Of a DNA stretch of 64,000 nucleotides, positions 1 to 64,000 are shown in pieces. The stretch lies in assembly GCA_016214035.1 (NCBI GenBank), contig JACRPF010000021.1, positions 62,001-126,000 on the forward strand, given 5' to 3'. The DNA is from Spirochaetota bacterium (lineage in GTDB: Bacteria; Spirochaetota; Brachyspiria; Brachyspirales; JACRPF01). A model generated the notes under the pieces. The model worked only from the letters and a program-made list of their open reading frames with translations. It made no database searches and was not told where the DNA came from. The position numbers were made by a program, and so were the translations under genes. Numbering within the stretch: position 1 is the stretch's first letter; each line of letters opens with the position of its first letter.

Positions 1-2213
1 CACGCCGGGGATTGAAAACCGCGCTCGTTGACAATAAAGCCGGTCTCGGCGGTAATGCATCGTCCGAAATTGGAGTATCCATCGACGGCTCAACGTTCTT
101 CGGTTTCTTCGCCAATATGCGCGAGGGCGGACCCGTTGAGGAATTGAAAGAAATGATCGCCGCCGTAGACCCGTATTTCCGGAACACCCAGAACAGCGGC
201 ATACTGCTCTTCTGGTGCGAAAAGGAAAAGGTTGATGTCTATTCCGAGCTGAATGTTCATGGTGTTCAGACGGATAAGCGCCGTGTGGTCTCCGTTACCG
301 GTTCACAGAGCGGCACCGAACGCAATTACCGGTTCACCGCTGCGCAGTTCGTGGACGCCACCGGCGACGGCACGGTGGCATTCCTCGCCGGCTGCGGCTT
401 CATGCAGGGCCGCGAAGCGAAAAAAACATTTAACGAAGTGCTCGCACCCGACAAGGCCGACCAGGGCATCATGGGGGCATCGCTTCTCTACCGCGCCAGT
501 GAGAAAAGTCATCCGACGGTATTCAGGCGCCCGGAATGGGCATATGAATATAAAACACCGGATGATCTACCCTTCCGGCTCACCATGGGGAAAGGCCCGC
601 AGCCTATGGGCCACTGGTGGATTGAGTACGCGGGCGACAAGAACGACCCCATCGGCGAGTATGAGACCATACGCAAGGAACTTCTGAAATGCGTCTACGG
701 CGTCTGGTCATACTTCAAGAACGATCCGGAACGCAACATGGCGAACTATGCGCTCGATACGGTAAGCATTACACCTGCGAAACGTGAAAGCCGGCGCATC
801 ATCGGCGACTATATCCTCACCGAACGTGATATAACCGAACGACGTCACTTTGATGATGCGGTTGCCTATGCGGGATGGAACATCGACATACACGTACCCG
901 GCGGCTTTAAATCGAGATTCAAACCGAACATTCACGCGTTCTTTCCATGGGTATTCACCATACCGCTTCGAACGCTCTACGCGAAGGACATGGACAATCT
1001 CTGGCTCGTGGGACGCGACATGAGCGTATCGCATGTGGCGCTCGGCGCGACGCGTCTGCAGGGCACCATCGGCACCACGGGACACGCGGCAGGCATCGCC
1101 GCAGCCATAGCTTTCACGAAAACATTATCGGCACGTGAGACAGCAAAAACGTATTACAAGACGGTGCAGCAGGAAATTCTGAAAGACGGATCGTTCATCC
1201 CCGGCGTGACAAGCGATGACGCCGCCGACCATGCGCGTACCGCGTCGGTCACGGCGACAAGCAGCATACCGCTCACGTTTGAACGCGCCGATGACTGGAT
1301 ACCCGTTGGCAAAGGACGTTCGCTTTCATTTCCGGTCACCGCAGGCAGTGTAGACACCATCGTCATGCCGCTCAGAAACACCGGCACCGCAAAAACCGAC
1401 GTGACGCTCTTTTTCTCACAGTGCAATCACCCGAATCATTTCACCCATCATACCCCGCTGGCCCAGCAAACCGTATCGCTTGCCCCGGGAGTACACGATG
1501 TGAGCTTCACGGTGAACGCGAAAAACCTTCACCCGGGGCTGTACGCCGTACTCGTCATGACTGACGGCACTGTCGAGTGGCTCCGTTCCCGCATCGAACC
1601 GTACGGCGCATACACCGGTTACTATGACCCGGAACGCTACTTCACGCCGTCGAAGGACACGAAGGAAAACCTTTATGCGGTGCAGAAAACGATTATGGTA
1701 ACGCCCGACGCAAAGCCCGTGGAATGGCACCGTATCTTCCGTCATCGCGTGTATCACTATGGACGAAGTCTCGACCGCGGCAATCCTGCGCTTCCGTTCG
1801 TCGAAATAACACCGCGGCAAAACCCGTACGCTCCGGCGAATATAACGAGCGGCGTATCGCACACCGATGCACTGCCCGACCTCTGGATATCAGACCCGTC
1901 GCAGCCGCTGCCTCAGGATATCACGCTGTCGTGGGAAAAACCGAAACGGATTTCATCTGTCCGCATCGTCTTTGACACCGATCTCGATATGCCGCATCCC
2001 GCCATCGAACCAATCGACTATATGGTAAAATCGTATACATTATCTGTACTTTCTGACAATAAATGGAAAACCATCGTAACCGTTGAAGATAATCGAAACC
2101 GGTTCAAATCACATGATTTTGCACCGGTAAAAGCCGACGCGGTGAAACTCACCGTAACATCGGTACATGCCGGGGGTACAAGCGCACGGGTTTTCGAGAT
2201 ACGCTGCTATTGA
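1..2213 (+). CDS. FAD-dependent oxidoreductase (FAD_oxidored), 5' truncated, with discoidin-like C-terminus
   Basis: The reading frame is open to the left edge, and the first codons read RRGLKTALVD followed by LGGNASSEIGV. That is the second strand of a Rossmann FAD fold, so the GxGxxG loop and the true start lie before the window; the TTG at 12 is not a credible start. A second family signature, NLWLVGRDMSVSHVALGATR with GTTGHAAGIAAA, sits about residues 335-370. The last 130 residues look like an F5/8-type (discoidin, galactose-binding) beta domain. This pairing is frequent in PVC bacteria in carbohydrate-related loci. Substrate is unknown; a flavin redox role on a sugar-like ligand is inference. 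No operon partner is visible downstream: the next gene starts 114 bases on. Confidence 0.85.
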   Translation, partial: RRGLKTALVDNKAGLGGNASSEIGVSIDGSTFFGFFANMREGGPVEELKEMIAAVDPYFRNTQNSGILLFWCEKEKVDVYSELNVHGVQTDKRRVVSVTGSQSGTERNYRFTAAQFVDATGDGTVAFLAGCGFMQGREAKKTFNEVLAPDKADQGIMGASLLYRASEKSHPTVFRRPEWAYEYKTPDDLPFRLTMGKGPQPMGHWWIEYAGDKNDPIGEYETIRKELLKCVYGVWSYFKNDPERNMANYALDTVSITPAKRESRRIIGDYILTERDITERRHFDDAVAYAGWNIDIHVPGGFKSRFKPNIHAFFPWVFTIPLRTLYAKDMDNLWLVGRDMSVSHVALGATRLQGTIGTTGHAAGIAAAIAFTKTLSARETAKTYYKTVQQEILKDGSFIPGVTSDDAADHARTASVTATSSIPLTFERADDWIPVGKGRSLSFPVTAGSVDTIVMPLRNTGTAKTDVTLFFSQCNHPNHFTHHTPLAQQTVSLAPGVHDVSFTVNAKNLHPGLYAVLVMTDGTVEWLRSRIEPYGAYTGYYDPERYFTPSKDTKENLYAVQKTIMVTPDAKPVEWHRIFRHRVYHYGRSLDRGNPALPFVEITPRQNPYAPANITSGVSHTDALPDLWISDPSQPLPQDITLSWEKPKRISSVRIVFDTDLDMPHPAIEPIDYMVKSYTLSVLSDNKWKTIVTVEDNRNRFKSHDFAPVKADAVKLTVTSVHAGGTSARVFEIRCY

Positions 2214-2327
2214 CCCAAAATGCGTAGATATGAAAAGCCGCTATTGCAATAATATATAAAAGGAATACAATAGATATTAACATAATAATCCCGCGGACGG
2301 GCTCATGAGCGCGAGGCAGCGGCATAC

Positions 2328-3086
2328 ATGAAAGAGATCACCAAATTCAGTCTCAAGGCCATAGAGATAATGCGTCATATGCTTGAGCATGATGTGGTCG
2401 AAGACGCGGCCATCGATGCGCTGCATGTGATGGAACTTGAATACTACTCGCTCATCGACAAACTTGATGTGCTCGAACAGCGGGTAAACGTTGACGAGAA
2501 AACAAATCTTCTGAAATATAAAGACGACTATGTCACCATGATCGTCAAGACGGCATCGCGCGTGCTCGACCGCCCGGCGCTCACCGACCACTTTGTCATA
2601 TCATATATCCGCTTCGACCTCGACGATTTCTCGTACATCAACAATAAATACGGCCACGAGTTCGGCGATGAAGTACTCATCAAGTTCGCATCCGTGCTGC
2701 GCGACAATTCACGCCCCACCGACTACAACATACGCTTCGGCGGCGAGGAATTCGACGTCATACTTCCCGCAACCGACATCGACGGGGCACTGGTATATAT
2801 CGACCGCATTTATGACGCGTTCAGGGCTGCCAAGTTCGTATTTGAGGGCACGCCGCTGCATGTCACGGTGAGCGCCGGCATCAGCCTTCTGCGAATACCC
2901 TACACCGACCTCAAGGAAATCGATGCCGAGTCGATGAAAGACCGATATCTGGCACTGCAGCATGAAGTGGATGATGCACTCTATGATTCGAAACTCGCCG
3001 GAAAAAACCGCTACAAGGTATTCGACCCGAAAATCAATTATAAGAAAATACGCGCCGAATACGCTGCGCGCGGAAAGATTGCATAA
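2328..3086 (+). CDS. Diguanylate cyclase (GGDEF domain)
   Basis: 252 residues. The first ~85 are helical with no recognised sensor domain; residues ~90-240 form a GGDEF domain making cyclic di-GMP from two GTP. The active loop is GGEEF at 138-142, preceded by metal-ligand region FDLDDF at 96-101. An inhibitory I-site RPTD occurs at 129-132, exactly five residues before GGEEF, so product feedback inhibition is expected. There are no membrane segments, so the protein should be cytosolic. The start ATG has a weak GAGG about 11 bases upstream. It seems to be a single-gene unit between unrelated genes; what signal the N-terminus senses cannot be read from the sequence. Confidence 0.93.
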   Translation: MKEITKFSLKAIEIMRHMLEHDVVEDAAIDALHVMELEYYSLIDKLDVLEQRVNVDEKTNLLKYKDDYVTMIVKTASRVLDRPALTDHFVISYIRFDLDDFSYINNKYGHEFGDEVLIKFASVLRDNSRPTDYNIRFGGEEFDVILPATDIDGALVYIDRIYDAFRAAKFVFEGTPLHVTVSAGISLLRIPYTDLKEIDAESMKDRYLALQHEVDDALYDSKLAGKNRYKVFDPKINYKKIRAEYAARGKIA

Positions 3087-3087
3087 C

Positions 3088-3104
3088 GCGGGACTTTATC
3101 CCGC
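3088..3104 (+). terminator. Possible weak 3' hairpin after the GGDEF gene
   Basis: GCGGGA (3088-3093) pairs with TCCCGC (3099-3104) around a five-base loop, two bases after the stop codon. No T-run follows, so intrinsic termination is doubtful; it may protect the 3' end or be chance. Confidence 0.3.
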
Positions 3105-3195
3105 CGCACTATTGTCCAGAAAAGCGCACTATATTCCTCTTGCCAAAAAAGCAGACCGTACATACATTTATGGCACCACTACACCGAGGTAACAC

Positions 3196-5262
3196 ATGAG
3201 CACAGCACGATTTCCCGCCGTCAGCCCGAAATTCCCGCATATGCTCCATGGCGGCGACTACAATCCCGACCAGTGGCTCGATATGCCCGAAATCATCAAC
3301 GAGGATTTCCGCCTCGCGAAACTCGCGCACATCAACGCGATGAGCATCGGCATATTCGCGTGGACGGCGCTCGAACCGTCGGACAGCACCTATACGTTCG
3401 AATGGCTCGACGACATCATGGACCGGCTCGCAAAACAGAACATGGTGGCGGTTCTCGCCACGCCGTCGGGCGCGCGGCCCGCATGGATGTCGCAGAAGTA
3501 TCCGGAAGTACTCCGCGTCGGCGGCAACCGCGTACGTAATCTGCACGGCGTACGTCACAACCACTGCTATACCTCACCGGTGTACCGCCGCAAAGTCTCC
3601 GAAATAAACACCCGTCTCGCCGAGCGGTACAAGAATCATCCGGCGCTCGCGCTCTGGCACCTTTCCAACGAATACGGCGGCGAATGCCACTGCGATCTCT
3701 GTCAGGATGCGTTTCGCGCATGGCTCAAGGAACGATATCATAACGACCTTGCAGCGCTCAACAAAGCGTGGTGCACCGCGTTCTGGAGCCACACCTACAC
3801 CGACTGGTCGCAGGTCGAATCACCCGCCCCGCACGGCGAGAACAAAGTGCACGCACACAATCTCGACTGGAAACGCTTTGTGACGCATCAGACCACCGAT
3901 TTTATCCGCATGGAAATAGCGTCGGTAAAAAAAATAACGCCGGATGTGCCGGTCACCACAAATCTCATGGGTTTTTACACCGGCCTCGATTACTGGAAAA
4001 TAGCCCCGCATCTTGACGTGGTATCATGGGACAGTTATCCGCCGTGGCATGATGCGCATCAGAGCGACCAGACCATCGCCGAATATTTCGGCTTCGTGCA
4101 CGACCTTAACCGTTCGCTCAAGCAGGGCAAACCGTTCCTGCTCATGGAAAGCGCGCCGAGCCCCACGAACTGGCAGCGCATGGCGAAGTTGAGACGCCCC
4201 GGCATGCATTATCTCGCCTCGCTTCAGGCGGTTGCGCACGGGTCGGATTCGGTGCAGTATTTTCAGTACCGTAAAAGCCGCGGCAGCTACGAAAAGTTTC
4301 ACGGTGCGGTGGTAGACCATGTCGGCCATGAGAACACCCGCGTATTTCAAGATGTCACCGATGTGGGCAGTGCGCTCACGAAGCTCGACGACGTCATCGG
4401 CACCACGACCCCGGCCAAGACGGCTATCATCTACGATTGGGAAAACCGCTGGGCCATCGACGACTTTGCGGGATATGTAAGTCAGAACGAGCGCCGCTAT
4501 GCAGAGACCTGCGTCGATCATTACCGGCCGTTCTGGCGCATGGGTATTCCCGCCGACATCATCGACCAGAACGAGGATTTCTCAAAGTACTCGCTCATCA
4601 TCGCCCCGATGCTCTATATGGTAAAACCGGGCGTCGCGGAACGTATCAACGCGTTCGTCGAAAACGGCGGCACATTCGTCGCCACTTATCTGAGCGGTAT
4701 CGTAGATGAAAGCGACCTCTGTTTCCTTAACGGCTGGCCCGGACCGCTCCGCAAAACACTCGGCATATGGGTTGAAGAAACCGACGCATTGGACGCGACC
4801 GAATCGAACACCATAGCTGTCCGCGACGGTGAACTCGGATTGAACGGCGACTACAAGGCGCATGTGGTCTGCGATCTCATGCATGCGGAACAGGCACGCG
4901 TGCTCGGGACGTACACTAAGGAGTTCTACGCGAAACGCCCGGCATATACGGTAAACACGGTGGGTAAAGGCCGCGCATATTATCACGGCGCGCGCATGGA
5001 AATGCGTTTCCTTGAGGACTTCTACCGCGGTCTCGCCAAGCGTCTGTCATTGACGCCGTCGCTGGATACCGAACTTCCGGCCGGAGTCACCGCGCGGCAC
5101 CGCACGGACGGCAAACGTGACTATGTATTTGTCATGAATTTCACCGGCAACCAGAAACGTGTTGCACTGAAAGACACCTATCGCGATATGGTTGCAAACA
5201 GCAGTGTTCACGGCACCCTTACATTACCGCCGTACGGATGCTCGATACTGACTAAGGCATAG
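3196..5262 (+). CDS. GH42 beta-galactosidase
   Basis: 688 residues, the usual length of glycoside hydrolase family 42. The family start HGGDYNPDQW is at 18-27. The acid/base Glu is E159 in SNEYGG and the nucleophile is E318 in LLMESAPSPTNW. Cys124, 164, 166 and 169 match the structural zinc site of GH42 enzymes. The middle part (about 400-610) is the trimerisation (flavodoxin-like) domain and the last ~60 residues the beta-sandwich. There is no signal peptide, so it should hydrolyse imported galactosides in the cytosol. GAGGT lies six bases before the ATG. No transporter or regulator is adjacent, so the natural substrate is open; beta-galactoside is the family default, and arabinosides are also known. 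Confidence 0.95.
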   Translation: MSTARFPAVSPKFPHMLHGGDYNPDQWLDMPEIINEDFRLAKLAHINAMSIGIFAWTALEPSDSTYTFEWLDDIMDRLAKQNMVAVLATPSGARPAWMSQKYPEVLRVGGNRVRNLHGVRHNHCYTSPVYRRKVSEINTRLAERYKNHPALALWHLSNEYGGECHCDLCQDAFRAWLKERYHNDLAALNKAWCTAFWSHTYTDWSQVESPAPHGENKVHAHNLDWKRFVTHQTTDFIRMEIASVKKITPDVPVTTNLMGFYTGLDYWKIAPHLDVVSWDSYPPWHDAHQSDQTIAEYFGFVHDLNRSLKQGKPFLLMESAPSPTNWQRMAKLRRPGMHYLASLQAVAHGSDSVQYFQYRKSRGSYEKFHGAVVDHVGHENTRVFQDVTDVGSALTKLDDVIGTTTPAKTAIIYDWENRWAIDDFAGYVSQNERRYAETCVDHYRPFWRMGIPADIIDQNEDFSKYSLIIAPMLYMVKPGVAERINAFVENGGTFVATYLSGIVDESDLCFLNGWPGPLRKTLGIWVEETDALDATESNTIAVRDGELGLNGDYKAHVVCDLMHAEQARVLGTYTKEFYAKRPAYTVNTVGKGRAYYHGARMEMRFLEDFYRGLAKRLSLTPSLDTELPAGVTARHRTDGKRDYVFVMNFTGNQKRVALKDTYRDMVANSSVHGTLTLPPYGCSILTKA

Positions 5263-5298
5263 AACTGCATATCTGTCGCTGTGCGGTCGAATATACTG

Positions 5299-6039
5299 TC
5301 AGCTGTGCTTCCTGATAAATTCGTGCGTCTTCTTGTTGATGATATCCTTGTCGAAATCCATCGTCGCGACGTGATATGAATTCGTGAGCCACACGATCTC
5401 TTTGTCCGCGGAACTGATACGCTCATACGTATAGGTCGCATTGACCGCGGGGACCACGTGGTCTTCCTTCGACTTGAAGATGAGCACCGGCTGCGTGACC
5501 TTCGGAAGGTCTTTTTTGACCACATCGGCAAGACGCATCACTTCGGCAAGACCCTTGAGCGGCGTACATTTATAGCCTATTTCCGTTTGAGACGTATCTT
5601 TGATATCGTTTCCGACAGCCGGGACTGACGGGACGAGATGCTTCAATACCGGAAGAAACGGCAGAAGCGGATTATGAACTATCAGAAGATGATTCACAAT
5701 AATCACGCCGAGAAGCTCCGGGTGATGTTCCGCCAGATACAGCGATAATTCCCCGCCCACCGAGAGACCGGCTACAAAAATGCGCTTCGCCCGCTTCTTG
5801 AGCTTAACTAACGCCGTTTCAACATCGTTTATCCAGTCTTTATACGAAAGCTTATTAAGATCCTGCCACCGTGTCCCGTGTCCGGTAAGACGCGGCGATT
5901 CAACATTGTAATATCTGCCCAGATAATCGCCAAGCGGACGCGCACTTGACGTGGAACCGGTATAGCCGTGCAGCACCAGTACACCGATGCGTGACGCCCG
6001 TTTATACGAATATGGTTCCCAGCCTTTCATTATTTCCAT
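5299..6039 (-). CDS. Alpha/beta hydrolase, carboxylesterase/monoacylglycerol lipase type
   Basis: 246 residues of a single alpha/beta hydrolase domain, close in size and motifs to Est30-like carboxylesterases. The oxyanion motif is HGYTGS (24-29). The catalytic triad reads as S93 in the nucleophile elbow GLSVGG, D193 in KSKEDHVVP and H223 in NSYHVATMD. There is no signal peptide, so it is cytosolic and probably cleaves short or medium acyl esters. AGGAGG is five bases before the ATG, which fixes the start. It is transcribed divergently from fabH, with 181 AT-rich bases between them; a functional link to fatty-acid metabolism is possible but only inferred. Confidence 0.88.
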   Translation of the reverse strand: MEIMKGWEPYSYKRASRIGVLVLHGYTGSTSSARPLGDYLGRYYNVESPRLTGHGTRWQDLNKLSYKDWINDVETALVKLKKRAKRIFVAGLSVGGELSLYLAEHHPELLGVIIVNHLLIVHNPLLPFLPVLKHLVPSVPAVGNDIKDTSQTEIGYKCTPLKGLAEVMRLADVVKKDLPKVTQPVLIFKSKEDHVVPAVNATYTYERISSADKEIVWLTNSYHVATMDFDKDIINKKTHEFIRKHS

Positions 6040-6139
6040 GAATGCCTCCTGTGTAATCGAAATCCTGAAAAAAACAATAATATTCTATGAATAATATACA
6101 CAAAATACGTGATTCTTTCCATATTTCCATATAAAATTA

Positions 6140-6167
6140 TTGACTTTTTGACATGATGTGATAGCAT
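6140..6167 (+). promoter_or_regulatory. Sigma70-type promoter for fabH
   Basis: TTGACT (6140-6145), 16 bases, TAGCAT (6162-6167), in an AT-rich gap, about 50 bases before the fabH start. Confidence 0.6.
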
Positions 6168-6220
6168 ACCCGCACTGAAAGTATGAGGGTTTTTAGGCAT
6201 TTTTACGTAAGGATGCACTT

Positions 6221-7207
6221 GTGCCGCTCTATAAAGCAACTATCGCCGCTACCGCGAGCTATCTGCCCGAAAAAGTGGTGACCAATCACGATCTTACCAA
6301 AACCCTTGATACTTCACATGAATGGATATTCGATCGTTCGGGCATAAGTTCCCGCCATATCGCCGCGGATGACGAGCCGGCATCGGCAATGGGCATTAAA
6401 GCGGTGCGAAAACTTCTGGAAAAACACCCGATAAATCCGGCGGATATCGATCTTATCATTGTTCCGACATCGACACCTGACATGGTATTTCCCGCTACAG
6501 CATGCATCATCCAATCGGCCATCGGCGCGACAAATGCAGGCGTGTTCGACCTGTCTGCGGCCTGTTCCGGCTATGTCTTCAGCATCAATACCGCCGCGGT
6601 TTTTATCGAATCCGGCAAGTATAAGAACGTACTTGTTGTCGCCACCGAAAAATATTCAACAATACTCAACTGGCAGGACAGGAGCACCGCATTCCTGTTC
6701 GGTGACGCCGCCAACGCTACACTGCTCACCCGAGCCGAGGAAGGACACGGCATCATAGCCATGCACGGCGGCACCGACGGCGGCAAACCTGAGCTCCTCT
6801 GTATCCCCGCCGGCGGTTCAAAGAACCCGGTTACCGCCGAGACGGTGAAAAACAGGATGTCCACGGTGCATATGAAAGGCGGCGACGTATATAAAAATGC
6901 GGTTCCGCGGTTCACGGAAACAATCGAAGCGGTCATAGCGAAAGCGGGTCTTCGCAAAGAGGATATCGCGCTTATCATTCCGCATCAGGCGAACATACGC
7001 ATCATCAAGACCGTCGCAAAAGAACTCGGCATGTCCGCCGATAAGTTCATGGTTAATCTGGAACATTACGCAAACACATCGTCCGCGTCCATTGGGCTTG
7101 CGCTCGAAGAGGCGCTCGCCGCAGGACGTATCCGTACCGGTGATTATGTGGTACTTTCGGCATTCGGCGCCGGTTTCTCGTGGGGTTCAACACTCATTCG
7201 CTGGTAA
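6221..7207 (+). CDS. fabH: 3-oxoacyl-ACP synthase III
   Basis: 328 residues, standard FabH length. It condenses acetyl-CoA (or a branched acyl-CoA) with malonyl-ACP to start type II fatty-acid synthesis. The Cys-His-Asn triad is C115 (LSAACSGYVF), H255 (IIPHQANIR) and N285 (YANTSSAS), all in the expected contexts. The start is GTG at 6221, supported by AAGG a few bases upstream and by homology of the first residues (YKATIAATASYLPEK); no upstream ATG fits. It is followed after 11 bases by purD and then a DUF167 gene, so the three probably form an operon driven by the promoter at 6140. The pairing with purD is not a pathway link. Confidence 0.97.
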   Translation: MPLYKATIAATASYLPEKVVTNHDLTKTLDTSHEWIFDRSGISSRHIAADDEPASAMGIKAVRKLLEKHPINPADIDLIIVPTSTPDMVFPATACIIQSAIGATNAGVFDLSAACSGYVFSINTAAVFIESGKYKNVLVVATEKYSTILNWQDRSTAFLFGDAANATLLTRAEEGHGIIAMHGGTDGGKPELLCIPAGGSKNPVTAETVKNRMSTVHMKGGDVYKNAVPRFTETIEAVIAKAGLRKEDIALIIPHQANIRIIKTVAKELGMSADKFMVNLEHYANTSSASIGLALEEALAAGRIRTGDYVVLSAFGAGFSWGSTLIRW

Positions 7208-7218
7208 GGGGTTTCGCT

Positions 7219-8502
7219 ATGGCAAAAAAGAATGTACTCGTTGTAGGTTCCGGTGGACGTGAACATGCCATCATCCATGCGTTGTCACGCTCAGCATCGG
7301 TGGGAAAGATATACGCGGCTCCGGGCAACGGCGGCACGCGGCTCATCGCCGAGAATGTCTCAATACCGGTGCAGCCGCCGTTTACCGACATCATCGCATT
7401 CGCAAAAGAAAAACGCATAGCGCTCACCTTCGTCGGCCCCGAGGATCCGCTCGTCAACGGCATCGTGGATGCATTTGCCGCCGCCGGGCTTAAAGTATTC
7501 GGTCCGTCGGCGCGTGCGGCGCAGGTGGAAGGCAGTAAGATTTTCACCAAACGGCTGCTCCAGAAATACAACATCCCCACCGCGCAGTATCAGGAATTCA
7601 CCGATTACGCCGGGGCGCATACATTCGTCATGGCTAATCAGCCGCCCTTCGTGTTCAAAGCGGACGGTCTTGCCGCGGGCAAAGGCGTCATCATCGCGGC
7701 GACACGCGACGAGGGTGTTGATGCGCTCAAACAGTACTTCCAGGAAAAACGTTTCGGTGCGGCCGGCGACAAAATCATCATCGAGGAATTCATGAGCGGC
7801 GAAGAAGCGTCGCTCCTCGCCTTCACCGACGGGAAAGACGTCCGCATGCTCGCGCCCGCGCAGGACCACAAACGGATATTCGACAACGACCAGGGACCGA
7901 ATACCGGCGGCATGGGAGCATACGCTCCTGTGCCGTCACGGCTGCTTGACGAGACGCTCCTCGCAAACGTCCGCGTGAACATTATTGAAGCGACCATAGA
8001 GGCGCTCCGCAGGGAAGGCATCGTTTACAAAGGCGTTCTCTATGCGGGACTCATGATACAAGACCGCACGGCGCGCGTCGTTGAATTCAACTGCCGTCTC
8101 GGCGACCCTGAGACCGAAGCTGTGCTCCCGCTCCTCGGCAGCGATCTCTACGAACTTGCCGACGCCGTATGCGAGAACCGGCTTTCGGGCATAACGCTCG
8201 GTGTGAAGAACATGAGCGCGGCAACCGTGGTGCTCGCGTCGGGCGGTTACCCCGGCGATTACCCCAAAGGTATTCCCATTGCGGGCGATGTCGCCCGGCT
8301 TGATGAAAAGATAGCCGTATATCACTGCGGCACGCGTTTCGAGAACGGCGGATATGTCACCAACGGCGGCCGCGTGTTCTCGGTTACCGCCACCGGTTCC
8401 ACGCTCAGCGAGTCGCTCACGAATGCCTATGCGTTCATCAAAAACGGCATCAGTTTTGTGGGCATGCAGTACCGGACGGATATCGGTAAAAAAGGGCTGT
8501 AG
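7219..8502 (+). CDS. purD: Phosphoribosylamine-glycine ligase (GAR synthetase)
   Basis: 427 residues. It joins phosphoribosylamine and glycine with ATP in the second step of de novo purine synthesis. GSGGREHA at 9-16 is the N-domain signature; the ATP-grasp fold spans about 100-300 with the strong family motif EFNCRLGDPETEAVLPLL near its end, and the small C-domain follows. An in-frame ATG at 7180 would overlap the end of fabH and add 13 unrelated residues; the ATG at 7219 has AAGGGG seven bases upstream and matches the family start MAKKNVLVVG, so it was chosen. No other purine genes are nearby. Confidence 0.97.
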   Translation: MAKKNVLVVGSGGREHAIIHALSRSASVGKIYAAPGNGGTRLIAENVSIPVQPPFTDIIAFAKEKRIALTFVGPEDPLVNGIVDAFAAAGLKVFGPSARAAQVEGSKIFTKRLLQKYNIPTAQYQEFTDYAGAHTFVMANQPPFVFKADGLAAGKGVIIAATRDEGVDALKQYFQEKRFGAAGDKIIIEEFMSGEEASLLAFTDGKDVRMLAPAQDHKRIFDNDQGPNTGGMGAYAPVPSRLLDETLLANVRVNIIEATIEALRREGIVYKGVLYAGLMIQDRTARVVEFNCRLGDPETEAVLPLLGSDLYELADAVCENRLSGITLGVKNMSAATVVLASGGYPGDYPKGIPIAGDVARLDEKIAVYHCGTRFENGGYVTNGGRVFSVTATGSTLSESLTNAYAFIKNGISFVGMQYRTDIGKKGL

Positions 8503-8508
8503 GCTTTA

Positions 8509-8784
8509 ATGCCGGTCTCGGTCAGCATCAAGGTCGTCCCGAACGCAAAACGGGTTTTGCTCAAGTCAGAGAATAACAGCCTTAAACTGTATATCAACCG
8601 TCCGCCGGTGGACGGCAAAGCAAATGAAGCGGTCATCGAATATTTTTCTGACGCACTCGACATCCCCAAGCGGGACATCACCATCATCCGCGGCGCTACC
8701 AGCAGACAGAAGGTATTATCAATAAGCGTTGCCGCAGGCGTGTGGAATGATTTTTTGAAAGCGCTTCAGATGCCGCCGGGATAG
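8509..8784 (+). CDS. DUF167/YggU family (UPF0235) protein
   Basis: 91 residues matching the whole UPF0235 domain: V-P-NAKR near the start and the diagnostic PPVDGKANEAVIEYFSD at 31-47, then IIRGATSRQKVLSI. The family is small, cytosolic and still without an agreed biochemical role. The ATG is six bases after the purD stop, so the gene should be co-transcribed and perhaps re-initiated from purD translation. Confidence 0.88.
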   Translation: MPVSVSIKVVPNAKRVLLKSENNSLKLYINRPPVDGKANEAVIEYFSDALDIPKRDITIIRGATSRQKVLSISVAAGVWNDFLKALQMPPG

Positions 8785-8795
8785 CCCCCCCCCCC
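8785..8795 (+). repeat. Run of 11 C residues
   Basis: Eleven consecutive C directly after the DUF167 stop codon, between two convergent genes. It is long enough to slip during replication or sequencing, but it sits in no reading frame or promoter. Confidence 0.9.
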
Positions 8796-8809
8796 GGAGC
8801 TGCTTACCA

Positions 8810-9217
8810 CTACGCCGCAGGCTTCAGAGTCAGGCCGTAGAGAATACCGAGTATCAGCAACTCGCATATTCCGGCAGCGAGCGTGTAAAGAACGGCGCTC
8901 ACGGGAATGGCGAACATCATCCAGTGCGAAGCCGCCGACATCACCACACGAAAAAACCAGACTATAACGGCAAAACATATTCCTTTCACCAGCCCCGACT
9001 GTCCCGGCAGACTGTTATAGATCAGTAAAAACAACCACGCCAATGCAAATCCGTATACGACATCGATAATAAATCCGGCAGGCATATTGACCGCTGTTCG
9101 TGCAATCGGCTTATACGCGGCATACAGTTTCTGCGCAAGAGGATTGGCATTGATCAGCCCGTCAAGTACACCAAAAATAATCCCGCTTACCACGCTTACG
9201 ATTATATATCGCATCAT
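8810..9217 (-). CDS. Small integral membrane protein, unknown function
   Basis: 135 residues with four hydrophobic segments at about 1-18, 45-68, 78-95 and 103-130. Gly and Ala within the helices (VSGIIFGVLDG, LAAGICELLILGILYG) suggest close packing. I do not recognise the family; it resembles small four-helix inner-membrane proteins in general. GGGAGG precedes the paired ATGs, so the start is at 9217 or 9214. It is the last gene of the minus-strand run that begins at 13562, 83 bases after the synthase gene, and may be co-transcribed with it. Confidence 0.65.
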   Translation of the reverse strand: MMRYIIVSVVSGIIFGVLDGLINANPLAQKLYAAYKPIARTAVNMPAGFIIDVVYGFALAWLFLLIYNSLPGQSGLVKGICFAVIVWFFRVVMSAASHWMMFAIPVSAVLYTLAAGICELLILGILYGLTLKPAA

Positions 9218-9300
9218 CGATTACCTCCCGATGTTAAATATAATCACCGCGAAGCGAATAAACAACTTGAATACCGATATCAGAAAGCGTGTTCCGGCGT

Positions 9301-10737
9301 CTATCCTTTCGGCTTTATCTTCACGAGCTTGTCGGTAATGACCTTTTCATTGTATATCTCGGGCAGATTTTTCTTCACCATTTCAATAAGCTCGTCGTCG
9401 GATATGGCTGTAATGCGTCCCGCCTCGTATTCCTTTACCGACCATTCGTAGATAACCTTTACACCCGCATTATCCTTGGCAACCTCATGGGCTCGGTCAA
9501 GATTGAAATACACATTAATCCACGCGGTGATGCCGGCCGTACCCGACTTGTCGGTAATCATAACCTCGGGCGGCCGGTTGAGTATCTTCGTCGTGTCGAA
9601 GATGTTATAGATCTCCTCGTCTTTGAGGAGTCCATCGGCGTGAATGCCGGCGCGGGTTGTATTGAAATCCTTGCCCACGAACGGCATATTGCTCGGAATA
9701 ACCGTATTCGTGTGCGCCTCGAGATAATCGCGTATTTCGGTAATCGCTGAAAGGTCCATGCCGTTCGTCGTGCCGAAAATCTGCGCATACTCGATGCACA
9801 TGCCTTCCAGCGGCGTGTTGCCCGTGCGCTCGCCGAAACCGAGTATGGTGGTATTGACCGCCGCGCAGCCGTAGAGCCACGCGGTGGACGCGTTGATGAG
9901 TCCTTTGTAGAAATCATTGTGTCCGTGCCACTCGATCTGTTCCGACGGCACACCTGCGTACTCGCGAAGACCGTATATAGTCCCCTGCACCGAACGCGGC
10001 AGCGCCACGCCGGCATATGTAACGCCAAGACCTAACGTATCGCAGGCACGAATTTTGATGGGCATCTTCGACTCTTCCGCAAGGCGCATGAGCGCGGTTG
10101 CGAACGGCACCACGAAACCATAAAAATCGGCCCGCGTGATGTCTTCAAAATGACAGCGCGGCAGGATACCCGCGGAAAGCGCATCCTTCACGATACCCAG
10201 ATACTGATCGAGCACTTTCGCCCGCGACGTTTTCATCTTCTTGAAAATATGATAATCGGAAACCGAGGTAAGAATTCCCGTTTCCTTCATGCCTATTTTT
10301 TTCACCAGTTCGAAATCGCCTTTGGTCGCACGCACCCAGGATGTAATCTCGGGAAAGCGATACCCGAGCGCCATGCACGCCTCGGCCGCCGAACGGTCGC
10401 GTTCGCTGTAGAGAAAGAACTCCGTCTGCCGTATCATGCCGTTGGGCCCGCCGAGCCGGCTCAACAGTTTAAACAGTGCCACGATGTCGTCCTGCGCATA
10501 CGGCGGACGCGCCTGCTGGCCGTCGCGGAACGAGGTGTCGGTTATCCACACATCCTTCGGCGTATGCATGGGCACCACGCGGTCGTTGAACGGTATGGTT
10601 GGTATTTCGGTATAGGGAAAAATGTTCCGGTAGTACTGACCCTCTTTTTCATCGACGAGATGATAGTGGTCGGGGGCTGCCTTGAGCCTGTTCGTCTTGC
10701 TGTCGCGCACCAGCGGCCGGTCGAGATTGCTTTCCAT
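9301..10737 (-). CDS. Isopropylmalate/homocitrate/Re-citrate synthase-family enzyme
   Basis: 478 residues of the DRE-TIM metallolyase family (acyl-CoA plus 2-oxoacid Claisen condensation). The barrel begins with ITDTSFRDGQQARPP, where R and D are catalytic, and the divalent metal His pair is in EWHGHNDFYKG. GFGERTGNTPLEGM and AGIHADGLLKDEEIYNIFD complete the signature. There is no LeuA C-terminal allosteric domain of normal size; only about 90 residues follow the barrel. The combination SDYHIFKKM with PRCHFEDITRADFYGF reminds me more of Re-type citrate synthases than of LeuA, but I cannot align them here. AAGGA lies nine bases before the ATG. LeuD lies upstream in the same operon, which fits a leucine, lysine or citrate/aconitate step alike. 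Confidence 0.8.
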   Translation of the reverse strand: MESNLDRPLVRDSKTNRLKAAPDHYHLVDEKEGQYYRNIFPYTEIPTIPFNDRVVPMHTPKDVWITDTSFRDGQQARPPYAQDDIVALFKLLSRLGGPNGMIRQTEFFLYSERDRSAAEACMALGYRFPEITSWVRATKGDFELVKKIGMKETGILTSVSDYHIFKKMKTSRAKVLDQYLGIVKDALSAGILPRCHFEDITRADFYGFVVPFATALMRLAEESKMPIKIRACDTLGLGVTYAGVALPRSVQGTIYGLREYAGVPSEQIEWHGHNDFYKGLINASTAWLYGCAAVNTTILGFGERTGNTPLEGMCIEYAQIFGTTNGMDLSAITEIRDYLEAHTNTVIPSNMPFVGKDFNTTRAGIHADGLLKDEEIYNIFDTTKILNRPPEVMITDKSGTAGITAWINVYFNLDRAHEVAKDNAGVKVIYEWSVKEYEAGRITAISDDELIEMVKKNLPEIYNEKVITDKLVKIKPKG

Positions 10738-10853
10738 GCGGGTCGTCCTTAGTTTTGTGCTCGCACCGGGTATGTATTACCCACACAGATGCGGCGGTGC
10801 TAATGTATATAAAAAAACATATAATGCAACAGCGGGAACGGGCGTTCTGATGA

Positions 10854-10873
10854 TATAGGAAATCGAATTCCTA
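10854..10873 (-). terminator. Weak hairpin downstream of the LeuD gene
   Basis: ATAGGAA and TTCCTAT pair around six bases, in the 159-base gap between the LeuD gene and the synthase gene. No T-run follows on the minus strand, so it may only attenuate or stabilise the transcript. Confidence 0.3.
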
Positions 10874-10896
10874 TCTTTATGTTTCGCAGAAACGGC

Positions 10897-11397
10897 TTAC
10901 TGAGCGGCGGTTACCCGCTTCCTGGCATAGTTCATAAGTCCGCCGGCGCTGATAAGCTCCTGCATGAACGGCGGGAACGGTTTTACCGTATAGGACTGGT
11001 TCTTCGTGATATTGCGGATGACGCCTTTCTCAAAATCAACCTCGAGACTGTCGCCCGAAGCTATCGCCGCCGAAGCCTCTTTGGATTCAAGTATCGGCAG
11101 ACCGATATTGATGGCGTTGCGGTAGAATATGCGCGCGAACGATTCCGCGATGACGCAGCTGATGTTCGCGGCCTTGATGGCGATGGGCGCATGCTCGCGC
11201 GACGATCCGCAGCCGAAATTCTCGGCAGCCACGATGATGTCGCCGGCCTTCGCTTTTTTCATGAAATCCTTATCGATGTCTTCCATACAATGCAGGGCGA
11301 GTTCCGCGGGATCCGATGTGTTCAGATAACGCGCCGGGATTATCTCGTCGGTATTGACGTGTGCGCCGAATTTGTGAGCGATGCCTGCGGACTTCAT
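10897..11397 (-). CDS. leuD: 3-isopropylmalate dehydratase small subunit (aconitase swivel domain)
   Basis: 166 residues, the archaeal/bacterial short LeuD-HacB type. The swivel-domain signature is [14 protein letters not shown], with [11 protein letters not shown] near residue 17. It needs a LeuC-type large subunit carrying the 4Fe-4S cluster, which is absent from this window. It therefore hydrates isopropylmalate, homoaconitate or a similar acid only with a partner coded elsewhere. GGAGGAG six bases before the ATG fixes the start. It lies 18 bases after the outer-membrane protein gene and upstream of the synthase gene, so the pair are probably co-expressed. The symbol is a family name; the actual substrate is not settled. 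Confidence 0.87.
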
Positions 11398-11415
11398 GGT
11401 AGTCTCCTCCGGATA

Positions 11416-12342
11416 TTAGAACAGAACGTCAACGCCCACCGTATGATTGAGACCGGTGAGCGAATAGCTGTCGGTATACAAAGCGTAATCGATGCGTACA
11501 TGCCAGAAAGCGATGCCTGCGCCGATGGACGGTGCCGTTTTATTGAGCCCCGCGCGGATGAACACACCCTGCGAAATCGGATCCTCGTTGGACGCCGGTT
11601 TGCCGTTGAATGAAACAACCTTATACTCGCCGCCGAGCGCAAAATCAACATCTGACGACGGGAGCGCGTAACTGAACGTAAGCCCCACGGCGAACTTGCC
11701 CTCGGACTTGAACCCGAGCCCGACGATGATGCGTGAATCGAGATCGAACAAGGTGTTGTGGTAGTACACGCCGAGATTCCGGAGCACCACGGCAAGCTGC
11801 AGACTTTTGATAAACAGCGAGCGAGAGAACGCCGCGTTGAGCGCCACACCCCACGCGGATTCGGTGGCATCGAGGAGCGTGTGATAATATTTCACCGACG
11901 CACCGATGTAATTGTCGTTGAGATCAAACGCGGCACCGGCGATGCCGGTAAAGCTTCCGTAATTGAAATTGCCGGTGTGAACATCGGTATCTGAATACTG
12001 ACCGACGCCGACGGTATAATCGCCTTTTGCCCCGAGCCCGAACGCCCATGCATTCTCCGCGTCGCGCACGGTAAGCGCCGCCGTTCCGCGATAACCGCCG
12101 AACGCGGTATAGTCCGCCGAGAACGAAATGCCGCTTCTCATAATCATCGGCATGAGCGCGGGGTTGATATATATCGCATTCGGGTCATCGATGATAGATT
12201 CGGATGCGCCGCCCATTGCGGCGTCGCGCGCCGAGGTGACATCGTCAACGGCAAGTTCGCGTACCGCTGTTGTACCCACTGCGGAAAGCATGAACGCCGA
12301 GACGGCGGCACATAATAGTGCGGAAAAACATATCCGTTTCAT
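11416..12342 (-). CDS. PorV/PorQ-type outer-membrane beta-barrel protein (UPF0164)
   Basis: 308 residues. A signal peptide (MKRICFSALLCAAVSAFMLS) leads to the family signature DDVTSARDAAMGGASESIIDDPNA, followed by INPALMP, then alternating strands with aromatic ends typical of a FadL-like barrel and a C-terminal Phe (VGVDVLF). UPF0164 proteins are common in spirochaetes and Bacteroidetes; roles range from transport to anchoring of secreted proteins. The ATG overlaps the stop codon of the upstream FlgD-like gene (ATGA), indicating translational coupling. The function here is most likely an outer-membrane transporter or scaffold that works with that secreted neighbour. Confidence 0.8.
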   Translation of the reverse strand: MKRICFSALLCAAVSAFMLSAVGTTAVRELAVDDVTSARDAAMGGASESIIDDPNAIYINPALMPMIMRSGISFSADYTAFGGYRGTAALTVRDAENAWAFGLGAKGDYTVGVGQYSDTDVHTGNFNYGSFTGIAGAAFDLNDNYIGASVKYYHTLLDATESAWGVALNAAFSRSLFIKSLQLAVVLRNLGVYYHNTLFDLDSRIIVGLGFKSEGKFAVGLTFSYALPSSDVDFALGGEYKVVSFNGKPASNEDPISQGVFIRAGLNKTAPSIGAGIAFWHVRIDYALYTDSYSLTGLNHTVGVDVLF

Positions 12343-12716
12343 CGCAGCACCACCTTGGTGAACGCGGTGCGGACATCGCCGTCAGTCGTACGGACGGTGA
12401 CTTTTCCATAATACATCCCCGCGGGGAGTATCTTTCCGCTGTTGTCGACACCGCGCCATTGTAGCGAATGTTTATCGACGGTCACCGTTGTCCACACGGC
12501 CGCGGCATCGCTTGTGTAAAGCACTTTGCCCTGAGCATTATAAATTGCAAGTACCGCAGACTGAAAACCGGTCGTACTTACGACAAAGGTCGCCGAGCCG
12601 GAAGCCGGCGTAAACGGATTCGGATATGAATGAAAATCGGATTCGGATATGGTGATCCGTTCTGCGGCAAATGCACTCACCGCCGCAAACAGCATTACCA
12701 GCAGTATCGATCTCAT
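12339..12716 (-). CDS. Small secreted protein with FlgD-like Ig domain
   Basis: 125 residues. A cleavable signal peptide ends near AVSAFAA; the rest is one FlgD-type immunoglobulin-like fold, seen as SYPNPFTP at the start, LQWRGVDNSGKILPAGMYYGKV in the middle and a final VVLR. Such modules are usually the tail of larger secreted or surface proteins; here it stands alone. An upstream in-frame ATG at 12731 exists, but GAGGGAG directly before the ATG at 12716 and the clean signal peptide favour the shorter form. The stop overlaps the start of the UPF0164 barrel gene, suggesting that the two proteins act together at the outer membrane. Confidence 0.72.
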   Translation of the reverse strand: MRSILLVMLFAAVSAFAAERITISESDFHSYPNPFTPASGSATFVVSTTGFQSAVLAIYNAQGKVLYTSDAAAVWTTVTVDKHSLQWRGVDNSGKILPAGMYYGKVTVRTTDGDVRTAFTKVVLR

Positions 12717-12752
12717 CGTGCACTCCCTCATTCGCGAAAGATATGATATCGG

Positions 12753-13562
12753 TCAGTTGGTGAAAAGAATGCGGCCGCAGTTGAAACAGACGATGATCTG
12801 ATTCTGCCGCCGTACTTCGTTGACCGTCATCTTCGGTATGGTGATATGGCATGCAGAGCAGGTGCCGTTCTCGATCTTTGAAAGCGCCCTGCCGCTGTAT
12901 TTCTCTTTGATCCGCGTATAATGCTCGAATATGCTCCGGTCGATCTTCGACTCGAGCGCCTTCTTGTACATCTGATATTCGTGAATTATCGTCTCGTTCT
13001 TGCTTTTCTGTGTGGATTCCCAAAGCTCATATGCGTAGACCTGACTGTCCGCCCGCTGCAGTTCGATGAGATATTTTATCTGTCCTTCTGTCTCATATTT
13101 CGATTCAAGTTCTTTTGCCGAACCGAGCGTACGGAGAATATCGTCTGCGCCTTTCGCCACGGACAATTTCGACATGATGTCTTTCTGGCTGATAAGGAAT
13201 ATCAACTGTGAAAGTATGCTGACATATTCATCAGCATTGTCCTCATCGGCGATAAGCACGAAAATAACTTTGACCTTCTGTCCGTCAAGCGACTGAAAAT
13301 CGATTTCTTCTTTAAGAATCGCGACGAAGATTTCCGTTTCCTTTACGCCTTTGATGCGCCCGTGCGGCACCGCGATGCCGTTGCCGATGCCCGTTGACTC
13401 CTCGATTTCACGTGTCTCAAGCGCCGATAGAATCTTTTTCTTGTCACCGTCAGTGGATTCGGCGATCTTGTCACTGAGGAGCTTAAGCGCCTCGTCTTTC
13501 GTGGCAACCGCTACGTCCTCGAATATATGATTTTTTTTGATCTTGTCGATGACTTTAAGCAT
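12753..13562 (-). CDS. PTS EIIA(Ntr)-type domain fused to C4 zinc ribbon
   Basis: 269 residues. Residues 1-150 are a PtsN-like EIIA domain with the phosphorylatable H67 in GIAVPHGRI. Residues ~155-230 are a charged helical hairpin, and the end is a zinc ribbon with Cys235/238 and Cys259/262 (CSACH ... CFNCGR), very like the C-terminal ribbon of the DUF164/zf-RING_7 family. EIIA(Ntr) proteins take phosphate from EI(Ntr)-HPr homologues and regulate targets by phosphorylation state; no sugar-permease genes are nearby, so a regulatory role is likely. An upstream in-frame start exists, but AAGGAG six bases before the ATG at 13562 decides the start. It heads the minus-strand run down to the synthase gene. 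Confidence 0.85.
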   Translation of the reverse strand: MLKVIDKIKKNHIFEDVAVATKDEALKLLSDKIAESTDGDKKKILSALETREIEESTGIGNGIAVPHGRIKGVKETEIFVAILKEEIDFQSLDGQKVKVIFVLIADEDNADEYVSILSQLIFLISQKDIMSKLSVAKGADDILRTLGSAKELESKYETEGQIKYLIELQRADSQVYAYELWESTQKSKNETIIHEYQMYKKALESKIDRSIFEHYTRIKEKYSGRALSKIENGTCSACHITIPKMTVNEVRRQNQIIVCFNCGRILFTN

Positions 13563-13608
13563 GGGCGCTCCTTGTTGATGGCGGCGGCAATTGCCGGCAC
13601 GCGAAACC

Positions 13609-13636
13609 ATTGTAGCGTAACTGAAAAAAAATGCAA
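13609..13636 (-). promoter_or_regulatory. Promoter for the EIIA-zinc ribbon operon
   Basis: On the minus strand TTGCAT (13636-13631), 16 bases, TACAAT (13614-13609), about 47 bases before the ATG. Confidence 0.55.
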
Positions 13637-13756
13637 GCGTTGCGGCATAGCATATACTATGGAAAAGATACGCATTACCCGACTGAATATATTTTAGTAA
13701 ACATATTTCACCGTTGTTCGATAATAGAAAGGAAATCTCTGAGGAGTGGTCTAACC

Positions 13757-14821
13757 ATGCCGCACTACGAACGATTCAAACACCGCCCGCGGGAACGACT
13801 GCTACCCCGCGGTTCACATGAACATTTCATCCGCGAAAACCGCTTTTTCGCCCGCACGCAGAAGAAAAAGGGTCCCGATAATTCCGCGCTGATACGTAAT
13901 ATCATCATCATTGCGCTTATTGTCGGCGGTATCTATCTCCTGAAAAACGGCGGAAAAGAGAAGATAGCGGCTCTTTTCCATACCCCCCCCACCCCCGCAG
14001 CGATGCTGAAAAAGTCTGACACCGAAACTGACGAACGCAGCAAGCGCATGTCGGCGGCGCTTAAAAAGTTTTTTTCCGACGTCCCGGCCGCACAGCCTGA
14101 ACGGAGACTTGAGGTGGTCACCAAAAAAAACGAGCGTGAAGTGGTACGCCGTGAAACGGTAACCCTTCCGCGTGAACGGACACGGACCAATGAACGCACC
14201 GTTGCAACGCGGCATGAGCGGACCGCCTCCGCTGCCGAATCCGCAGCATCACGCGAAGCCTTTCATCGCGCCGAGGATGCGGTAACTGCATCGAAAAGCG
14301 ATTCAAAAACGGAACGTACGGAACGTACGGAACGTACGGAACGCACCGTGGCCAGGACCGTACGTACGGAGACCGAGCCTACCCTGAAAAATCCGGATAT
14401 CTATTTCATCAAATATGACGAGGAAAAAGGCAGCATAGAACTGACACCCCGCAAACGGACGCTCGGTGAACATGTGGAACTTAAGGAGGCGATTAATGCG
14501 CTTCTCGAAGGGCCGCATGCGAAGGAAAAGGACGAGAATGTCATCACCTGCATCCCGGAACAGGCGCACCTGAACGATGTGAAACGGGAAGGTGATACGG
14601 TATATCTCGACTTCAACAGCGCATTCGAGTTCAATCCCCTCGGACGCGAAGGACTCAAGGCGCAGCTCTATCAGATTATCTACACCGCAACGGATTTTCC
14701 CGGCGTAAAACAGGTTGTCATACTCATCAACGGCAAACGCCGTGATTCGATCGGCGGCGAAGGTTTTGCGGTGAACAAACCGTTCACGCGCCCCGGCAAG
14801 CGCTCGTTCTCGGTGCAGTGA
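13757..14821 (+). CDS. Membrane-anchored GerMN-domain protein
   Basis: 354 residues from the ATG at 13757, which has GAGGAG ten bases upstream; a longer in-frame start at 13631 would add 42 unrelated residues. Order: a basic N-terminal tail (~45), one membrane helix (IRNIIIIALIVGGIYLL, about 48-65), a long Arg/Glu/Thr-rich linker (~80-210) and a GerMN domain (~225-350) with HVELKEAINALLEGP and VYLDFNSAFEFNPLG. GerMN domains occur in spore GerM and in cell-envelope proteins of non-sporulating bacteria, where they are thought to act in the periplasm near peptidoglycan. The linker contains a 9-base tandem repeat (see 14311). It is transcribed divergently from the EIIA-zinc ribbon gene. Confidence 0.78.
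   Translation: MPHYERFKHRPRERLLPRGSHEHFIRENRFFARTQKKKGPDNSALIRNIIIIALIVGGIYLLKNGGKEKIAALFHTPPTPAAMLKKSDTETDERSKRMSAALKKFFSDVPAAQPERRLEVVTKKNEREVVRRETVTLPRERTRTNERTVATRHERTASAAESAASREAFHRAEDAVTASKSDSKTERTERTERTERTVARTVRTETEPTLKNPDIYFIKYDEEKGSIELTPRKRTLGEHVELKEAINALLEGPHAKEKDENVITCIPEQAHLNDVKREGDTVYLDFNSAFEFNPLGREGLKAQLYQIIYTATDFPGVKQVVILINGKRRDSIGGEGFAVNKPFTRPGKRSFSVQ
14311..14346 (+). repeat. 9-base tandem repeat in the GerMN linker
   Basis: The unit ggaacgtac is repeated about three and a half times and encodes repeated Glu-Arg-Thr. It keeps frame at any copy number, so linker length can vary between strains. Confidence 0.85.
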
Positions 14822-14833
14822 CTACCGTCGTTC

Positions 14834-15709
14834 TTATCGTCTGAAATATACCGGAACCGACAGTTCCGTTTTATTGCCGGCGAAGTCCTCAGCCTCGGCG
14901 CTGAACACATGACGCGCTTTTGACGGCGTGATGAGACCGCCGCGGTAGAAATACTTGTCGGCGCCGTACACATCGTCGAACGGATACCCCGGTGCAACGC
15001 AATACTCATTGTTTTTTTTAATCAGATACGAGAAGTCGTAATCGCGCAGCACCGTATCGTCCATACTGATGCGCAGATGCTTGAGGCCCGTTTGAAAATT
15101 GCCTTCGGCGATATCATATGCCTTGACGAACAGTTTCATCTCGCCGCGCCCCCGGACTATGCTTCCGGAACGCAGATGCTCAAGCTTGAGATCGGGTTTT
15201 ATGAATATACCGTCGATGCGCGGGCGAAGGGCATCCTTAACCGGCGGCAGCAGCGTGAGCGGGTCGACAACCCGGTTCGATGCGATGTCTTCAACGGAAA
15301 GATGCAGATGCGCCCCGCCGGAACGCCCGGTATTCCCGGTAAGCGCAAGCACATCGTTGGTGCCGAGGAGCGCATATTCACGGCGTAACGTTCCTGCCGT
15401 CAGATGGTAAAAGTAGGTACGTATCTTTCCCTGATGTTCCATGACCGCCATATTGCCGGTACCGGTGGGCGAACGCGTGGGATCATCGAACTCATCGGTA
15501 TAGAAAATGATCTCGCCGGCGTACAGGGGACGTATCTCAAGACGATCACCGGCGATATCGATGCCGTTATGAAAATGATCATTGCGGTATTCGGCGAATG
15601 TACTCGTCAATTTTATCGGCGTCACCTCAACCGGCATGCGCGGTGATACGGGCATCTGGGCATGGGCGGCGATGCAGGTGATAAGCACTATGATGAACAG
15701 GTTTTTCAT
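14834..15709 (-). CDS. Secreted M23 (LytM-type) peptidase
   Basis: 291 residues with a signal peptide (MKNLFIIVLITCIAAHAQ). The M23 zinc-peptidase core is at about 40-150: H47 and D51 in HNGIDIAG, H102 in TYFYHLTAG and H136 in GGAHLHLSV, so all zinc and catalytic residues are present. The last ~130 residues are beta-rich and unassigned. It should cut peptidoglycan cross-bridges in the periplasm, or act as a regulator of such enzymes. An in-frame upstream ATG at 15727 exists, but the signal peptide and promoter point to 15709. There is no Shine-Dalgarno sequence: the -10 box ends six bases before this ATG, predicting a leaderless mRNA. Confidence 0.88.
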   Translation of the reverse strand: MKNLFIIVLITCIAAHAQMPVSPRMPVEVTPIKLTSTFAEYRNDHFHNGIDIAGDRLEIRPLYAGEIIFYTDEFDDPTRSPTGTGNMAVMEHQGKIRTYFYHLTAGTLRREYALLGTNDVLALTGNTGRSGGAHLHLSVEDIASNRVVDPLTLLPPVKDALRPRIDGIFIKPDLKLEHLRSGSIVRGRGEMKLFVKAYDIAEGNFQTGLKHLRISMDDTVLRDYDFSYLIKKNNEYCVAPGYPFDDVYGADKYFYRGGLITPSKARHVFSAEAEDFAGNKTELSVPVYFRR

Positions 15710-15715
15710 GAGGCT

Positions 15716-15743
15716 ACTGTATGGCATACAACCGGAAAGTCAA
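15716..15743 (-). promoter_or_regulatory. Promoter for the M23 peptidase, predicted leaderless
   Basis: On the minus strand TTGACT (15743-15738), 16 bases, TACAGT (15721-15716), then six bases and the ATG at 15709. Confidence 0.6.
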
Positions 15744-15790
15744 TATTTACAACTTTTGTATTTCATTTATTCAGCTTATTCAGCATACGT

Positions 15791-15930
15791 TATTGTCGCT
15801 CTCACGACGCATCCTGCGTCGTTGGCGCTCAGCGTAGCGCGGATGTTTACTTTCTCCCCGATATTGCAGCGCATCCGTGCGCTCATGGATGCTACAGGCT
15901 AATAATATTGGGTTGTAAGAAGTCCGCGCT
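15791..15930. repeat. Intergenic repeat R1, copy A
   Basis: It begins TATTGTCGCTCTC and ends CCGCGCT, as does the copy at 31331. Inside, GACGCA/TGCGTC pair round TCC (15806-15820), GTTGGCGCTC follows, and a larger hairpin GCATCCGTG/CATGGATGC spans 15871-15892. The end touches the stop codon of the CNNM-EIIA gene, so on the minus strand the element lies directly downstream of that gene and upstream of the M23 peptidase promoter. Confidence 0.8.
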
Positions 15931-17449
15931 ATGACATATCCGTCGTCTGCTCAACGGCGATTATCGTATCGTACAATTCTTTCGGTGAAACCGCATCGGC
16001 AAGCCTGTCCTCGAAATAGCCGCTGTCAAAGAGCTTAGCGATATGCGACAGCAGTATCTGGTGCAGCCGCGGCGCCTGCGCGGGGGTCAGAAGAATGAAG
16101 AGATAGCGTATCGTGTCCTTGCTTTTACTGGTGGGCGCCGCGATAGGCGTTTTCATCCGGGCAACGAATACGAACGCCCTCGTGATATTCTCAAGACGCG
16201 CATGCGGTATCGCCAGATGCCGTCCCACATAACTGCTGCCGAGCCGTTCGCGTTCGGCGATATGCGGCATAATCTCGGTGACCGGCAGCGGCAGCATGCC
16301 CTTGGGCAGACGGGAAAGCGCGTTGTGCGCGGCGGACGTTATCGACTGTCCTTCGACCTGCAGAAGTATCTGATCCGGTGATGACAGCGCGCCGCTTAAG
16401 CGTTCGGGCTTCTCGAGCGGATATTCCTCTTCAATCGTTCCCACTATCTCCTCGAGCACATCCTCAAGGGTGATATGTCCGGTCCACTTGTCTGATGCGT
16501 CGTAGACGGCAGCGAAATGCATCCCCCGCCGCTGCATATCGGTAAGCACCGATTCCAGCGTGTCAGTCTCGCGCACCTTCAAACAGGCGCGTACATAGCC
16601 GCAGATACCGGCTTCAACCGGAATACTGGTGCGCATGTAGAGGTCTTTTACATGGACAATGCCCACCGGACGATCATCCTCGCCAATCACCGGATACCGT
16701 GAATACCGGTACTTCGCGATGATAGCGTTAACCTCTTCCCGCGTCATCTTCGAACCGATGCTGCATGTTTTGTGACGTGATTGCATCACATTGCGGACGG
16801 TCAAACCGCCCATATCGAGGATATTTTCAATATACAGCAGTCTGCGGAACGACATGACGCCGGTGGACTGCGACTGCTCGAGAATGATGCGCACTTCGTC
16901 CTCGGAATGATCATCCGTCCGGTTCGTCGCGGGAATGCGCATCAAAAACAGCAGCGCATTCGAGACCGAGTTCAGTATCCACAACGGCACAATAAAGATA
17001 TAATAAAAAACGATTATCGGATACGCCGTGAACAGCGCCGCTTTTTCCGTCCTGCGGATAGCCATCGACTTGGGCACCAGTTCCCCGATGACGATATGCA
17101 GAAATGAGATGAACAGATACGCCACCGCCACCGAGATACCGTGCGCGGTATGCCCCGCGGCATCACCCATATGAAGCCAGGCGAGCAGCGGCTTAATGAG
17201 CCTTGCCAACGCCGGTTCGCCGACGAATCCAAGGCCGATACTCGCAAGCGTTATTCCTATCTGACACACCGAAAGAAACTGGTCCAGATGCGTCTGTATG
17301 TACTGTACCACCTTCGCCTGCCGGTTCCCCTTCTCGGCGAGTGCGTCCATTTGTGTTGGACGGGCCTTTACCGCGGCGAATTCCGCCAGAACGAAGAATG
17401 CATTCATAAGCAGAAGCAATACTGTAAGCATAAGAAATAATAAAACCAT
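15929..17449 (-). CDS. CNNM/CorC-type membrane protein fused to an EIIA domain
   Basis: 506 residues. Residues 1-185 are the CNNM (DUF21) transmembrane domain with three to four helices and the family motifs LNAFFVLAEFA-like start, QIGITLASIGLGFVGEP and GELVPKSMAIRR. Residues ~200-320 are a CBS pair (RYSRYPVIGEDDRPVGIVHVKD; FAAVYDASDKWTGHITLEDVLEEIVG). Instead of the usual CorC_HlyC domain, residues ~350-500 form a PTS EIIA-type domain with H416 in GRHLAIPHARL. CNNM proteins act in Mg2+ or other cation homeostasis; the fused EIIA suggests control by phosphorelay. AAAGGAT precedes the ATG. It lies 34 bases after rnhA on the same strand. Confidence 0.88.
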   Translation of the reverse strand: MVLLFLMLTVLLLLMNAFFVLAEFAAVKARPTQMDALAEKGNRQAKVVQYIQTHLDQFLSVCQIGITLASIGLGFVGEPALARLIKPLLAWLHMGDAAGHTAHGISVAVAYLFISFLHIVIGELVPKSMAIRRTEKAALFTAYPIIVFYYIFIVPLWILNSVSNALLFLMRIPATNRTDDHSEDEVRIILEQSQSTGVMSFRRLLYIENILDMGGLTVRNVMQSRHKTCSIGSKMTREEVNAIIAKYRYSRYPVIGEDDRPVGIVHVKDLYMRTSIPVEAGICGYVRACLKVRETDTLESVLTDMQRRGMHFAAVYDASDKWTGHITLEDVLEEIVGTIEEEYPLEKPERLSGALSSPDQILLQVEGQSITSAAHNALSRLPKGMLPLPVTEIMPHIAERERLGSSYVGRHLAIPHARLENITRAFVFVARMKTPIAAPTSKSKDTIRYLFILLTPAQAPRLHQILLSHIAKLFDSGYFEDRLADAVSPKELYDTIIAVEQTTDMS

Positions 17450-17483
17450 GCCGGGCTATCCTTTTACCTGTGACTCATGAGCG

Positions 17484-17960
17484 CTATTGAACCTGCCGCT
17501 CATGACGTACTATCGACGACCCGTGGGCCCTGTCCATAAGTTCATTGACGATGACGTCACAGCGTTCATTGCCGGGATTGGACGCATGGCCGCGCACCCA
17601 CTGCCAGCTCATGCGATGCGGTTTCGAAAGTTCGATGAGCCGTTCCCAGAGGTCGCGGTTCTCCACCGGTTTTTTATCCGACTTTTTCCAGCCCCGCCGT
17701 ACCCAGCCGGTTATCCATTCCGTCATGCCTTTCACCAGATAGGTGCTGTCGCTGATGAGCGTCACGGCGCATGGTTCGGTAAGCCTTGCCAGCGCTTCGA
17801 TTGCCGCCAAAAGTTCCATTTTATTGTTCGTCGTGTGCGGTGCGCTTCCGCCTATCTCAAGCTTCATACCGCCCGTTGTGTCGTGTATGATCGCCGCCCA
17901 GGCGCCTTTGCCGGGATTTCCCCTGCAGCCGCCGTCGGTGTGAATAATGACCGTCCCCAT
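17484..17960 (-). CDS. rnhA: Ribonuclease HI
   Basis: 158 residues, a single RNase H fold that cleaves the RNA strand of RNA-DNA hybrids. All catalytic residues are present: D9 in HTDGGCRGNPGKG, E49 in NNKMEL, D71 in ISDSTYLVKG, H125 in VRGHAS and D135 in NERCDVIVNE. The basic-protrusion region GWVRRGWKKSDKKPVENRDLW resembles E. coli-type enzymes. The ATG is ten bases after the AI-2E family gene stop on the same strand; no strong ribosome site is seen, so expression may depend on the upstream gene. Confidence 0.96.
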   Translation of the reverse strand: MGTVIIHTDGGCRGNPGKGAWAAIIHDTTGGMKLEIGGSAPHTTNNKMELLAAIEALARLTEPCAVTLISDSTYLVKGMTEWITGWVRRGWKKSDKKPVENRDLWERLIELSKPHRMSWQWVRGHASNPGNERCDVIVNELMDRAHGSSIVRHERQVQ

Positions 17961-17969
17961 GACCGGAGC

Positions 17970-19289
17970 TCAGATATCGGTGCCGCGATAGAAACGCGAG
18001 CGCAGATAATTCGCCTGGAGTTTACGGAACGCGAGATTGACCACACCGGCGATGGGCACGGCTATGATGATACCCACGAAGTGAAAGAAATACCCGCAGA
18101 GTATGATGGACAGGACGATGAATACCGGCGGGAGTTTGAGTTTGCCGCCGAGTACCATGGGCGTTACCACCCATGAGTCGAGGATCTGACCGATGGCATA
18201 GATAATGCCCACTTTCAGCGCGCCCACCCAGAGCACCTGGTCCGCCGAGAACGCGGCGATGATGAATGTGGGGACAACTACGATGCCGCCAACGAGCGGC
18301 AGCATATTGAAAACGCCGCGTATGATGCCGAGCAGCAGCCCGTACTTCACGCCGGCGATGAGGAACATCAAATAGAACACCAATCCGATGATGGCCGATG
18401 CGAGCACCATGCCGCCGAGGTAATCGTGCACTACGCGCTCGCTTCTGATGATGAAATTGCGTATTTCAAATTCATGGGCGCGCGGAATATAACGGGAGAT
18501 GATGCCGCGAAAACGCCGGTAATCAAGAAGTATGTAGAGCGAAAGTATCGGCGTTACGACGACATAGAGCACAACGGTGACAAACATGCCGAGCCCCTGC
18601 GTCATGTTGGCGAAGAACGAGCTCACGGCCCGTTCGATGATGGCAACAACATTGTTGGTGAGAAAATTATCCTGAATATCGGCAAACTGCGCCACCGGCG
18701 GGAAATTGTTGCGGATAAGGAATTCGTTGAGCGCCGTCATGATACGCACCAGCGTACCTTCTATGCCGGAAACATAGGTCCGCAGATTCGCAAGGAAGGT
18801 GCTGCCCTCGCGGATGAACAGCGGTATCACCAGCGCGAACAGTCCGCCGACTATGAGAAGCAGCGGTACGAACGCGATGATAACCGCCGCGGAATGCGAT
18901 ATCTTCCTGAAACGCCCCTCGATGATCAATACCAGCGGATACATAAGATATGCGATGATGGCGGCAAGGATGAACGGCGTGAGTACCGAGGCTGTATTCT
19001 TGAGAAACCAGAGCAGGAATATCGCGGACAATGCGAACATCAGCGCCTTGGCCCAGCCGAACCGCAGTAGCGGCAGCAGCATGGCGATAATGAGAACGAA
19101 CAGCAGTATCGGCGAGAAAATGGCATTGATGCGAAGCCCGAACAATACGATAAGCGCACCGATGATGGCTATGAGCAGAATATTTCCGCCGATGAGCAAA
19201 CCCACATTATCACTGCGATTATGCTCAGGCTTCTGGTTCTGTTTTTTATCTAATTTAGGTTCGGCGCTTTTTTTGAATCTAAAGAACAT
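17970..19289 (-). CDS. AI-2E/PerM family membrane transporter
   Basis: 439 residues. A charged cytosolic N-terminus (~25 residues, Lys/Asn rich) is followed by about eight hydrophobic segments. The family signature is in the last third: GMVLASAIIGLVFYLMFLIAGVKYG followed by LLPLVGGIVVVPTFIIAAF. PF01594 proteins include TqsA-like exporters and Na+/H+ antiporters, so substrate assignment is unsafe. The ATG at 19289 overlaps the end of kdsA by 11 bases, so translation should be coupled to it. The order kdsA, permease, rnhA, CNNM-EIIA suggests a general envelope/housekeeping transcription unit. Confidence 0.85.
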   Translation of the reverse strand: MFFRFKKSAEPKLDKKQNQKPEHNRSDNVGLLIGGNILLIAIIGALIVLFGLRINAIFSPILLFVLIIAMLLPLLRFGWAKALMFALSAIFLLWFLKNTASVLTPFILAAIIAYLMYPLVLIIEGRFRKISHSAAVIIAFVPLLLIVGGLFALVIPLFIREGSTFLANLRTYVSGIEGTLVRIMTALNEFLIRNNFPPVAQFADIQDNFLTNNVVAIIERAVSSFFANMTQGLGMFVTVVLYVVVTPILSLYILLDYRRFRGIISRYIPRAHEFEIRNFIIRSERVVHDYLGGMVLASAIIGLVFYLMFLIAGVKYGLLLGIIRGVFNMLPLVGGIVVVPTFIIAAFSADQVLWVGALKVGIIYAIGQILDSWVVTPMVLGGKLKLPPVFIVLSIILCGYFFHFVGIIIAVPIAGVVNLAFRKLQANYLRSRFYRGTDI

Positions 19290-20112
19290 TGTCGCCCCGC
19301 GTGCCTTTGATCATTACGTTCAGGTCCCGCACCGTGATGATGAGCTTTTCGAGCTTATCAAGCGGAAACATCGTGGCGGCATCGGATAATCCTTTTTCCG
19401 GCTCGGGATGAACTTCCATGAATATACCGTCGATACCCGCCGCAACCGCTGCGCGCAGGAGTGCCGGGATGAACTCGCGTCCGCCGCCGCTCACACCGCC
19501 GCCCGAGGACGGAAGCTGCACCGAATGCGTGGCGTCGAACACCACCGGCGCTAACCGGCGCATGATGACGAGATTGCGCATATCAACCACGAGATTATTA
19601 TACCCGAATGAATTACCGCGCTCGGTGAGGAGCAGCCGCTCTTCCTTGAGCGCATCGGAACATTTCTCAACGATATACCGTGTATCCTCCCCGCTCGCGA
19701 ACTGACCTTTTTTTACATTCACCGCGCGCTTGGTTTCACATGCGGCGCGGAGTATATCGGTCTGCCGGCAGAGGAACGCCGGTATCTGGACAATATCGAC
19801 CGCCTGACCGGCCGCCGTAGCTTCCTGAGCGGAATGAACGTCGGTGAGTACAGGAAGACCTGTCGCTTCACGGGCTTTCTGAAGGATACGGAGCCCTTCT
19901 TCAATACCCATACCGCGGAATGAGCCTTTGGACGTCCTGTTAGCCTTATCGTACGAGGCCTTGAACACAACGCGCATGCCGGTCTTCTGCTGAAGTCCCG
20001 CAAGAGAATCCGCTATGCGCATGGTCATCTGTTCGCTTTCTATGACGCAGGGCCCCGCGATGAGGAAGAGACTCCCGTTGTCGTTGGTGATGCCTTTATA
20101 GTTGAAACGCAT
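19279..20112 (-). CDS. kdsA: KDO-8-phosphate synthase, metal-dependent type
   Basis: 277 residues. It condenses phosphoenolpyruvate with arabinose-5-phosphate, the first committed step of Kdo synthesis for lipid A/LPS. Motifs: IAGPCVIESEQM, KASYDKANRTS, VNVKKGQF, DATHSVQLP and MEVHPEPEKGLSDAATMFPL. The Cys in GPCVIES, where E. coli has Asn, marks the metal-dependent class (as in Aquifex). The open frame extends 74 codons upstream, but the family start MRFNYKGITNDN, AGGCGG five bases before the ATG at 20112 and a promoter just upstream settle the start. The gene implies an LPS outer membrane, which excludes Treponema- or Borrelia-like spirochaetes. Confidence 0.95.
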   Translation of the reverse strand: MRFNYKGITNDNGSLFLIAGPCVIESEQMTMRIADSLAGLQQKTGMRVVFKASYDKANRTSKGSFRGMGIEEGLRILQKAREATGLPVLTDVHSAQEATAAGQAVDIVQIPAFLCRQTDILRAACETKRAVNVKKGQFASGEDTRYIVEKCSDALKEERLLLTERGNSFGYNNLVVDMRNLVIMRRLAPVVFDATHSVQLPSSGGGVSGGGREFIPALLRAAVAAGIDGIFMEVHPEPEKGLSDAATMFPLDKLEKLIITVRDLNVMIKGTRGDNVL

Positions 20113-20134
20113 GATTACCGCCTGATTTACGGTG

Positions 20135-20162
20135 AGTATATAGTATTTTGGGGGGTTTACAA
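20135..20162 (-). promoter_or_regulatory. Promoter for kdsA
   Basis: On the minus strand TTGTAA (20162-20157), 16 bases, TATACT (20140-20135), about 22 bases before the kdsA ATG. Confidence 0.5.
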
Positions 20163-20221
20163 TATCCGGTGAAATTCCCCGAAGCTGTTCAGCATATCCC
20201 GCCCATCCTTCCATCCTGACC

Positions 20222-20256
20222 ATCCCGGTTCTGACATTCTTCGTCTGAACCGGGAT
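20222..20256. other. Inverted repeat in the kdsA / HTH-EIIA divergent region
   Basis: ATCCCGGTTCTGAC (20222-20235) pairs with GTCTGAACCGGGAT (20243-20256), 13 of 14 positions, with a seven-base spacer. It lies upstream of both promoters. It could be an operator for the HTH-EIIA protein or a transcribed hairpin; there is no T-run. Confidence 0.5.
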
Positions 20257-20322
20257 ATCTGGGAATAACGGGATAGATTTTGCCAGGCAAATACCCTTAA
20301 AATAATAAAAAAACACAGATTC

Positions 20323-20350
20323 TTGACAATCCAACTGAAAAACATATAGT
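20323..20350 (+). promoter_or_regulatory. Strong sigma70-type promoter of the HTH-EIIA/hyf-like operon
   Basis: TTGACA (20323-20328), 16 bases, TATAGT (20345-20350). The predicted mRNA start is about 25 bases before the ATG at 20383. No other promoter of this quality is seen before 28.2 kb on this strand. Confidence 0.7.
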
Positions 20351-20382
20351 ACCGATATCTATCATGACCGGACGCTCTTGTT

Positions 20383-21057
20383 ATGGACTTGAAAATAAAG
20401 GATTTGGTTCGCTTTCTCAACGTCCCGGAAAGAACTGTTCTCGGCTGGATACGCGAAAAAAAGATACCGGTATACCGCATCCACCACCAATACCGCTTCG
20501 ACCGGGCGGAAATAAGCGAATGGGCGCTCGCGTCCGGCATCGCATCAACCGCGGAACTCGCCGAACTGACCAGCGGCAAAACACCCGTAGACATCGTCAA
20601 TAACATACGCGCCGGCGGCGTGTTCTATCACGTTGCCGGAACCACTGTCCATGAAGTGCTCAGGAACGCGGTCGATATCATGCCGCTGCCGCATGGAATC
20701 GATAAAGCACTCGTCGCATCGCAGCTCATTGAACGTGAAGAACTTATGCCCACCGCCGTCGGCAAGGGAATAGCCATTCCGCATCCGCGCCGTCCTGTCA
20801 TGACCGATATCGGAAACGAGCGCTGTGCCATTATATTTCCTGAACATCCTATCAATTTCAAGGCGCGCGATGGTATCGCCGTTCATGTTTTTTTTATAAC
20901 ACTTAGCGCAAATCATAACCGGCATCTTGAGATGCTGTCACGCATAGCATATCTCTGCCGGAACGAAGTGTTTGCGGGGCTTTTGAAAAACCGCGCGTCG
21001 ATGGGAACCATACTTTCCTACATCGAAACGGCGATAAAGCCTGGACGTGCCGCATGA
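20383..21057 (+). CDS. Excisionase-type HTH fused to a PTS EIIA domain; likely regulator of the hyf-like operon
   Basis: 224 residues. Residues 3-50 are a MerR/excisionase-like winged HTH (IKDLVRFLNVPERTVLGWIREKKIPVYR-type layout, then a wing with HHQYRFDRAEISEW). Residues ~75-218 are an EIIA(Ntr)-type domain with H134 in GKGIAIPHPRRPV. This joins a DNA-binding head to a phosphoacceptor, without the PRD domains of classical PTS regulators. It is the first gene after a strong promoter and its stop overlaps the next start (ATGA), so it is translationally coupled to the membrane complex. It may control its own operon or, by phosphorylation state, the complex itself; both are inference. No Shine-Dalgarno sequence is evident. 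Confidence 0.85.
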   Translation: MDLKIKDLVRFLNVPERTVLGWIREKKIPVYRIHHQYRFDRAEISEWALASGIASTAELAELTSGKTPVDIVNNIRAGGVFYHVAGTTVHEVLRNAVDIMPLPHGIDKALVASQLIEREELMPTAVGKGIAIPHPRRPVMTDIGNERCAIIFPEHPINFKARDGIAVHVFFITLSANHNRHLEMLSRIAYLCRNEVFAGLLKNRASMGTILSYIETAIKPGRAA

Positions 21058-23027
21058 TAATGCTCGCAGTCAGCATCGGCATCATCCTGTTCGGCGGGTT
21101 TATAGCACTTGCCGTTCCCGAAAAAGCCAAGCCGTATCTAAGCGCCATATGCACAACCATCGCGGCAATTCCGGCACTCATCGCCGCACTTCCTGTTCTC
21201 TTCACGCGCGATGCTCTTTCGGCAAGTATCTTACTGCCCCATCCATTCGGCAACGCTGTTTTCGTCCTCGACCCATTATCCGCATTCTTCATTCTTATTA
21301 TATCCGTCATGGGTGCACTTTCATCGATCTATGCAGTCGGTTACACGAAACCATATCGCGACGCCTCGCATAAAAGCGGCGGACACTTTTTCTTTCTGCC
21401 GCTCCTCATCGCATCGATGATGCTCGTTACTGTATCTTCGCATGTGCTGGTATTCCTCACCGCATGGGAAGTAATGACGATAGCAAGCTTTTTCGCCATC
21501 ATGTTCGAGGACAACAAGGAAAGCGTACTGAAAGCTGCGGTGCGTTATCTCATCGCCATGCATGTGGGCGTACTCCTCCTCACCGCGGCGTTCCTTCTAT
21601 CGTGGCGCTTTTCCGGAAGTCCCGACATGGCCTCGTTCGCAGCACTCCGCGGCAACGGCATCACCAATGCGCTTTTAATTCTGTTCTTCATCGGGTTCGC
21701 ATTCAAAGCGGGATTCATGCCGTTTCATACGTGGCTTCCTGAAGCGCATCCCGCGGCGCCGTCGCACGTCTCGGCGCTTATGTCCGGCGTCATGATAAAG
21801 CTCGGCATCTACGGTATGCTCCGCACACAAATGCTCTTCGGTCTTCCGCCGGTATGGTTCATCACCGCCTTCCTCATCGCCTCGCTCGTTACCGCACTCT
21901 TCGGCATACTCTATGCGATAGCACAGGGCGATGTGAAACGCTTTCTTGCGTATTCAAGCGTGGAAAACATCGGCATCATCGGCATCGGCATGGCATTCGG
22001 CATGCTCGGGATGGCGCATCAGAATATGGTGATGGCGGTTGCTGGATTCACCGGAGCGATACTGCATATACTCAACCACTCGGTGTTCAAGGAGCTCCTG
22101 TTCTTCGCGGCAGGCGCTGTCTACACGAAAACGCATACACGGAATATCGATGAACTCGGCGGACTTATCAAGACCATGCCGCTCACCGCCGTGTGTTTTC
22201 TCGCGGGCGCTCTGGCGATATCCGGCATACCGTTCTTCAACGGCTTCATCAGCGAGTTCTTCATTTACCTATCGATGCTCAGCGGAATCACCGACACAAC
22301 GGGTGTGACACCGCTCGCATATATCACCTCATTTGCACTGTTCGCCTTCATTGGAGCACTCGTCCTTGCCGGCTTCACGAGAACGTTCGGCATCATGTTC
22401 CTCGGCGAAAAGCGGAATAAACATATTCACAGCACCGAAGTATCGCCGTCGATGCTTATACCTATGTTCATCGCGGGGTCTTTCGCGCTCATCCTCGGCG
22501 TCGCGCCCGGTATTCTCAGACTGTCGACAGCTCCGGTCGAAGCGCTTGTTGGAAACTGTATAGCTCCCGTAAACGGCCTGATGCATCACACACTCACCAC
22601 GTTCATGCAGGTGTTCGCAATCATCGCAATAATATTCGCTTTACTCGCCGGTATCCGGTTTCTGCTTATGCGCGGAAAAACCGTCACGCGCGCGCCCACC
22701 TGGGGCTGCGGCTACGGTGCACCGAACGCCCGCATGCAGTACACTTCGGCATCGTATGTGTCTCCACTCGTCATGATAGTCAGAAAGCTCATCGCGTTCA
22801 CCGCACACCGGAGAAATCCGCACGGGCTCTTCCCGGCGCACGCGTCGTTCCGGGCGCACACCAAGGACATCATCGACCGGTGGACGGTACGGCCCGCCAC
22901 GTTCGCCGTACGCCGATTTCTCAGGCGCTTCACCTGGATTCAGAGCGGCAGCACACGGCAATATGTGCTCTTCGGCGTTCTGTTCCTTATCGTACTCATC
23001 TTCCTGGCGGTTGGTATACAATGGTGA
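21054..23027 (+). CDS. Hydrogenase-4 component B-like proton-translocating subunit
   Basis: 657 residues with about 15-16 membrane helices, of the NuoL/M/N-Mrp antiporter superfamily and closest in layout to HyfB/HycC. Antiporter residues are present: the Glu in LTAWEVMTIASFF, Lys in FAFKAGFMPFHTWLPEAHP, Lys in SGVMIKLGIYG and Lys in ILNHSVFKELLFFAAG. The C-terminal third carries GCGYG followed by a soluble stretch and a last helix, typical of HyfB. It should move H+ or Na+ across the inner membrane as part of the complex. Starts overlap the previous stop by four bases, and its own end overlaps the next start by seven. Confidence 0.92.
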   Translation: MIMLAVSIGIILFGGFIALAVPEKAKPYLSAICTTIAAIPALIAALPVLFTRDALSASILLPHPFGNAVFVLDPLSAFFILIISVMGALSSIYAVGYTKPYRDASHKSGGHFFFLPLLIASMMLVTVSSHVLVFLTAWEVMTIASFFAIMFEDNKESVLKAAVRYLIAMHVGVLLLTAAFLLSWRFSGSPDMASFAALRGNGITNALLILFFIGFAFKAGFMPFHTWLPEAHPAAPSHVSALMSGVMIKLGIYGMLRTQMLFGLPPVWFITAFLIASLVTALFGILYAIAQGDVKRFLAYSSVENIGIIGIGMAFGMLGMAHQNMVMAVAGFTGAILHILNHSVFKELLFFAAGAVYTKTHTRNIDELGGLIKTMPLTAVCFLAGALAISGIPFFNGFISEFFIYLSMLSGITDTTGVTPLAYITSFALFAFIGALVLAGFTRTFGIMFLGEKRNKHIHSTEVSPSMLIPMFIAGSFALILGVAPGILRLSTAPVEALVGNCIAPVNGLMHHTLTTFMQVFAIIAIIFALLAGIRFLLMRGKTVTRAPTWGCGYGAPNARMQYTSASYVSPLVMIVRKLIAFTAHRRNPHGLFPAHASFRAHTKDIIDRWTVRPATFAVRRFLRRFTWIQSGSTRQYVLFGVLFLIVLIFLAVGIQW

Positions 23028-23935
23028 GCATTCTTCTCTATATCTTCGCGCTTTCCATCGCGCCGTTCCTCTTCATGGGTATCATCATCCGCGTCAAGGC
23101 GTTCTGGGCGGGACGGAAAGGTCCGCCGCTGCTCCAGCCGCTCTATGACTTCATCAAACTCCTTCGCAAAGGTGAAGTGATAAGCGCCTCGGCGTCGTTC
23201 ATATTCACCGTTGCACCGCTTGTCTGCACATCGGCCGTTCTCGGCGCGTCGCTCCTCATCCCGTTCGCCGGACGTGCTGTCATATCACTGAACGGCGGTA
23301 TCGTTCTCTTCTGTTATCTGCTCGCGCTTTCGCGGTTTTTCCTGCTTCTGAGCGCGCTCGATGTGGCAAGCAGCTTTGAAGGCATGGGCGCAAGCCGCGA
23401 AGCGACATTCGCCGCATTCGCCGAAACGGGACTGTTCTTTCTGCTCGGCACATTTGCCGCGGCAACGGGAAACACATCGTTCACCGCAATCACCGCCGCA
23501 ATAGAGCGCAACACGACGTGGGGCATACTCATCATCTGTCTCTGGTCAATAGCGCTATTCCTGCTCATGCTGGTTGAAGGATCGCGCATGCCCGTTGACG
23601 ACCCGAACACGCATCTTGAGCTTACAATGATTCATGAGGTCATCGTCCTTGACAACAGCGGCGTGAACTTTGCGTTCATGCTGTATGCGTCACATCTGAA
23701 AGTCATATTATTCGGCTCACTCATTGCCGCACTTGTCATCCCGTCCCATCTGGCATGGTATTACTACGCCGCCGCATGGGCGCTCGTGCTTACGACTCTG
23801 GCAGTCGTCATCGGTATTTTAGAATCGATACTCGCGCGTCTGCGCATGACACTGGTGCCGCAGTTCATATTCCTCGTCACGGCAATGACTGCCATCAGCG
23901 CGCTGCTGATAGCGGTCTACAAGGGGGGCATATGA
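23021..23935 (+). CDS. Hydrogenase-4 component C-like (NuoH family) subunit
   Basis: 304 residues, about eight membrane helices, NuoH/HycD family. The signature loops are FMGIIIRVKAFWAGRKGPPLLQP (split here for reading), LDVASSFEGMGASREATFAA and VEGSRMPVDDPNTHLELTM, the last holding the acidic cluster that links the soluble arm to the pump modules. The open frame extends upstream of the ATG at 23021, but that part overlaps HyfB and has no homology; the ATG chosen gives the canonical start MVSILLYIFAL and overlaps the previous stop codon. It anchors the hydrophilic arm to the membrane. Confidence 0.93.
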   Translation: MVSILLYIFALSIAPFLFMGIIIRVKAFWAGRKGPPLLQPLYDFIKLLRKGEVISASASFIFTVAPLVCTSAVLGASLLIPFAGRAVISLNGGIVLFCYLLALSRFFLLLSALDVASSFEGMGASREATFAAFAETGLFFLLGTFAAATGNTSFTAITAAIERNTTWGILIICLWSIALFLLMLVEGSRMPVDDPNTHLELTMIHEVIVLDNSGVNFAFMLYASHLKVILFGSLIAALVIPSHLAWYYYAAAWALVLTTLAVVIGILESILARLRMTLVPQFIFLVTAMTAISALLIAVYKGGI

Positions 23936-24576
23936 TAATATCGCTTCTCGCCGTACTCTTCGGCACAACGCTTCTCTATATTGCCGTCGTCAGCCGCATC
24001 GAGGCGTACATCAAAATGACGGCGCTGCAGGGGCTGTGTCTTTTTCTCATCGCTATTACCGGCATAATCCTCGAAGGACATTTCCGTTCACTCGGCACCA
24101 TCGTCATCGCCGTTGAAACGCTCGGGCTGAAGGCGATTATCATCCCGTGGTACATGACCAAGGTCACCCGTGAGAATGACGTGCTTCGTGAAGGAGCAGC
24201 ACACGCGTCGCATCTGAGTTCGCTCATCGCGGTTGCCGTCATCCTCGCCGTAGGCATACTCCTGCCCTTCTCCGTGAAAGACCTCGGCGTCATACCGCCC
24301 CTGTTCTTCGGCATTTCGCTCGCGGCGGTGGCCACCGGGTTCTTCCTCATCATCACGCGCAAAAACCTCATGACGCATGTGGCCGGATACATGGTCATCG
24401 AGAACGGGATATTCCTGCTGTCACTCGGCGTGGCAAAGGAAATGCCCATCATGGTGAGTCTCGGCGTCTCGCTCGATATATTCCTCGGCGTATTCCTCGC
24501 CGGCATGTTCATACGCCGCATCCAGGGCACGTTCAACCGCCAGCATATCGACACGCTCACCGACCTTAAGGATTGA
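23932..24576 (+). CDS. Hydrogenase-4 component E-like (NuoK-like) subunit
   Basis: 214 residues with six to seven helices. The C-terminal half resembles NuoK/MnhC-type subunits: MVIENGIFLLSLGVAKEMP contains the conserved membrane Glu. The N-terminal half (LLYIAVVSRIEAYIKMTALQG) is typical of HyfE. The start overlaps the previous stop (ATGA), and the end overlaps the next start in the same way. It is expected to take part in ion translocation and to seat between the HyfC- and HyfF-like subunits. Confidence 0.9.
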   Translation: MIISLLAVLFGTTLLYIAVVSRIEAYIKMTALQGLCLFLIAITGIILEGHFRSLGTIVIAVETLGLKAIIIPWYMTKVTRENDVLREGAAHASHLSSLIAVAVILAVGILLPFSVKDLGVIPPLFFGISLAAVATGFFLIITRKNLMTHVAGYMVIENGIFLLSLGVAKEMPIMVSLGVSLDIFLGVFLAGMFIRRIQGTFNRQHIDTLTDLKD

Positions 24577-25985
24577 CGATGATAGCACTCCTTCTGATAA
24601 CACCCGCCGTGCTTGCGCTCATCGCGCTCGTGTTCCGTAAACGGCAGCTCAATATCATCATCCTCGTCATTGCCGCGCTGGTGCAGGTGTACGCCACCGT
24701 CATGCTCATGCTGCATCCGTCGCAGTTCACGCTCTACTTCCGCGTCGACAGTCTGAACATCTTATTCCTCGCCGTGCTGTCGCTCGTATTCCTGATGGCG
24801 GCAATCTACAGCATCGATTATCTCGAACATGCGGTCGACGACGCCCGATGGACCACATTCTACACGATATTCATGCTCCTCTTCGTCGCATCGATGAGCG
24901 GCGGGCTGCTCGCCACGCATCTGGGCGTGTTCTGGATAAGCCTGGAGGCGTCAACGATTACAAGCGCCGTACTTGTCTACTACTACCGCACACGCGCGGC
25001 ACTCGAAGCAACGTGGAAATATCTCTTCATGTGTTCCATCGGTATCGCGCTGTCGTTCATCGGCATCATCTTCATATCAGCGGGAATGTCCGGCGCGCCG
25101 TCGCTCTTCTATGACGATTTGATAAAGAACGGTCCGTCAGCATCACGTTTTTATCTGCCGCTTGCATTCGCTTTCCTCGTCGTCGGATTCGGCACCAAAA
25201 TGGGTCTCGCGCCGGTGCATAACTGGCTTCCCGACGCTCACTCCGAGGCGCCCGCCCCGGTGTCGGCCATGCTCTCGGCGACGCTCCTTAATACGGCGTT
25301 CATCGGCATCATCAGAATATACCGCATCGCCGCTGAAGCCGGATTCGTCCGCTTCGCGAACATCGTCCTGTTCTCAATGGGCCTCATGTCGCTCTTCGTG
25401 AGCGCGGTGTTCGTGCTCCGTGTAAAGAATTATAAGCGGATGCTCGCATATTCTTCCATAGAGCATATGGGAATTCTTGCCGTAGCCCTCGCTACGGGCG
25501 GCGCAGCCGTTCCCGCCATGTTCCTGCAGATGACCGGTCATTCACTCGCGAAAGCCTCGTTCTTCCTCACCTCGGGAACGATATATGACCGCTTCGGCAC
25601 GAAAAAGACGAATGAAGTGACGGCCCTCACACGCCGCGCGCCGGTTACCGGATGGCTCTGGCTCATATCCTGCGTTGCCATCTGCGCATTCCCGCCGTTC
25701 TCGCTCTTCTTCAGCGAGTTTTTTGTCCTCCAGGAACTGTTCGCGAAACACCTCGTCATCACCATCATCGTCGCTGTGCTCCTCACGATAATACTTTACG
25801 GCCTCATGTCGAAAACAGTATCGATGTCGTTCGGCCGCGCGCCTGATGACAAAACCTACCGCACGCCGGTGGTGCGCTGGCTCCCGCAGGTCATCCTGCT
25901 TGCCGCGGCACTCGTCATCGGCATCGCCATGCCGGCGTGGCTCCGCAATATATATACGGCAGCCGCGGCGTGGGTAGGACGGTAA
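24573..25985 (+). CDS. Hydrogenase-4 component F-like antiporter subunit
   Basis: 470 residues with ~14 helices, second NuoL/M/N-type subunit. Key residues: Glu in FWISLEASTITSAVL, Lys in GFGTKMGLAPVHNWLPDAHSEAP (split motif; K follows GFGT) and Lys in MTGHSLAKASFFLTSG. The order B-C-E-F is that of E. coli hyf without the HyfD pump. Two near starts exist (24573 and 24579); the first overlaps the previous stop by four bases. Two pump subunits predict a stoichiometry lower than complex I but higher than the one-pump formate hydrogenlyase-1. Confidence 0.92.
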   Translation: MTMIALLLITPAVLALIALVFRKRQLNIIILVIAALVQVYATVMLMLHPSQFTLYFRVDSLNILFLAVLSLVFLMAAIYSIDYLEHAVDDARWTTFYTIFMLLFVASMSGGLLATHLGVFWISLEASTITSAVLVYYYRTRAALEATWKYLFMCSIGIALSFIGIIFISAGMSGAPSLFYDDLIKNGPSASRFYLPLAFAFLVVGFGTKMGLAPVHNWLPDAHSEAPAPVSAMLSATLLNTAFIGIIRIYRIAAEAGFVRFANIVLFSMGLMSLFVSAVFVLRVKNYKRMLAYSSIEHMGILAVALATGGAAVPAMFLQMTGHSLAKASFFLTSGTIYDRFGTKKTNEVTALTRRAPVTGWLWLISCVAICAFPPFSLFFSEFFVLQELFAKHLVITIIVAVLLTIILYGLMSKTVSMSFGRAPDDKTYRTPVVRWLPQVILLAAALVIGIAMPAWLRNIYTAAAAWVGR

Positions 25986-25987
25986 AG

Positions 25988-27478
25988 ATGCAATTCATCA
26001 GTTTCAGAAATTTCACCGCGGTGAGCCGCAGTACCGTGCCCGTCATGCCGATGAATGAATTCTGCACCGAAATACGAACGCTCGTATCACGCGGACTTCG
26101 CGTTGTGCTCTTTTTCGGCATGCGTGAACCCGACGGCATCACCATCTATGCAGTGCTCGCCGACGATGAACGTTCGGCGCTCTATGCTGGATCATCACGC
26201 ATCACCACTGACCTGACATCCTACCCGTCGTTAACAACTGACATCCCGTCGATACACCTCTTCGAACGTGAGCTTTGGGAAGAGACCGGCATCGTTCCGG
26301 AAGGACATCCATGGCTGAAACCGGTGCGCTTCGGCCATGGCCGTCACGACTCGACAGAGCTTCATCAGTATCCGTTCTTTCATATGGAAGGAAGTGCCGT
26401 TCACGAAGTTGCGGTAGGTCCCGTACACGCCGGCGTCATTGAGCCCGGGCATTTCCGTTTCCAGTGCACGGGGGAGACCGTTCATCATCTTGAGATACAG
26501 CTCGGCTATCAGCATCGCGGCGTGGAAGAGCTGTTCTGCACAGGCGGCAGCATCCTCGGCAAAGCGGCGCTCGCCGAGTCCATCGCGGGAGACAGCGCGC
26601 TCGCACATACGCTCAGTTATGCACAGGCGGTCGAATCGCTTTGCGGCATCGAGTCACCGATACGTGCGCAATACATACGCTCGCTCTGCCTTGAGTTGGA
26701 ACGCACGGCCATTCACATCGGAACACTTTCGGCACTCGCCAACGACGTGGGCTATCTCACCGGCAACGCATTCTTCTCCGCGCGCCGTACAAGCGTCATC
26801 AACGCGCTTCTTCTGATATGCGGCAGCCGATTCGGCCGCGGGCTCATCCGTACCGGCGGCGTGCAGTTCGACATCGACAATGCCAAAGCGAAACGCATAG
26901 TGTCCATACTCGACGGTGTACTCGACGACTGCATCATGATGGGTGAAGCGATGTTCGACTCGGCAGGAGTACGTTCACGTTTCGAGAACACCGGTGTCGT
27001 TTCGCGTGATACCGCGCATGCGATAGGCCTTGTGGGTGTTGCGGCAAAAGCATCGGGATTGAAACGCGACGTCAGAAGTTCGCATCCGTCCGGCGCATAC
27101 CGGCTCACCCCGGTACATACATTCTCACTGCCCGGCGGTGATGTATTCACACGCGCATATATCCGTTTCCTTGAGATACAGCAGTCGCTCAGGTTCGTCC
27201 GTGAAACACTGCAGCACCTGCCCGGGGGCGAGCTGTCACGGCAGCCGGAACGATGTGCCGCCGACAGTTTTGCGGTATCACTTAATGAGGGGCCGCGCGG
27301 CGAGATTGCGCATGCGATTGTCACCGGCCCCAAAGGAACTGTTGTCCGCTACAAGGTGAAAGACGCATCGTTCCACAACTGGTTCGGCCTCGCCTGTGCG
27401 CTCCGCGAGGAAGGAATATCGGACTTCCCGCTCTGCAATAAAAGCTTCGATTTATCTTACGCAGGATTTGACCTTTAG
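25988..27478 (+). CDS. Hydrogenase-4 component G-like (NuoC-NuoD fusion) lacking NiFe ligands
   Basis: 496 residues. Residues 1-140 match the 30 kDa/NuoC domain (FERELWEETGIVPEGHPW); from about 155 the 49 kDa/NuoD-hydrogenase large-subunit fold follows (VHHLEIQLGYQHRGVEELF). A NiFe hydrogenase needs two CxxC pairs. Here the first is CGIE at 219-222, keeping one Cys, and the C-terminus reads FPLCNKSFDLSYAGFDL with no DPCxxC. The protein therefore cannot bind the NiFe centre in the normal way and also lacks the typical cleaved tail. It fits the energy-converting hydrogenase-related (Ehr) group. The electron acceptor or quinone site is unknown. The ATG is two bases after the previous stop. Confidence 0.9.
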   Translation: MQFISFRNFTAVSRSTVPVMPMNEFCTEIRTLVSRGLRVVLFFGMREPDGITIYAVLADDERSALYAGSSRITTDLTSYPSLTTDIPSIHLFERELWEETGIVPEGHPWLKPVRFGHGRHDSTELHQYPFFHMEGSAVHEVAVGPVHAGVIEPGHFRFQCTGETVHHLEIQLGYQHRGVEELFCTGGSILGKAALAESIAGDSALAHTLSYAQAVESLCGIESPIRAQYIRSLCLELERTAIHIGTLSALANDVGYLTGNAFFSARRTSVINALLLICGSRFGRGLIRTGGVQFDIDNAKAKRIVSILDGVLDDCIMMGEAMFDSAGVRSRFENTGVVSRDTAHAIGLVGVAAKASGLKRDVRSSHPSGAYRLTPVHTFSLPGGDVFTRAYIRFLEIQQSLRFVRETLQHLPGGELSRQPERCAADSFAVSLNEGPRGEIAHAIVTGPKGTVVRYKVKDASFHNWFGLACALREEGISDFPLCNKSFDLSYAGFDL

Positions 27479-27487
27479 GTAAACACT

Positions 27488-28246
27488 ATGCCGAATCTTA
27501 TAAACATACGGATACGACAGGGCACACAATACGTTCCCGACGTGACCAAAGCCGCCGTCAACGAGATGTTCCGCGGCTTTCCGATTGTGGACGATACGAA
27601 ATGCGACAATTGCGATGCGTGCACGAAGGTTTGTCCGTCGAACGCTATCACCGCAAAACCGCTTGCCATCGATATGGGAAAATGCGTTTTCTGCGGCGAC
27701 TGTGTCCGCGCATGCAGTCCCGGAGCGATAACGTTCACAAACAGACATCACATCGCCGCCGACGCGCGGGAAAAGCTTGTCATCAAAAACGGGATGACGC
27801 CGGAGAATTACGAAGCCGCCGCCGTGCATGTGAGCAAAGAGATTCGAAGCGTGTTCGGCAGATCACTCAAGCTCAGGTCGGTATCCGCGGGCGGCTGTAA
27901 CGCCTGTGAAATGGAATTGAACGCATCGAACAACGTGAACTTCGACATGGGGCGTTTCGGCATCGACATAGTCGCCTCACCGCGTCACGCTGACGGCATG
28001 GTAATCACCGGGCCGGTAAGCGGGAATATGGCGTACGCACTTGAAGAAACCTACCGCGCACTTCCCACACCGAAGCTGATAATCCTCTTCGGAAGCTGCG
28101 CAATTTCGGGCGGCGTATTCGCGGATTCGAAAGCGGTCAACCGCTCGTTTATCGACAGCAACACCGCACAGCTCTACGTACCCGGATGCCCCGTACATCC
28201 GCTAACATTCATCAACGGACTCCTCAGGCTTATAGGCAGAATATAA
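27488..28246 (+). CDS. Fused dicluster ferredoxin and NuoB/HyfI-like subunit
   Basis: 252 residues. Residues ~35-85 carry two 4Fe-4S motifs, CDNCDACTKVCP and CVFCGDCVRACSP, as in HyfH. Residues ~130-250 are a NuoB-like domain with all four ligands of the proximal cluster: GGCNACEME, FGSCA and PGCP. Hyf and Hyc code these as two genes (H and I); here one polypeptide does both. It would carry electrons from a soluble donor to the interface with the G-like subunit. It is the last gene of the operon and ends 11 bases before the convergent gene; no terminator hairpin is visible. Confidence 0.92.
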   Translation: MPNLINIRIRQGTQYVPDVTKAAVNEMFRGFPIVDDTKCDNCDACTKVCPSNAITAKPLAIDMGKCVFCGDCVRACSPGAITFTNRHHIAADAREKLVIKNGMTPENYEAAAVHVSKEIRSVFGRSLKLRSVSAGGCNACEMELNASNNVNFDMGRFGIDIVASPRHADGMVITGPVSGNMAYALEETYRALPTPKLIILFGSCAISGGVFADSKAVNRSFIDSNTAQLYVPGCPVHPLTFINGLLRLIGRI

Positions 28247-28257
28247 ATCCGCAACGA

Positions 28258-29700
28258 TTATTTCGTCGGCGTTATGATGATATCGTCGATTATCGCGCGA
28301 ACCTTATTGCGTGTATGAAGCTGGAAAAGATAATTAGCGGCGCCCGCCGGCACCTTGAACTTCGCTTCAAAGCGTTTCGCCGTCCCGCCGCCGTCCTTGA
28401 TATCCACATGCACGAGATCGGCTTTATCGTCCGCGTCGGGCTGCCGCACGATACAGTGCAGATATGAGCTTTCTTCGTCGCCGGTAATCGTCTTATACAT
28501 GAATGATATTGTGTAGGAAACATCCGGCTTGAGAACCCCCGGAGCCGTCATGAAGCAGGGATTCCACTCGTTCGCGCTGCCCGTCGTGTCGATGATCAGC
28601 GACGAACCGCCCGCGATGGCGTCGGCTGTGCCGATGGTCGCGTTCCCCGCCACAAGCGTGAAGGACGGCTGTTTGCCGGATTCGAAATCCAATTTTATCG
28701 CACCACTCGCCGCCGGTACCGCTGCAACAGCTTTCGGCGCACCCTTCGCTGTGATGACGATATCGTCGACGACGGCTTTCGCCTTGAAGTGCGTGTGTAT
28801 CTGAAGCGCATAGGTAGCTGGGTCGGCAGGTGTTTTAAACGAAAGCGTCACCTTCGTATCGCCGGTCTCCTTTATGTTGAATACCCCGAGATCGAATTTC
28901 GGATCCGGCGGATCGAGCGGCCGGATGAGACAATGCACATATGAATCATTTTCAAGCGAAAGTGTTCTAACGTTGAAGGTCACGGTATATTCGGTATTGG
29001 GCTTGAGCATACCGGTTGCGGTCATGAAACACGGCGTCCATTCGTTTTCACCCGAGTACGAATCGATGAGGAGCGAGCCCTTTCCCGCGATTACGCTCTC
29101 TCCGGAAACCCGGCCATACGGTTCCACGCAGGTGAACGTCGGCTGTTTTCCCTGTTCAAAATCGATCTTTGTCACTCCAGCCGACACGGCAGGTGCGGCT
29201 GCGGGAGCGCCCTTCTCGGTGATCACGATATCGTCGATGATGGCCTTCACTTTGTAACGCGTATGTATCTGGAACGCATAGTTGGGCCGGTCGGCGGGCA
29301 CCTTGAACGTCATCGTCACTTTTTTATCGCCCGTCTCGGTGACATTGAACACGCCGATATCGAGCTTGTAATCCGGCGGATCGAGAAGCCGCACGAGACA
29401 ATGCACCATGCTGCCTTCAGGATCGAGCGACACGGCACGAACGGTGAGCGTAACGGTATATTCGGCACCGGCCTTGAGTACACCCGATGCGGTACGGAAA
29501 CACCACGTCCATTCGCTGGGCGCCTCCGTTGAATTGATCATGAGCGACCGCTTTCCCGAAACGGGACTCTTCTCGCCGATGCGCGCGTACTCGCCGTTGA
29601 TCTCAAATCCTTCCGCCTTGCCGCTCTCAAAATCAAGCGTGAGCGGCAATGCCGGTATGGCCGCCGCCATCATGATACATGCGATAATAATGTTTTTCAT
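28258..29700 (-). CDS. Secreted triple-repeat carbohydrate-binding-like protein
   Basis: 480 residues. A signal peptide (MKNIIIACIMMAAAIPA) is followed by three tandem beta-sandwich repeats of about 150 residues, starting near 20, 175 and 335. Each begins with LDFESGK or DFEQGK, includes a W-x-PCF or W-CF turn (NEWTPCFMTA), H-C-L-V/I-R-x-L/P, and ends in RAIIDDIVITEKG-like strands. The fold resembles CBM4/CBM22-like carbohydrate-binding modules, but no catalytic domain is present. The start at 29700 is set by CAGGAG upstream and the signal peptide; the frame upstream is repeat DNA. It closes the gene cluster with GH130 and GH5-like enzymes, so polysaccharide capture at the cell surface is likely. 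Confidence 0.78.
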   Translation of the reverse strand: MKNIIIACIMMAAAIPALPLTLDFESGKAEGFEINGEYARIGEKSPVSGKRSLMINSTEAPSEWTWCFRTASGVLKAGAEYTVTLTVRAVSLDPEGSMVHCLVRLLDPPDYKLDIGVFNVTETGDKKVTMTFKVPADRPNYAFQIHTRYKVKAIIDDIVITEKGAPAAAPAVSAGVTKIDFEQGKQPTFTCVEPYGRVSGESVIAGKGSLLIDSYSGENEWTPCFMTATGMLKPNTEYTVTFNVRTLSLENDSYVHCLIRPLDPPDPKFDLGVFNIKETGDTKVTLSFKTPADPATYALQIHTHFKAKAVVDDIVITAKGAPKAVAAVPAASGAIKLDFESGKQPSFTLVAGNATIGTADAIAGGSSLIIDTTGSANEWNPCFMTAPGVLKPDVSYTISFMYKTITGDEESSYLHCIVRQPDADDKADLVHVDIKDGGGTAKRFEAKFKVPAGAANYLFQLHTRNKVRAIIDDIIITPTK

Positions 29701-29821
29701 ACGATACTCCTGCCGCTGAATATTGGCACCACCTGCCGTACAGTATACCAAATCCCCGCCGCATACGCAATGGACAATAATGACTGCCGATGGACAAAAA
29801 GGAACGGCGGGAGGGCCGGAG

Positions 29822-30096
29822 GCTCGCGCGTTTAATGCTCGGGGGGAAATGTATTTCCTCGCGCCACGCACGGCTCAGCTGTCCATCCGTGGACAGATTC
29901 GCCGCATGCGCGCCATCCTGGCGCTCGATATTCCTTATTGATGATTAAGTACAATAATCTAACACGATGTTGTTACATGAAGCGTGGCGCTCGGAAACAC
30001 ATTTCCCCCCTTCGCCAATCGCGCGTTGATATATATAAATGGAGGAAGTGGTAAATTCTGGCTATTGTATGTTATGGCTCGAACGCCGCTGTGTCT
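29822..30096. repeat. Intergenic repeat R2, copy A, with inverted arms
   Basis: The 361-base gap 29701-30061 holds no gene. Arms at 29822-29869 and 29982-30025 are inverted copies with mismatches; the best core is GGGGGGAAATGT against ACATTTCCCCCC, followed inward by GCGCCACGC/GCGTGGCGC. Between them are two short hairpins, GTCCA-TCCG-TGGAC (29881-29894) and GCGCCA-TCC-TGGCGC (29910-29924). A tail GCTCGAACGCCG (30077-30088) follows in the same order and spacing as in copy B (45.4 kb). The tail overlaps the last codons of the GH130 gene. Confidence 0.7.
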
Positions 30097-31273
30097 TTTG
30101 TCTGACATTCCGTTCAATAAGATTAATTCTTTGTTTGACACATTCCTGTGTCGTCAAGCCGTCAGGCGGCGTGTTGAGCGCATAATCAAGAAGCCGCTCA
30201 ACGCTGCTGGTCGCCACATGAAGCCGTGTATCGCTTGAGGCGTAATAAATGAAAACGCTGCCGTCATCACGGGCAACCGCGCCGTTGCAGAACACCACAT
30301 TTGACACATCACCGGTGCGTTCATCTCCCATCGGAGCGATGAAATAGCCGCCAGGTGACGCTATGACGCGTGATGGATCGTTCAAATCGCAGAGAAGCAC
30401 GTAGAGCACATACCGCATGCCGGCCGCGGTATTGCGCACGCCGTGGGCGATGTGCAGCCAGCCTTTCGCCGTTTTTATCGGCGGAGCGCCGGCGCCGTTC
30501 TTAACTTCCTTTATTGTATGATACACTCGCGGATCGACGACAACCTGTTTCGATATCTCCGCCCGCTCGATGGTTTTTGAAAGACCGAATCCGATGCCGC
30601 CGCCCGAGCCTGACTGAATGAAGTCGTCCTGCGGGCGCGTATAGAACGCATACTGCCCGTCGATGAACTCAGGATGCAGCACCACATTGCGCTGCTGCGG
30701 TGATTCCGTCCTGATATCGGAAAGCCGCTCCCATGAAACAAGATCCTTCGTCCGGACGATGCCGCACTGGGCTACCGCGCTCGAGGTATCGTTTTGCGCC
30801 GCTTTGGGGTCCATTCGCTCGGTGCAGAATACACCGTAGATGTTCCCGTCCTCATGACGCGTAAGCCGCATGTCATACACGTTCACGTCGGGCTCATCAG
30901 TCAGCGGCAGCTCAACGGGTTTCGCGGCGAAATGAAAACGGTCGATGCCGCTTTCGCTCGATGCAACGGCAAAGAACGACTTACGGTCATTTCCTTCAAC
31001 ACGTGCCACCACATGGATAGCGCCGTTGTGTTCGATGGCACCGGCGTTGAACACTGCATTGATGCCGAGCCGCTCCAGAAGATGCGGATTGCGGTCGTGA
31101 TTAATATCGAAACGCCAGCTGAGCGGAACATGATCGCGGGTGAGAACCGGATTATTGTAACGTTCATAGATGCCGTTACCGTGACCCGGTACTGCTTTAT
31201 TCGGAATATCGAGGAATTGTTCCTGATCGCGGAGCATCTCGCGCGCTTTCTTTGAAAATGATTTTTTATCCAT
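30062..31273 (-). CDS. GH130 mannosylglucose phosphorylase-type enzyme
   Basis: 403 residues. It matches subfamily GH130_1 (4-O-beta-mannosyl-glucose phosphorylase) throughout: [45 protein letters not shown] with the catalytic Asp134, [25 protein letters not shown] and [10 protein letters not shown]. These enzymes use phosphate to split Man-beta-1,4-Glc into mannose-1-phosphate and glucose in the cytosol, after an epimerase acts on mannobiose. There is no signal peptide. The last ~12 residues ([11 protein letters not shown]) are coded by the tail of repeat R2 and look like an acquired end. No epimerase is in the window, so the mannan pathway is partial here. Confidence 0.9.
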
Positions 31274-31330
31274 AACGGTACGTATTCCTGTAACATTTTT
31301 AATTAGCCAAATAGATCATTTCAATAAATA

Positions 31331-31532
31331 TATTGTCGCTCTCGCAATCCATCCATGGATTGCTCGCCAAGCGGCATCCGTGCCGCCGCTCGCCTCGGGG
31401 CATCCAAGCCCCACGGCTGGCGCTCGGCATTAGCGCGGGAATCATTCATTCCCCGTTACAGTAGCGCATCCGTGCACCCGTGGATGCCATCCGTTATTCA
31501 GAATTAGGTTGCGAAAATGCCCGCGCTCAGCG
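31331..31532. repeat. Intergenic repeat R1, copy B, with extra hairpins
   Basis: It shares both ends with the copy at 15791 (TATTGTCGCTCTC and CCCGCGCT) and the terminal GCATCC/GGATGC hairpin (31466-31487). Copy A has one leading hairpin; here there are three: GCAATCCA-TCCA-TGGATTGC (31344-31363), GCGGCA-TCCG-TGCCGC (31371-31386) and GGGGC-ATCCAA-GCCCC (31397-31412), separated by GCTCGCC. It lies between the GH5-like stop and the GH130 start on the minus strand. Confidence 0.8.
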
Positions 31533-34500
31533 CTATTTCTCCGCCAACTCATACACCATATACTTCATCTTTCCGCCGCTGCCGGTCTCGGCGGTGAAGG
31601 ATATGCCGTTTGCGCCCGTCGTTGACGGCACTTCGGCGATGCGCGTTCCGTCGATATCGCAGCCGAACACCTTCAGCTTTTTTTTCACCGCAAGCGTCAC
31701 CTTTGCTTTGCCGTACGCAACGAGCACCGGCCACTCGCCCGCCGTCTCCTCGATGGTCCGCGCCTTGTTGCGGAAACGCATCTTATTGTTCTTTGCGTCG
31801 GTGAGGTGAACAAATAGAATGCGCGAACTGTCGGCAAGTTTAGAGCCGTCAACCGCAGCCGCGAAAAAGGTGCCGAAATGCTCCTCGTTCGTAACCGAGA
31901 GAACGCCCGTCTGCGCGGTCTTTCCTTCGGGAAGCACCATAGCTTCGCTTTTCGCTGTTGCCACACTGAACGTTCCTTCAGTCGCGTTGAGCATTATCTC
32001 ACCGGTCTCGCTCCGGTATCGTTTTTTATCCGCATCATACAGCGCGGCAGGGATGACACCCCCGCTGATAAGCGCAGGCAGGAGCTCGCCGTCGGGAAGT
32101 TTCGCGCCTTTCGCTTTAAGGCTTTCCTGAACCGAAACGACAGCGGCCGCGGTTTTGGGCAGCGTATTATCTTTGATGAAAGAACTGCCTATACGTACCA
32201 TAAGACCGAGCGTTGTAAAATCAGACGGGAATGATGCGTTGGGGGTAAGACCCTCGCCTTCAATATAGCTGTTATTAACGACGAACGGTATCTCGGTAGT
32301 TGCCCGCTTCACATCGCCGCGAAGAAAGAAAAGCGCCGCAATCTTCTCGGAGAGGAAGTTAATCGGGTCGATGGCGATATCGAAGCCGCCCGCAGCGCCG
32401 GCCCGGTTGGACTCCACGATGTTCTGCCGGTTGTGTGAGTACGCGAACCGGTAGATGCCGTCCCAGTCCTGGAGCGCCGCATAGGCCCCGAACACCGGAC
32501 CGCCCTCGGAACGGTAATCATTGGGAGCCACGTAGTTGAACTCCGTGAACGTAAACGGCTTACCGAGTATGCGCGTTCCGAAATTGCCGCGGGGCAGTGC
32601 CGCACGTTCGCCGATGACCGACTTATTATGAAATTTCCACGGACGCGACCACTGCTTCTCGAGGAAGGACATGTGGTCCCAGTAGCCGTGGTCGTCAACG
32701 AAATCGAGCTCTTCGCCGCGGAATTTCGCGAGCGCGATGGTGCCGATGAAATTATTGTCGGTTAAAAGCGCTTTGGTGCTCATCCCTTTCAGGTAATCGC
32801 GCATCTGACGGTAGGCGCCGATCTCGGTCTCAGTGAGAAAACGGACGATGAGTTTCGGGCGCTCCGCCTCGTCTTTGATGACGATGCCGTTCTTCGCACA
32901 CCAGCCGTCGAACAGTTTCAGCGCGATGGCCTTCACCTCCGGTGTTGTCTGCCAGGTATGATACAGATTATCCTCGTTGAGCACATTGATGCTGTACAGT
33001 GCCGGATCATCCTTCCACGCAAGACCGGTGTACGGATTTTTATGCGTCAACACGATTGCTGCGTATTTCTTCCAGTTCTCAAGCGCCGACGGAACGAGTT
33101 TCACGAGCGCCTTGTATTCGGTCATCTCCGCCGAACGGTTGCCGATCTCGGGTATCTCCCCCGCCTTGGTGCGCCGCACGGTGAAAAGATCTATTGTGAC
33201 ATAGATGCCCCGCTGTTTCATACAGTGGAAAAGATAATCGATCTTGTCAACGTTTGCGGCATTCATCGTATATGAATCCGCAGCATTCTTGTCGACGAAA
33301 TCGCCGTCGTAGTGATGAAAACGTATCGTGTTGTACCCCATGCGTACGAAAAGATCCGCAAGCGCTTCGGCCTCCGGTTTTTCAAGATAGTTCGCCGTGA
33401 AGCAGACGTTCGGTCCGAAGAATTTTATCTTCTCGCCGGGTTTGTCTTTCAGTTCGAAATGCCCGTTGCGTATGATCACATCGCCGTATTTTCCGGCCGG
33501 CGCATGCGAGATAAGCGACGACGAATCGAGCACGCTCCCCTTGGCGATGCCCGGCATTCTGCTTACCGGCTGCCACTTGGGGCTCACCGCTATATACGTG
33601 GGCGATGATGATGCCATGGGAATATTATCCATCGATGCGGTGATGCCGACAACGCCCCACACCGCTTTGCCGTTGGGAACAAGTTCGATAGATGCGATCT
33701 CCTTTCTCTCAACTTTGATCTTGGTGATATACAGCCCCACGAACGTCGATTTATTTGTCGTGGTCCACGCCACCATCGCGTTGGAATAATCATCCGGTGC
33801 CCACCAGTTGGCGACATCAACGGCATTGACGATTGCTTTCACCGTACTGCTGCCGTCCTTATATGACACCTTCACGCTGCCAATCTCGGCCTTTCCGTTC
33901 GGCGGCCACGCTATCGCATGGAGCAGATAGATATATTCATAGCTACCGCCCGTCTTAATCGACACGTCCTTGAGGAAATAACCGCGATCGGGCCCGGCGA
34001 ACAGGAGACACGACTTGCCGCTGTTCTTCGCCGGATCGATGACGTCGAACGTGAGCCCGCCGAATATCTGCCTGCCCGGCTTAAGGCCGGCAAGATCGTT
34101 CTCGCTGCCTTGGTCCGTCCAGCCGCCTTTTTTATCGCCGTCAACCTCATCCCTGAACCCCATGTTCGCGTACGGCCGTATATCAATCGTCGTGCTGTCG
34201 AATGACTCATACCCGATATTCAGTTTAATCGACGATTCTTTGATAACGCCGGCGGATGCGCTGAAATAAATCCGCACTTCGAAATTATTACCCCATTTCC
34301 GGCTGTCCTGTATCATGAGCTTCACCGCACCCTCGAAAAAGAGTTTGCCTGTAGAAAGCGGAATCACCATTTTCTTCGATTCGCCGGTAAACACTGCCGT
34401 CTCACCGAGTGTCAGCGGCATCAGCACCGGTTTGCCGTCGATTACGACTGCCTTGCCTTTAATCTCGTCCGCGGGAATGTTGATCGACAGCGCAAGCGAG

Positions 34501-34853
34501 TTCGCGCTGAACCCGGGCGACTTCATGTCCGCAACATAACTCATGCTCGTCTCTCCGGCTTTCGCGATCCGTTCGCTGAGTTTGAACGTCCCGCCGTTTT
34601 TGTGTTTGAATGTTCCCTTCAGTTCATACGATGCCGCTTCCATTTTCGGATAGCCCGCGTCGAACGTTATCGTATCCGCACTCTGGTCGACAGCCGACCA
34701 TGCATCATCGAAGAGCTGCACGCCGATGCGCATCGAATCAATCTCAATATGTCCTTCTTTCTTGATCTTCAATCCGTTGATGATCTGTGCATCGACCATG
34801 GCAATGCCTCCGGTAATGAGAATGAATACAAACAGCATGGATCGTATGTTCAT
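31533..34853 (-). CDS. Large secreted clan GH-A (GH5-like) glycoside hydrolase
   Basis: 1106 residues. Signal peptide (MNIRSMLFVFILITGGIAMVDAQ region), a long beta-rich N-terminal part (about 25-450, including a stretch DGDKKGGWTDQGSENDL typical of carbohydrate-binding beta domains in PVC enzymes), a TIM barrel (about 460-830) and a beta-rich C-terminus. In the barrel, MGYNTIRFHHYDGDF, acid/base E627 in INVLNEDNLYH and nucleophile E771 in FTFTEFNYVAP fit clan GH-A. The exact family and substrate are uncertain; mannan is suggested by GH130 next door. GGAGG seven bases before the ATG and the signal peptide favour 34853 over an upstream in-frame start. It heads the minus-strand cluster. Confidence 0.82.
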   Translation of the reverse strand: MNIRSMLFVFILITGGIAMVDAQIINGLKIKKEGHIEIDSMRIGVQLFDDAWSAVDQSADTITFDAGYPKMEAASYELKGTFKHKNGGTFKLSERIAKAGETSMSYVADMKSPGFSANSLALSINIPADEIKGKAVVIDGKPVLMPLTLGETAVFTGESKKMVIPLSTGKLFFEGAVKLMIQDSRKWGNNFEVRIYFSASAGVIKESSIKLNIGYESFDSTTIDIRPYANMGFRDEVDGDKKGGWTDQGSENDLAGLKPGRQIFGGLTFDVIDPAKNSGKSCLLFAGPDRGYFLKDVSIKTGGSYEYIYLLHAIAWPPNGKAEIGSVKVSYKDGSSTVKAIVNAVDVANWWAPDDYSNAMVAWTTTNKSTFVGLYITKIKVERKEIASIELVPNGKAVWGVVGITASMDNIPMASSSPTYIAVSPKWQPVSRMPGIAKGSVLDSSSLISHAPAGKYGDVIIRNGHFELKDKPGEKIKFFGPNVCFTANYLEKPEAEALADLFVRMGYNTIRFHHYDGDFVDKNAADSYTMNAANVDKIDYLFHCMKQRGIYVTIDLFTVRRTKAGEIPEIGNRSAEMTEYKALVKLVPSALENWKKYAAIVLTHKNPYTGLAWKDDPALYSINVLNEDNLYHTWQTTPEVKAIALKLFDGWCAKNGIVIKDEAERPKLIVRFLTETEIGAYRQMRDYLKGMSTKALLTDNNFIGTIALAKFRGEELDFVDDHGYWDHMSFLEKQWSRPWKFHNKSVIGERAALPRGNFGTRILGKPFTFTEFNYVAPNDYRSEGGPVFGAYAALQDWDGIYRFAYSHNRQNIVESNRAGAAGGFDIAIDPINFLSEKIAALFFLRGDVKRATTEIPFVVNNSYIEGEGLTPNASFPSDFTTLGLMVRIGSSFIKDNTLPKTAAAVVSVQESLKAKGAKLPDGELLPALISGGVIPAALYDADKKRYRSETGEIMLNATEGTFSVATAKSEAMVLPEGKTAQTGVLSVTNEEHFGTFFAAAVDGSKLADSSRILFVHLTDAKNNKMRFRNKARTIEETAGEWPVLVAYGKAKVTLAVKKKLKVFGCDIDGTRIAEVPSTTGANGISFTAETGSGGKMKYMVYELAEK

Positions 34854-34883
34854 ACGACGCCTCCGGATAATAGTGATGTATTC

Positions 34884-34911
34884 AGTATAGTCGCTTTTCA
34901 CGTCTCTGCAA
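34884..34911 (-). promoter_or_regulatory. Promoter for the GH5-like gene
   Basis: On the minus strand TTGCAG (34911-34906), 16 bases, TATACT (34889-34884), about 31 bases before the ATG. Confidence 0.55.
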
Positions 34912-34960
34912 CAATTTTACTCAGCGACAGTGAATGTAACTTTCGTAATACGCGTACCGA

Positions 34961-36220
34961 TTAGTCGGCACGGCGGCGGTATGCGGTCGGGGTAAAGCCG
35001 GTCCTGCGTTTGAAGAACTTATTGAAATTCTGATGATTGTGATACCCGGTATCCCAGAGTATGTCGCTCACCGGTTTATCGGTGTGTCTGAGATAGAACG
35101 CCGCCCGGTCGATGCGGTAATTGTTCATGAATTCAGTGAAATCCTCGCCGAACACTTTCTTGAACTTGATGAGAAAATACCGGCGTGACAGCATACAATC
35201 ATCGGCTATCTGCCGTGCGAGATCCTCGGCCGCAAACCCGCGCTCTATCGCCGCGGCAACCTCGTTCTTGAAACCCGCGTCATCCGAAAGTTTTGCGGCA
35301 CTCCGTGACGACGCGCGGACGACAATACGCGGCGGAATCAGCGTCCGTGCCGCACCGTGTCTTCGTCTGCCGGTGACCGCATCATAGAGCACACGCACCG
35401 CGGTCCGGCCGATATCATAGAAATCCTGCTCTGCGGTGGTGAGAAAATGATATCCGCGCTCACCGAAAAGAATGCGGTTGCCGTCTATCCCCGCTATCGC
35501 TATATCCTCGGGAATGCGCACACCCGCCTTCTGCGCACAGGTGTAGAACAGGTTCGCCGCGAGATCGGTCTCGAACAGCATCACTTCGGGACGGTTTGCA
35601 TCATGCAGTATTCGCTCCATCAGCGCCAGTTCATGTTTCAAATCAAGATCGTGAAAACGGCTGATGTCATCGGCCCGCGCCGGGAACAAACGGCGGGTTG
35701 AACAGAAATAGTCATGAGCGGGACCGAACAGATGCTTCGAACCTGAGGCAAGCCCATGATGCCTGCGCGCGGCACGGAACGCCGCATACCGCCGGAGAGA
35801 ATATGACTGAAAACGAGTGCCCGCATAGCCGATGGTTCTGAATCCCTCGCGTACCAGATGCGCGATAATGCCGTCTACCGCCGCCGTCTCGTCACTCCCC
35901 ACATACGGTCCGCCGCAGCCGATGGTCTCCGTGGTGACGGACACGCACGGTACGCTTTGCGCGAGCACGCACCGGGCCTTCATAACGGCGGGCGAACTCC
36001 ATTGCGAGAGGAGCACGATACCGTCATACTGGGCATACGCACGTTCGCGGACGAACTGTGTGAGCGAAAGCGTGTCATCATAGTAATGCCCCTGACAGCC
36101 TATCTTTTCTACCGCATCGGAAACACCGTTCTGAATATTGTAATGAAAATGCAGTCCGGACGGATCGATGGTCCGGAAATTGACGCTGTCATTGATGAAC
36201 GCGAACCGCATCGTTTTCAT
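34961..36220 (-). CDS. AraC-type regulator with LacI-like sensor domain (XylR-like)
   Basis: 419 residues. Residues 1-290 form a periplasmic-binding-protein-like sensor as in LacI and E. coli XylR (SVTTETIGCGGPYVGSDETAAVDG; IAGIDGNRILFGERG). Residues ~315-415 hold two AraC-type helix-turn-helices, ending PVSDILWDTGYHNHQNFNKF followed by FKRRTGFTPTAYRRR. It probably binds a sugar and controls the downstream glycoside-hydrolase cluster. No Shine-Dalgarno sequence precedes the ATG; a TTGAAA-16-TATACT promoter ends seven bases before it, predicting a leaderless mRNA. A palindrome over the -35 box suggests autoregulation. Confidence 0.9.
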   Translation of the reverse strand: MKTMRFAFINDSVNFRTIDPSGLHFHYNIQNGVSDAVEKIGCQGHYYDDTLSLTQFVRERAYAQYDGIVLLSQWSSPAVMKARCVLAQSVPCVSVTTETIGCGGPYVGSDETAAVDGIIAHLVREGFRTIGYAGTRFQSYSLRRYAAFRAARRHHGLASGSKHLFGPAHDYFCSTRRLFPARADDISRFHDLDLKHELALMERILHDANRPEVMLFETDLAANLFYTCAQKAGVRIPEDIAIAGIDGNRILFGERGYHFLTTAEQDFYDIGRTAVRVLYDAVTGRRRHGAARTLIPPRIVVRASSRSAAKLSDDAGFKNEVAAAIERGFAAEDLARQIADDCMLSRRYFLIKFKKVFGEDFTEFMNNYRIDRAAFYLRHTDKPVSDILWDTGYHNHQNFNKFFKRRTGFTPTAYRRRAD

Positions 36221-36227
36221 GCGACTG

Positions 36228-36259
36228 AGTATATATCATGCCCCGGTGTTTTCAAACAC
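36228..36259 (-). promoter_or_regulatory. Promoter and overlapping palindromic operator for the AraC-type regulator
   Basis: On the minus strand TTGAAA (36255-36250), 16 bases, TATACT (36233-36228), seven bases, ATG. The perfect palindrome GTGTTT-TC-AAACAC at 36246-36259 covers the -35 box, so a protein bound there would block transcription. Confidence 0.55.
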
Positions 36260-36351
36260 GGCAGCACGCCATGAATGCGATGTGCTGCTGGCAAAAACGG
36301 GAATTTATGATATGATTCCATTATGAATAATTCAACTAGTGGACACGCCGC

Positions 36352-36630
36352 ATGACCGATGAAAAAATGCCGGAGATGAACTTCGAGATATACATCATGA
36401 TGATCTCATCAAACGTGCTTATGTATCTGGGCAAGGTAAAGAACCCCGCCACCGGTCTCGTGGAATGCAATATCCCCGTAGCCAAACTGCATATCGACAT
36501 TCTTCGCATGATGCGTGAAAAAACCCGGGGGAACCTCTCGGGTACCGAAGATGCACTGTTACAGGCTACCATCGCCAATCTTGAAATGCGGTATCTCGAA
36601 GCCGTGCAGGCCGATAAAGCCAATGCATGA
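36352..36630 (+). CDS. DUF1844 family protein
   Basis: 92 residues matching DUF1844: NFEIYIMMISSNVLMYLGKV, then a short loop with NPATGLVECNIPVAKLHIDIL and a helix LLQATIANLEMRYLEA. The family is widespread, small and of unknown function; residues 10-28 are hydrophobic but probably a buried helix. The ATG has no good ribosome site; a TATGAT box at 36311 with a poor -35 may be the promoter. It is followed after 42 bases by the LCP gene and then rsfS, a plausible operon. Confidence 0.82.
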   Translation: MTDEKMPEMNFEIYIMMISSNVLMYLGKVKNPATGLVECNIPVAKLHIDILRMMREKTRGNLSGTEDALLQATIANLEMRYLEAVQADKANA

Positions 36631-36672
36631 CGCACACGCAATCAGTGCGCTCAGCAGCGGAATGAACTGCGC

Positions 36673-37851
36673 ATGAGAAAAGACCATCGCACAGCGGCGA
36701 TTATCGTCACTGCACTCGGCATCGTCTTCGCCGTATTGTCGTTCTATTACTTCTTTTTCATAAGCCCCATCAGCACGGCGCAGAAAAAACGCGATGCCGT
36801 CTATTTTTCATTCGTATTCACATCCGCGCGACACACTCCGTATGCCGCATTCATCGGCGCCTATGCCCCGGCAACCGGAAGGACGGGCATGGTCAGCATC
36901 CCGTCATTCATGGGACTCTGGCGCGGCGACTCGCCGCAGCTGAACACGCTTGAGGCCTGGTATACGCGCGGCGGGTACCGATCCGTGTTCGACGCGATAT
37001 CCCGTACATTCCGCATGCCGCTGACCTACCGCATCGTGGTGCAGGAGCGCGACCTTGCGGACATCATCGACCTCATGGGCGGTGTGCGTATATTCATCGA
37101 AAATGAAGTATCCTATGTGCGTGAAGCCGACGGCATCCACCTCGCCTTCTCGCCTGGCCTGCATCTGCTTGACGGCGGACGCGCTGTACAGTACATCGCC
37201 GCGGCGCCGGACATGTCGCGTGAGCGACTCTCGCGTCTCGAGGATGTGGTGATGAATCTCTGCATCGGCTTTGCGGGAGACCCGTCGCTCAAGAAAGTGT
37301 TCACCACGCTGCCGTTCACCATGACGCTTGCCGCGCGGCTTCACGGCAATCTCCGTCCGGTCGATTACCGCGCCTTCGGCGACACCGCGACCAACCTGCT
37401 CCCGGCCGGCTTTTCCATCGGCACGATGAGCGGCGAACCGACATCATCATCCAACATGCTCGCACCGCTCCTCAACGGCCGTCATGCGGTGAAGTCCGCC
37501 AAGGACATTGCGCGCGACGTGCTCATGCCGCTCGATATCACCCCGTACGGCAAACAGGATATCAAGCTCGCGGTACGCAACGCAACCATTATCGGCGGTC
37601 TTGCCGACCGCATCAAGATCCGCATGAGCTACCGCGGCTTCAGCGCCACGGAATTCGGCAACGCCGGCATTCACTGCCCCAACACCTTCGTGCTCATCCG
37701 TAACGGCTCTGCTGCGAAGGGATTCATGGTCGCGGATGCGGCAAAGACAAAACTCGTATACGCCTGCACGGACCGCAGTCTCCTGCAGGATGCGGCGCTT
37801 GTTCTCGGCGACGATTACTATGAAATCCCGCGCATTCAAAGCGGGAAATAA
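36673..37851 (+). CDS. LytR-CpsA-Psr (LCP) family protein with LytR_C domain
   Basis: 392 residues. One N-terminal membrane helix (about 10-32) places the rest in the periplasm. Residues ~50-225 resemble a compact LCP phosphotransferase domain: DIIDLMGGVRIFIE, LHLLDGGRAVQYIAAAPDMSRERLSRLE, with the paired Arg typical of the pyrophosphate site. Residues ~285-390 look like a LytR_C domain (VRNATIIGGLADRIKIRM). LCP enzymes attach glycopolymers to peptidoglycan in Gram-positives; in Gram-negative and spirochaete genomes their acceptor is less clear. Placement just before rsfS is common in spirochaetes. Confidence 0.8.
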   Translation: MRKDHRTAAIIVTALGIVFAVLSFYYFFFISPISTAQKKRDAVYFSFVFTSARHTPYAAFIGAYAPATGRTGMVSIPSFMGLWRGDSPQLNTLEAWYTRGGYRSVFDAISRTFRMPLTYRIVVQERDLADIIDLMGGVRIFIENEVSYVREADGIHLAFSPGLHLLDGGRAVQYIAAAPDMSRERLSRLEDVVMNLCIGFAGDPSLKKVFTTLPFTMTLAARLHGNLRPVDYRAFGDTATNLLPAGFSIGTMSGEPTSSSNMLAPLLNGRHAVKSAKDIARDVLMPLDITPYGKQDIKLAVRNATIIGGLADRIKIRMSYRGFSATEFGNAGIHCPNTFVLIRNGSAAKGFMVADAAKTKLVYACTDRSLLQDAALVLGDDYYEIPRIQSGK

Positions 37852-37891
37852 ACATAGCTCGGGACATATCCCACAGCTCAAAAGGAAACCA

Positions 37892-38236
37892 ATGACACTG
37901 CCTGAAATCAAAAATGCCGCTATCGCGATGCGCGGTCTGCTCGATGACAAAAAATGCGAGGATATCCTTCTGCTCGATATGGCGGGAGTAAATCCGCTCG
38001 CTGATTTTTTCCTAATCGCAACGGCATCATCATCGCCGCAGATCGGGGCGTGTGTCACCGCGCTCTGCATATACGCCAAAGAGGCCGGCTGTCCGGCGCT
38101 CACACCGCCGGAGACCGGAGGCACACGCTGGTCGCTGATAGACTTCAGCGGCATCGTGGTGCATCTGTTCACACCCGAAGGGCGGGCGTATTATGAGCTG
38201 GAAAATCTCTGGCATGATGCCGCGCGCATATCCTGA
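37892..38236 (+). CDS. rsfS: Ribosomal silencing factor
   Basis: 114 residues of the RsfS/Iojap/YbeB family, which binds ribosomal protein uL14 and keeps the 50S subunit from joining 30S when nutrients are low. Family features: LDMAGVNPLADFFLIATASS, then GTRWSLIDFSGIVVHLFTPEGRAYYELENLW. The longer open frame from 37736 overlaps the LCP gene and has no homology there; AAAGGA before the ATG at 37892 sets the start. It is probably co-transcribed with the LCP gene, 40 bases upstream. Confidence 0.95.
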   Translation: MTLPEIKNAAIAMRGLLDDKKCEDILLLDMAGVNPLADFFLIATASSSPQIGACVTALCIYAKEAGCPALTPPETGGTRWSLIDFSGIVVHLFTPEGRAYYELENLWHDAARIS

Positions 38237-38259
38237 CGCGTCAATACTGCAGCAAAACG

Positions 38260-39024
38260 CTATTTTTTCTTTTTCTTTGCGGGAACTGACTTTTTAACGA
38301 CGCGCACGGGCTTTGCATTCTTGCCGCCGACGACGATAAGTTCATGAATCGCCGTGAGCATCTCTTTAATATCATCTTCAGGCGGCCGTTTTTTCTTTTC
38401 GTATGAGGAGACCAGCTCCTTGAAATGCCGTGAATTCTCTTCGCGTATCTTCGTAAACTCGTCCTTGAACGGTCCTTCCTTGAACATGTTCACGATATCG
38501 TCGCGGAGCTTGCTGAAGCGGTTCTCCATATCCTGAATGGTCTCTTTCGCGGACATGAGTTCCTGACGCGACAACGACTGCACACTGTCCTGCGCCTCGA
38601 TGAACTTTTCCTTGTCAAGCATTTCCTCGCGCGACATATCCTCAACCGTCTCGTGCGCGTGGATGATGCGGTCCTTTTCTATCTGCTCGCTTCGCGCGAC
38701 ATCGCTGTTGCGCTCATACGCCTTCTCAATCCTGTCCTGCGTGATAAGTTCTTTCCGTGTAAGCGTACCGAGCGTCTCATGCGCATGGATAAGCTTATCC
38801 TTGTACATCTGCTCTTCACGGGCGAGGCCCTCGACAACCTCATGTGCGTGTATCATTTTATCGGCGCCAAGGAGTTCCGTGCGGGAGAATTCAAGTGCGT
38901 TATCGAACATGGCTATGATATTCTCATAATTCTTGACGAGCACGGCAAGGCGGTCGCGTTCGGCGATAGCTTTTTCAAGATCCTGCTTCAGGCTTGCGTT
39001 CACACTGTCAGACTGAGTGCACAT
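38260..39024 (-). CDS. Coiled-coil protein with ~21-22-residue tandem repeats
   Basis: 254 residues, almost wholly helical. From about 48 to 170 there are five to six repeats of 21-22 residues built on L-x-R-x-E-x-x-x-K-D-x-I-H-A-H-E-x-V-x-x, for example MIHAHEVVEG, LIHAHETLGT, IIHAHETVED, with one diverged unit (RIEKAYERNSD). A predicted coiled coil continues to ~230, and the C-terminus is Lys-rich (VPAKKKKK). No catalytic motif or signal peptide is visible. The His-Ala-His at each repeat is unusual for a plain coiled coil. GAGGA precedes the ATG, and a clear promoter lies upstream; it seems monocistronic. Function not recognised. Confidence 0.75.
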   Translation of the reverse strand: MCTQSDSVNASLKQDLEKAIAERDRLAVLVKNYENIIAMFDNALEFSRTELLGADKMIHAHEVVEGLAREEQMYKDKLIHAHETLGTLTRKELITQDRIEKAYERNSDVARSEQIEKDRIIHAHETVEDMSREEMLDKEKFIEAQDSVQSLSRQELMSAKETIQDMENRFSKLRDDIVNMFKEGPFKDEFTKIREENSRHFKELVSSYEKKKRPPEDDIKEMLTAIHELIVVGGKNAKPVRVVKKSVPAKKKKK

Positions 39025-39098
39025 AGCTTATTCCTCGCGCTTGTTTGACGATGGTGATGAAACGAATGCGGCAATTACCGCATTGCTCAGACAACTTA

Positions 39099-39126
39099 AA
39101 TATACGGTAAATAGATAAAAATGCAA
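39099..39126 (-). promoter_or_regulatory. Promoter for the coiled-coil repeat protein
   Basis: On the minus strand TTGCAT (39126-39121), 16 bases, TATATT (39104-39099), about 75 bases before the ATG. Confidence 0.5.
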
Positions 39127-39229
39127 GCGAAACTGACAAATCGGCGATAAAACGCATCGTGCGCCGGTTTTTCCGGCATTTTTTGAGGGGATGCCGCCGG
39201 AATCGTATTTCTGATATGCCGGCCGGCTG

Positions 39230-40135
39230 CTACTTTTTCACACTGTCAACAAGTTTCATGAAACGCCTGCCGTATTCGACGTACAGATTGAACTTTGCAC
39301 TCTCCGAGGGAAATGCCGGTTTTTCCCTGTACTGTTCGGGCTTCATGTGCATCTCCATTGAGAACCCGCCGTCATAACCGCGCGACAGTATATCGGCGAC
39401 AATGCGTTTCACATCTCCCTCGCCTTCCCCGGGATACACGTGCATCTTCTTTTTTTCACCGGTAACCGGGTCTGTCGTCATGCCTGCGTCTTTGATATGG
39501 ACATAACAGACATATTCCTTTACCTTGTCGTAAAACTCCCAGGCGGACTGCCCCCGGTACGGCTTGTCCCCGACATGATGCTCGTGCCACACGGGATTCC
39601 CCGTATCGATAATGAGCTTGAATGCGGGCGAACGTACGGCATCGACAAGCTTCAGCGAATGCTCGTATGACAGGCCGCCGTAACCGTCGCAATTCTCATG
39701 GGCATAGGTGACGCCGTTGTCTTCACAGAGTGCGGTGATGCGTTTCAACGTGTCGAATACCTTTTGCTCATAAACGGAACCGAAAAAGTCGCCTTCAGCC
39801 GATGGCACTTTAAAGCTCATGCCGCGCACCATCTTTGAGCCAAGGCGCTTCATGCGCGGTATCGCGCGCTTCATATCGGCAATCGCTTTTTCATACTCAT
39901 CGACGCCCTCGGGAATATTCCGCCCGTTGGCAATGCCGCTGCCGAAGCAGTTCACCGTGATGCCGGCGGACGCCGTCTTTTCGCAGACGATGTCGAAGTC
40001 CTTGTCGGATATGTCGGTGAGATTACCGTTGATGACGCCGCGCATCTCGATAGTGCTCCAGCCGAGCGCCTTCGTCGCGCGTATCTGCTCGTCGATATCC
40101 ATGCTCACTTCGTCGGCAAATCCTGAATAGTACAT
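39230..40135 (-). CDS. Sugar phosphate isomerase/epimerase family (AP endonuclease 2-like TIM barrel)
   Basis: 301 residues of the xylose-isomerase-like TIM barrel. Metal-ligand motifs are in order: YAHENCDGYGG, LIIDTGNPVWHEHHVGD, YVCYVHIKDAG and YPGEGEGDVKR followed by GFSMEMHM. Members interconvert ketoses, 2-keto-inositol or similar sugars. AGGAG precedes the ATG. It lies 34 bases after a Gfo/Idh/MocA dehydrogenase on the same strand, a frequent pair for oxidation and isomerisation of sugar or inositol derivatives. The substrate cannot be named from sequence alone. Confidence 0.88.
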   Translation of the reverse strand: MYYSGFADEVSMDIDEQIRATKALGWSTIEMRGVINGNLTDISDKDFDIVCEKTASAGITVNCFGSGIANGRNIPEGVDEYEKAIADMKRAIPRMKRLGSKMVRGMSFKVPSAEGDFFGSVYEQKVFDTLKRITALCEDNGVTYAHENCDGYGGLSYEHSLKLVDAVRSPAFKLIIDTGNPVWHEHHVGDKPYRGQSAWEFYDKVKEYVCYVHIKDAGMTTDPVTGEKKKMHVYPGEGEGDVKRIVADILSRGYDGGFSMEMHMKPEQYREKPAFPSESAKFNLYVEYGRRFMKLVDSVKK

Positions 40136-40169
40136 GCTGTTTCTCCTGTGCAGCGCTCATGCGCCCGTA

Positions 40170-41351
40170 TCATTTTTTCCAAGATGCATCGAAATCGATA
40201 GCCGCCGCAGTAGCCGCATGCTTCCTGAACTTTGATGTCGCGATGCGCTTATCGAGTTCCGCCTTGAACGCGTCCTCATCCGGCGGGACTGATACTTTGG
40301 TTCCGGTGAACGATGAGAGCATTATCGCGTTGCTCATGGCAAGTGAATTGAGGCCTTCCTTCGCTTCGGCGATAAGCGGTGTACCGTCGAGTATCGCGTC
40401 GAGGAATTTATCCACAACGACATGATGCCCCGTCGGCTGTCCGTCATCATAATCCACCGTTTCGGTGACAAACGGCGCACGCTCGAAGCTGGATGCGGCC
40501 TCGCGCAGATGCTTCAAACCTGAGACGCTGTTGCGGTGGAATGTAAGTGCTTTGCCGTCAAGTACGAGCCGGCCGTTCTCGCCGACGATCTCAAGCCGGT
40601 TGATGCCGGGCGATTCGGCCGTTATTGCGGTGAAATGACCTATCATGCCGTTATCATATTCAAAGAACGCCGTCGCCTCGTCCTCCACTTCAATGTCGTG
40701 ATATTTTCCGAGCGACACATGACCGGTTACTTTACTGGGAACGCCCACAAGCCACTGAAACATATCGAGCGTATGCGGACACTGATTGAGGAGTACGCCG
40801 CCGCCCTCGCCTTTCCAGGTGGCGCGCCAGTCGCCGTGGTCGTAGTACCACTGCGTACGGAACCAGTCGGTGGCTATCCACGTGGTACGCATAAGTCTGC
40901 CGAGTTCGCCCGCCTGTATCATCGCCTTCATCTTCCGGTAATGCAGATAGGTCCGTTCCTGAAACATTATCGCGTACACTAATCCTGGGTATTTCGCCTT
41001 TGCCGCCTCATGCGCTTCAACGGCTTTACGCGCTGCTTTCACGTACACACCAATAGGCTTTTCCGAAAGGACATGGAGTCCATGCGTAAACGCATCCATT
41101 GCAATGCCGGGATGATCGTAATGCGGCGTAGCTATCGTCACCGCGTCGAGTTTTTCCTTTTTGAACATCTCGCGGTGATCGTAATACGCGGTTGCACCAT
41201 GCTTCGCGGCAACATCGTCCGCCCGCGCCTTATCCACATCACATACGGCGACGAGTTTCGCCTTTTTATTGGCGGTAATATGTTTCAGGTGCGCGCCGCC
41301 CATACCGCCTACGCCGACGGTGGCAATGCGTATCGTGGTGCTTTCGCTCAT
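40170..41351 (-). CDS. Gfo/Idh/MocA family oxidoreductase
   Basis: 393 residues. An N-terminal Rossmann fold binds NAD(P) (IRIATVGVGGMGGAHL, residues 7-22), and the family motif EKPIGVYVKAARKAV at about 97-111 carries the catalytic-area Lys. The C-terminal alpha/beta domain follows, with EGGGVLLNQCPHTLDMFQWL holding the His typical of the family. It oxidises or reduces a sugar or inositol-type substrate. An in-frame ATG at 41417 exists, but GAGG before the ATG at 41351 and homology fix the start. It is the first gene of the pair with the isomerase. Confidence 0.93.
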   Translation of the reverse strand: MSESTTIRIATVGVGGMGGAHLKHITANKKAKLVAVCDVDKARADDVAAKHGATAYYDHREMFKKEKLDAVTIATPHYDHPGIAMDAFTHGLHVLSEKPIGVYVKAARKAVEAHEAAKAKYPGLVYAIMFQERTYLHYRKMKAMIQAGELGRLMRTTWIATDWFRTQWYYDHGDWRATWKGEGGGVLLNQCPHTLDMFQWLVGVPSKVTGHVSLGKYHDIEVEDEATAFFEYDNGMIGHFTAITAESPGINRLEIVGENGRLVLDGKALTFHRNSVSGLKHLREAASSFERAPFVTETVDYDDGQPTGHHVVVDKFLDAILDGTPLIAEAKEGLNSLAMSNAIMLSSFTGTKVSVPPDEDAFKAELDKRIATSKFRKHAATAAAIDFDASWKK

Positions 41352-41469
41352 AACATACCTCACGGAAGTTTTACCATAAGGTAATCCTATGTGCCGGAAG
41401 CGACTATCGTTTTTCAACCGTTTTTTTGCTCAATATGACCATCTAGAAAATAGATGTATTTCGCTCTGT

Positions 41470-41497
41470 TTGACACAACCGGAAATACGCATATACT
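41470..41497 (+). promoter_or_regulatory. Near-consensus promoter for the ABC exporter, predicted leaderless
   Basis: TTGACA (41470-41475), 16 bases, TATACT (41492-41497), then six bases and ATG (41504). No Shine-Dalgarno sequence can fit. Confidence 0.65.
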
Positions 41498-41503
41498 GCC
41501 GGC

Positions 41504-43303
41504 ATGGCAATGCGCGGCAAGAATTTCGGAAAAACAGACCGTCCCACCGGCAATCAGCTGAAAACGCTCTGGCGGCTCTGGCTTGAGGCGCGCCAGTACT
41601 GGCCGTTCTTCATGTTAGCCGTAGGCGCGTATCTGTGCATAACACTTATCAACATCTATACACCGCTTGTCATAAAGAACATACTCAAAATAATCCGCAT
41701 CGGCACCGACCACAACGTCATCATCACCGAGATTACGCGATGGAGCCTTATACTCCTTGCCGTATATGTCATCCGCACCTGTGCACAGTTCGCCGCGCGG
41801 TATTTCAGCCACGTCGGCGGCTGGCGGCTGGTGGCGCATATGCGCACGATAACTTACGACCATCTGCAGAAACTGTCGCTGCGCTATTTTCACGACAAAC
41901 AGACCGGACAGCTGTTGTCGCGCACGGTATACGATAATGCCAATCTTGAAAGCCTTGTCTCGCACGCCATCCCCGATGCATTTACCAACGCGCTCCTCTT
42001 CACCGGCGTTACCGTGATGCTTTTCACGCAGCATCGCGCGCTGGCGCTCTGGAGCCTCCTGCCGCTGCCGTTCCTTATCGTCCTCGTATTCAGGTTCAAC
42101 ACAGTAATACGTCCGGTGCTCCGCGAGGCGCAGGCGAAACTCGGCGACCTCAACGCGGTGGTGCAGGAAAACCTCTCGGGCATCAAGGAAGTTCAGATTT
42201 TCACCCAGGAAAAACGCGAGAGCAAACGGGTACACCGCTCCGCATGGGATTACACCAGCGGCATCCTGGAATCGCTTAAAAAAACGGCATTCTATCATCC
42301 GGTCATCGAGTTCTGCGGCACCATAGGCACGCTCGTGGTCATATGGATGGGCGCGCGTATGGCGATTCGCGGAGAGCTTGCCGTCGAGGATATCGTTGCG
42401 TTCCTGCTCTACCTCGGCATGTTCTACGGCCCCATAACCGCCATCGGCGGCATTGTGGAAACGATACAGACGTCACTCGCCGGCGCCGAACGTGTGTTTG
42501 AAGTGCTCGATACTGAACCGGATATTCAGAACAAACCGGGAGCGCATTCGCTGCCGCCGGTAAAGGGAGTTATCCATTTCGAACATGTATCGTTCGCATA
42601 TGCACGGGGAGATAAAGTACTTGAAGATATCAGCTTCACCGCAAAAAAAGGAAAAACGTTCGCGCTCGTAGGCCCCACCGGCGTTGGAAAAACGACCATC
42701 ATCAGTCTCATCCCGAGGTTTTACGATCCGCAGGAAGGACGCATCCTCATCGACGGCCACGACATCCGCGGCATCACGCTTGAGTCGCTCCGTTCACAGA
42801 TAAGTATCGTGCTGCAGGACTGCTTTCTCTTCAACGGAACGATTGCCGACAATATCCAATACGGCGCGCCGCTTGACACCACTGAAAGCGCCGTCATCGA
42901 TGCGGCGAAAAACGCGCGGGCGCATGAGTTCATCACGCAGTTTCGCGACGGCTATGCGACCATTATCGGGGAACGCGGGGTGAAGCTCTCCGGCGGCCAG
43001 AAACAGCGCCTCGCCATCGCACGGGCGCTGCTCCGCAAAACACCGATACTGATACTCGATGAAGCGACATCATCGGTGGATTCCGAGACCGAGGCGCTCA
43101 TCCAGGAAGCGCTGGCGCATCTTACAAAAAACCGCACGACCATTATCATCGCGCACAGGCTTTCGACCGTACGGCAGGCCGATCAGATACTGGTATTGAA
43201 CAATAAAGGCATTGCGGAATGCGGCCGGCACGATGCGCTCATCAGACAGAACGGTCTCTATGCGAAATTATCGAGAATACAGTTCCGCCACGGACTTGTA
43301 TAA
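41504..43303 (+). CDS. ABC exporter, fused permease and ATPase (MsbA-like)
   Basis: 599 residues, a half-transporter acting as a homodimer. Six membrane helices span about 35-320. The ATPase domain has Walker A GPTGVGKTT (~389), Q-loop, signature LSGGQKQRLAIARAL (~495), Walker B ILILDEATSSVD (~515) and H-loop IIIAHRLST (~547). The layout resembles MsbA/BmrA-type lipid or drug exporters; lipid A export is possible in an LPS-bearing cell but not proven. Two ATGs lie at 41504 and 41510, both without a ribosome site, directly after a strong promoter. The gene is divergent from the Gfo/Idh gene and ends convergently with the next one. Confidence 0.93.
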   Translation: MAMRGKNFGKTDRPTGNQLKTLWRLWLEARQYWPFFMLAVGAYLCITLINIYTPLVIKNILKIIRIGTDHNVIITEITRWSLILLAVYVIRTCAQFAARYFSHVGGWRLVAHMRTITYDHLQKLSLRYFHDKQTGQLLSRTVYDNANLESLVSHAIPDAFTNALLFTGVTVMLFTQHRALALWSLLPLPFLIVLVFRFNTVIRPVLREAQAKLGDLNAVVQENLSGIKEVQIFTQEKRESKRVHRSAWDYTSGILESLKKTAFYHPVIEFCGTIGTLVVIWMGARMAIRGELAVEDIVAFLLYLGMFYGPITAIGGIVETIQTSLAGAERVFEVLDTEPDIQNKPGAHSLPPVKGVIHFEHVSFAYARGDKVLEDISFTAKKGKTFALVGPTGVGKTTIISLIPRFYDPQEGRILIDGHDIRGITLESLRSQISIVLQDCFLFNGTIADNIQYGAPLDTTESAVIDAAKNARAHEFITQFRDGYATIIGERGVKLSGGQKQRLAIARALLRKTPILILDEATSSVDSETEALIQEALAHLTKNRTTIIIAHRLSTVRQADQILVLNNKGIAECGRHDALIRQNGLYAKLSRIQFRHGLV

Positions 43304-43349
43304 AACGTTCGTATCGGCAGTACACATCAGCGTGCGTTGGAATAATATT

Positions 43350-45302
43350 CTACGGCGCCTTTTTCTTATCATCCGCATCGTTCTGCGGCGTATCATCCTT
43401 TTCAATCTCTATCGTGTCGTCATATTCAAAATGAATATCTTTCACTTTTATCTGAGCGGCAGCATCGTCAATCGACGCACCCTTTGACACTGCCGATGCG
43501 TCGCCGCTCTTCGGCAGACTGTTCAGGCGCGCCAGCAGGTCCGCCCCACCCACCGCACCAGCAGCCGCCGTTTCCGGCTGCGGCTTTTTCTTTTCCTCGG
43601 CCTCAGCCACGTCATCATCGATAAGGAGACCCAATCCTGAGAGACTTCCTTCGGTGAGCAGATAGTGAAATCCGCAGATGAAATAATACGTCTCCGTAAG
43701 CGCCTCAAGCGCGCTGTAGCCGTTGAACCGCTTGTCGCCGTGGATGAGCGTATCGAAGATGAGCTTTTCACCGGGGTTGGCGAGCACCGATTCCCGCGTG
43801 GTGCGGTCAAGCAGCAGTTTCCCGAGATTTTCCTTCACCTCACGGACGAACTGCAGGATGCTCGTGCGCGCACTTTTCGCGAACCGTGAGCGCGTGGCCT
43901 CTTTCGTCTGGGTGAGCATGGCGCGGTGCGTGAACTGCATCTCACGGTCGCCGTCGATCTTCGCGATCTCCTGCACCACCTTCACGTAGTCGTCGATGCG
44001 GCGGTTGACATCGCTCAGCGTTGAAAGCGAATTACTGAACATGGTGCCGTAGTCGGTCTTGTTCGCCGTGGTGAGGATGATGTTGAACTTGATCTTGTTG
44101 GTCGTAAGCGCCAGTGAATATTCCCTGTCGAAAAAATCGAGGATGAGCTTTGCGCGGTATATTTTATCGCGATGATTGAGAAAAAAAAGTTTGTGCGATT
44201 CGTCCTTGACGCCATTATCATCTTTCGAGAAGGAGATGAGTTTCTCGATAAGCCCGATACCCACTTTCGCATACTGATCGATATCAGACGTACCCGCGGC
44301 TTTCTTCTCCTCTTCGCGGGCATTCTCTTTCGCCAGAGCCGCTTCCGCCTCCTCCCGCTTCATCTCGGCGGTGCGCCAGCCGATGACATCCTCCTCATGC
44401 ATGCCGATATACGCCGCAAGTTCCCTGTCGTCGATGCTGAAATTCCGTTCCGCTATTATCTTCACGAGGACGAACAGTTTCGGGAAGAATTTATAGTATA
44501 CGCTGTCGATGGCGCGCCGTATCACCGTATGCCGCTGATTGACAACGAGCCGGTCCATGTTCTCGATGCGCGCGAACTCCTGCAGCGATTCGACAACAGC
44601 GTCGCGCAGACTGCTCAGCGAATTATGAAGGATGTACATCCGCTTGAAAAGCGCGAGAATCGCGTCACGTTTGCGGAATACGGTGACGGTCGTGTTGCCT
44701 TTGAGTATCTTGTATTCCGCGAGCAGGAGCGCGAACTGCTCCTCATCATAGATATCGCGAAACCGCTCGAGTATCTCGAACTTGAACGTCTTGTCAAAAT
44801 GCGCGCGCATACGGGCCTGTTTCGCCGCGGTCAATTCTTTCGACGCATCGATAGGGGAAATGGTCGCCGTTATGAGCGCTTCCGCCTCAAGCAGATCGGT
44901 AAGCAGCGTACCGTCGATAAAACGCAGAAATCCGCGGTTGATGATGCGCCCCGAGCTGTCGGTAACGCCGGAAAAGAGTCCTTCAAAATACAGCGACAGT
45001 TTCAGCATCATCCGGCTGAACAGCCCCCCCTCATGTACGGGAGGCCGGCTATCTGTCTTCTTTTTCGTATCGTCGGGCGTCCCCGCTTCAACATTTTTCT
45101 TATGGGCTTCAATACGGTCGTCAAGACGTTTTCTCAGAAGCTTTATCTTATCTTCTGATGCTTTGAGCTTTGCAGCGCGTTCGTCACGCTCGGTGATGAC
45201 CTTGCCGCCGCCGGAGACAAACTTGCCGAACAGTTCCTTGCGTTCCTGGTCATCAAGTTCGCCGACGCGGATATTGCTCCGTGTTTTTTCAACATTCGCC
45301 AC
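43350..45302 (-). CDS. Large cytosolic protein of unknown function
   Basis: 650 residues, no signal peptide and no convincing membrane helix. The N-terminus is charged (DDQERKELFGKFVSGGGKV, then Lys-rich helices to ~75). Residues ~90-560 are mostly helical with FSRMMLKLSLYFEGLFSG, RFIDGTLLTDLLEAE and RAIDSVYYKFFPKLFVLVKI as conspicuous stretches; the last 70 are acidic and low complexity (EIEKDDTPQND). I do not recognise the family; overall style is like spirochaete-specific conserved proteins, which is only an impression. The start is GTG at 45302 with GGAG eight to nine bases upstream and a good promoter 31 bases away. Composition matches its neighbours. Confidence 0.7.
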   Translation of the reverse strand: MANVEKTRSNIRVGELDDQERKELFGKFVSGGGKVITERDERAAKLKASEDKIKLLRKRLDDRIEAHKKNVEAGTPDDTKKKTDSRPPVHEGGLFSRMMLKLSLYFEGLFSGVTDSSGRIINRGFLRFIDGTLLTDLLEAEALITATISPIDASKELTAAKQARMRAHFDKTFKFEILERFRDIYDEEQFALLLAEYKILKGNTTVTVFRKRDAILALFKRMYILHNSLSSLRDAVVESLQEFARIENMDRLVVNQRHTVIRRAIDSVYYKFFPKLFVLVKIIAERNFSIDDRELAAYIGMHEEDVIGWRTAEMKREEAEAALAKENAREEEKKAAGTSDIDQYAKVGIGLIEKLISFSKDDNGVKDESHKLFFLNHRDKIYRAKLILDFFDREYSLALTTNKIKFNIILTTANKTDYGTMFSNSLSTLSDVNRRIDDYVKVVQEIAKIDGDREMQFTHRAMLTQTKEATRSRFAKSARTSILQFVREVKENLGKLLLDRTTRESVLANPGEKLIFDTLIHGDKRFNGYSALEALTETYYFICGFHYLLTEGSLSGLGLLIDDDVAEAEEKKKPQPETAAAGAVGGADLLARLNSLPKSGDASAVSKGASIDDAAAQIKVKDIHFEYDDTIEIEKDDTPQNDADDKKKAP

Positions 45303-45332
45303 TGACGATCACTCCTTGCCTTGCCGGAACGG

Positions 45333-45360
45333 ATTATACCAGAACAAGTGGAGAACGCAA
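45333..45360 (-). promoter_or_regulatory. Promoter for the 650-residue protein
   Basis: On the minus strand TTGCGT (45360-45355), 16 bases, TATAAT (45338-45333). Confidence 0.6.
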
Positions 45361-45390
45361 GGCGCGTTGACGCGCGAAGCGCGGAGAGGA

Positions 45391-45632
45391 ACGCGTGTTA
45401 TCGCTCGGAAGGAAATGTCTTTTTCGAATTCGGCAAAAACTTCATTCCGCCGGTTACCCGCTGCTGCAGTTCCAGCATAATCATCCCGATACGAATTACT
45501 GCAGTTCCTGTTCGAACATTTGCCGAATTCGAAAAAGACATTTCCTTCCATCGCTTTCACGCGCTTTGAAATGAGAATGAGGTAGTATTCTGATGATAGT
45601 CATTCCGACGCTCGAACGCCGTTGTGCCTTTT
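45391..45632. repeat. Intergenic repeat R2, copy B, with perfect 31-base inverted arms
   Basis: The 489-base gap 45303-45791 holds no gene; it contains two divergent promoters and this element. Positions 45407-45437 and 45519-45549 are perfect inverted copies (starting GGAAGGAAATGT), separated by 81 bases in which CTGCAGTTCC occurs twice (45464, 45499). Flanks CGCGTG/CACGCG extend the arms. The tail GCTCGAACGCCG (45610-45621) recurs after copy A. Several small frames run through it, but they mirror each other across the arms and have no ribosome site. Confidence 0.75.
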
Positions 45633-45732
45633 ACCTTGCGCAACGGAACAGTCATTGTGCCGCGACTGAAAAACGGATTGTGATGCTGCACGATATGCAT
45701 TAATACCGTTATAACATGTGAAGTTATCTTAT

Positions 45733-45760
45733 TTGACAAACAGCAATACGAATATAAAAT
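45733..45760 (+). promoter_or_regulatory. Promoter for the CsgG/PEGA protein
   Basis: TTGACA (45733-45738), 16 bases, TAAAAT (45755-45760), 31 bases before the ATG. Confidence 0.6.
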
Positions 45761-45791
45761 CGCCTATATATCGAAGAGTTAAGGAGATCAC

Positions 45792-46910
45792 ATGAAACGC
45801 ATGTTCATCTGCCTGGCATTATGTTCATTGCCTGCCCTCGTATTCGGCGCCGATAAAAAGACCCGCGCCGGCGTGCTCGACTTCACCCCGAAAGGAGTCT
45901 CCGCCATCGAGGCGTCCGCAGTGAGCGACCTGTTCCGCAACGAACTCGTCGCTTCGGGCAAATTCGATGTGCTCGACCGCAATAATATGGATAGCGTGCT
46001 CAAGGAGCAGGCCTTCCAGCAGACGGGCTGTACCGAGACGGCCTGTGCGGTGCAGATCGGTAAAGTGCTCAACATGGAATACATGCTCTACGGCATCGTG
46101 CTGAAAATGGGCAGCTCGTTTTATGTCACGGTTGAGATGATCAAGGTAGAAACAGGTAAGATAGAAAAGTCGGCACGTCAGAGCGTCAAAAGCTACGACG
46201 ATATGGAAGGCGCGGTGAAGAAACTGGTTGCCGACATCGCCGGCTCACAGCAGAAAAAAGAGACGGAATCATACACGGCAAAAGGCAACGGCGTACTCTC
46301 GATAAAATCAGCAAGTCCCGCCGACGTGAAAGTGCTCATCAACGGCAGGGAAGCCGGTCTTACTCCATTTATGCAGGAGATGGCCAAAGGCGAATACAAG
46401 GTAAAACTTGTCCGTGACGGCTATCTGCCCAAGGACTTCACTACTGCCGTCGAAGAAGGCCAGACAAAAGAGATCAACATATCGCTCATGAAAGGCATCG
46501 GCATCGAAGAGGCTGAGGAAAAGCGCAACGGCGCGTTCATGCTCGGCATGGTTTCCGGAGGAAGCGCGCTCGCCTGTCTCGCGGTTTTTGCCGGCGCATG
46601 GAAGATCGGTGATTTCGAAGTGGCTAACGCACGCACCGACAAAACCGCGTACACCGCGGCTAAGGATGCGCTTGCCGCCCAGCAGCTGTACACGCAGCAA
46701 ATAGACGCCCATCTTTCGCTCGCCAACAGCATGTACCTCACGAGCGACATAGCACTCGGTACTGCGATCCTCGCGCTCGGCTGGTCGGCATGGATGTGGT
46801 TCGATTATTTTAATTACAGCGGCATGTACGAGCAGCGTAAAAAAGCATTGAGCATCATTCCGGTGCTTGCGCCTGACCGCCTCGCATTGCAGTTCCGCTA
46901 TTCGTTCTAA
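45792..46910 (+). CDS. CsgG-like periplasmic protein with PEGA domain and two C-terminal hydrophobic segments
   Basis: 372 residues. Signal peptide (MKRMFICLALCSLPALVFGA), then a CsgG/LpoB-like fold (about 22-160: AVSDLFRNELVASGKFDVLDR, QTGCTETACAVQIGKVLNMEYML with two Cys). Residues ~165-245 are a PEGA domain (GVLSIKSASPADVKVLINGR; YKVKLVRDGYLPKDF). Hydrophobic stretches at ~258-280 and ~315-335 may be membrane helices. Such proteins are frequent in spirochaetes and are thought to sit at the cell envelope; molecular role unknown. AAGGAG five bases before the ATG. The next gene starts 10 bases after the stop, so the two are probably one operon. Confidence 0.83.
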   Translation: MKRMFICLALCSLPALVFGADKKTRAGVLDFTPKGVSAIEASAVSDLFRNELVASGKFDVLDRNNMDSVLKEQAFQQTGCTETACAVQIGKVLNMEYMLYGIVLKMGSSFYVTVEMIKVETGKIEKSARQSVKSYDDMEGAVKKLVADIAGSQQKKETESYTAKGNGVLSIKSASPADVKVLINGREAGLTPFMQEMAKGEYKVKLVRDGYLPKDFTTAVEEGQTKEINISLMKGIGIEEAEEKRNGAFMLGMVSGGSALACLAVFAGAWKIGDFEVANARTDKTAYTAAKDALAAQQLYTQQIDAHLSLANSMYLTSDIALGTAILALGWSAWMWFDYFNYSGMYEQRKKALSIIPVLAPDRLALQFRYSF

Positions 46911-46920
46911 GGAGCCGACC

Positions 46921-48150
46921 ATGAAAAAATACATCACGATAATCGTATTCACGGCGCTCGCGCTCTCCGTCGTCTCCTGCGGCGGCCTTATCCACGGCGA
47001 TCAGAAAGCGAAACCGGAATTCGCCCGCGACAATCCGTTCGATCCGGGCAATACGGGTCCGGCGTTGTTCCGGGAAATGAGCACAACGATAACGCCGTTG
47101 TGCCACGGAAATGCTGCACTTGGAGATTTTGACAATGACGGCGACCTAGACTTGATCATAACCGGTACATTAACTATATCCGCCATCAATGGATTGACGA
47201 AAACGTATATGAATAATAATGGTTCTTTCACGGAATATAACAGCGGCATACCGGATGGCGGACCGTTTGCCTCACTGGCTGTCGGCAATATCAATGGCGA
47301 CAGCTTCATAGATATTTACTATACATCCGGTGATCAGACCAATCTTATTTTCACCAATAATGGCTCAGGGATGTTCGCGTTTGCTTTTGCCCTATCAAAC
47401 GCAGGTGCCACCAACTTCTACAGTCCTGCAGTGGCGATTGGTGACGTCAATGGAGATGGCAGTAATGACATTATCCAAACAGGGCAGTCTTCCCCGGAAA
47501 TTGTGGCACAAATATTAATCAATGTCGGCGGTGCGCAATTATCAAACATTGGAAATCGGGGGTTATCCGGCGTTAAATCCGGGTCTGTTATTCTCGGAGA
47601 TATAGACAATGACATTGATCTGGATATACTTCTCAGCGGCGAAAATGTCAGCGGCGCACAAGTCACCAAGATTTTTCGAAATGACGGTTTTGCCAATTTC
47701 ACTGAATCCTTCGCCGGGCAATTGACTGGCGCATCAAATCCATCACTGCTGCTCATCGATATCGACAAAGATGGTTTTAAGGACATCGTGCTTGCGGGGG
47801 GCAACGGAATGTTCAACTTAACGATATTTAAAAATACCGGCAACGGGTTCACTGTCGCAAAAACATTTTCATATTTTACGCAGACGTTTTTAGCATCCTG
47901 CGACATCGACAATGACGGAGATCAGGACATCATCGCGCCGGGGGCAGGCATCTCCGGGGATTGGCAGAAATGCTTCATTCACCAGAACAACGGAAACATG
48001 CAGTTTACTTCGCTCAATCTCAATGAAAATGGATATGTAAAACCGGTATGTGGAGATATCGACGGCGACGGCAAGCAGGATATTATACTCGTCGGATCTG
48101 GAACGACATCCACCCCAACAGCGAAAGTGTATAAGAACTATTGTCCGTAG
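46921..48150 (+). CDS. FG-GAP/VCBS-repeat lipoprotein
   Basis: 409 residues. Lipoprotein signal ending in VVSC-GG at Cys20. The mature part is a beta-propeller of about seven FG-GAP repeats, each with a Ca2+-binding loop: DFDNDGDLDLIITG, NINGDSFIDIYYT, DVNGDGSNDIIQTG, DIDNDIDLDILLSG, DIDKDGFKDIVLAG, DIDNDGDQDIIAPG and DIDGDGKQDIILVG. Such propellers bind ligands or other proteins outside the cell. AAGGAG lies seven bases before the ATG; the frame upstream overlaps the previous gene and is not used. The middle of the gene is visibly richer in A and T than its neighbours, which may mean recent acquisition. Confidence 0.88.
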   Translation: MKKYITIIVFTALALSVVSCGGLIHGDQKAKPEFARDNPFDPGNTGPALFREMSTTITPLCHGNAALGDFDNDGDLDLIITGTLTISAINGLTKTYMNNNGSFTEYNSGIPDGGPFASLAVGNINGDSFIDIYYTSGDQTNLIFTNNGSGMFAFAFALSNAGATNFYSPAVAIGDVNGDGSNDIIQTGQSSPEIVAQILINVGGAQLSNIGNRGLSGVKSGSVILGDIDNDIDLDILLSGENVSGAQVTKIFRNDGFANFTESFAGQLTGASNPSLLLIDIDKDGFKDIVLAGGNGMFNLTIFKNTGNGFTVAKTFSYFTQTFLASCDIDNDGDQDIIAPGAGISGDWQKCFIHQNNGNMQFTSLNLNENGYVKPVCGDIDGDGKQDIILVGSGTTSTPTAKVYKNYCP

Positions 48151-48209
48151 GGTGGTCGCACATCCCCTTAGGTCAGTAGCACATCCTTCCCTTTCAGCTT
48201 CGATTGTTG

Positions 48210-48215
48210 TATACT
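48210..48215 (+). promoter_or_regulatory. -10 box six bases before a start codon
   Basis: TATACT, then six bases, then ATG at 48222. The -35 region is poor (TTCCCT at 17 bases). Geometry is the same as at 41492. Confidence 0.4.
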
Positions 48216-48221
48216 ATTACT

Positions 48222-48893
48222 ATGGCATCATTACGTATTCTCTTCATCATCGCGGGTACGGCGCTCATCGTGCTCACCGGCTGTTCGATGCCCGGCGAAT
48301 ACCGGCGCATGGAAGGAAGCTATTTCGATCCGGGGCAGAAAAAAAAGAACGCTGATCCCGTATATTTCACGCTCGGTTACGCGGCGGAACTCGACATCAT
48401 GGGTGTTACCGATCCGGTATCGGGCGGTCTCGCATGGCCCATCGGCATGGGGGAGGCTTTTTCAATTGGTTTCGCGTCCATACCGCGACCGGGGAATTGG
48501 GGATTCGGCATCAGAGCGGATATCTTCGGCGGTGAAGCGGCGTTCGCCGACACGTACCGGATTACATCAACCTGCTTTCCGTTCGTGCTCGATGCGGACC
48601 TTTCCATAGGCGCCGGAAAGGAAAATGGCCCGACGACGTTCCTGTTCTTTTTCGGCATCTCGGGATCATGGCTTATGCAGGATGTATCGACTACAATACC
48701 GTTCGGTTCGAATTTCATCACCACCAGTGTGAGCGGCAACGGATTCGGCGCGGGGGCGCATCTCGGTTTTGAGGCGTTCGTCGCGCCCGATATTTCAATC
48801 AGAGTGAAGGAGACATTCCTCTATCTGTTCACGAAAAATCTGGTCAACATGTGCAACCGCGTTGACTTCGGCATCATGTGCTATCTGTGGTAA
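48222..48893 (+). CDS. Lipoprotein, probable outer-membrane beta-barrel-like
   Basis: 223 residues from the ATG at 48222. Lipobox VLTGCSM puts the lipidated Cys at about 21. The rest is beta-rich with alternating aromatic residues (FSIGFASIPRPGNWGFGIRADIFGG; FFFGISGSWLMQD) and ends in CYLW. It may be an outer-membrane-associated protein; I do not recognise the family. A longer frame starts at 48204, but the signal sequence and the -10 box favour 48222. It has no Shine-Dalgarno sequence. Confidence 0.72.
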   Translation: MASLRILFIIAGTALIVLTGCSMPGEYRRMEGSYFDPGQKKKNADPVYFTLGYAAELDIMGVTDPVSGGLAWPIGMGEAFSIGFASIPRPGNWGFGIRADIFGGEAAFADTYRITSTCFPFVLDADLSIGAGKENGPTTFLFFFGISGSWLMQDVSTTIPFGSNFITTSVSGNGFGAGAHLGFEAFVAPDISIRVKETFLYLFTKNLVNMCNRVDFGIMCYLW

Positions 48894-48921
48894 AAACGGA
48901 ATACATGCATCATCGACGCTG

Positions 48922-48949
48922 TTGACATAATTTCCGAATTTGTTAAATT
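48922..48949 (+). promoter_or_regulatory. Promoter for the small outer-membrane protein
   Basis: TTGACA (48922-48927), 16 bases, TAAATT (48944-48949), about 44 bases before the ATG. Confidence 0.6.
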
Positions 48950-48993
48950 ACAGAACGTTCATAAAAAAATACAATCGCGCAAAAGGAGTTCTC

Positions 48994-49509
48994 ATGAAAC
49001 GACTGATTCTTGTACTCGCGCTCGCCGCGGTCGCCCTCACCGGCGTCTTTGCAAAAAGCGTAAAAACCGACGGGCTCGCACTTGGTGTTGAATGGGGCGG
49101 TAATTACGGATTCGTTAACGGACTTGGCGCATTCGGCAACAATGCTGCAATTACGTTCAAGCTCCCGTCATTACCGCCGATGTTCGGCGTGTCCATGGCC
49201 GTCGGCGGCAGTGCACTCGGCGTAGGTCTCACTGCCGACTGGTGGTCGTACCGCGCTGCGCTGGCAACAGGCAGCATCGATGTTTTCATGTACGTCGGCC
49301 CCGGCATCTATGCGAATCTTGTTCTCGGCAGCAGCTTCAACCTCGATGCCGGTCTCCGCATCCCGGTTGGCTTTCAGTTCTATGTCCTGCAGCCGCTTGA
49401 ACTTTTCATCGAGCCGGCACTCGCCATCGGCGTCGGCGGTATCGGGAATTCATTACGCATTCCGACTGTCGGCATTCAGCTGCAGGTGGGCGCGCGTTTC
49501 TGGTTCTAA
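48994..49509 (+). CDS. Small secreted beta-barrel-like protein
   Basis: 171 residues with a signal peptide (MKRLILVLALAAVALTGVFA). The mature chain is Gly-rich with amphipathic strands (LALGVEWGGNYGFVNGLG; FMYVGPGIYANLVLGSSFNLDAGLR) and ends in VGARFWF, a C-terminal Phe as in outer-membrane barrels. About eight strands fit an OmpA/OmpX-size barrel. AAAAGGAG precedes the ATG, and a strong terminator follows, so it is a single-gene unit with its own promoter, likely well expressed. Family not recognised. Confidence 0.78.
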   Translation: MKRLILVLALAAVALTGVFAKSVKTDGLALGVEWGGNYGFVNGLGAFGNNAAITFKLPSLPPMFGVSMAVGGSALGVGLTADWWSYRAALATGSIDVFMYVGPGIYANLVLGSSFNLDAGLRIPVGFQFYVLQPLELFIEPALAIGVGGIGNSLRIPTVGIQLQVGARFWF

Positions 49510-49510
49510 C

Positions 49511-50413
49511 TTAATTCGCTTTTTCTTCAGAAGCCCCCGGATCCGGGGGCTTCTTTGTTTTTTTGCCGGTCACGCGCCGGGTGACCACGAGCACCTGCTC
49601 CACCACGGCCGGGCTGTACGGATGATCAATCCCGGGAACCGGTTTCTCCGGGATACAGTATTCGTTGAAGCCGTACCGCTCCATGCGTTTATTATAGGTA
49701 TACCGCATGAGCGCCTCAAGGCTCACCGCGTCGGTAAGATTGTAATGGATGAGCGTGTCAAGCGCGGCCTGATCCTTTTTACGTTTGTAGCGCTCCCAGA
49801 GCAGTACCGCTGAAAAACCGTTGAGTTCATCTATCCCGGAAGGACGTTCTATCCCGATTACCTTTTCAAGTTTCTTCAGACCGTCGGTTATACCGAGCGC
49901 CGTCAGCTCCACGCGAAGATCGATATGCGGCTGGCGCACCGTGAACCGGAGCGCTTTTTCGATGCTCGGTATGTCGAACGAGGTGCCGTTGAACGTCACC
50001 ACGAGATCATACGCCTCAATATATCTGCGAAACTCATACAGGTCGCGTCCGGCGATGAACACACGCGCCGTTGTGCCGTCGAAACAGCCGATGAGCGTGA
50101 TGGTCGCGGGTGCTCCCCCGCGCCCGCCCGTGGTCTCGATATCGATATACAGCGTGCGGTCGGCGAGATACGGATATACGCGATAGAGGTGTTTATGCCG
50201 GAGTCTGTTTGCAAAGTAAAGATAATCCTTTGCGTCGAGCCGCTCGGCCGATTCGGCGATGCCGCGCTTGAGCTGCTCGATAACCCGCGCCGGCATATCG
50301 ACACGATCGATATTCGGCAGCAGATCCTTCCATGCGGATATACCGCTGGCCCAAAGCTGCTGCTCACGTTTTTCCCCGATGAGACGCACTTGCATGAATG
50401 AACGTTCGAGCAT
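49511..50413 (-). CDS. YprB-like RNase H-fold 3'-5' exonuclease
   Basis: 300 residues. The N-terminus SFMQVRLIGEKREQQLWASG is the YprB family lead-in, followed by an RNase H-like nuclease domain (~100-265): acidic residues in LYIDIETTG, LVVTFNGTSFDIPSIEKAL, HIDLRVEL and NLTDAVSLEALM give the DEDD layout. The C-terminus (KKTKKPPDPGASEEKAN) is basic, disordered and coded by the overlapping terminator. The start at 50413 fits the family; an upstream codon at 50458 is less likely. A TTTACA-16-TATACT promoter lies at 50476-50449. Role: probably DNA or RNA trimming in repair, by family. Confidence 0.82.
   Translation of the reverse strand: MLERSFMQVRLIGEKREQQLWASGISAWKDLLPNIDRVDMPARVIEQLKRGIAESAERLDAKDYLYFANRLRHKHLYRVYPYLADRTLYIDIETTGGRGGAPATITLIGCFDGTTARVFIAGRDLYEFRRYIEAYDLVVTFNGTSFDIPSIEKALRFTVRQPHIDLRVELTALGITDGLKKLEKVIGIERPSGIDELNGFSAVLLWERYKRKKDQAALDTLIHYNLTDAVSLEALMRYTYNKRMERYGFNEYCIPEKPVPGIDHPYSPAVVEQVLVVTRRVTGKKTKKPPDPGASEEKAN
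49529..49564 (+). terminator. Strong intrinsic terminator inside the 3' codons of the opposite gene
   Basis: A perfect 26-base palindrome spans 49529-49554 (stem AGAAGCCCCCGG), followed by TTGTTTTTTT. It is oriented for the plus-strand gene ending at 49509. The same bases encode the last residues of the convergent nuclease. Confidence 0.9.
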
Positions 50414-50448
50414 AAGACCAGCGTGGTGATGTATTTGTCGGTCTCCGG

Positions 50449-50476
50449 AGTATATCACATCGCCGGCTTATGTAAA
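50449..50476 (-). promoter_or_regulatory. Promoter for the YprB-like gene
   Basis: On the minus strand TTTACA (50476-50471), 16 bases, TATACT (50454-50449). Confidence 0.5.
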
Positions 50477-50500
50477 CCGCCCGCACACTGCAGACGCGTC

Positions 50501-50528
50501 TTGACTAAATCATGCATTAAGCTACAAT
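50501..50528 (+). promoter_or_regulatory. Promoter for the tail-anchored unknown protein
   Basis: TTGACT (50501-50506), 16 bases, TACAAT (50523-50528), about 34 bases before the ATG. Confidence 0.6.
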
Positions 50529-50562
50529 ATGAAAACTTTGATAAGGAACGTACGGCTCATTT

Positions 50563-51549
50563 ATGGGTGATTCGACACTTGACGATCAGTCGGTAGCTGT
50601 CCCCGGGGAACCGGCAACGGTACTGAAGATACGTATACGCTCCATCTCCACCAGCACCTACGGCATTATTGCCATCATCGTCAATAAACGGCTCAGAAAA
50701 TTCAAGCAGATGACAGCCGCATTCTCGCACTATGCGTCGTTCTTCGACGAGATCAATCCGGGTATTACCTGGCCGACGATAGCCAAAAAGATAAGCGCAA
50801 AACGGGCGAAGAACGAGCTGAACGCCGCATTATCGAAAGACATTGAGAACAGCATCATTCTGTCCATTACCGAGGACGCGGTTGACGAACTGCTTCTGAA
50901 CGAGGAGAACAACGACCCGTCGCAGTCGTTCCCGCTGGTCAGTGATGCGGTGACGAAAGTGATAGGCGACACCAATATTCTCTTTGACGGGGTTTTTGAG
51001 ACCGTCGAGGCGGATTCAGTAAGCGTCGACGAACCGTCCGGCGCGCAGGATGCTGGATTATCGTCGACAGCATTATCGAACAATCTTCTCGACAGCCTCA
51101 GCGTTCCCGACGGCGACAGCATCTTCGTATCCACAACGCTCGTACTCGCACCGGTCAGCGGCACGCCCATATATGACATCGCCATCGGCAATGACGTCAT
51201 GGTGCGTGTCAATAATAATACCGAACGTGAAAAAGCGGTCAATATGAGATTGAACGCTGTCACCGACGGAAAAATACTCGCCGTGCCCGCGCGTATCGTG
51301 GACAAGCGCATGGGCGAAAAAGGCGAATGTGCTCTGCTGGCACGCATATCCGATAATGTGTATTCCAAGATACTTGAAACGGAATCGGTAAAGGTCAAAC
51401 GGCCGCATGACGCCGCGACGATGACACCGGTTGCGGCGGCGAAGGACAGCAAAGAAGACAACGTCATCAAAATTATCGTCTGGTCGCTCGGCGGACTTTT
51501 GTTCCTGTCGGCAATAGCGACGCTGCTCTACTTCCTCATCCTCCGCTGA
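50563..51549 (+). CDS. Tail-anchored protein of unknown function
   Basis: 328 residues. No N-terminal signal; the only hydrophobic segment is the last 25 residues (IVWSLGGLLFLSAIATLLYFLILR), so the protein is probably tail-anchored with its bulk in the cytosol. Residues ~15-120 are basic and helical (IAIIVNKRLRKFKQMTAAF; KKISAKRAKNELNAALS), the middle (~125-190) is acidic and Ser/Asp-rich, and ~185-285 look like a small beta domain (SIFVSTTLVLAPVSGTPIYDIAIGNDVMVRV). I do not recognise it. AAGGAA lies about 15 bases before the ATG. It has its own promoter and ends convergently with the UroD-like gene. Confidence 0.68.
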   Translation: MGDSTLDDQSVAVPGEPATVLKIRIRSISTSTYGIIAIIVNKRLRKFKQMTAAFSHYASFFDEINPGITWPTIAKKISAKRAKNELNAALSKDIENSIILSITEDAVDELLLNEENNDPSQSFPLVSDAVTKVIGDTNILFDGVFETVEADSVSVDEPSGAQDAGLSSTALSNNLLDSLSVPDGDSIFVSTTLVLAPVSGTPIYDIAIGNDVMVRVNNNTEREKAVNMRLNAVTDGKILAVPARIVDKRMGEKGECALLARISDNVYSKILETESVKVKRPHDAATMTPVAAAKDSKEDNVIKIIVWSLGGLLFLSAIATLLYFLILR

Positions 51550-51560
51550 TATATTTTTAT

Positions 51561-52637
51561 CTATGCCGTCTTATGCGCCGCATGCATGCCGCAGCCGCAG
51601 AATGCTTCTATCTTCGAATGGATCACCTCGTCACATCCAGGAACACTCAGTACGTCGCATTCGCTGGCGAGTATGAACGGATGACCGGTTGCGCTCATTT
51701 TCATGGAAAGCTCGTCGGCAAGCGCGCGCACCTGATCAACGGTAATCTCTTTGTCTGAAAAGAATTTCTTTGACGGCAGATTGCCGAACAGCACCGTCTG
51801 CTTGGGCACGAACGGTTCCATATCCCAGAGCTTAACCGGACTGCCGAGGCTGAGCACGGCGGGGTCGAGCTGTGCAAAGCGTTCAACCATGGCGGTTGTA
51901 AGTTCGCCGCAATCATGGAAAAACAGGTCGGCGCCGTACGATTCAAGAATGGCACGCAGCTTCATATTCGGCTCGATGACATACCGCTGAAACACATCGT
52001 CTTTTCCATGCATTTGATTCGGCGAGAAGAACACAAGGTTCGCCGCGGGTTCACAGAGAAAAACAGCCTTGGCTCCGGCCTTGCACTGAAGCGCGATGGA
52101 CCGTTCGATGATGGTCCGTGCGAGAAGCGCCACGCGCTCGATGAGTTTCACTTCATCGCTGTCGGCTGCCGTCATGCCGTCACCGGCAAGAAATATCGGG
52201 ATGATGGGATCGGCAAGCAGTTTGGTGGTAAGCGAGAACGGTCCTATGCACATGCCCACCGGCAGAAGATCCGTCTTTGACGATACATACGTAAGCGCGT
52301 CGAGCAGCGCCTTGAACCGGGGTACCGCAAGCATGGCGTCGTCAAGGAGTGCCGCGGCAGCATCGGCTTCCGGGGGACTTGAAAAATGGAATGTCGGAAT
52401 ATCACCCGCGGCGACACCCAGTTTTTTCAGCATCGCTTCTTTTTCAATGGTAAGATCCATCACAGGAACGGCGATGGGCGTCCCGTAGCGCCGGGCAGTC
52501 TCCTCCATCACTTTGCCGAGCATGGCACCGTTATGGAGCACGGCATTCGGATCCGGATATTCGTGCAGGGTCAAATGCGTGCCGATGGGCATGCTGACGC
52601 CTTCACGCGCAAGGTTTATATAATAGCTTCTGTCCAT
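51561..52637 (-). CDS. Uroporphyrinogen decarboxylase-family (MtaA/CmuA-like) protein
   Basis: 358 residues of the UroD TIM barrel. The HxC motif in FFHDCGELT and the later Cys cluster EAFCGCGMHAA resemble the zinc site of methylcobamide:thiol methyltransferases (MtaA, CmuA) rather than true HemE, whose N-terminal RQAGR-type motif is absent. Likely reactions are methyl transfer from a corrinoid protein, but the partner genes are not here. GGAGG seven bases before the ATG at 52637 fixes the start; the upstream in-frame extension is not conserved. It follows the PL8 lyase gene by 132 bases on the same strand, perhaps demethylating sugars or aromatics, which is speculation. Confidence 0.8.
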   Translation of the reverse strand: MDRSYYINLAREGVSMPIGTHLTLHEYPDPNAVLHNGAMLGKVMEETARRYGTPIAVPVMDLTIEKEAMLKKLGVAAGDIPTFHFSSPPEADAAAALLDDAMLAVPRFKALLDALTYVSSKTDLLPVGMCIGPFSLTTKLLADPIIPIFLAGDGMTAADSDEVKLIERVALLARTIIERSIALQCKAGAKAVFLCEPAANLVFFSPNQMHGKDDVFQRYVIEPNMKLRAILESYGADLFFHDCGELTTAMVERFAQLDPAVLSLGSPVKLWDMEPFVPKQTVLFGNLPSKKFFSDKEITVDQVRALADELSMKMSATGHPFILASECDVLSVPGCDEVIHSKIEAFCGCGMHAAHKTA

Positions 52638-52768
52638 GTGAGTACCTCCGGGTACAGCAATTAAGTATGGCACAATAGTAATATGCGTGTACGGTATCAC
52701 ATAGAACAAAGACGGGGTTTTATGGTACAATTCTGCGCGTCTGTAAAAAAGCTCAAAAAAAGGCCGTA

Positions 52769-55700
52769 TTATCGCTCTATTTTATATGCCTGAGTGATGC
52801 TCTGTCCGGCATTATCACCATCCGGCAACGGCATGCGTATACGGGTAATACCGAGACCGGACTCCCACGCAGCGCCCGTTCCCGACAGTTTCCGGCTTAC
52901 CGCTACGCCGAGCGTAAGCGGTTTGTTCCGCGGATTGGCCGCACTCACCGTAAGCACATTCCCCGATGAACGCAGCATCAGCATGCACGGCTGGTCGACG
53001 GTGACCGAAAGACCGTCCGCGGTGACGATGCTTCCCGGCTGAAAGAACACCGCCTGCACGACGGCCCGAGCGCTGTCTTCCGCGGCCTGCACCAGATCCG
53101 TATTTGTTATTACACGCACCGGCATGTCGGCGGCTAATTTCTTTATATCATCGCCCGTTCCCGGAGCGATGATATATGCGTATGCCGCGTTCTCCGGGTT
53201 CGCACCGTGATTAATCCATGCACTGAACACATCCGTGCGTATCACATCGCCGGATGCCGATGTTGAAATATCCTTCCAGCTCCCCTGCTCTGCATCGGCG
53301 TTCACCGTAACGCGGTTACCCAGAAGCAGATACCCCACGCCGTCGTGATGAAGCCATTTCGCATCTGCCGCATCTTCTTTTCCCCGTGACAGCGCACGCG
53401 GCGCATCACCCGTACCGATCGTTACCGGACCTTTGAGCAGACATTGATTGAGCGATGTATACACCGGCTTACCGCTCGTATCGGATATACCGGCACCGAG
53501 CGCAAGGCAGACATTGTCAAAGAAAAAATACGCCTTGTGCGCGGCAAGCGTCTTGCGTGTGTGAAAAAATCCGCACACCCCGTTCGTTCCGTCGGACACA
53601 CCGCCGGCAAAATCCTTCTCCCCGCGCGACGGCACCTTGCCTTCCGGCGGCTCCGGCGACCAGACCGCGGTTATTCCCGGCAGCCGCTTCCAATCCCATA
53701 CGGGGAATATGTTATGATATGACAGGCCGTCACCGGTATAAATGTAGGTAAGTCCATCCGACAGCAGATGCGACCGTTTTCCTTCATCGTTCACAAGCTC
53801 TCCTGACTGCATGCGAAGCGACAGCATCTTCACCGACATCATCCACGATGCCCTCCGGTGTATCATATAATCCGACTTCCAGAAATGTCTGTTCCCGACA
53901 AGCGAGTTTATCTTATTTGTAAGCTCTTCGTGAAAAGCGGCAACCTCCGGCTGTCGGGGCCCCCGCTGTGTCTTCAGGTTTTTGCACACCTCGCCGAGAA
54001 AGTTAACGCCGGGAACGCCAGACGCACGTGTGATCTCGCGTCCGCGCGAACTGTAATCAATGAGATTACGATAGAGCATCCAGCGGGAACCGTCGAGCAC
54101 ATAGGATGTGAGTATATCAAGCTTTTCCTTGGGGAATTCGAACACCGTACCGGCGGCATAATACAGAAAACGCGAGGCGTCAACGGCAAACACGGCGCCG
54201 TATCCGGAATTGTAGATCTGCTGCCCATGCTGGTGGAATGTCCCGTCCGTCTTCACACCCTCATCATCGCCGGAAGCAACGCGTATTTCATCGGCAATGA
54301 GCTTGAACGCGTACGCCGCGACGGCAGGATTGCGTTCGATGACGCCGCGTACCACGGTATGGCCCGCGGTCCAGGTGAGATTGCCGCCGGTCATCCGGTC
54401 GGTGCTGCTCCGTTTAAGGATGACGACGATTTTTGCCCGCTGCTCCGGTGTCAGCTCTCCGTCGAGCAGAAGCGCTGTCTTCGTGAGTGTCAGCTGCGCG
54501 CCGATTTCGTTATGCCACCAGTTATCCGACTTCGGGTCACGGGAAAACCAGTATGCAAGCGCGCGGTCGATGACCGACTTCAGCATCGTACGCTGCGTTG
54601 CGTTCTCATTGGTAATCCGCACATAGTCGTATGTCATCGCGTAGATGTTGTCGAGATGTTTCTGCGGAGCCCATCGCGCGCGTGAGCGGTCATCATACGC
54701 GATTCCCGTCCAGCTGCCGTCGGCGGAGCACGATGACGCAATGGCCAGCGCCGGTACCGAAGCCTCACCGATGACATCACCGTGTTTCGGTGACAGCGTA
54801 TCGATAAGCCGTCCTTTTATGAGAACGAGATCGGCGGCATGTTTTTCAGTGACCTTTATACTCCGCATCGGGTCTTTCTCCTCAAGCATCATCGCAACGA
54901 GATTATCTATATGGAGCACGGTACCGGCTACCGGCGTTTCGTGATCGCCCCAGGTGGACGCGAACGCGATGCTGTCGATCTTTTTCCATCCCACGGGTGA
55001 GCGTGATTTCGAGAATTTCGCATAGGGCAGTTCAAAACGCTTCCATCCTTTCCAATCCACCGCAAGCGTGTACCGATAGTAGTCCCAGCCCTTGCTGCCG
55101 TCATCCTCGGAGGTACACACCAGTTCGATGCGTGCGCCCGTAGCCTGTTCAGAATAACAGTCGAACGAGATCGTATTGAACGCCGAAAGATCGTGGGCGA
55201 ATTCTTTTATCGCGATGCCCTCTTTTGTCGATGCATCGAACCGGAGCGATCGCCTGCCGCTCTTCACATTCTGTTCTGCAAACACCGCAGCACCGCTCCA
55301 GCGGAGATCACCTTCCATATCATCGATGACAGCCGTCACCGATGCCGGTGAAGCCCCGATATCGGCGGTGAACGACACATCCTGCAGAAAGACCGTACTG
55401 CGGTTCGCTTTCTCCGTTGTGCCGAACATGATGTATTTCACCCGTTTCAGTTCCTCGGCGGTAATGGCGCTGCCGTTTTTGACAAGCTCGCGGAACGATA
55501 TCGTAACGGAAGACCATGCCGGTTTCACCGCGGCAGACTTCATGAACTTCACCTCTTCCTTACCGTTCAGATAAACGAAGGTTATGCTGATGGACTCGGT
55601 ATCATCGCTCTTTACCGAAAAACGGAGGCCTGCACATGTCTCAGAATTAATACCGCCGTTGATCGTGCATCGGAACCACGAATACGCCGCCGCCGAGTAA

Positions 55701-55870
55701 TCAGCATCGCAACGTACCGCCGGACGTCCGCCGTCATCAACAAAAGACACCTTCCCGTTATCCTTGCTGCTCCATGCTGATTTTTCCAAACCAATTGCCT
55801 GTCCGAGCAATAACCCGGAGGCAGATATGATAATAGACAGATACTGAAAAACCGATGAATATGATCGCAT
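52769..55870 (-). CDS. Secreted polysaccharide lyase family 8 (PL8) with N-terminal binding domains
   Basis: 1033 residues. Signal peptide-like start (MRSYSSVFQYLSIIISASG), two galactose-binding-like beta domains (about 25-175 and 180-335), then a PL8 lyase: the alpha/alpha barrel (~350-690) contains NWWHNEIGAQLTLTKTALLL, GGNLTWTAGH, DGTFHQHGQQIYNSGYG and SRGREITRASG, which supply Asn, His, Tyr and Arg of the active site; the beta-sandwich C-terminal part follows. PL8 enzymes cut hyaluronan, chondroitin or xanthan by beta-elimination. GGGAG before the ATG at 55870 sets the start over an upstream TTG. It sits downstream of the DUF1549/DUF1501/PPC genes. Confidence 0.88.
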   Translation of the reverse strand: MRSYSSVFQYLSIIISASGLLLGQAIGLEKSAWSSKDNGKVSFVDDGGRPAVRCDADYSAAAYSWFRCTINGGINSETCAGLRFSVKSDDTESISITFVYLNGKEEVKFMKSAAVKPAWSSVTISFRELVKNGSAITAEELKRVKYIMFGTTEKANRSTVFLQDVSFTADIGASPASVTAVIDDMEGDLRWSGAAVFAEQNVKSGRRSLRFDASTKEGIAIKEFAHDLSAFNTISFDCYSEQATGARIELVCTSEDDGSKGWDYYRYTLAVDWKGWKRFELPYAKFSKSRSPVGWKKIDSIAFASTWGDHETPVAGTVLHIDNLVAMMLEEKDPMRSIKVTEKHAADLVLIKGRLIDTLSPKHGDVIGEASVPALAIASSCSADGSWTGIAYDDRSRARWAPQKHLDNIYAMTYDYVRITNENATQRTMLKSVIDRALAYWFSRDPKSDNWWHNEIGAQLTLTKTALLLDGELTPEQRAKIVVILKRSSTDRMTGGNLTWTAGHTVVRGVIERNPAVAAYAFKLIADEIRVASGDDEGVKTDGTFHQHGQQIYNSGYGAVFAVDASRFLYYAAGTVFEFPKEKLDILTSYVLDGSRWMLYRNLIDYSSRGREITRASGVPGVNFLGEVCKNLKTQRGPRQPEVAAFHEELTNKINSLVGNRHFWKSDYMIHRRASWMMSVKMLSLRMQSGELVNDEGKRSHLLSDGLTYIYTGDGLSYHNIFPVWDWKRLPGITAVWSPEPPEGKVPSRGEKDFAGGVSDGTNGVCGFFHTRKTLAAHKAYFFFDNVCLALGAGISDTSGKPVYTSLNQCLLKGPVTIGTGDAPRALSRGKEDAADAKWLHHDGVGYLLLGNRVTVNADAEQGSWKDISTSASGDVIRTDVFSAWINHGANPENAAYAYIIAPGTGDDIKKLAADMPVRVITNTDLVQAAEDSARAVVQAVFFQPGSIVTADGLSVTVDQPCMLMLRSSGNVLTVSAANPRNKPLTLGVAVSRKLSGTGAAWESGLGITRIRMPLPDGDNAGQSITQAYKIER

Positions 55871-56025
55871 ACATGCTCCCGGCAAAAAATAATTACGGAC
55901 GCCGCTCAGCGGGTGTTATACCGGTAGTATATGCAAATAACGTGAAAAGGGTGTTGGATAAAAAAGACATTGTAATCCATAAAATTGAAAAAAAAGGACA
56001 TCTCTGCCGGAGACACGGGAATGCG

Positions 56026-58443
56026 CTACTGCTGCACCACTTCGAACGGCAACGCGGGGAATGTGCAGAGAAATTGCTTCTGCGGTATCGGCCTTCCGAG
56101 GCTGTCCTTCTGCTGCCCCGAGATGACAAATGCGTTGACAACGATATTGCCGCGGAGTCCTTTTTTTATCGCCGGATCGGTTTTTACCACCAATACCGGC
56201 GCCGTGTTGGCCACCGGCTCCGGAGACAGCAGCGTCATGCCGGGAATATCGGTCTCAAGCTCATACTGGAGTCTCACTTTCGGCAGCATCGCCGTGACCT
56301 TTACGTTCCCGTAGAGCATTTTCAGAAGAAACGTTTTTTCTTCACCCGGGCGCAGACTGACGATGGGGTCACTGGTGTCAATCATGAGCGCCGCACGCGG
56401 ACGCGCCACGCAGGTAAGATAAAAATTCTCCGACGGAACGATATGCCGGTATGCGAACGCCTGCATCATGTCCTCCGCAGGCAGCGCGATATGACTGACC
56501 TCGCGGCCGTCAATCATTGCCGTGCCTACGATATGCGGCATCAGCTGGTTCGTGGTTATCGTGGGCGCCGCGCTGAGCGTCACTCTGAGCGTATTGTTAT
56601 TAAACCGTACAATACCGCCTGAAATCGTCAGCTCCTTCGGCGCATTGGTAAGCGACAGGGTAATCGCTCCGTCAAACCCGCCATGACGGGTCACATGGAC
56701 GGTGACCGGCAGCGTACCGCCGCGCGGCACACTCACGCTTGACGGCGTCACGCGCAGTTTAAAATCCGGCTGCGGTGTGTTCATCCGCAGCCGGTAATTA
56801 TAAAGCTCGCCGCCCTTGTTCTGCATATCCTTGATGGTCACATAGTATGTCCCGTCCACGGGTATCGTGCAGGTGATGAGCGAATCGGCGTGATGTGTCG
56901 TCAATCCCATGGAACTGTCCACAGTGTCGTCGTTCGTTGCCAGCACCGTTCCGCGCGCGTCGGTGAGCTTAAGCATCGAGTCCACCGGTGCACCGAGCCG
57001 GCGCGCATAAACCTCGGCGACAAACTTCGTACCCGCCTTGAGTGACAATTTGTATATGTCGATATCACCGGGTTTATTGATTATGCCGTTCATCGCGCAC
57101 GGAAATATCGATGCCTGCGCGTTTGAAATCGTGTTATTATCCTCGCGCTCATTAACCTCACGGAGATCATCGGCATAAAAATAGACGGGGTTATGGACGA
57201 GTTCCGTCAGTTCATCCAGAAGAATGACACCCGACTCGCTTAAATCCGGCGCAACGGTGTAATTCGTGAACGGCAGATTGACACCCCGAAGCGTTACGGC
57301 CGTCTTGGCGTCCCGCGGGCCGCCAATGGGAGAGATGCCGGTCACATACGGCAGCGCACCGGCGGTGATGCGATAGACGAAATCCTCGCGGCCGCGGTAT
57401 ATCGAATCGCGGATCTCAAGAACATACTCGCCGTCCTCCTTTATTTCATGGATGAGCACGGCGTCGGGATTGATATAAAAATCATCAGCAAAGGCGACTT
57501 CCTTGCCCTTCGCGTTGTAGAGCGTGAGTACCGACTGAAACCAGCCGGGCACCGCATCGGCAAGATAGGGCATGAGCTCGCGGGCCTGAACAACGAACGC
57601 CAGCTTCTGACCGGCGACGCCGGAAAACCTGTAGCGATCGACATCCCCGGGAAGTATCTGTCCGTTGATAATCACCGGCATAGCGGGGAGCATGTGCGCC
57701 TTTTTATGATCGTCGTTCGGTTCACGTTCAACGATCTCGGGTATCGAACCCACAAAAAACGTCAAGGGCTCGGACACACCGCGCACCGTGGCCAGCCGCA
57801 GTTCGTGCTGCCCGATTGCGGCATCTTCCGCAATGGTCATCTCAATCTTGACGGTATCGGCGAGCTGCACATTGGGCTGTTTCTTTTTCGCCATCTCGCG
57901 CATGAATTTCATCGTATCGGGATCATCCGGCTGCTTTTCCACATAGGAAAGCTCCCGGATGACATTGGAAAGATTACGCCGCACCTGATCGATATTGGTG
58001 GCAGGCGGAATTTTGACCGCGGATGCGTTGCTGACTGCCGCGGACTTGACCGGTGCGTCCGCATTACTGCCGGACATCATCATGCTGTCGCCGGTCATCA
58101 TCATAGTGTCACCCGAACCGGCACCTGTTGCCGACGCTTTCGGCGACTCAAATTCCGCAAGCTGATTCTCGTAAGCGATTTTCCTGTCTTTCAGGTTCTG
58201 TATCTGGAATCCTTCCATCCAGCGCGTGAAACCCACCTGCTTCATCTCAATACCGCTGCCGGATATCATAAAGTTCGTGACGGATTCAAGGAACTGTCCG
58301 CCGACGGCTATGGTGATCGTCTCACCGCGCTTCCCTCCTGCGGGATAAACATACCCGATATGCGGGCGTGTCTGTGCGAATACGTCAGCCGCCGTCACAG
58401 CAGCAAGTAGAGCGGCACATGCAAGCAGGCGTCGGGCGTTCAT
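56026..58443 (-). CDS. Secreted protein with PPC (pre-peptidase C-terminal) domains
   Basis: 805 residues. Signal peptide (ending in DVFAQ) then an IPT/TIG-like domain (PHIGYVYPAGGKRGETITIAVGG), a Met/Ser/Ala-rich helical insert (~85-190, with MMMTGDSMMMSG), and two PPC-type beta domains recognised by EREPNDDHKKAHMLP and FVAEVYARRLGAPVDSMLKL-type strands near 240-370 and 430-545. The C-terminal third is beta-rich. Proteins of this build are typical third members of DUF1549/DUF1501 clusters in PVC bacteria; their biochemical role is unknown. It starts 18 bases after DUF1501 on the same strand, with AAGGGG before the ATG. Confidence 0.82.
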   Translation of the reverse strand: MNARRLLACAALLAAVTAADVFAQTRPHIGYVYPAGGKRGETITIAVGGQFLESVTNFMISGSGIEMKQVGFTRWMEGFQIQNLKDRKIAYENQLAEFESPKASATGAGSGDTMMMTGDSMMMSGSNADAPVKSAAVSNASAVKIPPATNIDQVRRNLSNVIRELSYVEKQPDDPDTMKFMREMAKKKQPNVQLADTVKIEMTIAEDAAIGQHELRLATVRGVSEPLTFFVGSIPEIVEREPNDDHKKAHMLPAMPVIINGQILPGDVDRYRFSGVAGQKLAFVVQARELMPYLADAVPGWFQSVLTLYNAKGKEVAFADDFYINPDAVLIHEIKEDGEYVLEIRDSIYRGREDFVYRITAGALPYVTGISPIGGPRDAKTAVTLRGVNLPFTNYTVAPDLSESGVILLDELTELVHNPVYFYADDLREVNEREDNNTISNAQASIFPCAMNGIINKPGDIDIYKLSLKAGTKFVAEVYARRLGAPVDSMLKLTDARGTVLATNDDTVDSSMGLTTHHADSLITCTIPVDGTYYVTIKDMQNKGGELYNYRLRMNTPQPDFKLRVTPSSVSVPRGGTLPVTVHVTRHGGFDGAITLSLTNAPKELTISGGIVRFNNNTLRVTLSAAPTITTNQLMPHIVGTAMIDGREVSHIALPAEDMMQAFAYRHIVPSENFYLTCVARPRAALMIDTSDPIVSLRPGEEKTFLLKMLYGNVKVTAMLPKVRLQYELETDIPGMTLLSPEPVANTAPVLVVKTDPAIKKGLRGNIVVNAFVISGQQKDSLGRPIPQKQFLCTFPALPFEVVQQ

Positions 58444-58460
58444 AATCTTCCCCTTGGAGG

Positions 58461-59786
58461 TTACATTATCTCTTTGAGTCTTCCGGCGATGGGTATTTTT
58501 TCTTCGGCACCCGGGATCACACGCACCGCATACCCCTGCGGATGCTGTATCGTGCCGTCCGGATCGATACCGAGCAGTTCATACATGCTGCCGATGAGAT
58601 CCCAGGGATACACCGGCCGGTCGCGCACATCTTCACCGGTGGCGTTCGTCGAACCCACTACCCTGCCACCTTTGAATCCGCCGCCCGCCACCACATGCGA
58701 GAACACCTTCCCGAAGTGATTGCGTCCGCCGTTCCAGGGCGCTTCCCATTGCACACGCGGCGTACGGCCGAACTCGCCGCCCGCCCACACGATGGTAGTA
58801 TCAAGCAGTCCGCGCTCGCCGAGATCGTCGAGCAGCGCAGACATACCGCGGTCGAACTGCGGGAGTTTCGTGCGCATCGTCTGGAAATGCTGTTTATGCG
58901 TATCCCAGCCTTCATAGTTAATCGTCACATACGGCACGCCGCTTTCCACGAGACGCCGCGCCGCAAGACAGGCCTGGCCGAATACGTTCATGCCGTACTT
59001 GTCGCGTACATCCTGTTTTTCAAGGTTCAAATCGAACACCTTGCCGGCGGAACCGAGTATGAGATCCCATGCTTCATTGGCATTCTTATCGAACAGAGAA
59101 ATAAGCGGATTTCCCGCCATCGCCTTGGCAAACGTGTCCATCTGCCCGAGCAGTTCACGCCGTGTCTGCTGCCGCTCGGGACCGATATCCTTCGATACAA
59201 CACCTTCAACGGAAAAACGCTTCGGGTCGCCGGGGTTGCCGCCGGTTGCAAAGGGTTTGAAGCGCTGGCCGAGAAAACCGGATTCTGAAAAGCGCCCCTG
59301 CGGTTTGGTAAGCACGATATACGGCGGGATGAGACCCTTGTACCCCGCATCATATCCATTCTTAAGCGACACAATAGCACCGGCACTCGGATGCACCAGC
59401 GCTCCGCCCGGCATCCATCCCGACTGCGTCATATATGCGGCGGTTTCATGCCCATTATTGCCGTGCGTCATGCTGCGGATGATGGAATATTTGTCGGCAC
59501 GCTGCGCGAGCATCGGCAGGAGTTCATTCACCTGTATGCCGTCAACGTTGGTGGCTATCGCCTTATTGAGCGGCCCGGTAATATCGTTGCCGGCGTCAGG
59601 CTTCGGGTCGAAGGTATCGATATGCGTAGGTCCGCCCCACATCCATATCTGAATAACAGCCTTGGCTTTCGCTTTGATGGGCTGCTGCGCGGAAAGTTTC
59701 AGCGGCAGACAGCTCGCCGCGCCCGCGCTGAAAAGCAGCTTAAGCATATCCCGTCGCGATATCGATGTATATTTCGGCTCTCTCAT
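58461..59786 (-). CDS. DUF1501 family protein (sulfatase-like fold), Tat signal
   Basis: 441 residues. N-terminal twin-Arg signal (SRRDMLKLLFSAGAASCLPL) followed by the DUF1501 core: IQIWMWGGPTHIDTFDPKPDAG, SMTHGNNGHETAAYMTQSG, YVTINYEGWDTHKQHFQTM and TTIVWAGGEFGRTPRVQ, with GGRNHFGKVFSHVVAGGGFKGG near the end. DUF1501 belongs to the alkaline-phosphatase/sulfatase superfamily by fold and is almost always next to DUF1549/DUF1553, as here. Activity is not established. GGAGG eight bases before the ATG; it follows the DUF1549 gene by 21 bases, so they form an operon. Confidence 0.92.
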   Translation of the reverse strand: MREPKYTSISRRDMLKLLFSAGAASCLPLKLSAQQPIKAKAKAVIQIWMWGGPTHIDTFDPKPDAGNDITGPLNKAIATNVDGIQVNELLPMLAQRADKYSIIRSMTHGNNGHETAAYMTQSGWMPGGALVHPSAGAIVSLKNGYDAGYKGLIPPYIVLTKPQGRFSESGFLGQRFKPFATGGNPGDPKRFSVEGVVSKDIGPERQQTRRELLGQMDTFAKAMAGNPLISLFDKNANEAWDLILGSAGKVFDLNLEKQDVRDKYGMNVFGQACLAARRLVESGVPYVTINYEGWDTHKQHFQTMRTKLPQFDRGMSALLDDLGERGLLDTTIVWAGGEFGRTPRVQWEAPWNGGRNHFGKVFSHVVAGGGFKGGRVVGSTNATGEDVRDRPVYPWDLIGSMYELLGIDPDGTIQHPQGYAVRVIPGAEEKIPIAGRLKEIM

Positions 59787-59807
59787 AGCATACCTCCGGA
59801 AGATGAC

Positions 59808-61394
59808 TTAATGCTTCGTGATGAACTCCGTCGTATTTACCAGCGCCCAGGTGATGTCCGAAAGACTGTCGACCGGTTTGCGCGATTTATCGATGAAATA
59901 GTCGAGTGCGACTTTCTTTTCTTCGTCGCTCGGCCGGCGCGAAAGTATTGCAAGATAGAGCACCTCAAGCTGCTTGTCGATGACTTTCGCTTCCAGCATC
60001 ATTTTCCGGATAACGGCGCTGGTACGAAGTTTATCCTGAACCATACTCGAGTTGAGCATATGCAGCCGCTGGTCCGGTGTCGGCGTATTATTACGCTCCT
60101 CCGCCTGTCCATTGTCGCGCGTGGGCCTTCCGAACATCTCAAGAAACGAACTTGTGATGCTGCCGTCAGCGATATCAACGGCGGCCTGATCATTGGGGAG
60201 ATATGTAAACGGCTCGGGTATGGGACTCGAATACGATTCCGTCGTCCCGGTGAGTTTGTTGAGAATATCGATGATAACCTCGGCATCGAGACGGCGCGTG
60301 AGATAGAATGAGAAGTTCGTCTCTTTATTATCAGCATCGAGCGGTATTGATGACTGCTGATACGTACCCGAGTTCAGGATAAGCCGGTAAATATGCTTGA
60401 GGTCATACTGATGCGACACCAGTTCAGCAGCAAGATAATCGAGGAGCTCGGGGTTCTGCGGCGGATTATCCGGCCGCATGTCATCCGGCGGACTTACGAT
60501 ACCTCGCCCCATATGCCAGTACCAGATACGATTGACGATATTCCGCGCAAAATACGGATTTTCTTTCGTGATAAGCCAGTCGGCAAACTGTACACGCGGG
60601 TCGACGTTCGGCATGAGCACCGCTTTTTTCCCGCCGGGGAACACAGGCGCGAACGGCTTACCGTCGGGCGCGTTTACCGCGCGGTCGGGATCCCAGAAAA
60701 CGATTTCCTGCTTCCATTCCGCGGTGGCCTTGTACGCTACCTGGGTAAAGAATGCAGCCATTCCCCACAGCGCCGTGTTCGACCATTTTTCGGCGCGAAC
60801 GCCCATGAACGTCAGACCCACGGCCTGCGCAATGGTAACAGGATCTTTTTTGCTGAGCGCGCGATAGAAATTCACCGGAGGATCGCGAAAATTGTCACCG
60901 CTCGCGGTGAGGAGATCCCGCGCAAATTGATCGTACGGCTGATTGTTCTGTATCGCTGTCCGTATCCAGCGCTGATATGCCTGTACCGCATTCGGCCAGA
61001 GATTGATCGGAAATTCCGATTTCACCCGGAGTATGTCGCACCAGCGCATAGTCTGATACGAGACAAATCCTTCGCTGTTAAGGAGTTCATCAATGACAAG
61101 CGCGCGTTTATTGGTCGACTTGTCGGCGATGAATTTTCTGATGTTACCCACGCTAGGCAGTGAACCGGTGGTATCAAGATACGCTCTGCGAAGAAAGACC
61201 TCATCGGTTATCATATATGTTGGTCTGGCGCCGGTTTTTGCTAGCTTTGCAAACACATGCCTGTCAATCGCAGTGAGCGGTGTTGTCAGCGTTTCTGATT
61301 CGAATGCGTCAACCGGAGGACGCACCGGCTTCTGAGCATGCAAAAAAGGTATAAATATAGCAATTATGATGCAAACGTTTAACACGCACTTCAT
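59808..61394 (-). CDS. DUF1549/DUF1553 domain protein
   Basis: 528 residues. Signal peptide (MKCVLNVCIIIAIFIPFLHAQ). DUF1549 at about 35-230 (FLRRAYLDTTGSLPS; PYDQFARDLLTASGDN) and DUF1553 at about 255-520 (RVQFADWLITKENPYFARN; YWHMGRGIVSPPDDMRPDNP; LNSSMVQDKLR). The cytochrome c (PSCyt1) domain often fused at the N-terminus in Planctomycetes is absent, making this a short form. Function is unknown; link to sulfated polysaccharide use is proposed for PVC bacteria. AGGAAG precedes the ATG, and it is the first gene after a strong promoter, heading the operon that runs to the PPC gene and perhaps the PL8 lyase. Confidence 0.92.
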   Translation of the reverse strand: MKCVLNVCIIIAIFIPFLHAQKPVRPPVDAFESETLTTPLTAIDRHVFAKLAKTGARPTYMITDEVFLRRAYLDTTGSLPSVGNIRKFIADKSTNKRALVIDELLNSEGFVSYQTMRWCDILRVKSEFPINLWPNAVQAYQRWIRTAIQNNQPYDQFARDLLTASGDNFRDPPVNFYRALSKKDPVTIAQAVGLTFMGVRAEKWSNTALWGMAAFFTQVAYKATAEWKQEIVFWDPDRAVNAPDGKPFAPVFPGGKKAVLMPNVDPRVQFADWLITKENPYFARNIVNRIWYWHMGRGIVSPPDDMRPDNPPQNPELLDYLAAELVSHQYDLKHIYRLILNSGTYQQSSIPLDADNKETNFSFYLTRRLDAEVIIDILNKLTGTTESYSSPIPEPFTYLPNDQAAVDIADGSITSSFLEMFGRPTRDNGQAEERNNTPTPDQRLHMLNSSMVQDKLRTSAVIRKMMLEAKVIDKQLEVLYLAILSRRPSDEEKKVALDYFIDKSRKPVDSLSDITWALVNTTEFITKH

Positions 61395-61423
61395 ACATTT
61401 ACTTCCTATTATATTATGTCACA

Positions 61424-61452
61424 ATTATAGTAATTAATAAAATATAAGTCAA
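61424..61452 (-). promoter_or_regulatory. Promoter for the DUF1549/DUF1501 operon
   Basis: On the minus strand TTGACT (61452-61447), 17 bases, TATAAT (61429-61424), about 30 bases before the ATG. It is the only good match here with 17 rather than 16 bases. Confidence 0.65.
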
Positions 61453-61555
61453 GCTTCCAATAGTGAACTCCCATTGGAATACCTTGTTTTTCAGTATCAG
61501 GGACCTAAAAACGCCGGAATACACATGCGCCCTTCGCAATGAAGCCCGCAGTATG

Positions 61556-61583
61556 TTGACAAAAATACGTTCTGCTGTACAAT
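61556..61583 (+). promoter_or_regulatory. Promoter of the TPR-GreA-like operon
   Basis: TTGACA (61556-61561), 16 bases, TACAAT (61578-61583). It leaves a leader of about 150 bases before the ATG at 61744. Confidence 0.6.
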
Positions 61584-61610
61584 ATGTATGTTGCATGTAA
61601 AATTAGACGT

Positions 61611-61656
61611 CTGCGCATTACGGGGAGTTCCCCGTGAAAAGTAACATGTGACGCAG
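61611..61656 (+). promoter_or_regulatory. Structured 5' leader of the TPR-GreA-like operon
   Basis: The 349-base gap 61395-61743 holds two divergent promoters and this leader, no gene. ACGGGGA (61620-61626) pairs with TCCCCGT (61629-61635), and CTGCG (61611-61615) with CGCAG (61652-61656) outside it. No T-run follows. GAGGAAAGG at 61707-61715 resembles a ribosome site but is about 30 bases too far from the ATG. Confidence 0.4.
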
Positions 61657-61743
61657 TCCTATTTATATAAATTCGTAGATAACCCGTTTACGAACGCCGG
61701 TTTAATAGAGGAAAGGCACATTTTACGTTAAAGCCAAAAGACT

Positions 61744-62727
61744 ATGCCGGAGAATGAACTCGAATTTGAAAAAAAGGACAATGTCAAGGCTTTGTTCAGC
61801 TCTTTTGACGAATGTCTGCGCTCGGGACGTTTTACCGAAGGGCTTCATATACTTGACGAAGTGATGCGGCTTGACTTCAACTACCCGATGCTCTTTGATA
61901 ACATGCGCGCAGTAACGTTCTGGAAGAACCGTGAGGCAAAAATTGCCGCAGTCAGCGGCAGTGACCGCGCACATCTGCTCATCGGTTTTTTCGATACGTT
62001 CCAGGGTTTCTGTGAACGCAAGGGCGGCACGGCCATTGCGGCGTTCGAACCGATACGTGTATATGTGTTTTCCGAAATACGTACTGAACTGGAAACCGGT
62101 TATACGGAAAGCGGAGACCGCACGCTGCTTCATGATCTCGGGCGTTCACTGTTCGAGCTCGGCGAATATGCAAAAGCCGCCGATACCTTTGAACATATCT
62201 GGAAATCCGAACGAAGCAATTCGTATATCCTGGCACTTCTGGCGGAATCGCTCTGGCGCTCCGGCGACGACAAACGTTCGCGTCTGTTCCTGCGGGAGGC
62301 GCTTTTTTATGATCCCGCCGCGATTCCGGTCCGCAGTATGACCATGCCGCTTTTTGCATCACTCATGCAGGAAGCGCGGACCAACGGATTTGTGGAAGAG
62401 GATGATGCACTCCGCTGGCTCGGAGTTTATTTCGAAGTGTCGCCGGAATGCACCGTAAAACGGGCGCTGAACGACGAGGAAGTGCTTACGATACGGAAAA
62501 ACTGCGCGCGGCTTGAATCTGACTTCAAGCGGCTGGAAGCCCGTAAAGAGGCTGAACCGAGACTGCTGCTTGCGTATTTCTGGCTTGCAAGTCACCTCAT
62601 CGCTGCCCGCGCGCATGCGGGTGCTGATGAGCAGCGGATTGCCGGTGAACTGACGCTGTTAGTGAACAAAATCGTATTGGTGAATGAACCGCTCTGCAGA
62701 CGCTTTACCGCGCTTGTGGCGCAGTGA
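61744..62727 (+). CDS. TPR-like helical repeat protein upstream of the GreA-like gene
   Basis: 327 residues, all helical, with TPR-like pairs such as LFSSFDECLRSGRFTEGLHILDE (read in parts), LLHDLGRSLFELGEYAKAADTFE and LALLAESLWRSGDDKRSRLFLREALFYDP. No signal peptide or membrane segment. ATG 61744 is the first in the frame after a stop, but lacks a nearby ribosome site; the leader is structured. The gene ends 17 bases before the GreA-like gene, so the two are very likely co-transcribed and may act together. Specific function not recognised. Confidence 0.72.
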   Translation: MPENELEFEKKDNVKALFSSFDECLRSGRFTEGLHILDEVMRLDFNYPMLFDNMRAVTFWKNREAKIAAVSGSDRAHLLIGFFDTFQGFCERKGGTAIAAFEPIRVYVFSEIRTELETGYTESGDRTLLHDLGRSLFELGEYAKAADTFEHIWKSERSNSYILALLAESLWRSGDDKRSRLFLREALFYDPAAIPVRSMTMPLFASLMQEARTNGFVEEDDALRWLGVYFEVSPECTVKRALNDEEVLTIRKNCARLESDFKRLEARKEAEPRLLLAYFWLASHLIAARAHAGADEQRIAGELTLLVNKIVLVNEPLCRRFTALVAQ

Positions 62728-62744
62728 TGACAACGGAGGACATG

Positions 62745-64000
62745 ATGGACGAGGACATTAAAAAGATCGACGATGTATTTGTCGAAGAGACATTTACGCG
62801 TAAACCGCATATCAATCATACGGTGAAATACTTCGCCGAGCTTGAACCCGTATTCGCGCGTCTGCGTGAAAAAAAGATGATCGGCGAAGCGTATGAAACC
62901 GCCATGGCGCATCTGACGCGCAACTCGCAGCACATTGCCGCGGGATATGTGGCCGGGCTCTGCAATTTCGAGCGCGGCGATTATGACGATACGCATCTTG
63001 AACGCCTGCTCTCTATTTTCAAGAACATAAAAAAATGGGCTATCGTTGAATTCCTCGCCCAGAAAGTGCTGGAGTACAAGGAAACGGACTACGCCCTCCG
63101 CGATCTGGCTAAGTATTACGAAGTGATGAACCGCGAGGAACAGGCCGTCGACATACTTGAACGTCTGGTGAAGATAGACACCGACAACTATGAGCTTCCG
63201 GAACGCATCGCCCATATCAAGGAAAAAGAAGAGAACACCGAAAAGGCGGTTGAGTATTACCAGATCGCACTTGAGCGCAACATCGCCAAACGCCGCGATC
63301 GCGTTGTCGAGACGAACGCTAAAAAGATTATGGAGCTGAAACCCGACAGCCTCGATTTTTTCCTGCACATCGAGACATCACTCGCCGAGCTCCTCACGCC
63401 CGACGCCATGATCGACCTATGGAAACCGATGTTCTTTCACTATTTCGAACAGCTGAAAGACACGAAAAAGGGATTAATCGTAATCAAGCACATCCTCGCC
63501 TACGAGCAGTATATCGCCAAAGCGAACCCGAAAAAGGCGAAATTCTTCCGTCACCGCATCGAGGATGTCTATCGTGCGCTGTATCCGAATCACACGGTTT
63601 TCGACGATTTCGCGAAGATAGCGCAGCTTCTGAACGTTGCACGCGAACCGCAGCTGTGCATCGACGCATTTGAAAAACGCATCCAGTACGATGTCGGCAC
63701 CTATGTCTTTCACCGCAATTTCGGCGTCGGCCGCGTAAAGTCGCTGACAACGGAAGACATGGTCATCGACTTTGCCGCAAGCCCCGGTCACCGCATGACT
63801 TTCGAGATGGTACTCAAATCGGTTTCCGTACTCGACGATGGCGATATCAAGGTTTTCAAGGCGTATCGCCTGAAGGAACTCCAGGAGCTCGCGAAGACGT
63901 CTCCGGATAAAGTCATCGAGCTCGTACTCAAGTACACTATCGGCGAGCGCATCTCCTCAAAAGACCTCAAGCATGTGATAAGCCCGGACATCATCCCGGA
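62745..64000 (+). CDS. N-terminal part of a long TPR-containing GreA-like protein (runs off the window)
   Basis: At least 418 residues; the frame is open to the right edge. GGAGG five bases before the second of two adjacent ATGs (62742, 62745) favours 62745. Helical TPR repeats fill the visible part (NFERGDYDDTHLERLLSIF; LAKYYEVMNREEQAVDILERLVKID; AHIKEKEENTEKAVEYYQIAL). From about 315 a beta segment follows with YVFHRNFGVGRVKSLTTEDMVIDF, as in the long spirochaete GreA proteins that carry the transcript-cleavage domain at the far C-terminus. That domain lies outside the window, so GreA function is inferred from resemblance only. Confidence 0.75.
   Translation, partial: MDEDIKKIDDVFVEETFTRKPHINHTVKYFAELEPVFARLREKKMIGEAYETAMAHLTRNSQHIAAGYVAGLCNFERGDYDDTHLERLLSIFKNIKKWAIVEFLAQKVLEYKETDYALRDLAKYYEVMNREEQAVDILERLVKIDTDNYELPERIAHIKEKEENTEKAVEYYQIALERNIAKRRDRVVETNAKKIMELKPDSLDFFLHIETSLAELLTPDAMIDLWKPMFFHYFEQLKDTKKGLIVIKHILAYEQYIAKANPKKAKFFRHRIEDVYRALYPNHTVFDDFAKIAQLLNVAREPQLCIDAFEKRIQYDVGTYVFHRNFGVGRVKSLTTEDMVIDFAASPGHRMTFEMVLKSVSVLDDGDIKVFKAYRLKELQELAKTSPDKVIELVLKYTIGERISSKDLKHVISPDIIP

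Follow-up and report, generated by a model that had tools for sequence, protein, structure and literature searches.

What is the role of a protein that combines DNA-binding and phosphorelay domains and is encoded at the head of an operon for a membrane energy complex? The question is raised by a 64,000 nucleotide stretch of DNA from a Spirochaetota bacterium (GenBank assembly GCA_016214035.1, contig JACRPF010000021.1, positions 62,001–126,000; hereafter the window). A preliminary description of this stretch had reported an excisionase-type helix-turn-helix (HTH) joined to an EIIA domain with intact His134, a near-consensus promoter ahead of the first gene and a stop codon overlapping the start of a HyfB-like gene, and had proposed phosphorelay control of a hydrogenase-related complex.

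The HTH-EIIA protein and the operon that it heads

These structural elements were all recovered (Table 1), except that position 20323, the start given earlier, marks the promoter, and the gene itself begins at 20383. Pfam recognises HTH_17 at residues 3–48 (E 9.6e-10, 39 bits, cut-off 27) and PTS_EIIA_2 (PF00359) at residues 79–215 (E 4.6e-21, 75.7 bits, cut-off 27), and the excisionase-type HTH model TIGR01764 scores 29.9 against a cut-off of 28.8. His134 lies within GKGIAIPHPR, where it aligns with the histidine of the GxGxAxPH motif of PtsN, and forms the EIIA active-site pair with His181, which is also present. An AlphaFold2 model (pLDDT 90.3) has the EIIA-Ntr fold in its EIIA part (PtsN, 4gqx_A, Z 18.5, rmsd 2.2, 148 aligned). 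The promoter ends 32 bases before the ATG; the region holds five promoter-like sites against a shuffle mean of 1.4, and 24 sites of this shape with up to two mismatches occur in the genome, compared with two for the reversed pattern. At the other end of the gene, the TGA (21055–21057) shares bases with the ATG at 21054 that starts the HyfB-like gene (657 aa). A ready-made regulator family for the whole protein was sought and rejected, as NCBIfam and Pfam give domains only. The VIA-align table held no match to the HTH part and was filled by the EIIA domain, so that nothing was drawn from it, and a phmmer query with the window HTH alone returned no HTH structure.

Table 1. Positions within the window of the HTH-EIIA gene, its promoter and the Ehr genes downstream.
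Feature	Position	Strand	Basis
Sigma-70-type promoter TTGACA-16-TATAGT, heads operon	20323..20350	+	11/12 consensus positions
HTH_17–PTS EIIA-2 fusion gene	20383..21057	+	ATG start, ORF, 224 aa
EhrA/HyfB-like Mrp-antiporter-type membrane subunit, 657 aa	21054..23027	+	ATGA overlap with HTH-EIIA gene; domain matches
HyfC/NuoH-like membrane subunit	23021..23935	+	PF00146, 9.5e-31; start inferred from overlap
HyfE-like membrane subunit	23932..24576	+	NF008556, 2.9e-15
HyfF-like Mrp-antiporter-type membrane subunit	24573..25985	+	Domain matches (Pfam/NCBIfam)
HyfG/NuoCD-like large subunit, Ehr type, without nickel-binding cysteines	25982..27478	+	HycE alignment
Two-[4Fe-4S] ferredoxin fused to NuoB-like small subunit (HyfH-HyfI fusion)	27488..28246	+	Pfam

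In the large subunit, the RVCGICGF and DPCYS of HycE (7z0s_E) are replaced by SIAGDSAL and DLSYA, and alignment to HycE and MbhL shows that the CxxC nickel ligands of group 4 NiFe hydrogenases (Hyf/Hyc) are absent. Since the nickel cysteines are lost relative to HycE, we assign the complex to the Ehr type, as described in the accessible part of PMC6349859, and not to the hydrogenases. Judged from its sequence, the operon is that of an Ehr complex, in which a hydrogenase-4-like subunit set is combined with a large subunit of this kind. Four weaker matches to the large subunit, and HypD, are encoded elsewhere in the genome. The Ehr genes GSU0739-45 of Geobacter likewise encode Mrp-type, NuoH-, HyfE-, large and small subunits without nickel ligands, but the available portions of the Ehr literature (PMC6349859, PMC7894505) name no HTH-EIIA regulator alongside them; the role of Ehr in Geobacter sulfurreducens has, according to the text available from PMC7894505, never been investigated. 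Ehr complexes occur widely, with no agreed function, and are not known to have a regulator.

The genome encodes one EI, two HPr proteins and five EIIA domains, three of them inside the window. One HPr gene clusters with sigma-54 (rpoN)-, hpf-, EIIA- and HPrK-like genes, as read by eye, and no match to the sugar permease family PF02378 was found in the genome. Because EI, two HPr and this cluster are present and a PF02378 permease is not, we take the relay to be a regulatory one. The three EIIA proteins of the window lie within 8.5 kb. One is a CNNM-CBS membrane protein (CorC/PaeA-like; 15929–17449, minus strand) whose C-terminal EIIA-2 domain has retained the active-site histidine (GRHLAIPHAR), and another is an EIIA-2 protein (12753–13610, minus strand) with a C-terminal C4 zinc-ribbon-like tail and 73% identity to the sister genome (L072). 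Among the relatives, L047:10275-12386 (minus strand) encodes a SulP-STAS-EIIA fusion and L129:12412-15039 a single protein with Na_H_Exchanger and then EIIA-2 domains.

The HTH-EIIA protein shares with PtsN (EIIA-Ntr) the EIIA fold, both active-site histidines and the EI/HPr regulatory relay, whereas PtsN has no DNA-binding domain and the HTH-EIIA protein falls far below the PtsN equivalog cut-off of TIGR01419 (39.3 against 138.7 bits). Such a score would be consistent with an EIIA domain that has become a sensor no longer exchanging phosphate, binding a ligand or partner with the relay uninvolved, and so would the degenerate EIIA domains at two Ehr operons (L067:4106-4771 and L068:9647-10309), where both histidines stay and the surrounding R118, E119, T124 and G127 are lost. 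We consider this reading quite improbable: His134 is kept in all 69 rows of the family alignment, R118, E119, T124 and G127 are retained in 31/33 Ehr-linked rows, and the genome has the EI and HPr genes. His181 is present in 52/69 rows and in 30 of the 33 that are Ehr-linked. The preliminary description had left room for a histidine missing from most relatives, which is not what the alignment shows.

Neighbours of HTH-EIIA genes in other genomes

A search of 100 relatives gave at least 28 rows that match the query at near full length, and 14 of those listed (13 relative loci and the window itself) stand at an Ehr operon; at L067 and L068 the gene is not the first of its operon and follows the large and small subunit genes. 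Across 392 genomes of the phylum, HyfB lies directly downstream in each of the 25 top matches of full length (E values up to 1.2e-63), many of which come from genomes already counted among the 100 relatives. Among the matches listed for 48 Geobacteraceae genomes there are 37 full-length places, and HyfB is directly downstream in 28 of the best 30 of these 37 loci; the exceptions are L194, which has a full but divergent Ehr operon, and L177, where a different membrane protein is downstream. A scan of named genomes confirmed 530 loci, 80 of which were among the matches listed. At the 43 of these 80 that are full-length, the partner was Ehr in 19, a ClC protein in 9, an antiporter or CitMHS in 3, a contig end in 3 and none of these in 9. 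The named Ehr-linked records include Geobacter, Desulfuromonas, Omnitrophota, Goldiibacteriota, Phycisphaerales, Ignavibacteria, Gemmatimonadaceae, Lentisphaeria and Nitrospirota.

The pairing was also examined from the side of the complex. The 100 relatives contain 19 close Ehr large subunits. Upstream DNA is visible for 16 of them, the other three operons being cut by contig ends, and HTH-EIIA is found at the operon in 14 of the 16. Ehr operons that have none are L157 and L158, which are close, and the distant, Ehr-like L162 and L163. The genomes G001 and G050 carry a full large subunit and the regulator gene on different contigs. On one Lentisphaeria contig (L088), two Ehr operons lie on the same strand, and HTH-EIIA was detected at only one of them within view. 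Scattering of homologues away from hyf-like neighbours had been envisaged at the outset; the close homologues instead sit at Ehr. We conclude that HTH-EIIA is most likely a conserved, dedicated regulator of Ehr operons, and an autoregulator read by the PTS.

The two-domain build is not special to Ehr. A tree of 68 proteins clusters by partner, with 10 label changes where shuffling gives a mean of 32.1. Further partners include Na_H_Exchanger proteins (often with a second EIIA) and CitMHS, and at one locus (L160:84-1570) the stop of HTH-EIIA abuts atpB, the first gene of an F1Fo ATP-synthase operon, the atp genes being identified by eye. HTH-EIIA lies directly upstream of a ClC gene at L090, L091, L092, L095, L097, L100, L103, L119 and L123; ClC was confirmed by Pfam in 7/9, the seven that were scanned, and these seven also have CBS domains. 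Treponeme-type HTH-EIIA proteins have the same two-domain build as the window protein in the tree and alignment rows, but form a separate clade with other, unrelated neighbours, for example ksgA (KsgA) and a miaB-like gene. Chlamydia proteins annotated 'PTS IIA + HTH' are presumably of this build too. The idea that such a regulator is tied to this kind of complex thus holds for the conserved adjacency to Ehr and fails as an exclusive rule, since the build also precedes ClC, antiporter, ATP synthase and other genes.

Direct repeats and the recognition helix

GGACA repeats were first spotted by eye in the regions upstream of relatives' genes and tested afterwards. In the set of 124 distinct upstream regions, six have GGACA pairs spaced by 10 bp, six have them spaced by 20 bp, and nine have [GT]GACA pairs with the 10-bp spacing; the shuffle means at 10 bp are 0.018 (GGACA) and 0.082 ([GT]GACA), and 0/500 shuffles attain the observed count. 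A motif-free test gave the same spacing. After removal of near-copies, which reduced 125 regions to 112, 10-bp direct repeats of an exact 6-mer are present in 24/112 HTH-EIIA promoters, compared with 16/412 control promoters taken at these loci (p 3e-8); once GGACA/TGACA arrays are set aside they are still present in 15/99 (p 1.5e-4). By eye, overlap of an array with the -35 box TTGACA is frequent (L077, L081, L213, L215, L220). Geobacteraceae promoters carry 10-bp arrays in 1/18 distinct regions. The upstream regions of L180–L197, also Geobacteraceae HTH-EIIA promoters and near-copies of one promoter, contain TTAACG direct repeats 22 bp apart.

Presence of the arrays goes with the sequence of the recognition helix. 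With the strict helix pattern [ST]EK[TS][IV][YLF]R[WM], which was refined after the first list had been seen, and with arrays counted on either strand, an array is found in 15/22 regions with the pattern and 1/99 without it; with a looser pattern the figures are 12/33 and 0/82. The link includes L199, a member of the window's own clade. The five independent supported pairs of helix and array (3.1 on average in the same direction, 0 in the opposite) are too few to reach 0.05, and the link, not freed from descent, may reflect shared ancestry.

The helix arginine of the array-bearing relatives aligns with the recognition-helix arginine of RacA, which the available text of PMC5859096 equates with Arg30 of BldC, a residue whose replacement by alanine abolished DNA binding. 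BldC resembles the HTH-EIIA proteins in having a MerR-like HTH, in this arginine, equivalent via RacA, and in GGACA, which forms the core of the direct repeats in relatives' promoters and occurs twice, 9 bp apart, in the BldC crystal DNA 5'-CAATTCGGACAATTCGGACA-3' (PMC5859096, accessible portion). BldC is a 68-aa protein with 9-bp repeats and no sensor domain, whereas HTH-EIIA proteins carry an EIIA domain and the spacing in relatives is 10 bp. Taken together, the arrays and the helix suggest BldC-like autoregulation by HTH-EIIA in the relatives.

Triple arrays were searched for in 38 genomes, picked partly for holding arrays, and gave eight matches, six of them (at five loci) at HTH-EIIA promoters, with 0 for the reversed control. 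A global regulon was considered and set aside, as just two of the eight lie away from HTH-EIIA, the first inside a coding sequence that resembles a glycosidase and the second at an ORF end. It is also highly improbable that HTH-EIIA is a general regulator that stands in the operon by accident and has its targets elsewhere. The unrelated genes beside treponeme-type homologues would fit such a protein, but adjacency to Ehr in several phyla, the partner-specific clades and the near-confinement of triple arrays to HTH-EIIA promoters argue against it.

The window itself differs from these relatives. Its helix is VPERTVLGWIRE, in which Gly21 replaces the arginine of the array-bearing relatives, so that, unlike BldC, the protein has no key arginine at this site; in the 33 Ehr-linked rows the residue is arginine in 17 and other residues in 16. 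No phased repeat at 10, 20 or 30 bp is present in the 200 bp upstream of the window gene, and a genome-wide search found no triple array in the window's genome. Its sister G001 has the arginine, with no array visible by eye upstream. The helix has changed in the window's lineage, so that the operator predicted for the relatives is not assignable to the window promoter. Conservation of the HTH and EIIA parts is 58% and 58% between the window and its sister, and 50–60% and 42–48% between the window and five other close relatives. The HTH is conserved as well as the EIIA part, which argues that the domain is probably in use in the window protein.

Control of the operon or of the complex

The reading that we favour, with a probability of roughly 0.55, is that the Ehr operon is regulated by the HTH-EIIA protein at its head in response to the PTS. 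The HTH domain would bind the operon's own promoter, in the relatives probably as a head-to-tail, BldC-like array on the 10-bp direct repeats. HPr would pass phosphate to His134, paired with His181, and the phosphorylation state of EIIA would alter DNA binding or assembly, so that the PEP/phosphoryl status would set the quantity of the ion-translocating Ehr complex. Because the repeats often overlap the -35 box, the effect is predicted to be repression. The domain build, the fold, the intact active site, the EI and HPr genes, the conserved position in the operon and the helix-tracking phased repeats at relatives' promoters were all computed; DNA binding, repression, transfer of phosphate and the way in which control runs are inferred. 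Less easily reconciled with this reading are the Ehr operons that lack the gene, its mid-operon place at L067 and L068, the near-absence of 10-bp arrays from Geobacteraceae promoters and the varied residue at the helix site among Ehr-linked relatives. The phosphorelay control proposed earlier gains from the Ehr neighbours of close homologues, the invariant histidine and the relay genes, and needs amending as to the complex, which is Ehr and not a hydrogenase.

Since the window protein has glycine in place of the arginine and its promoter lacks an array, direct action on the complex is a serious rival, although we regard it as rather unlikely. EIIA would then bind an Ehr membrane subunit in a phosphorylation-dependent manner and gate ion flow, as PtsN acts on TrkA, KdpD and YcgO, with the HTH a remnant or a dimerisation part in the window's lineage. 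Binding of TrkA, YcgO and KdpD by PtsN is described in the available text of PMC13104625. The strong near-consensus promoter, the overlap of the HTH-EIIA gene with the first membrane-subunit gene and the mid-operon position at L067 and L068 are in keeping with direct action, as are the proteins in which EIIA is fused directly to an ion transporter (L047, SulP-STAS-EIIA; L129, Na_H_Exchanger-EIIA; and, in the window, CNNM-CBS-EIIA) and the resemblance of the EIIA fold to 4ky9_A, the regulatory domain that SLC4 anion exchangers have in the cytoplasm (Z 13.1, rmsd 2.8, 150 aligned). A remnant would not be expected to be conserved on a par with EIIA within the clade, as the HTH is, and the covariation of array and helix in relatives, L199 of the window's clade included, also speaks against direct action.

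In an open-access literature search we found no report of a link between HTH-EIIA and Ehr or of an operator code, and the words helix-turn-helix, hydrogenase and chloride do not occur in the available text of a 2026 review of PTS-Ntr (PMC13104625). The HTH-EIIA build is known, and the pairing with Ehr and the putative link between 10-bp repeats and helix are newly described here. A dedicated phosphorelay-linked regulator, together with a predicted operator in relatives, makes Ehr regulation testable in cultured Geobacteraceae.

HTH-EIIA probably lets the state of the phosphate relay control ion-pumping machines. PtsN is linked in the literature to K+ transport (PMC13104625, available text), and the window protein heads the operon of an ion-translocating complex; HTH-EIIA genes, unlike PtsN, stand at the operons of such machines. 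This suggests that the tie between PtsN and K+ transport may be one case of a wider connection of PTS state to ion-translocating machines. Tentatively, HTH-EIIA proteins could be a modular class of switches, gated by the phosphorelay, for Ehr, ClC, Na+/H+ antiporters and ATP synthase. Each clade would serve a single machine and bind its own promoter in the form of a BldC-like filament assembled on the 10-bp repeats; the helix-to-GGACA code would be readable, and PEP/pyruvate status would by this route tune membrane energetics across many phyla. In two treponeme-type genomes (L052:8555-10015 and L099:8429-9892), the gene for a conserved protein of about 490 aa with no Pfam match lies immediately upstream of those for an EIIA-only protein and a transketolase-like product.

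Follow-up and report, generated by a model that had tools for sequence, protein, structure and literature searches.

An intact hyf-like Ehr operon without NiFe ligands, and with an HTH-EIIA gene as operon partner, in a Spirochaetota bacterium

Energy-converting hydrogenase-related (Ehr) complexes have been described in Geobacter sulfurreducens (GSU0739-45; PMC7894505), in Riflemargulisbacteria, Melainabacteria and Spirochetes (PMC6349859), in comammox Nitrospira (PMC10284858) and in CPR (PMC7304191). They are widespread across phyla, and the accessible portions of these reports present them as assemblies of group 4 hydrogenase-like subunits that have lost the NiFe-binding CxxC ligands, the same loss being seen in relatives that include spirochaetes (PMC6349859). 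In the portions of the Ehr literature available to us, we found no measured activity and no substrate for any such complex. Here we analysed a stretch of 64,000 nucleotides (the window), in which positions 21054-28246 encode an intact hyf-like Ehr complex; the assignment to this already known kind is essentially right. The window matches the published complexes in its lost NiFe ligands and in its subunits. Compared by description, three traits noted here are absent from the accessible accounts: the HTH-EIIA partner of the operon, the residue-level signature at the replaced site and, among homologues, a subtype that lacks proximal-cluster ligands.

The six hyf-like genes, which the initial annotation had called intact and tightly packed, are contiguous on the forward strand, and neighbours overlap or lie at most 9 bases apart. 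B (21054-23027, 657 aa) is a HyfB/NuoL-like antiporter-type membrane subunit (NCBIfam hydrogenase 4 subunit B, E 1.9e-155, below the equivalog cut-off), C (23021-23935) a HyfC/HycD/NuoH-like membrane anchor (Pfam NADHdh, E 8.6e-31) and E (23932-24576, ATG start at 23932) a HyfE-like membrane subunit (NCBIfam NF008556, E 4.9e-15, below cut-off). F (24573-25985, 470 aa) is a HyfF-like antiporter-type subunit (NCBIfam hydrogenase 4 subunit F, E 3.8e-93, below cut-off) with a TTG start codon and an alternative ATG at 24579. The large subunit G (25988-27478) fuses a NuoC-like N-domain to a NuoD/HycE-like domain (Pfam PF00346/PF00329; family match E 2.2e-52), and the H-I fusion (27488-28246) joins a two-cluster ferredoxin domain to a NuoB/HycG-like domain (Pfam PF12838 and PF01058). 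Given the E-values of B and G and the conservation across phyla, chance resemblance is excluded. The operon holds no HyfA/HycB, HyfD, HycH or HycI gene, no maturation protease gene, no formate dehydrogenase (FDH) or other dehydrogenase dedicated to Ehr, and no NADH or F420H2 input module; its end at 28246 faces a gene on the opposite strand, and an Rfam search of the window returned no matches. The first gene of the operon (20383-21057, forward strand, 224 aa) encodes HTH_17 and PTS_EIIA_2 domains (PF12728 and PF00359, both above cut-off) and overlaps B by 4 bases at its 3' end; the initial annotation did not mention it, even though it lies inside the interval described there. On the same strand, 33 bases 5' of this gene, a consensus scan matched a predicted sigma-70-like promoter site (TTGACA-16-TATAGT, 20323-20350, 11 of 12 consensus matches), a match that does not by itself prove function.

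The former NiFe site of G has been entirely replaced. In the alignment with HycE none of the four NiFe cysteines is kept, the ligand positions being occupied by A200, S203, S490 and G493. The L1 site reads ESIAGDS (26576-26596, forward strand, residues 197-203) opposite DRVCGIC of HycE, so that C241 and C244 correspond to A200 and S203. The L2 site reads SFDLSYAG (27443-27466, forward strand, residues 486-493) opposite SLDPCYSC, so that C531 and C534 correspond to S490 and G493. The absence of a C-terminal DPCxxC had thus been recognised correctly, and the C-terminal extension is missing as well, whereas the proposal that CGIE stands in place of the first CxxC has to be abandoned: CGIE (26642-26653, forward strand, residues 219-222) sits 19 residues downstream of the true L1 site, opposite MGIQ of HycE, at no ligand position. 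The replacements are nearly invariant across phyla, which rules out a site degraded by pseudogenisation; the C534 position is Gly in 101 of 101 homologues counted, the C531 position is Ser in 98% of about 100, and D202 is invariant in 48. A second cysteine pair contributed by another subunit, a possibility raised earlier, was looked for and not found, nor was one present at the aligned positions of G, and the I domain has its four proximal ligands at the expected places only. A structure model of G (pLDDT 91.3) has HycE (7z0s_E) as its best fold match, and the same chain is the best PDB sequence match.

In a 66-row tree the Ehr large subunits form one clade (support 100/100) with no Cys-bearing hydrogenases mixed in. 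Together with the match to the accessible part of PMC6349859, this agrees with the initial reading of an Ehr-like complex without a NiFe site. With NuoD as outgroup, the clade is sister to HycE/HyfG; it is separate from the Cys-bearing hydrogenases, as anticipated, with the nuance that it branches within the grade of group 4 enzymes. Homologues from Geomonas and Geobacter (Geobacteraceae) fall inside the window's Ehr clade. In all, at least 570 contig stretches, spread over many phyla, carry a homologue, with no relatives found in viral contigs.

While the catalytic ligands are gone, the cluster wire and the ion path are retained. The earlier statement that all Fe-S ligands are kept holds for the H-I fusion, in which 12 of 12 cysteines are present: the H domain has those for two [4Fe-4S] clusters and the I domain, whose closest solved chains are MbhJ and HycG, those for a proximal cluster of the hydrogenase type CxxC...C...C (C137, C140, C204, C234). 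In B, residues E139, K218, K249, K346 and E401 are kept and 100% conserved among homologues, C keeps the E-channel residues E127, E135, E186 and E206, and F keeps E125, K209 and K327. Conservation of the proton-path Lys and Glu, which had been claimed throughout, therefore stands for B, C and F with the exception of one position in F, that opposite the TM8 Lys, where the window, like HyfF, has Asn. Of the proton-route residues named for formate hydrogenlyase (FHL; PMC9474812), the Ehr equivalents of HycE E193, E437 and R478, of HycD E138 and E206 and of HycC E391, K239 and K336 are conserved at 100%, those of HycE H284 at 99% and of HycD E189 and E130 at 98% and 97%, and HycE R395 corresponds to Arg or Lys; the proton gate Glu and the canopy Arg are thus kept in Ehr homologues. 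C also carries an Ehr-specific chamber loop, VDDPxTHLELTMIHE, with a 3-residue insertion relative to HycD and a His in place of HycD Glu201, and its D194, H198 and H205 are 100% conserved in Ehr.

Some relatives depart from this layout in their clusters. At least 12 Ehr homologues, in several tree positions, lack two to four of the proximal-cluster ligands, and the full pocket signature is retained in 7 of the 9 of these whose G was inspected; in some relatives from proteobacteria the H domain is missing. The repeated loss of proximal-cluster ligands beside a mostly retained pocket, apparently not described before, suggests that the pocket may do something other than simply accept electrons.

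Of the 67 Ehr loci that could be tested, 45 carry the HTH-EIIA gene, and they come from at least 9 phyla (Fisher p 5.6e-8 within Spirochaetota); this cross-phylum partnership also seems to be new. Its EIIA_2 domain scores 75.7 bits against a cut-off of 27, and both His134 (phospho-acceptor-type) and His181 (second active-site-type) are found in 100% of 52 homologues. The same genome encodes EI and two HPr genes. HPr-like genes beside Burkholderiales Ehr loci had been considered as support for a PTS connection and were dropped, the one scanned fitting the HPr profile from position 21 only.

The sequences show a cluster wire with no member missing, the residues of the E-channel and of the antiporters, no NiFe ligands and nearly invariant replacements. 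We read the complex as a respiratory module of the formate-hydrogenlyase type that has lost its NiFe centre and retained its entry route for electrons, its proton relay and its ion pump. The explanation that we favour as a whole, and to which we give an about even chance, is a ferredoxin-fed ion pump with its acceptor in the former NiFe chamber and with PTS-type control. Reduced ferredoxin would pass electrons to the H clusters, from which they would reach the proximal cluster and then a small acceptor inside the chamber; the proton-coupled reduction of this acceptor would power B and F through the E-channel, and the HTH-EIIA protein could tune expression or activity to the phosphoenolpyruvate/PTS state. 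The retained E-channel and the two-cluster H domain fit this scheme, whose ferredoxin-fed pump the initial annotation had also proposed. No donor or acceptor gene lies beside the operon; we propose ferredoxin because the operon brings no dehydrogenase of its own, while gamma-domain genes of 2-oxoacid:ferredoxin oxidoreductase number four in the genome. If one acceptor has to be named for this organism, menaquinone would be the best candidate, and its pathway is likely present: MqnE scores above cut-off, an MqnC-like gene just below, and MqnA/D-type and UbiA genes occur. The homologues without proximal-cluster ligands imply that the ferredoxin-pump scheme cannot hold unchanged across the whole family, and the proteobacterial relatives without an H domain also count against it.

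The specific form of the ferredoxin-fed pump that could be considered is a ferredoxin:menaquinone oxidoreductase, resembling complex I without its NADH module, which we regard as possible but doubtful. The coupling residues, the futalosine-type menaquinone genes and the complex I-type relatives encoded in the same genome speak for it; however, the quinone-binding residues H38 and Y87 of Nqo4 (PMC7684303) correspond to I151 and G201 in G, the proximal cluster has the hydrogenase CxxC and not the tandem Cys of complex I, and quinone synthesis is incomplete in some Ehr carriers, such as Riflemargulisbacteria, according to the accessible part of PMC6349859. The absence of the H38 and Y87 equivalents, together with that of a functional NiFe centre, is shared with MBS (PMC7684303), whose proximal cluster is the catalyst of sulfane-sulfur (polysulfide) reduction. 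Such a role is nevertheless very improbable here, as MBS needs a three-Cys cluster whose loop is shortened by three residues, against four Cys with hydrogenase spacing in the window, G retains as E152 the acidic equivalent of MbhL E21 reported absent in MBS (PMC7684303), and G is closer to HycE than to MbsL. That closeness to HycE/HyfG is also what a cryptic NiFe hydrogenase with other ligands would predict, an idea barely tenable in view of the four replaced positions, the Gly fixed at C534, the missing C-terminal extension and the lack of a protease gene in the operon.

A coupling to FDH, as proposed for Riflemargulisbacteria and Saganbacteria, appears improbable for this locus. It draws on the accessible part of PMC6349859 and on that of PMC7894505, where Geobacter Ehr subunits are commoner with formate than in hydrogen-containing conditions, yet no FDH gene lies in or next to the operon, and no FDH family recurs among neighbours at about 92 Ehr loci. 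A single full-length FDH-like gene was found in the genome, and it belongs with a different, Cys-bearing hydrogenase on contig C6, whose large-subunit gene is some 4 kb away. A few Ehr loci adjoin transporters, Sbt_1 (L039), SulP (L040 and L035) and CitMHS (L035); SulP is present in 5 of about 92 by raw count, too sparse to claim a link to bicarbonate or sulfate transport. These few neighbours and the cluster-deficient homologues, most of those inspected having a full pocket signature, would be expected of a non-redox chamber that takes up a small molecule or ion, to bind or to convert it, with the antiporter arm moving ions in response and the Fe-S clusters being structural, sensing or vestigial. 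We consider this unlikely, the transporter linkage being sparse and all clusters being kept in the window and most homologues, a pattern that makes little sense if no electrons flow. A bolder version, to which we give slightly less credence, is that the pocket hosts a chemistry not described so far and perhaps without redox steps, which is linked to ion movement and which PTS phosphorylation gates by way of the dedicated HTH-EIIA partner. Electron flow to the proximal cluster would then not be required, given that its ligands have disappeared in several lineages and that the pocket persists in the majority of the cases inspected.

The residue-level map, the repeated proximal-cluster loss and the HTH-EIIA partner turn a vague Ehr label into testable questions of donor, acceptor and regulation. 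The EIIA protein shares with regulators such as PtsN the EIIA_2 domain and the His pair at active-site-type positions, but unlike PtsN it has an N-terminal HTH_17 fusion and is encoded inside Ehr operons, its phosphorylation being a prediction. Respiratory complex I (NuoD/Nqo4, NuoB, NuoH) resembles the window in having no NiFe, antiporter subunits and an E-channel, and differs in its quinone residues, its NADH module and its separate clade. Pyrococcus furiosus MBS/MBX is likewise a pump of the complex I superfamily without a functional NiFe centre; MBS reduces sulfane sulfur at a three-Cys cluster (PMC7684303), whereas the window has four Cys and a more distant large subunit. E. coli formate hydrogenlyase and hydrogenase 4 (HycE, HyfB-I) share subunit order and fold with the window, which keeps the proton gate Glu, canopy Arg and E-channel of the former, and is set apart from both by the loss of the four NiFe cysteines and the fusion of H and I.

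We found that the operon of the energy-converting complex is a single tightly packed set of genes on the + strand of the window (20383-28246), with both flanking genes on the opposite strand. An HTH_17 + PTS EIIA_2 gene comes first (20383-21057), followed over 21054-28246, in the tight hyf-like arrangement that the initial annotation had described, by B (21054-23027), C (23021-23935), E (23932-24576), F (24573-25985), the large-subunit gene G (25988-27478) and an H-I fusion (27488-28246). A promoter-like site, TTGACA-16-TATAGT (20323-20350), was recognised by pattern match only. The gene convergent with the operon (28258-29871, - strand) encodes a protein with repeated CBM_4_9-type domains.

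Alignment of G with HycE of E. coli formate hydrogenlyase (FHL) confirmed that the NiFe ligands are missing, all four Cys positions being replaced. At the first ligand site (L1), C241 and C244 of HycE correspond to A200 and S203, within ESIAGDS; the CGIE (219-222) formerly taken to stand in place of the first CxxC lies 19 residues beyond it. At the second site (L2), where the lack of a DPCxxC was correctly noted, C531 and C534 correspond to S490 and G493, within SFDLSYAG, and the C534-to-Gly replacement occurs in 100% of 101 sequences of the hydrogenase-related (Ehr) family. Maturation proteases remove a C-terminal extension of such large subunits; G ends three residues past the last ligand position and has no extension of the protease-cleavable type. 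Across 48 aligned G proteins, H147, E152, G201, D202, N484, K485, F487, S490, Y491, G493 and D495 are invariant. Among solved folds, the G structure model (mean pLDDT 91.3) matches HycE best (TM 0.89 by query length) and E. coli complex I less closely, and the model is uninformative on pocket shape because the chamber loops (147-151 and 493-496) fall below 50.

The functional residues of FHL, whose roles are taken from its structure paper (PMC9474812), were counted in the same 101 Ehr sequences. Those of HycE are kept at E193, E437 and R478 (100%) and H284 (99%), with R or K at R395, and Asn in 85% at the canopy position D529, which is Asp in the window copy. For HycD, conservation reaches 100% at E138 and E206, 98% at E189, 97% at E130, 88% at Y102 and 78% at R108, and E201 is His in 100%. 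K239, H332, K336, E294 and E391 of HycC are all at 100%. The claim of conserved proton-path Lys and Glu holds for HycC and for HycD E138, E206, E189 and E130, as does that of retained Fe-S ligands for H-I (12 of 12 Cys). Judged from sequence, wire, pump and proton-route residues are present in the window complex and the NiFe ligands absent.

We hypothesise that ferredoxin would feed electrons into the complex, that a proton-coupled acceptor would sit in the chamber, and that B and F would pump ions. Menaquinone is available in principle as this acceptor, since the genome carries an MqnE over the cut-off, an MqnC-like protein just below it, MqnA/D-type proteins and UbiA, but the window G lacks the residues that bind quinone in complex I. 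Sulfur chemistry like that of MBS, the sulfane-sulfur-reducing relative found in Pyrococcus furiosus, is unlikely because it depends on a three-Cys cluster. Coupling to formate dehydrogenase, in turn, lacks support from the gene neighbourhood in this genome. Besides G, the genome encodes four relatives of the large subunit, of which two are NuoD-type and two are Cys-bearing hydrogenases; it measures 5.2 Mb in 22 contigs and belongs to an order that also includes a large family with genomes of 1.8-3.4 Mb. The formate-dehydrogenase-like gene lies with one of the Cys-bearing hydrogenases, on contig C6 at a distance of about 4 kb from that hydrogenase's large subunit, together with a maturation-protease-like gene. 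This locus (L180, G000:C6:140000-158000), the second, hyc-like complex of the genome, also has a flavin-reductase-like gene.

The HTH-EIIA gene recurs with Ehr. Of the 67 testable loci, those with a B gene preceded by 900 or more bases of sequence, 45 carry a family member on the same strand, either inside the operon or immediately ahead of it; these loci span at least nine phyla, and a position between B and C is frequent in Verrucomicrobiota. The gene was found in none of seven Melainabacteria loci, nor at L105, L116 and L030, which also lack the full proximal-cluster Cys. His134, of phospho-acceptor type, and His181, of second active-site type, are identical in all 52 aligned sequences, and EI and HPr genes are present in the window's genome. 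Among 61 related genomes, strong members of the family (at least 150 bits over the whole length, a threshold set after the scores were seen) are present in 8 of the 11 that have strong Ehr hits and in 0 of the remaining 50 (Fisher p 5.6e-8, optimistic because of this relatedness). A narrow literature search, which leaves novelty unproven, found nothing joining EIIA, hydrogenase-related and complex I. Three of the five EIIA_2 domains found in the genome lie within 8 kb, in the operon gene, an EIIA + zinc ribbon protein (12753-13610, -) and a CNNM-CBS-EIIA protein (15929-17449, -). At L039, L040 and L035, loci in other genomes of the phylum, Ehr adjoins Sbt_1 bicarbonate-type, SulP and CitMHS transporters, and its neighbours there include a second EIIA that carries CBS domains.

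Twelve Ehr homologues, nine from the first set and three from further genomes of the phylum (L030, L105, L116, L060, L061, L077, L078, L129, L136, L164, L167, L170), have two to four of the four Cys of the proximal cluster, the Fe-S cluster of the I domain, replaced, and the flanking sequence aligns well. Of the nine inspected for G, seven have an intact pocket signature (L060, L061, L077, L078, L105, L116 and L030); in Meiothermus, also with replaced Cys, L2 is kept and L1 changed, and on the Mycobacterium branderi plasmid (L136) both sites and the cluster ligands are degenerate. These rows fall at about five places on the tree of 66 large subunits, which suggests that the ligands were lost repeatedly. 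A DUF190 protein adjoins the M. branderi cluster. The I subunit has no ferredoxin domain in Burkholderiales and Rhizobium plasmid Ehr clusters (L128, L133, L137, L138, L139), and Variovorax (L128) has two tandem clusters, one with the domain and one without. Recurrent neighbours of Burkholderiales Ehr (L133, L138, L139 and L136 listed) are spermidine-synthase-like proteins, YoaK, CopG and an HPr-like protein, possibly without the phospho-site; an enolase gene is near Ehr in B. multivorans (L133) and M. branderi.

In this IQ-TREE tree, whose rows do not include archaeal MBH and MBS sequences, all Ehr rows stand on one side of a single branch (100/100), in agreement with the proposed Ehr-like placement, and Ehr joins HycE/HyfG with 98/93 support. 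The nearest row to the window G is a family relative (G001), the smallest wider starred set adds a Victivallales sequence, and M. branderi, a very long branch, is unsure in position. A scan of genome contigs confirmed at least 570 relatives, including, among the matches listed, Geomonas, Bacteroidota, Verrucomicrobiota, Planctomycetota, Melainabacteria and Omnitrophota. The window complex is a member of the known Ehr family; what may be new, as read from sequence, is the HTH-EIIA partner shared across phyla, the exact signature of the replaced site and the subtype that lacks proximal-cluster ligands.
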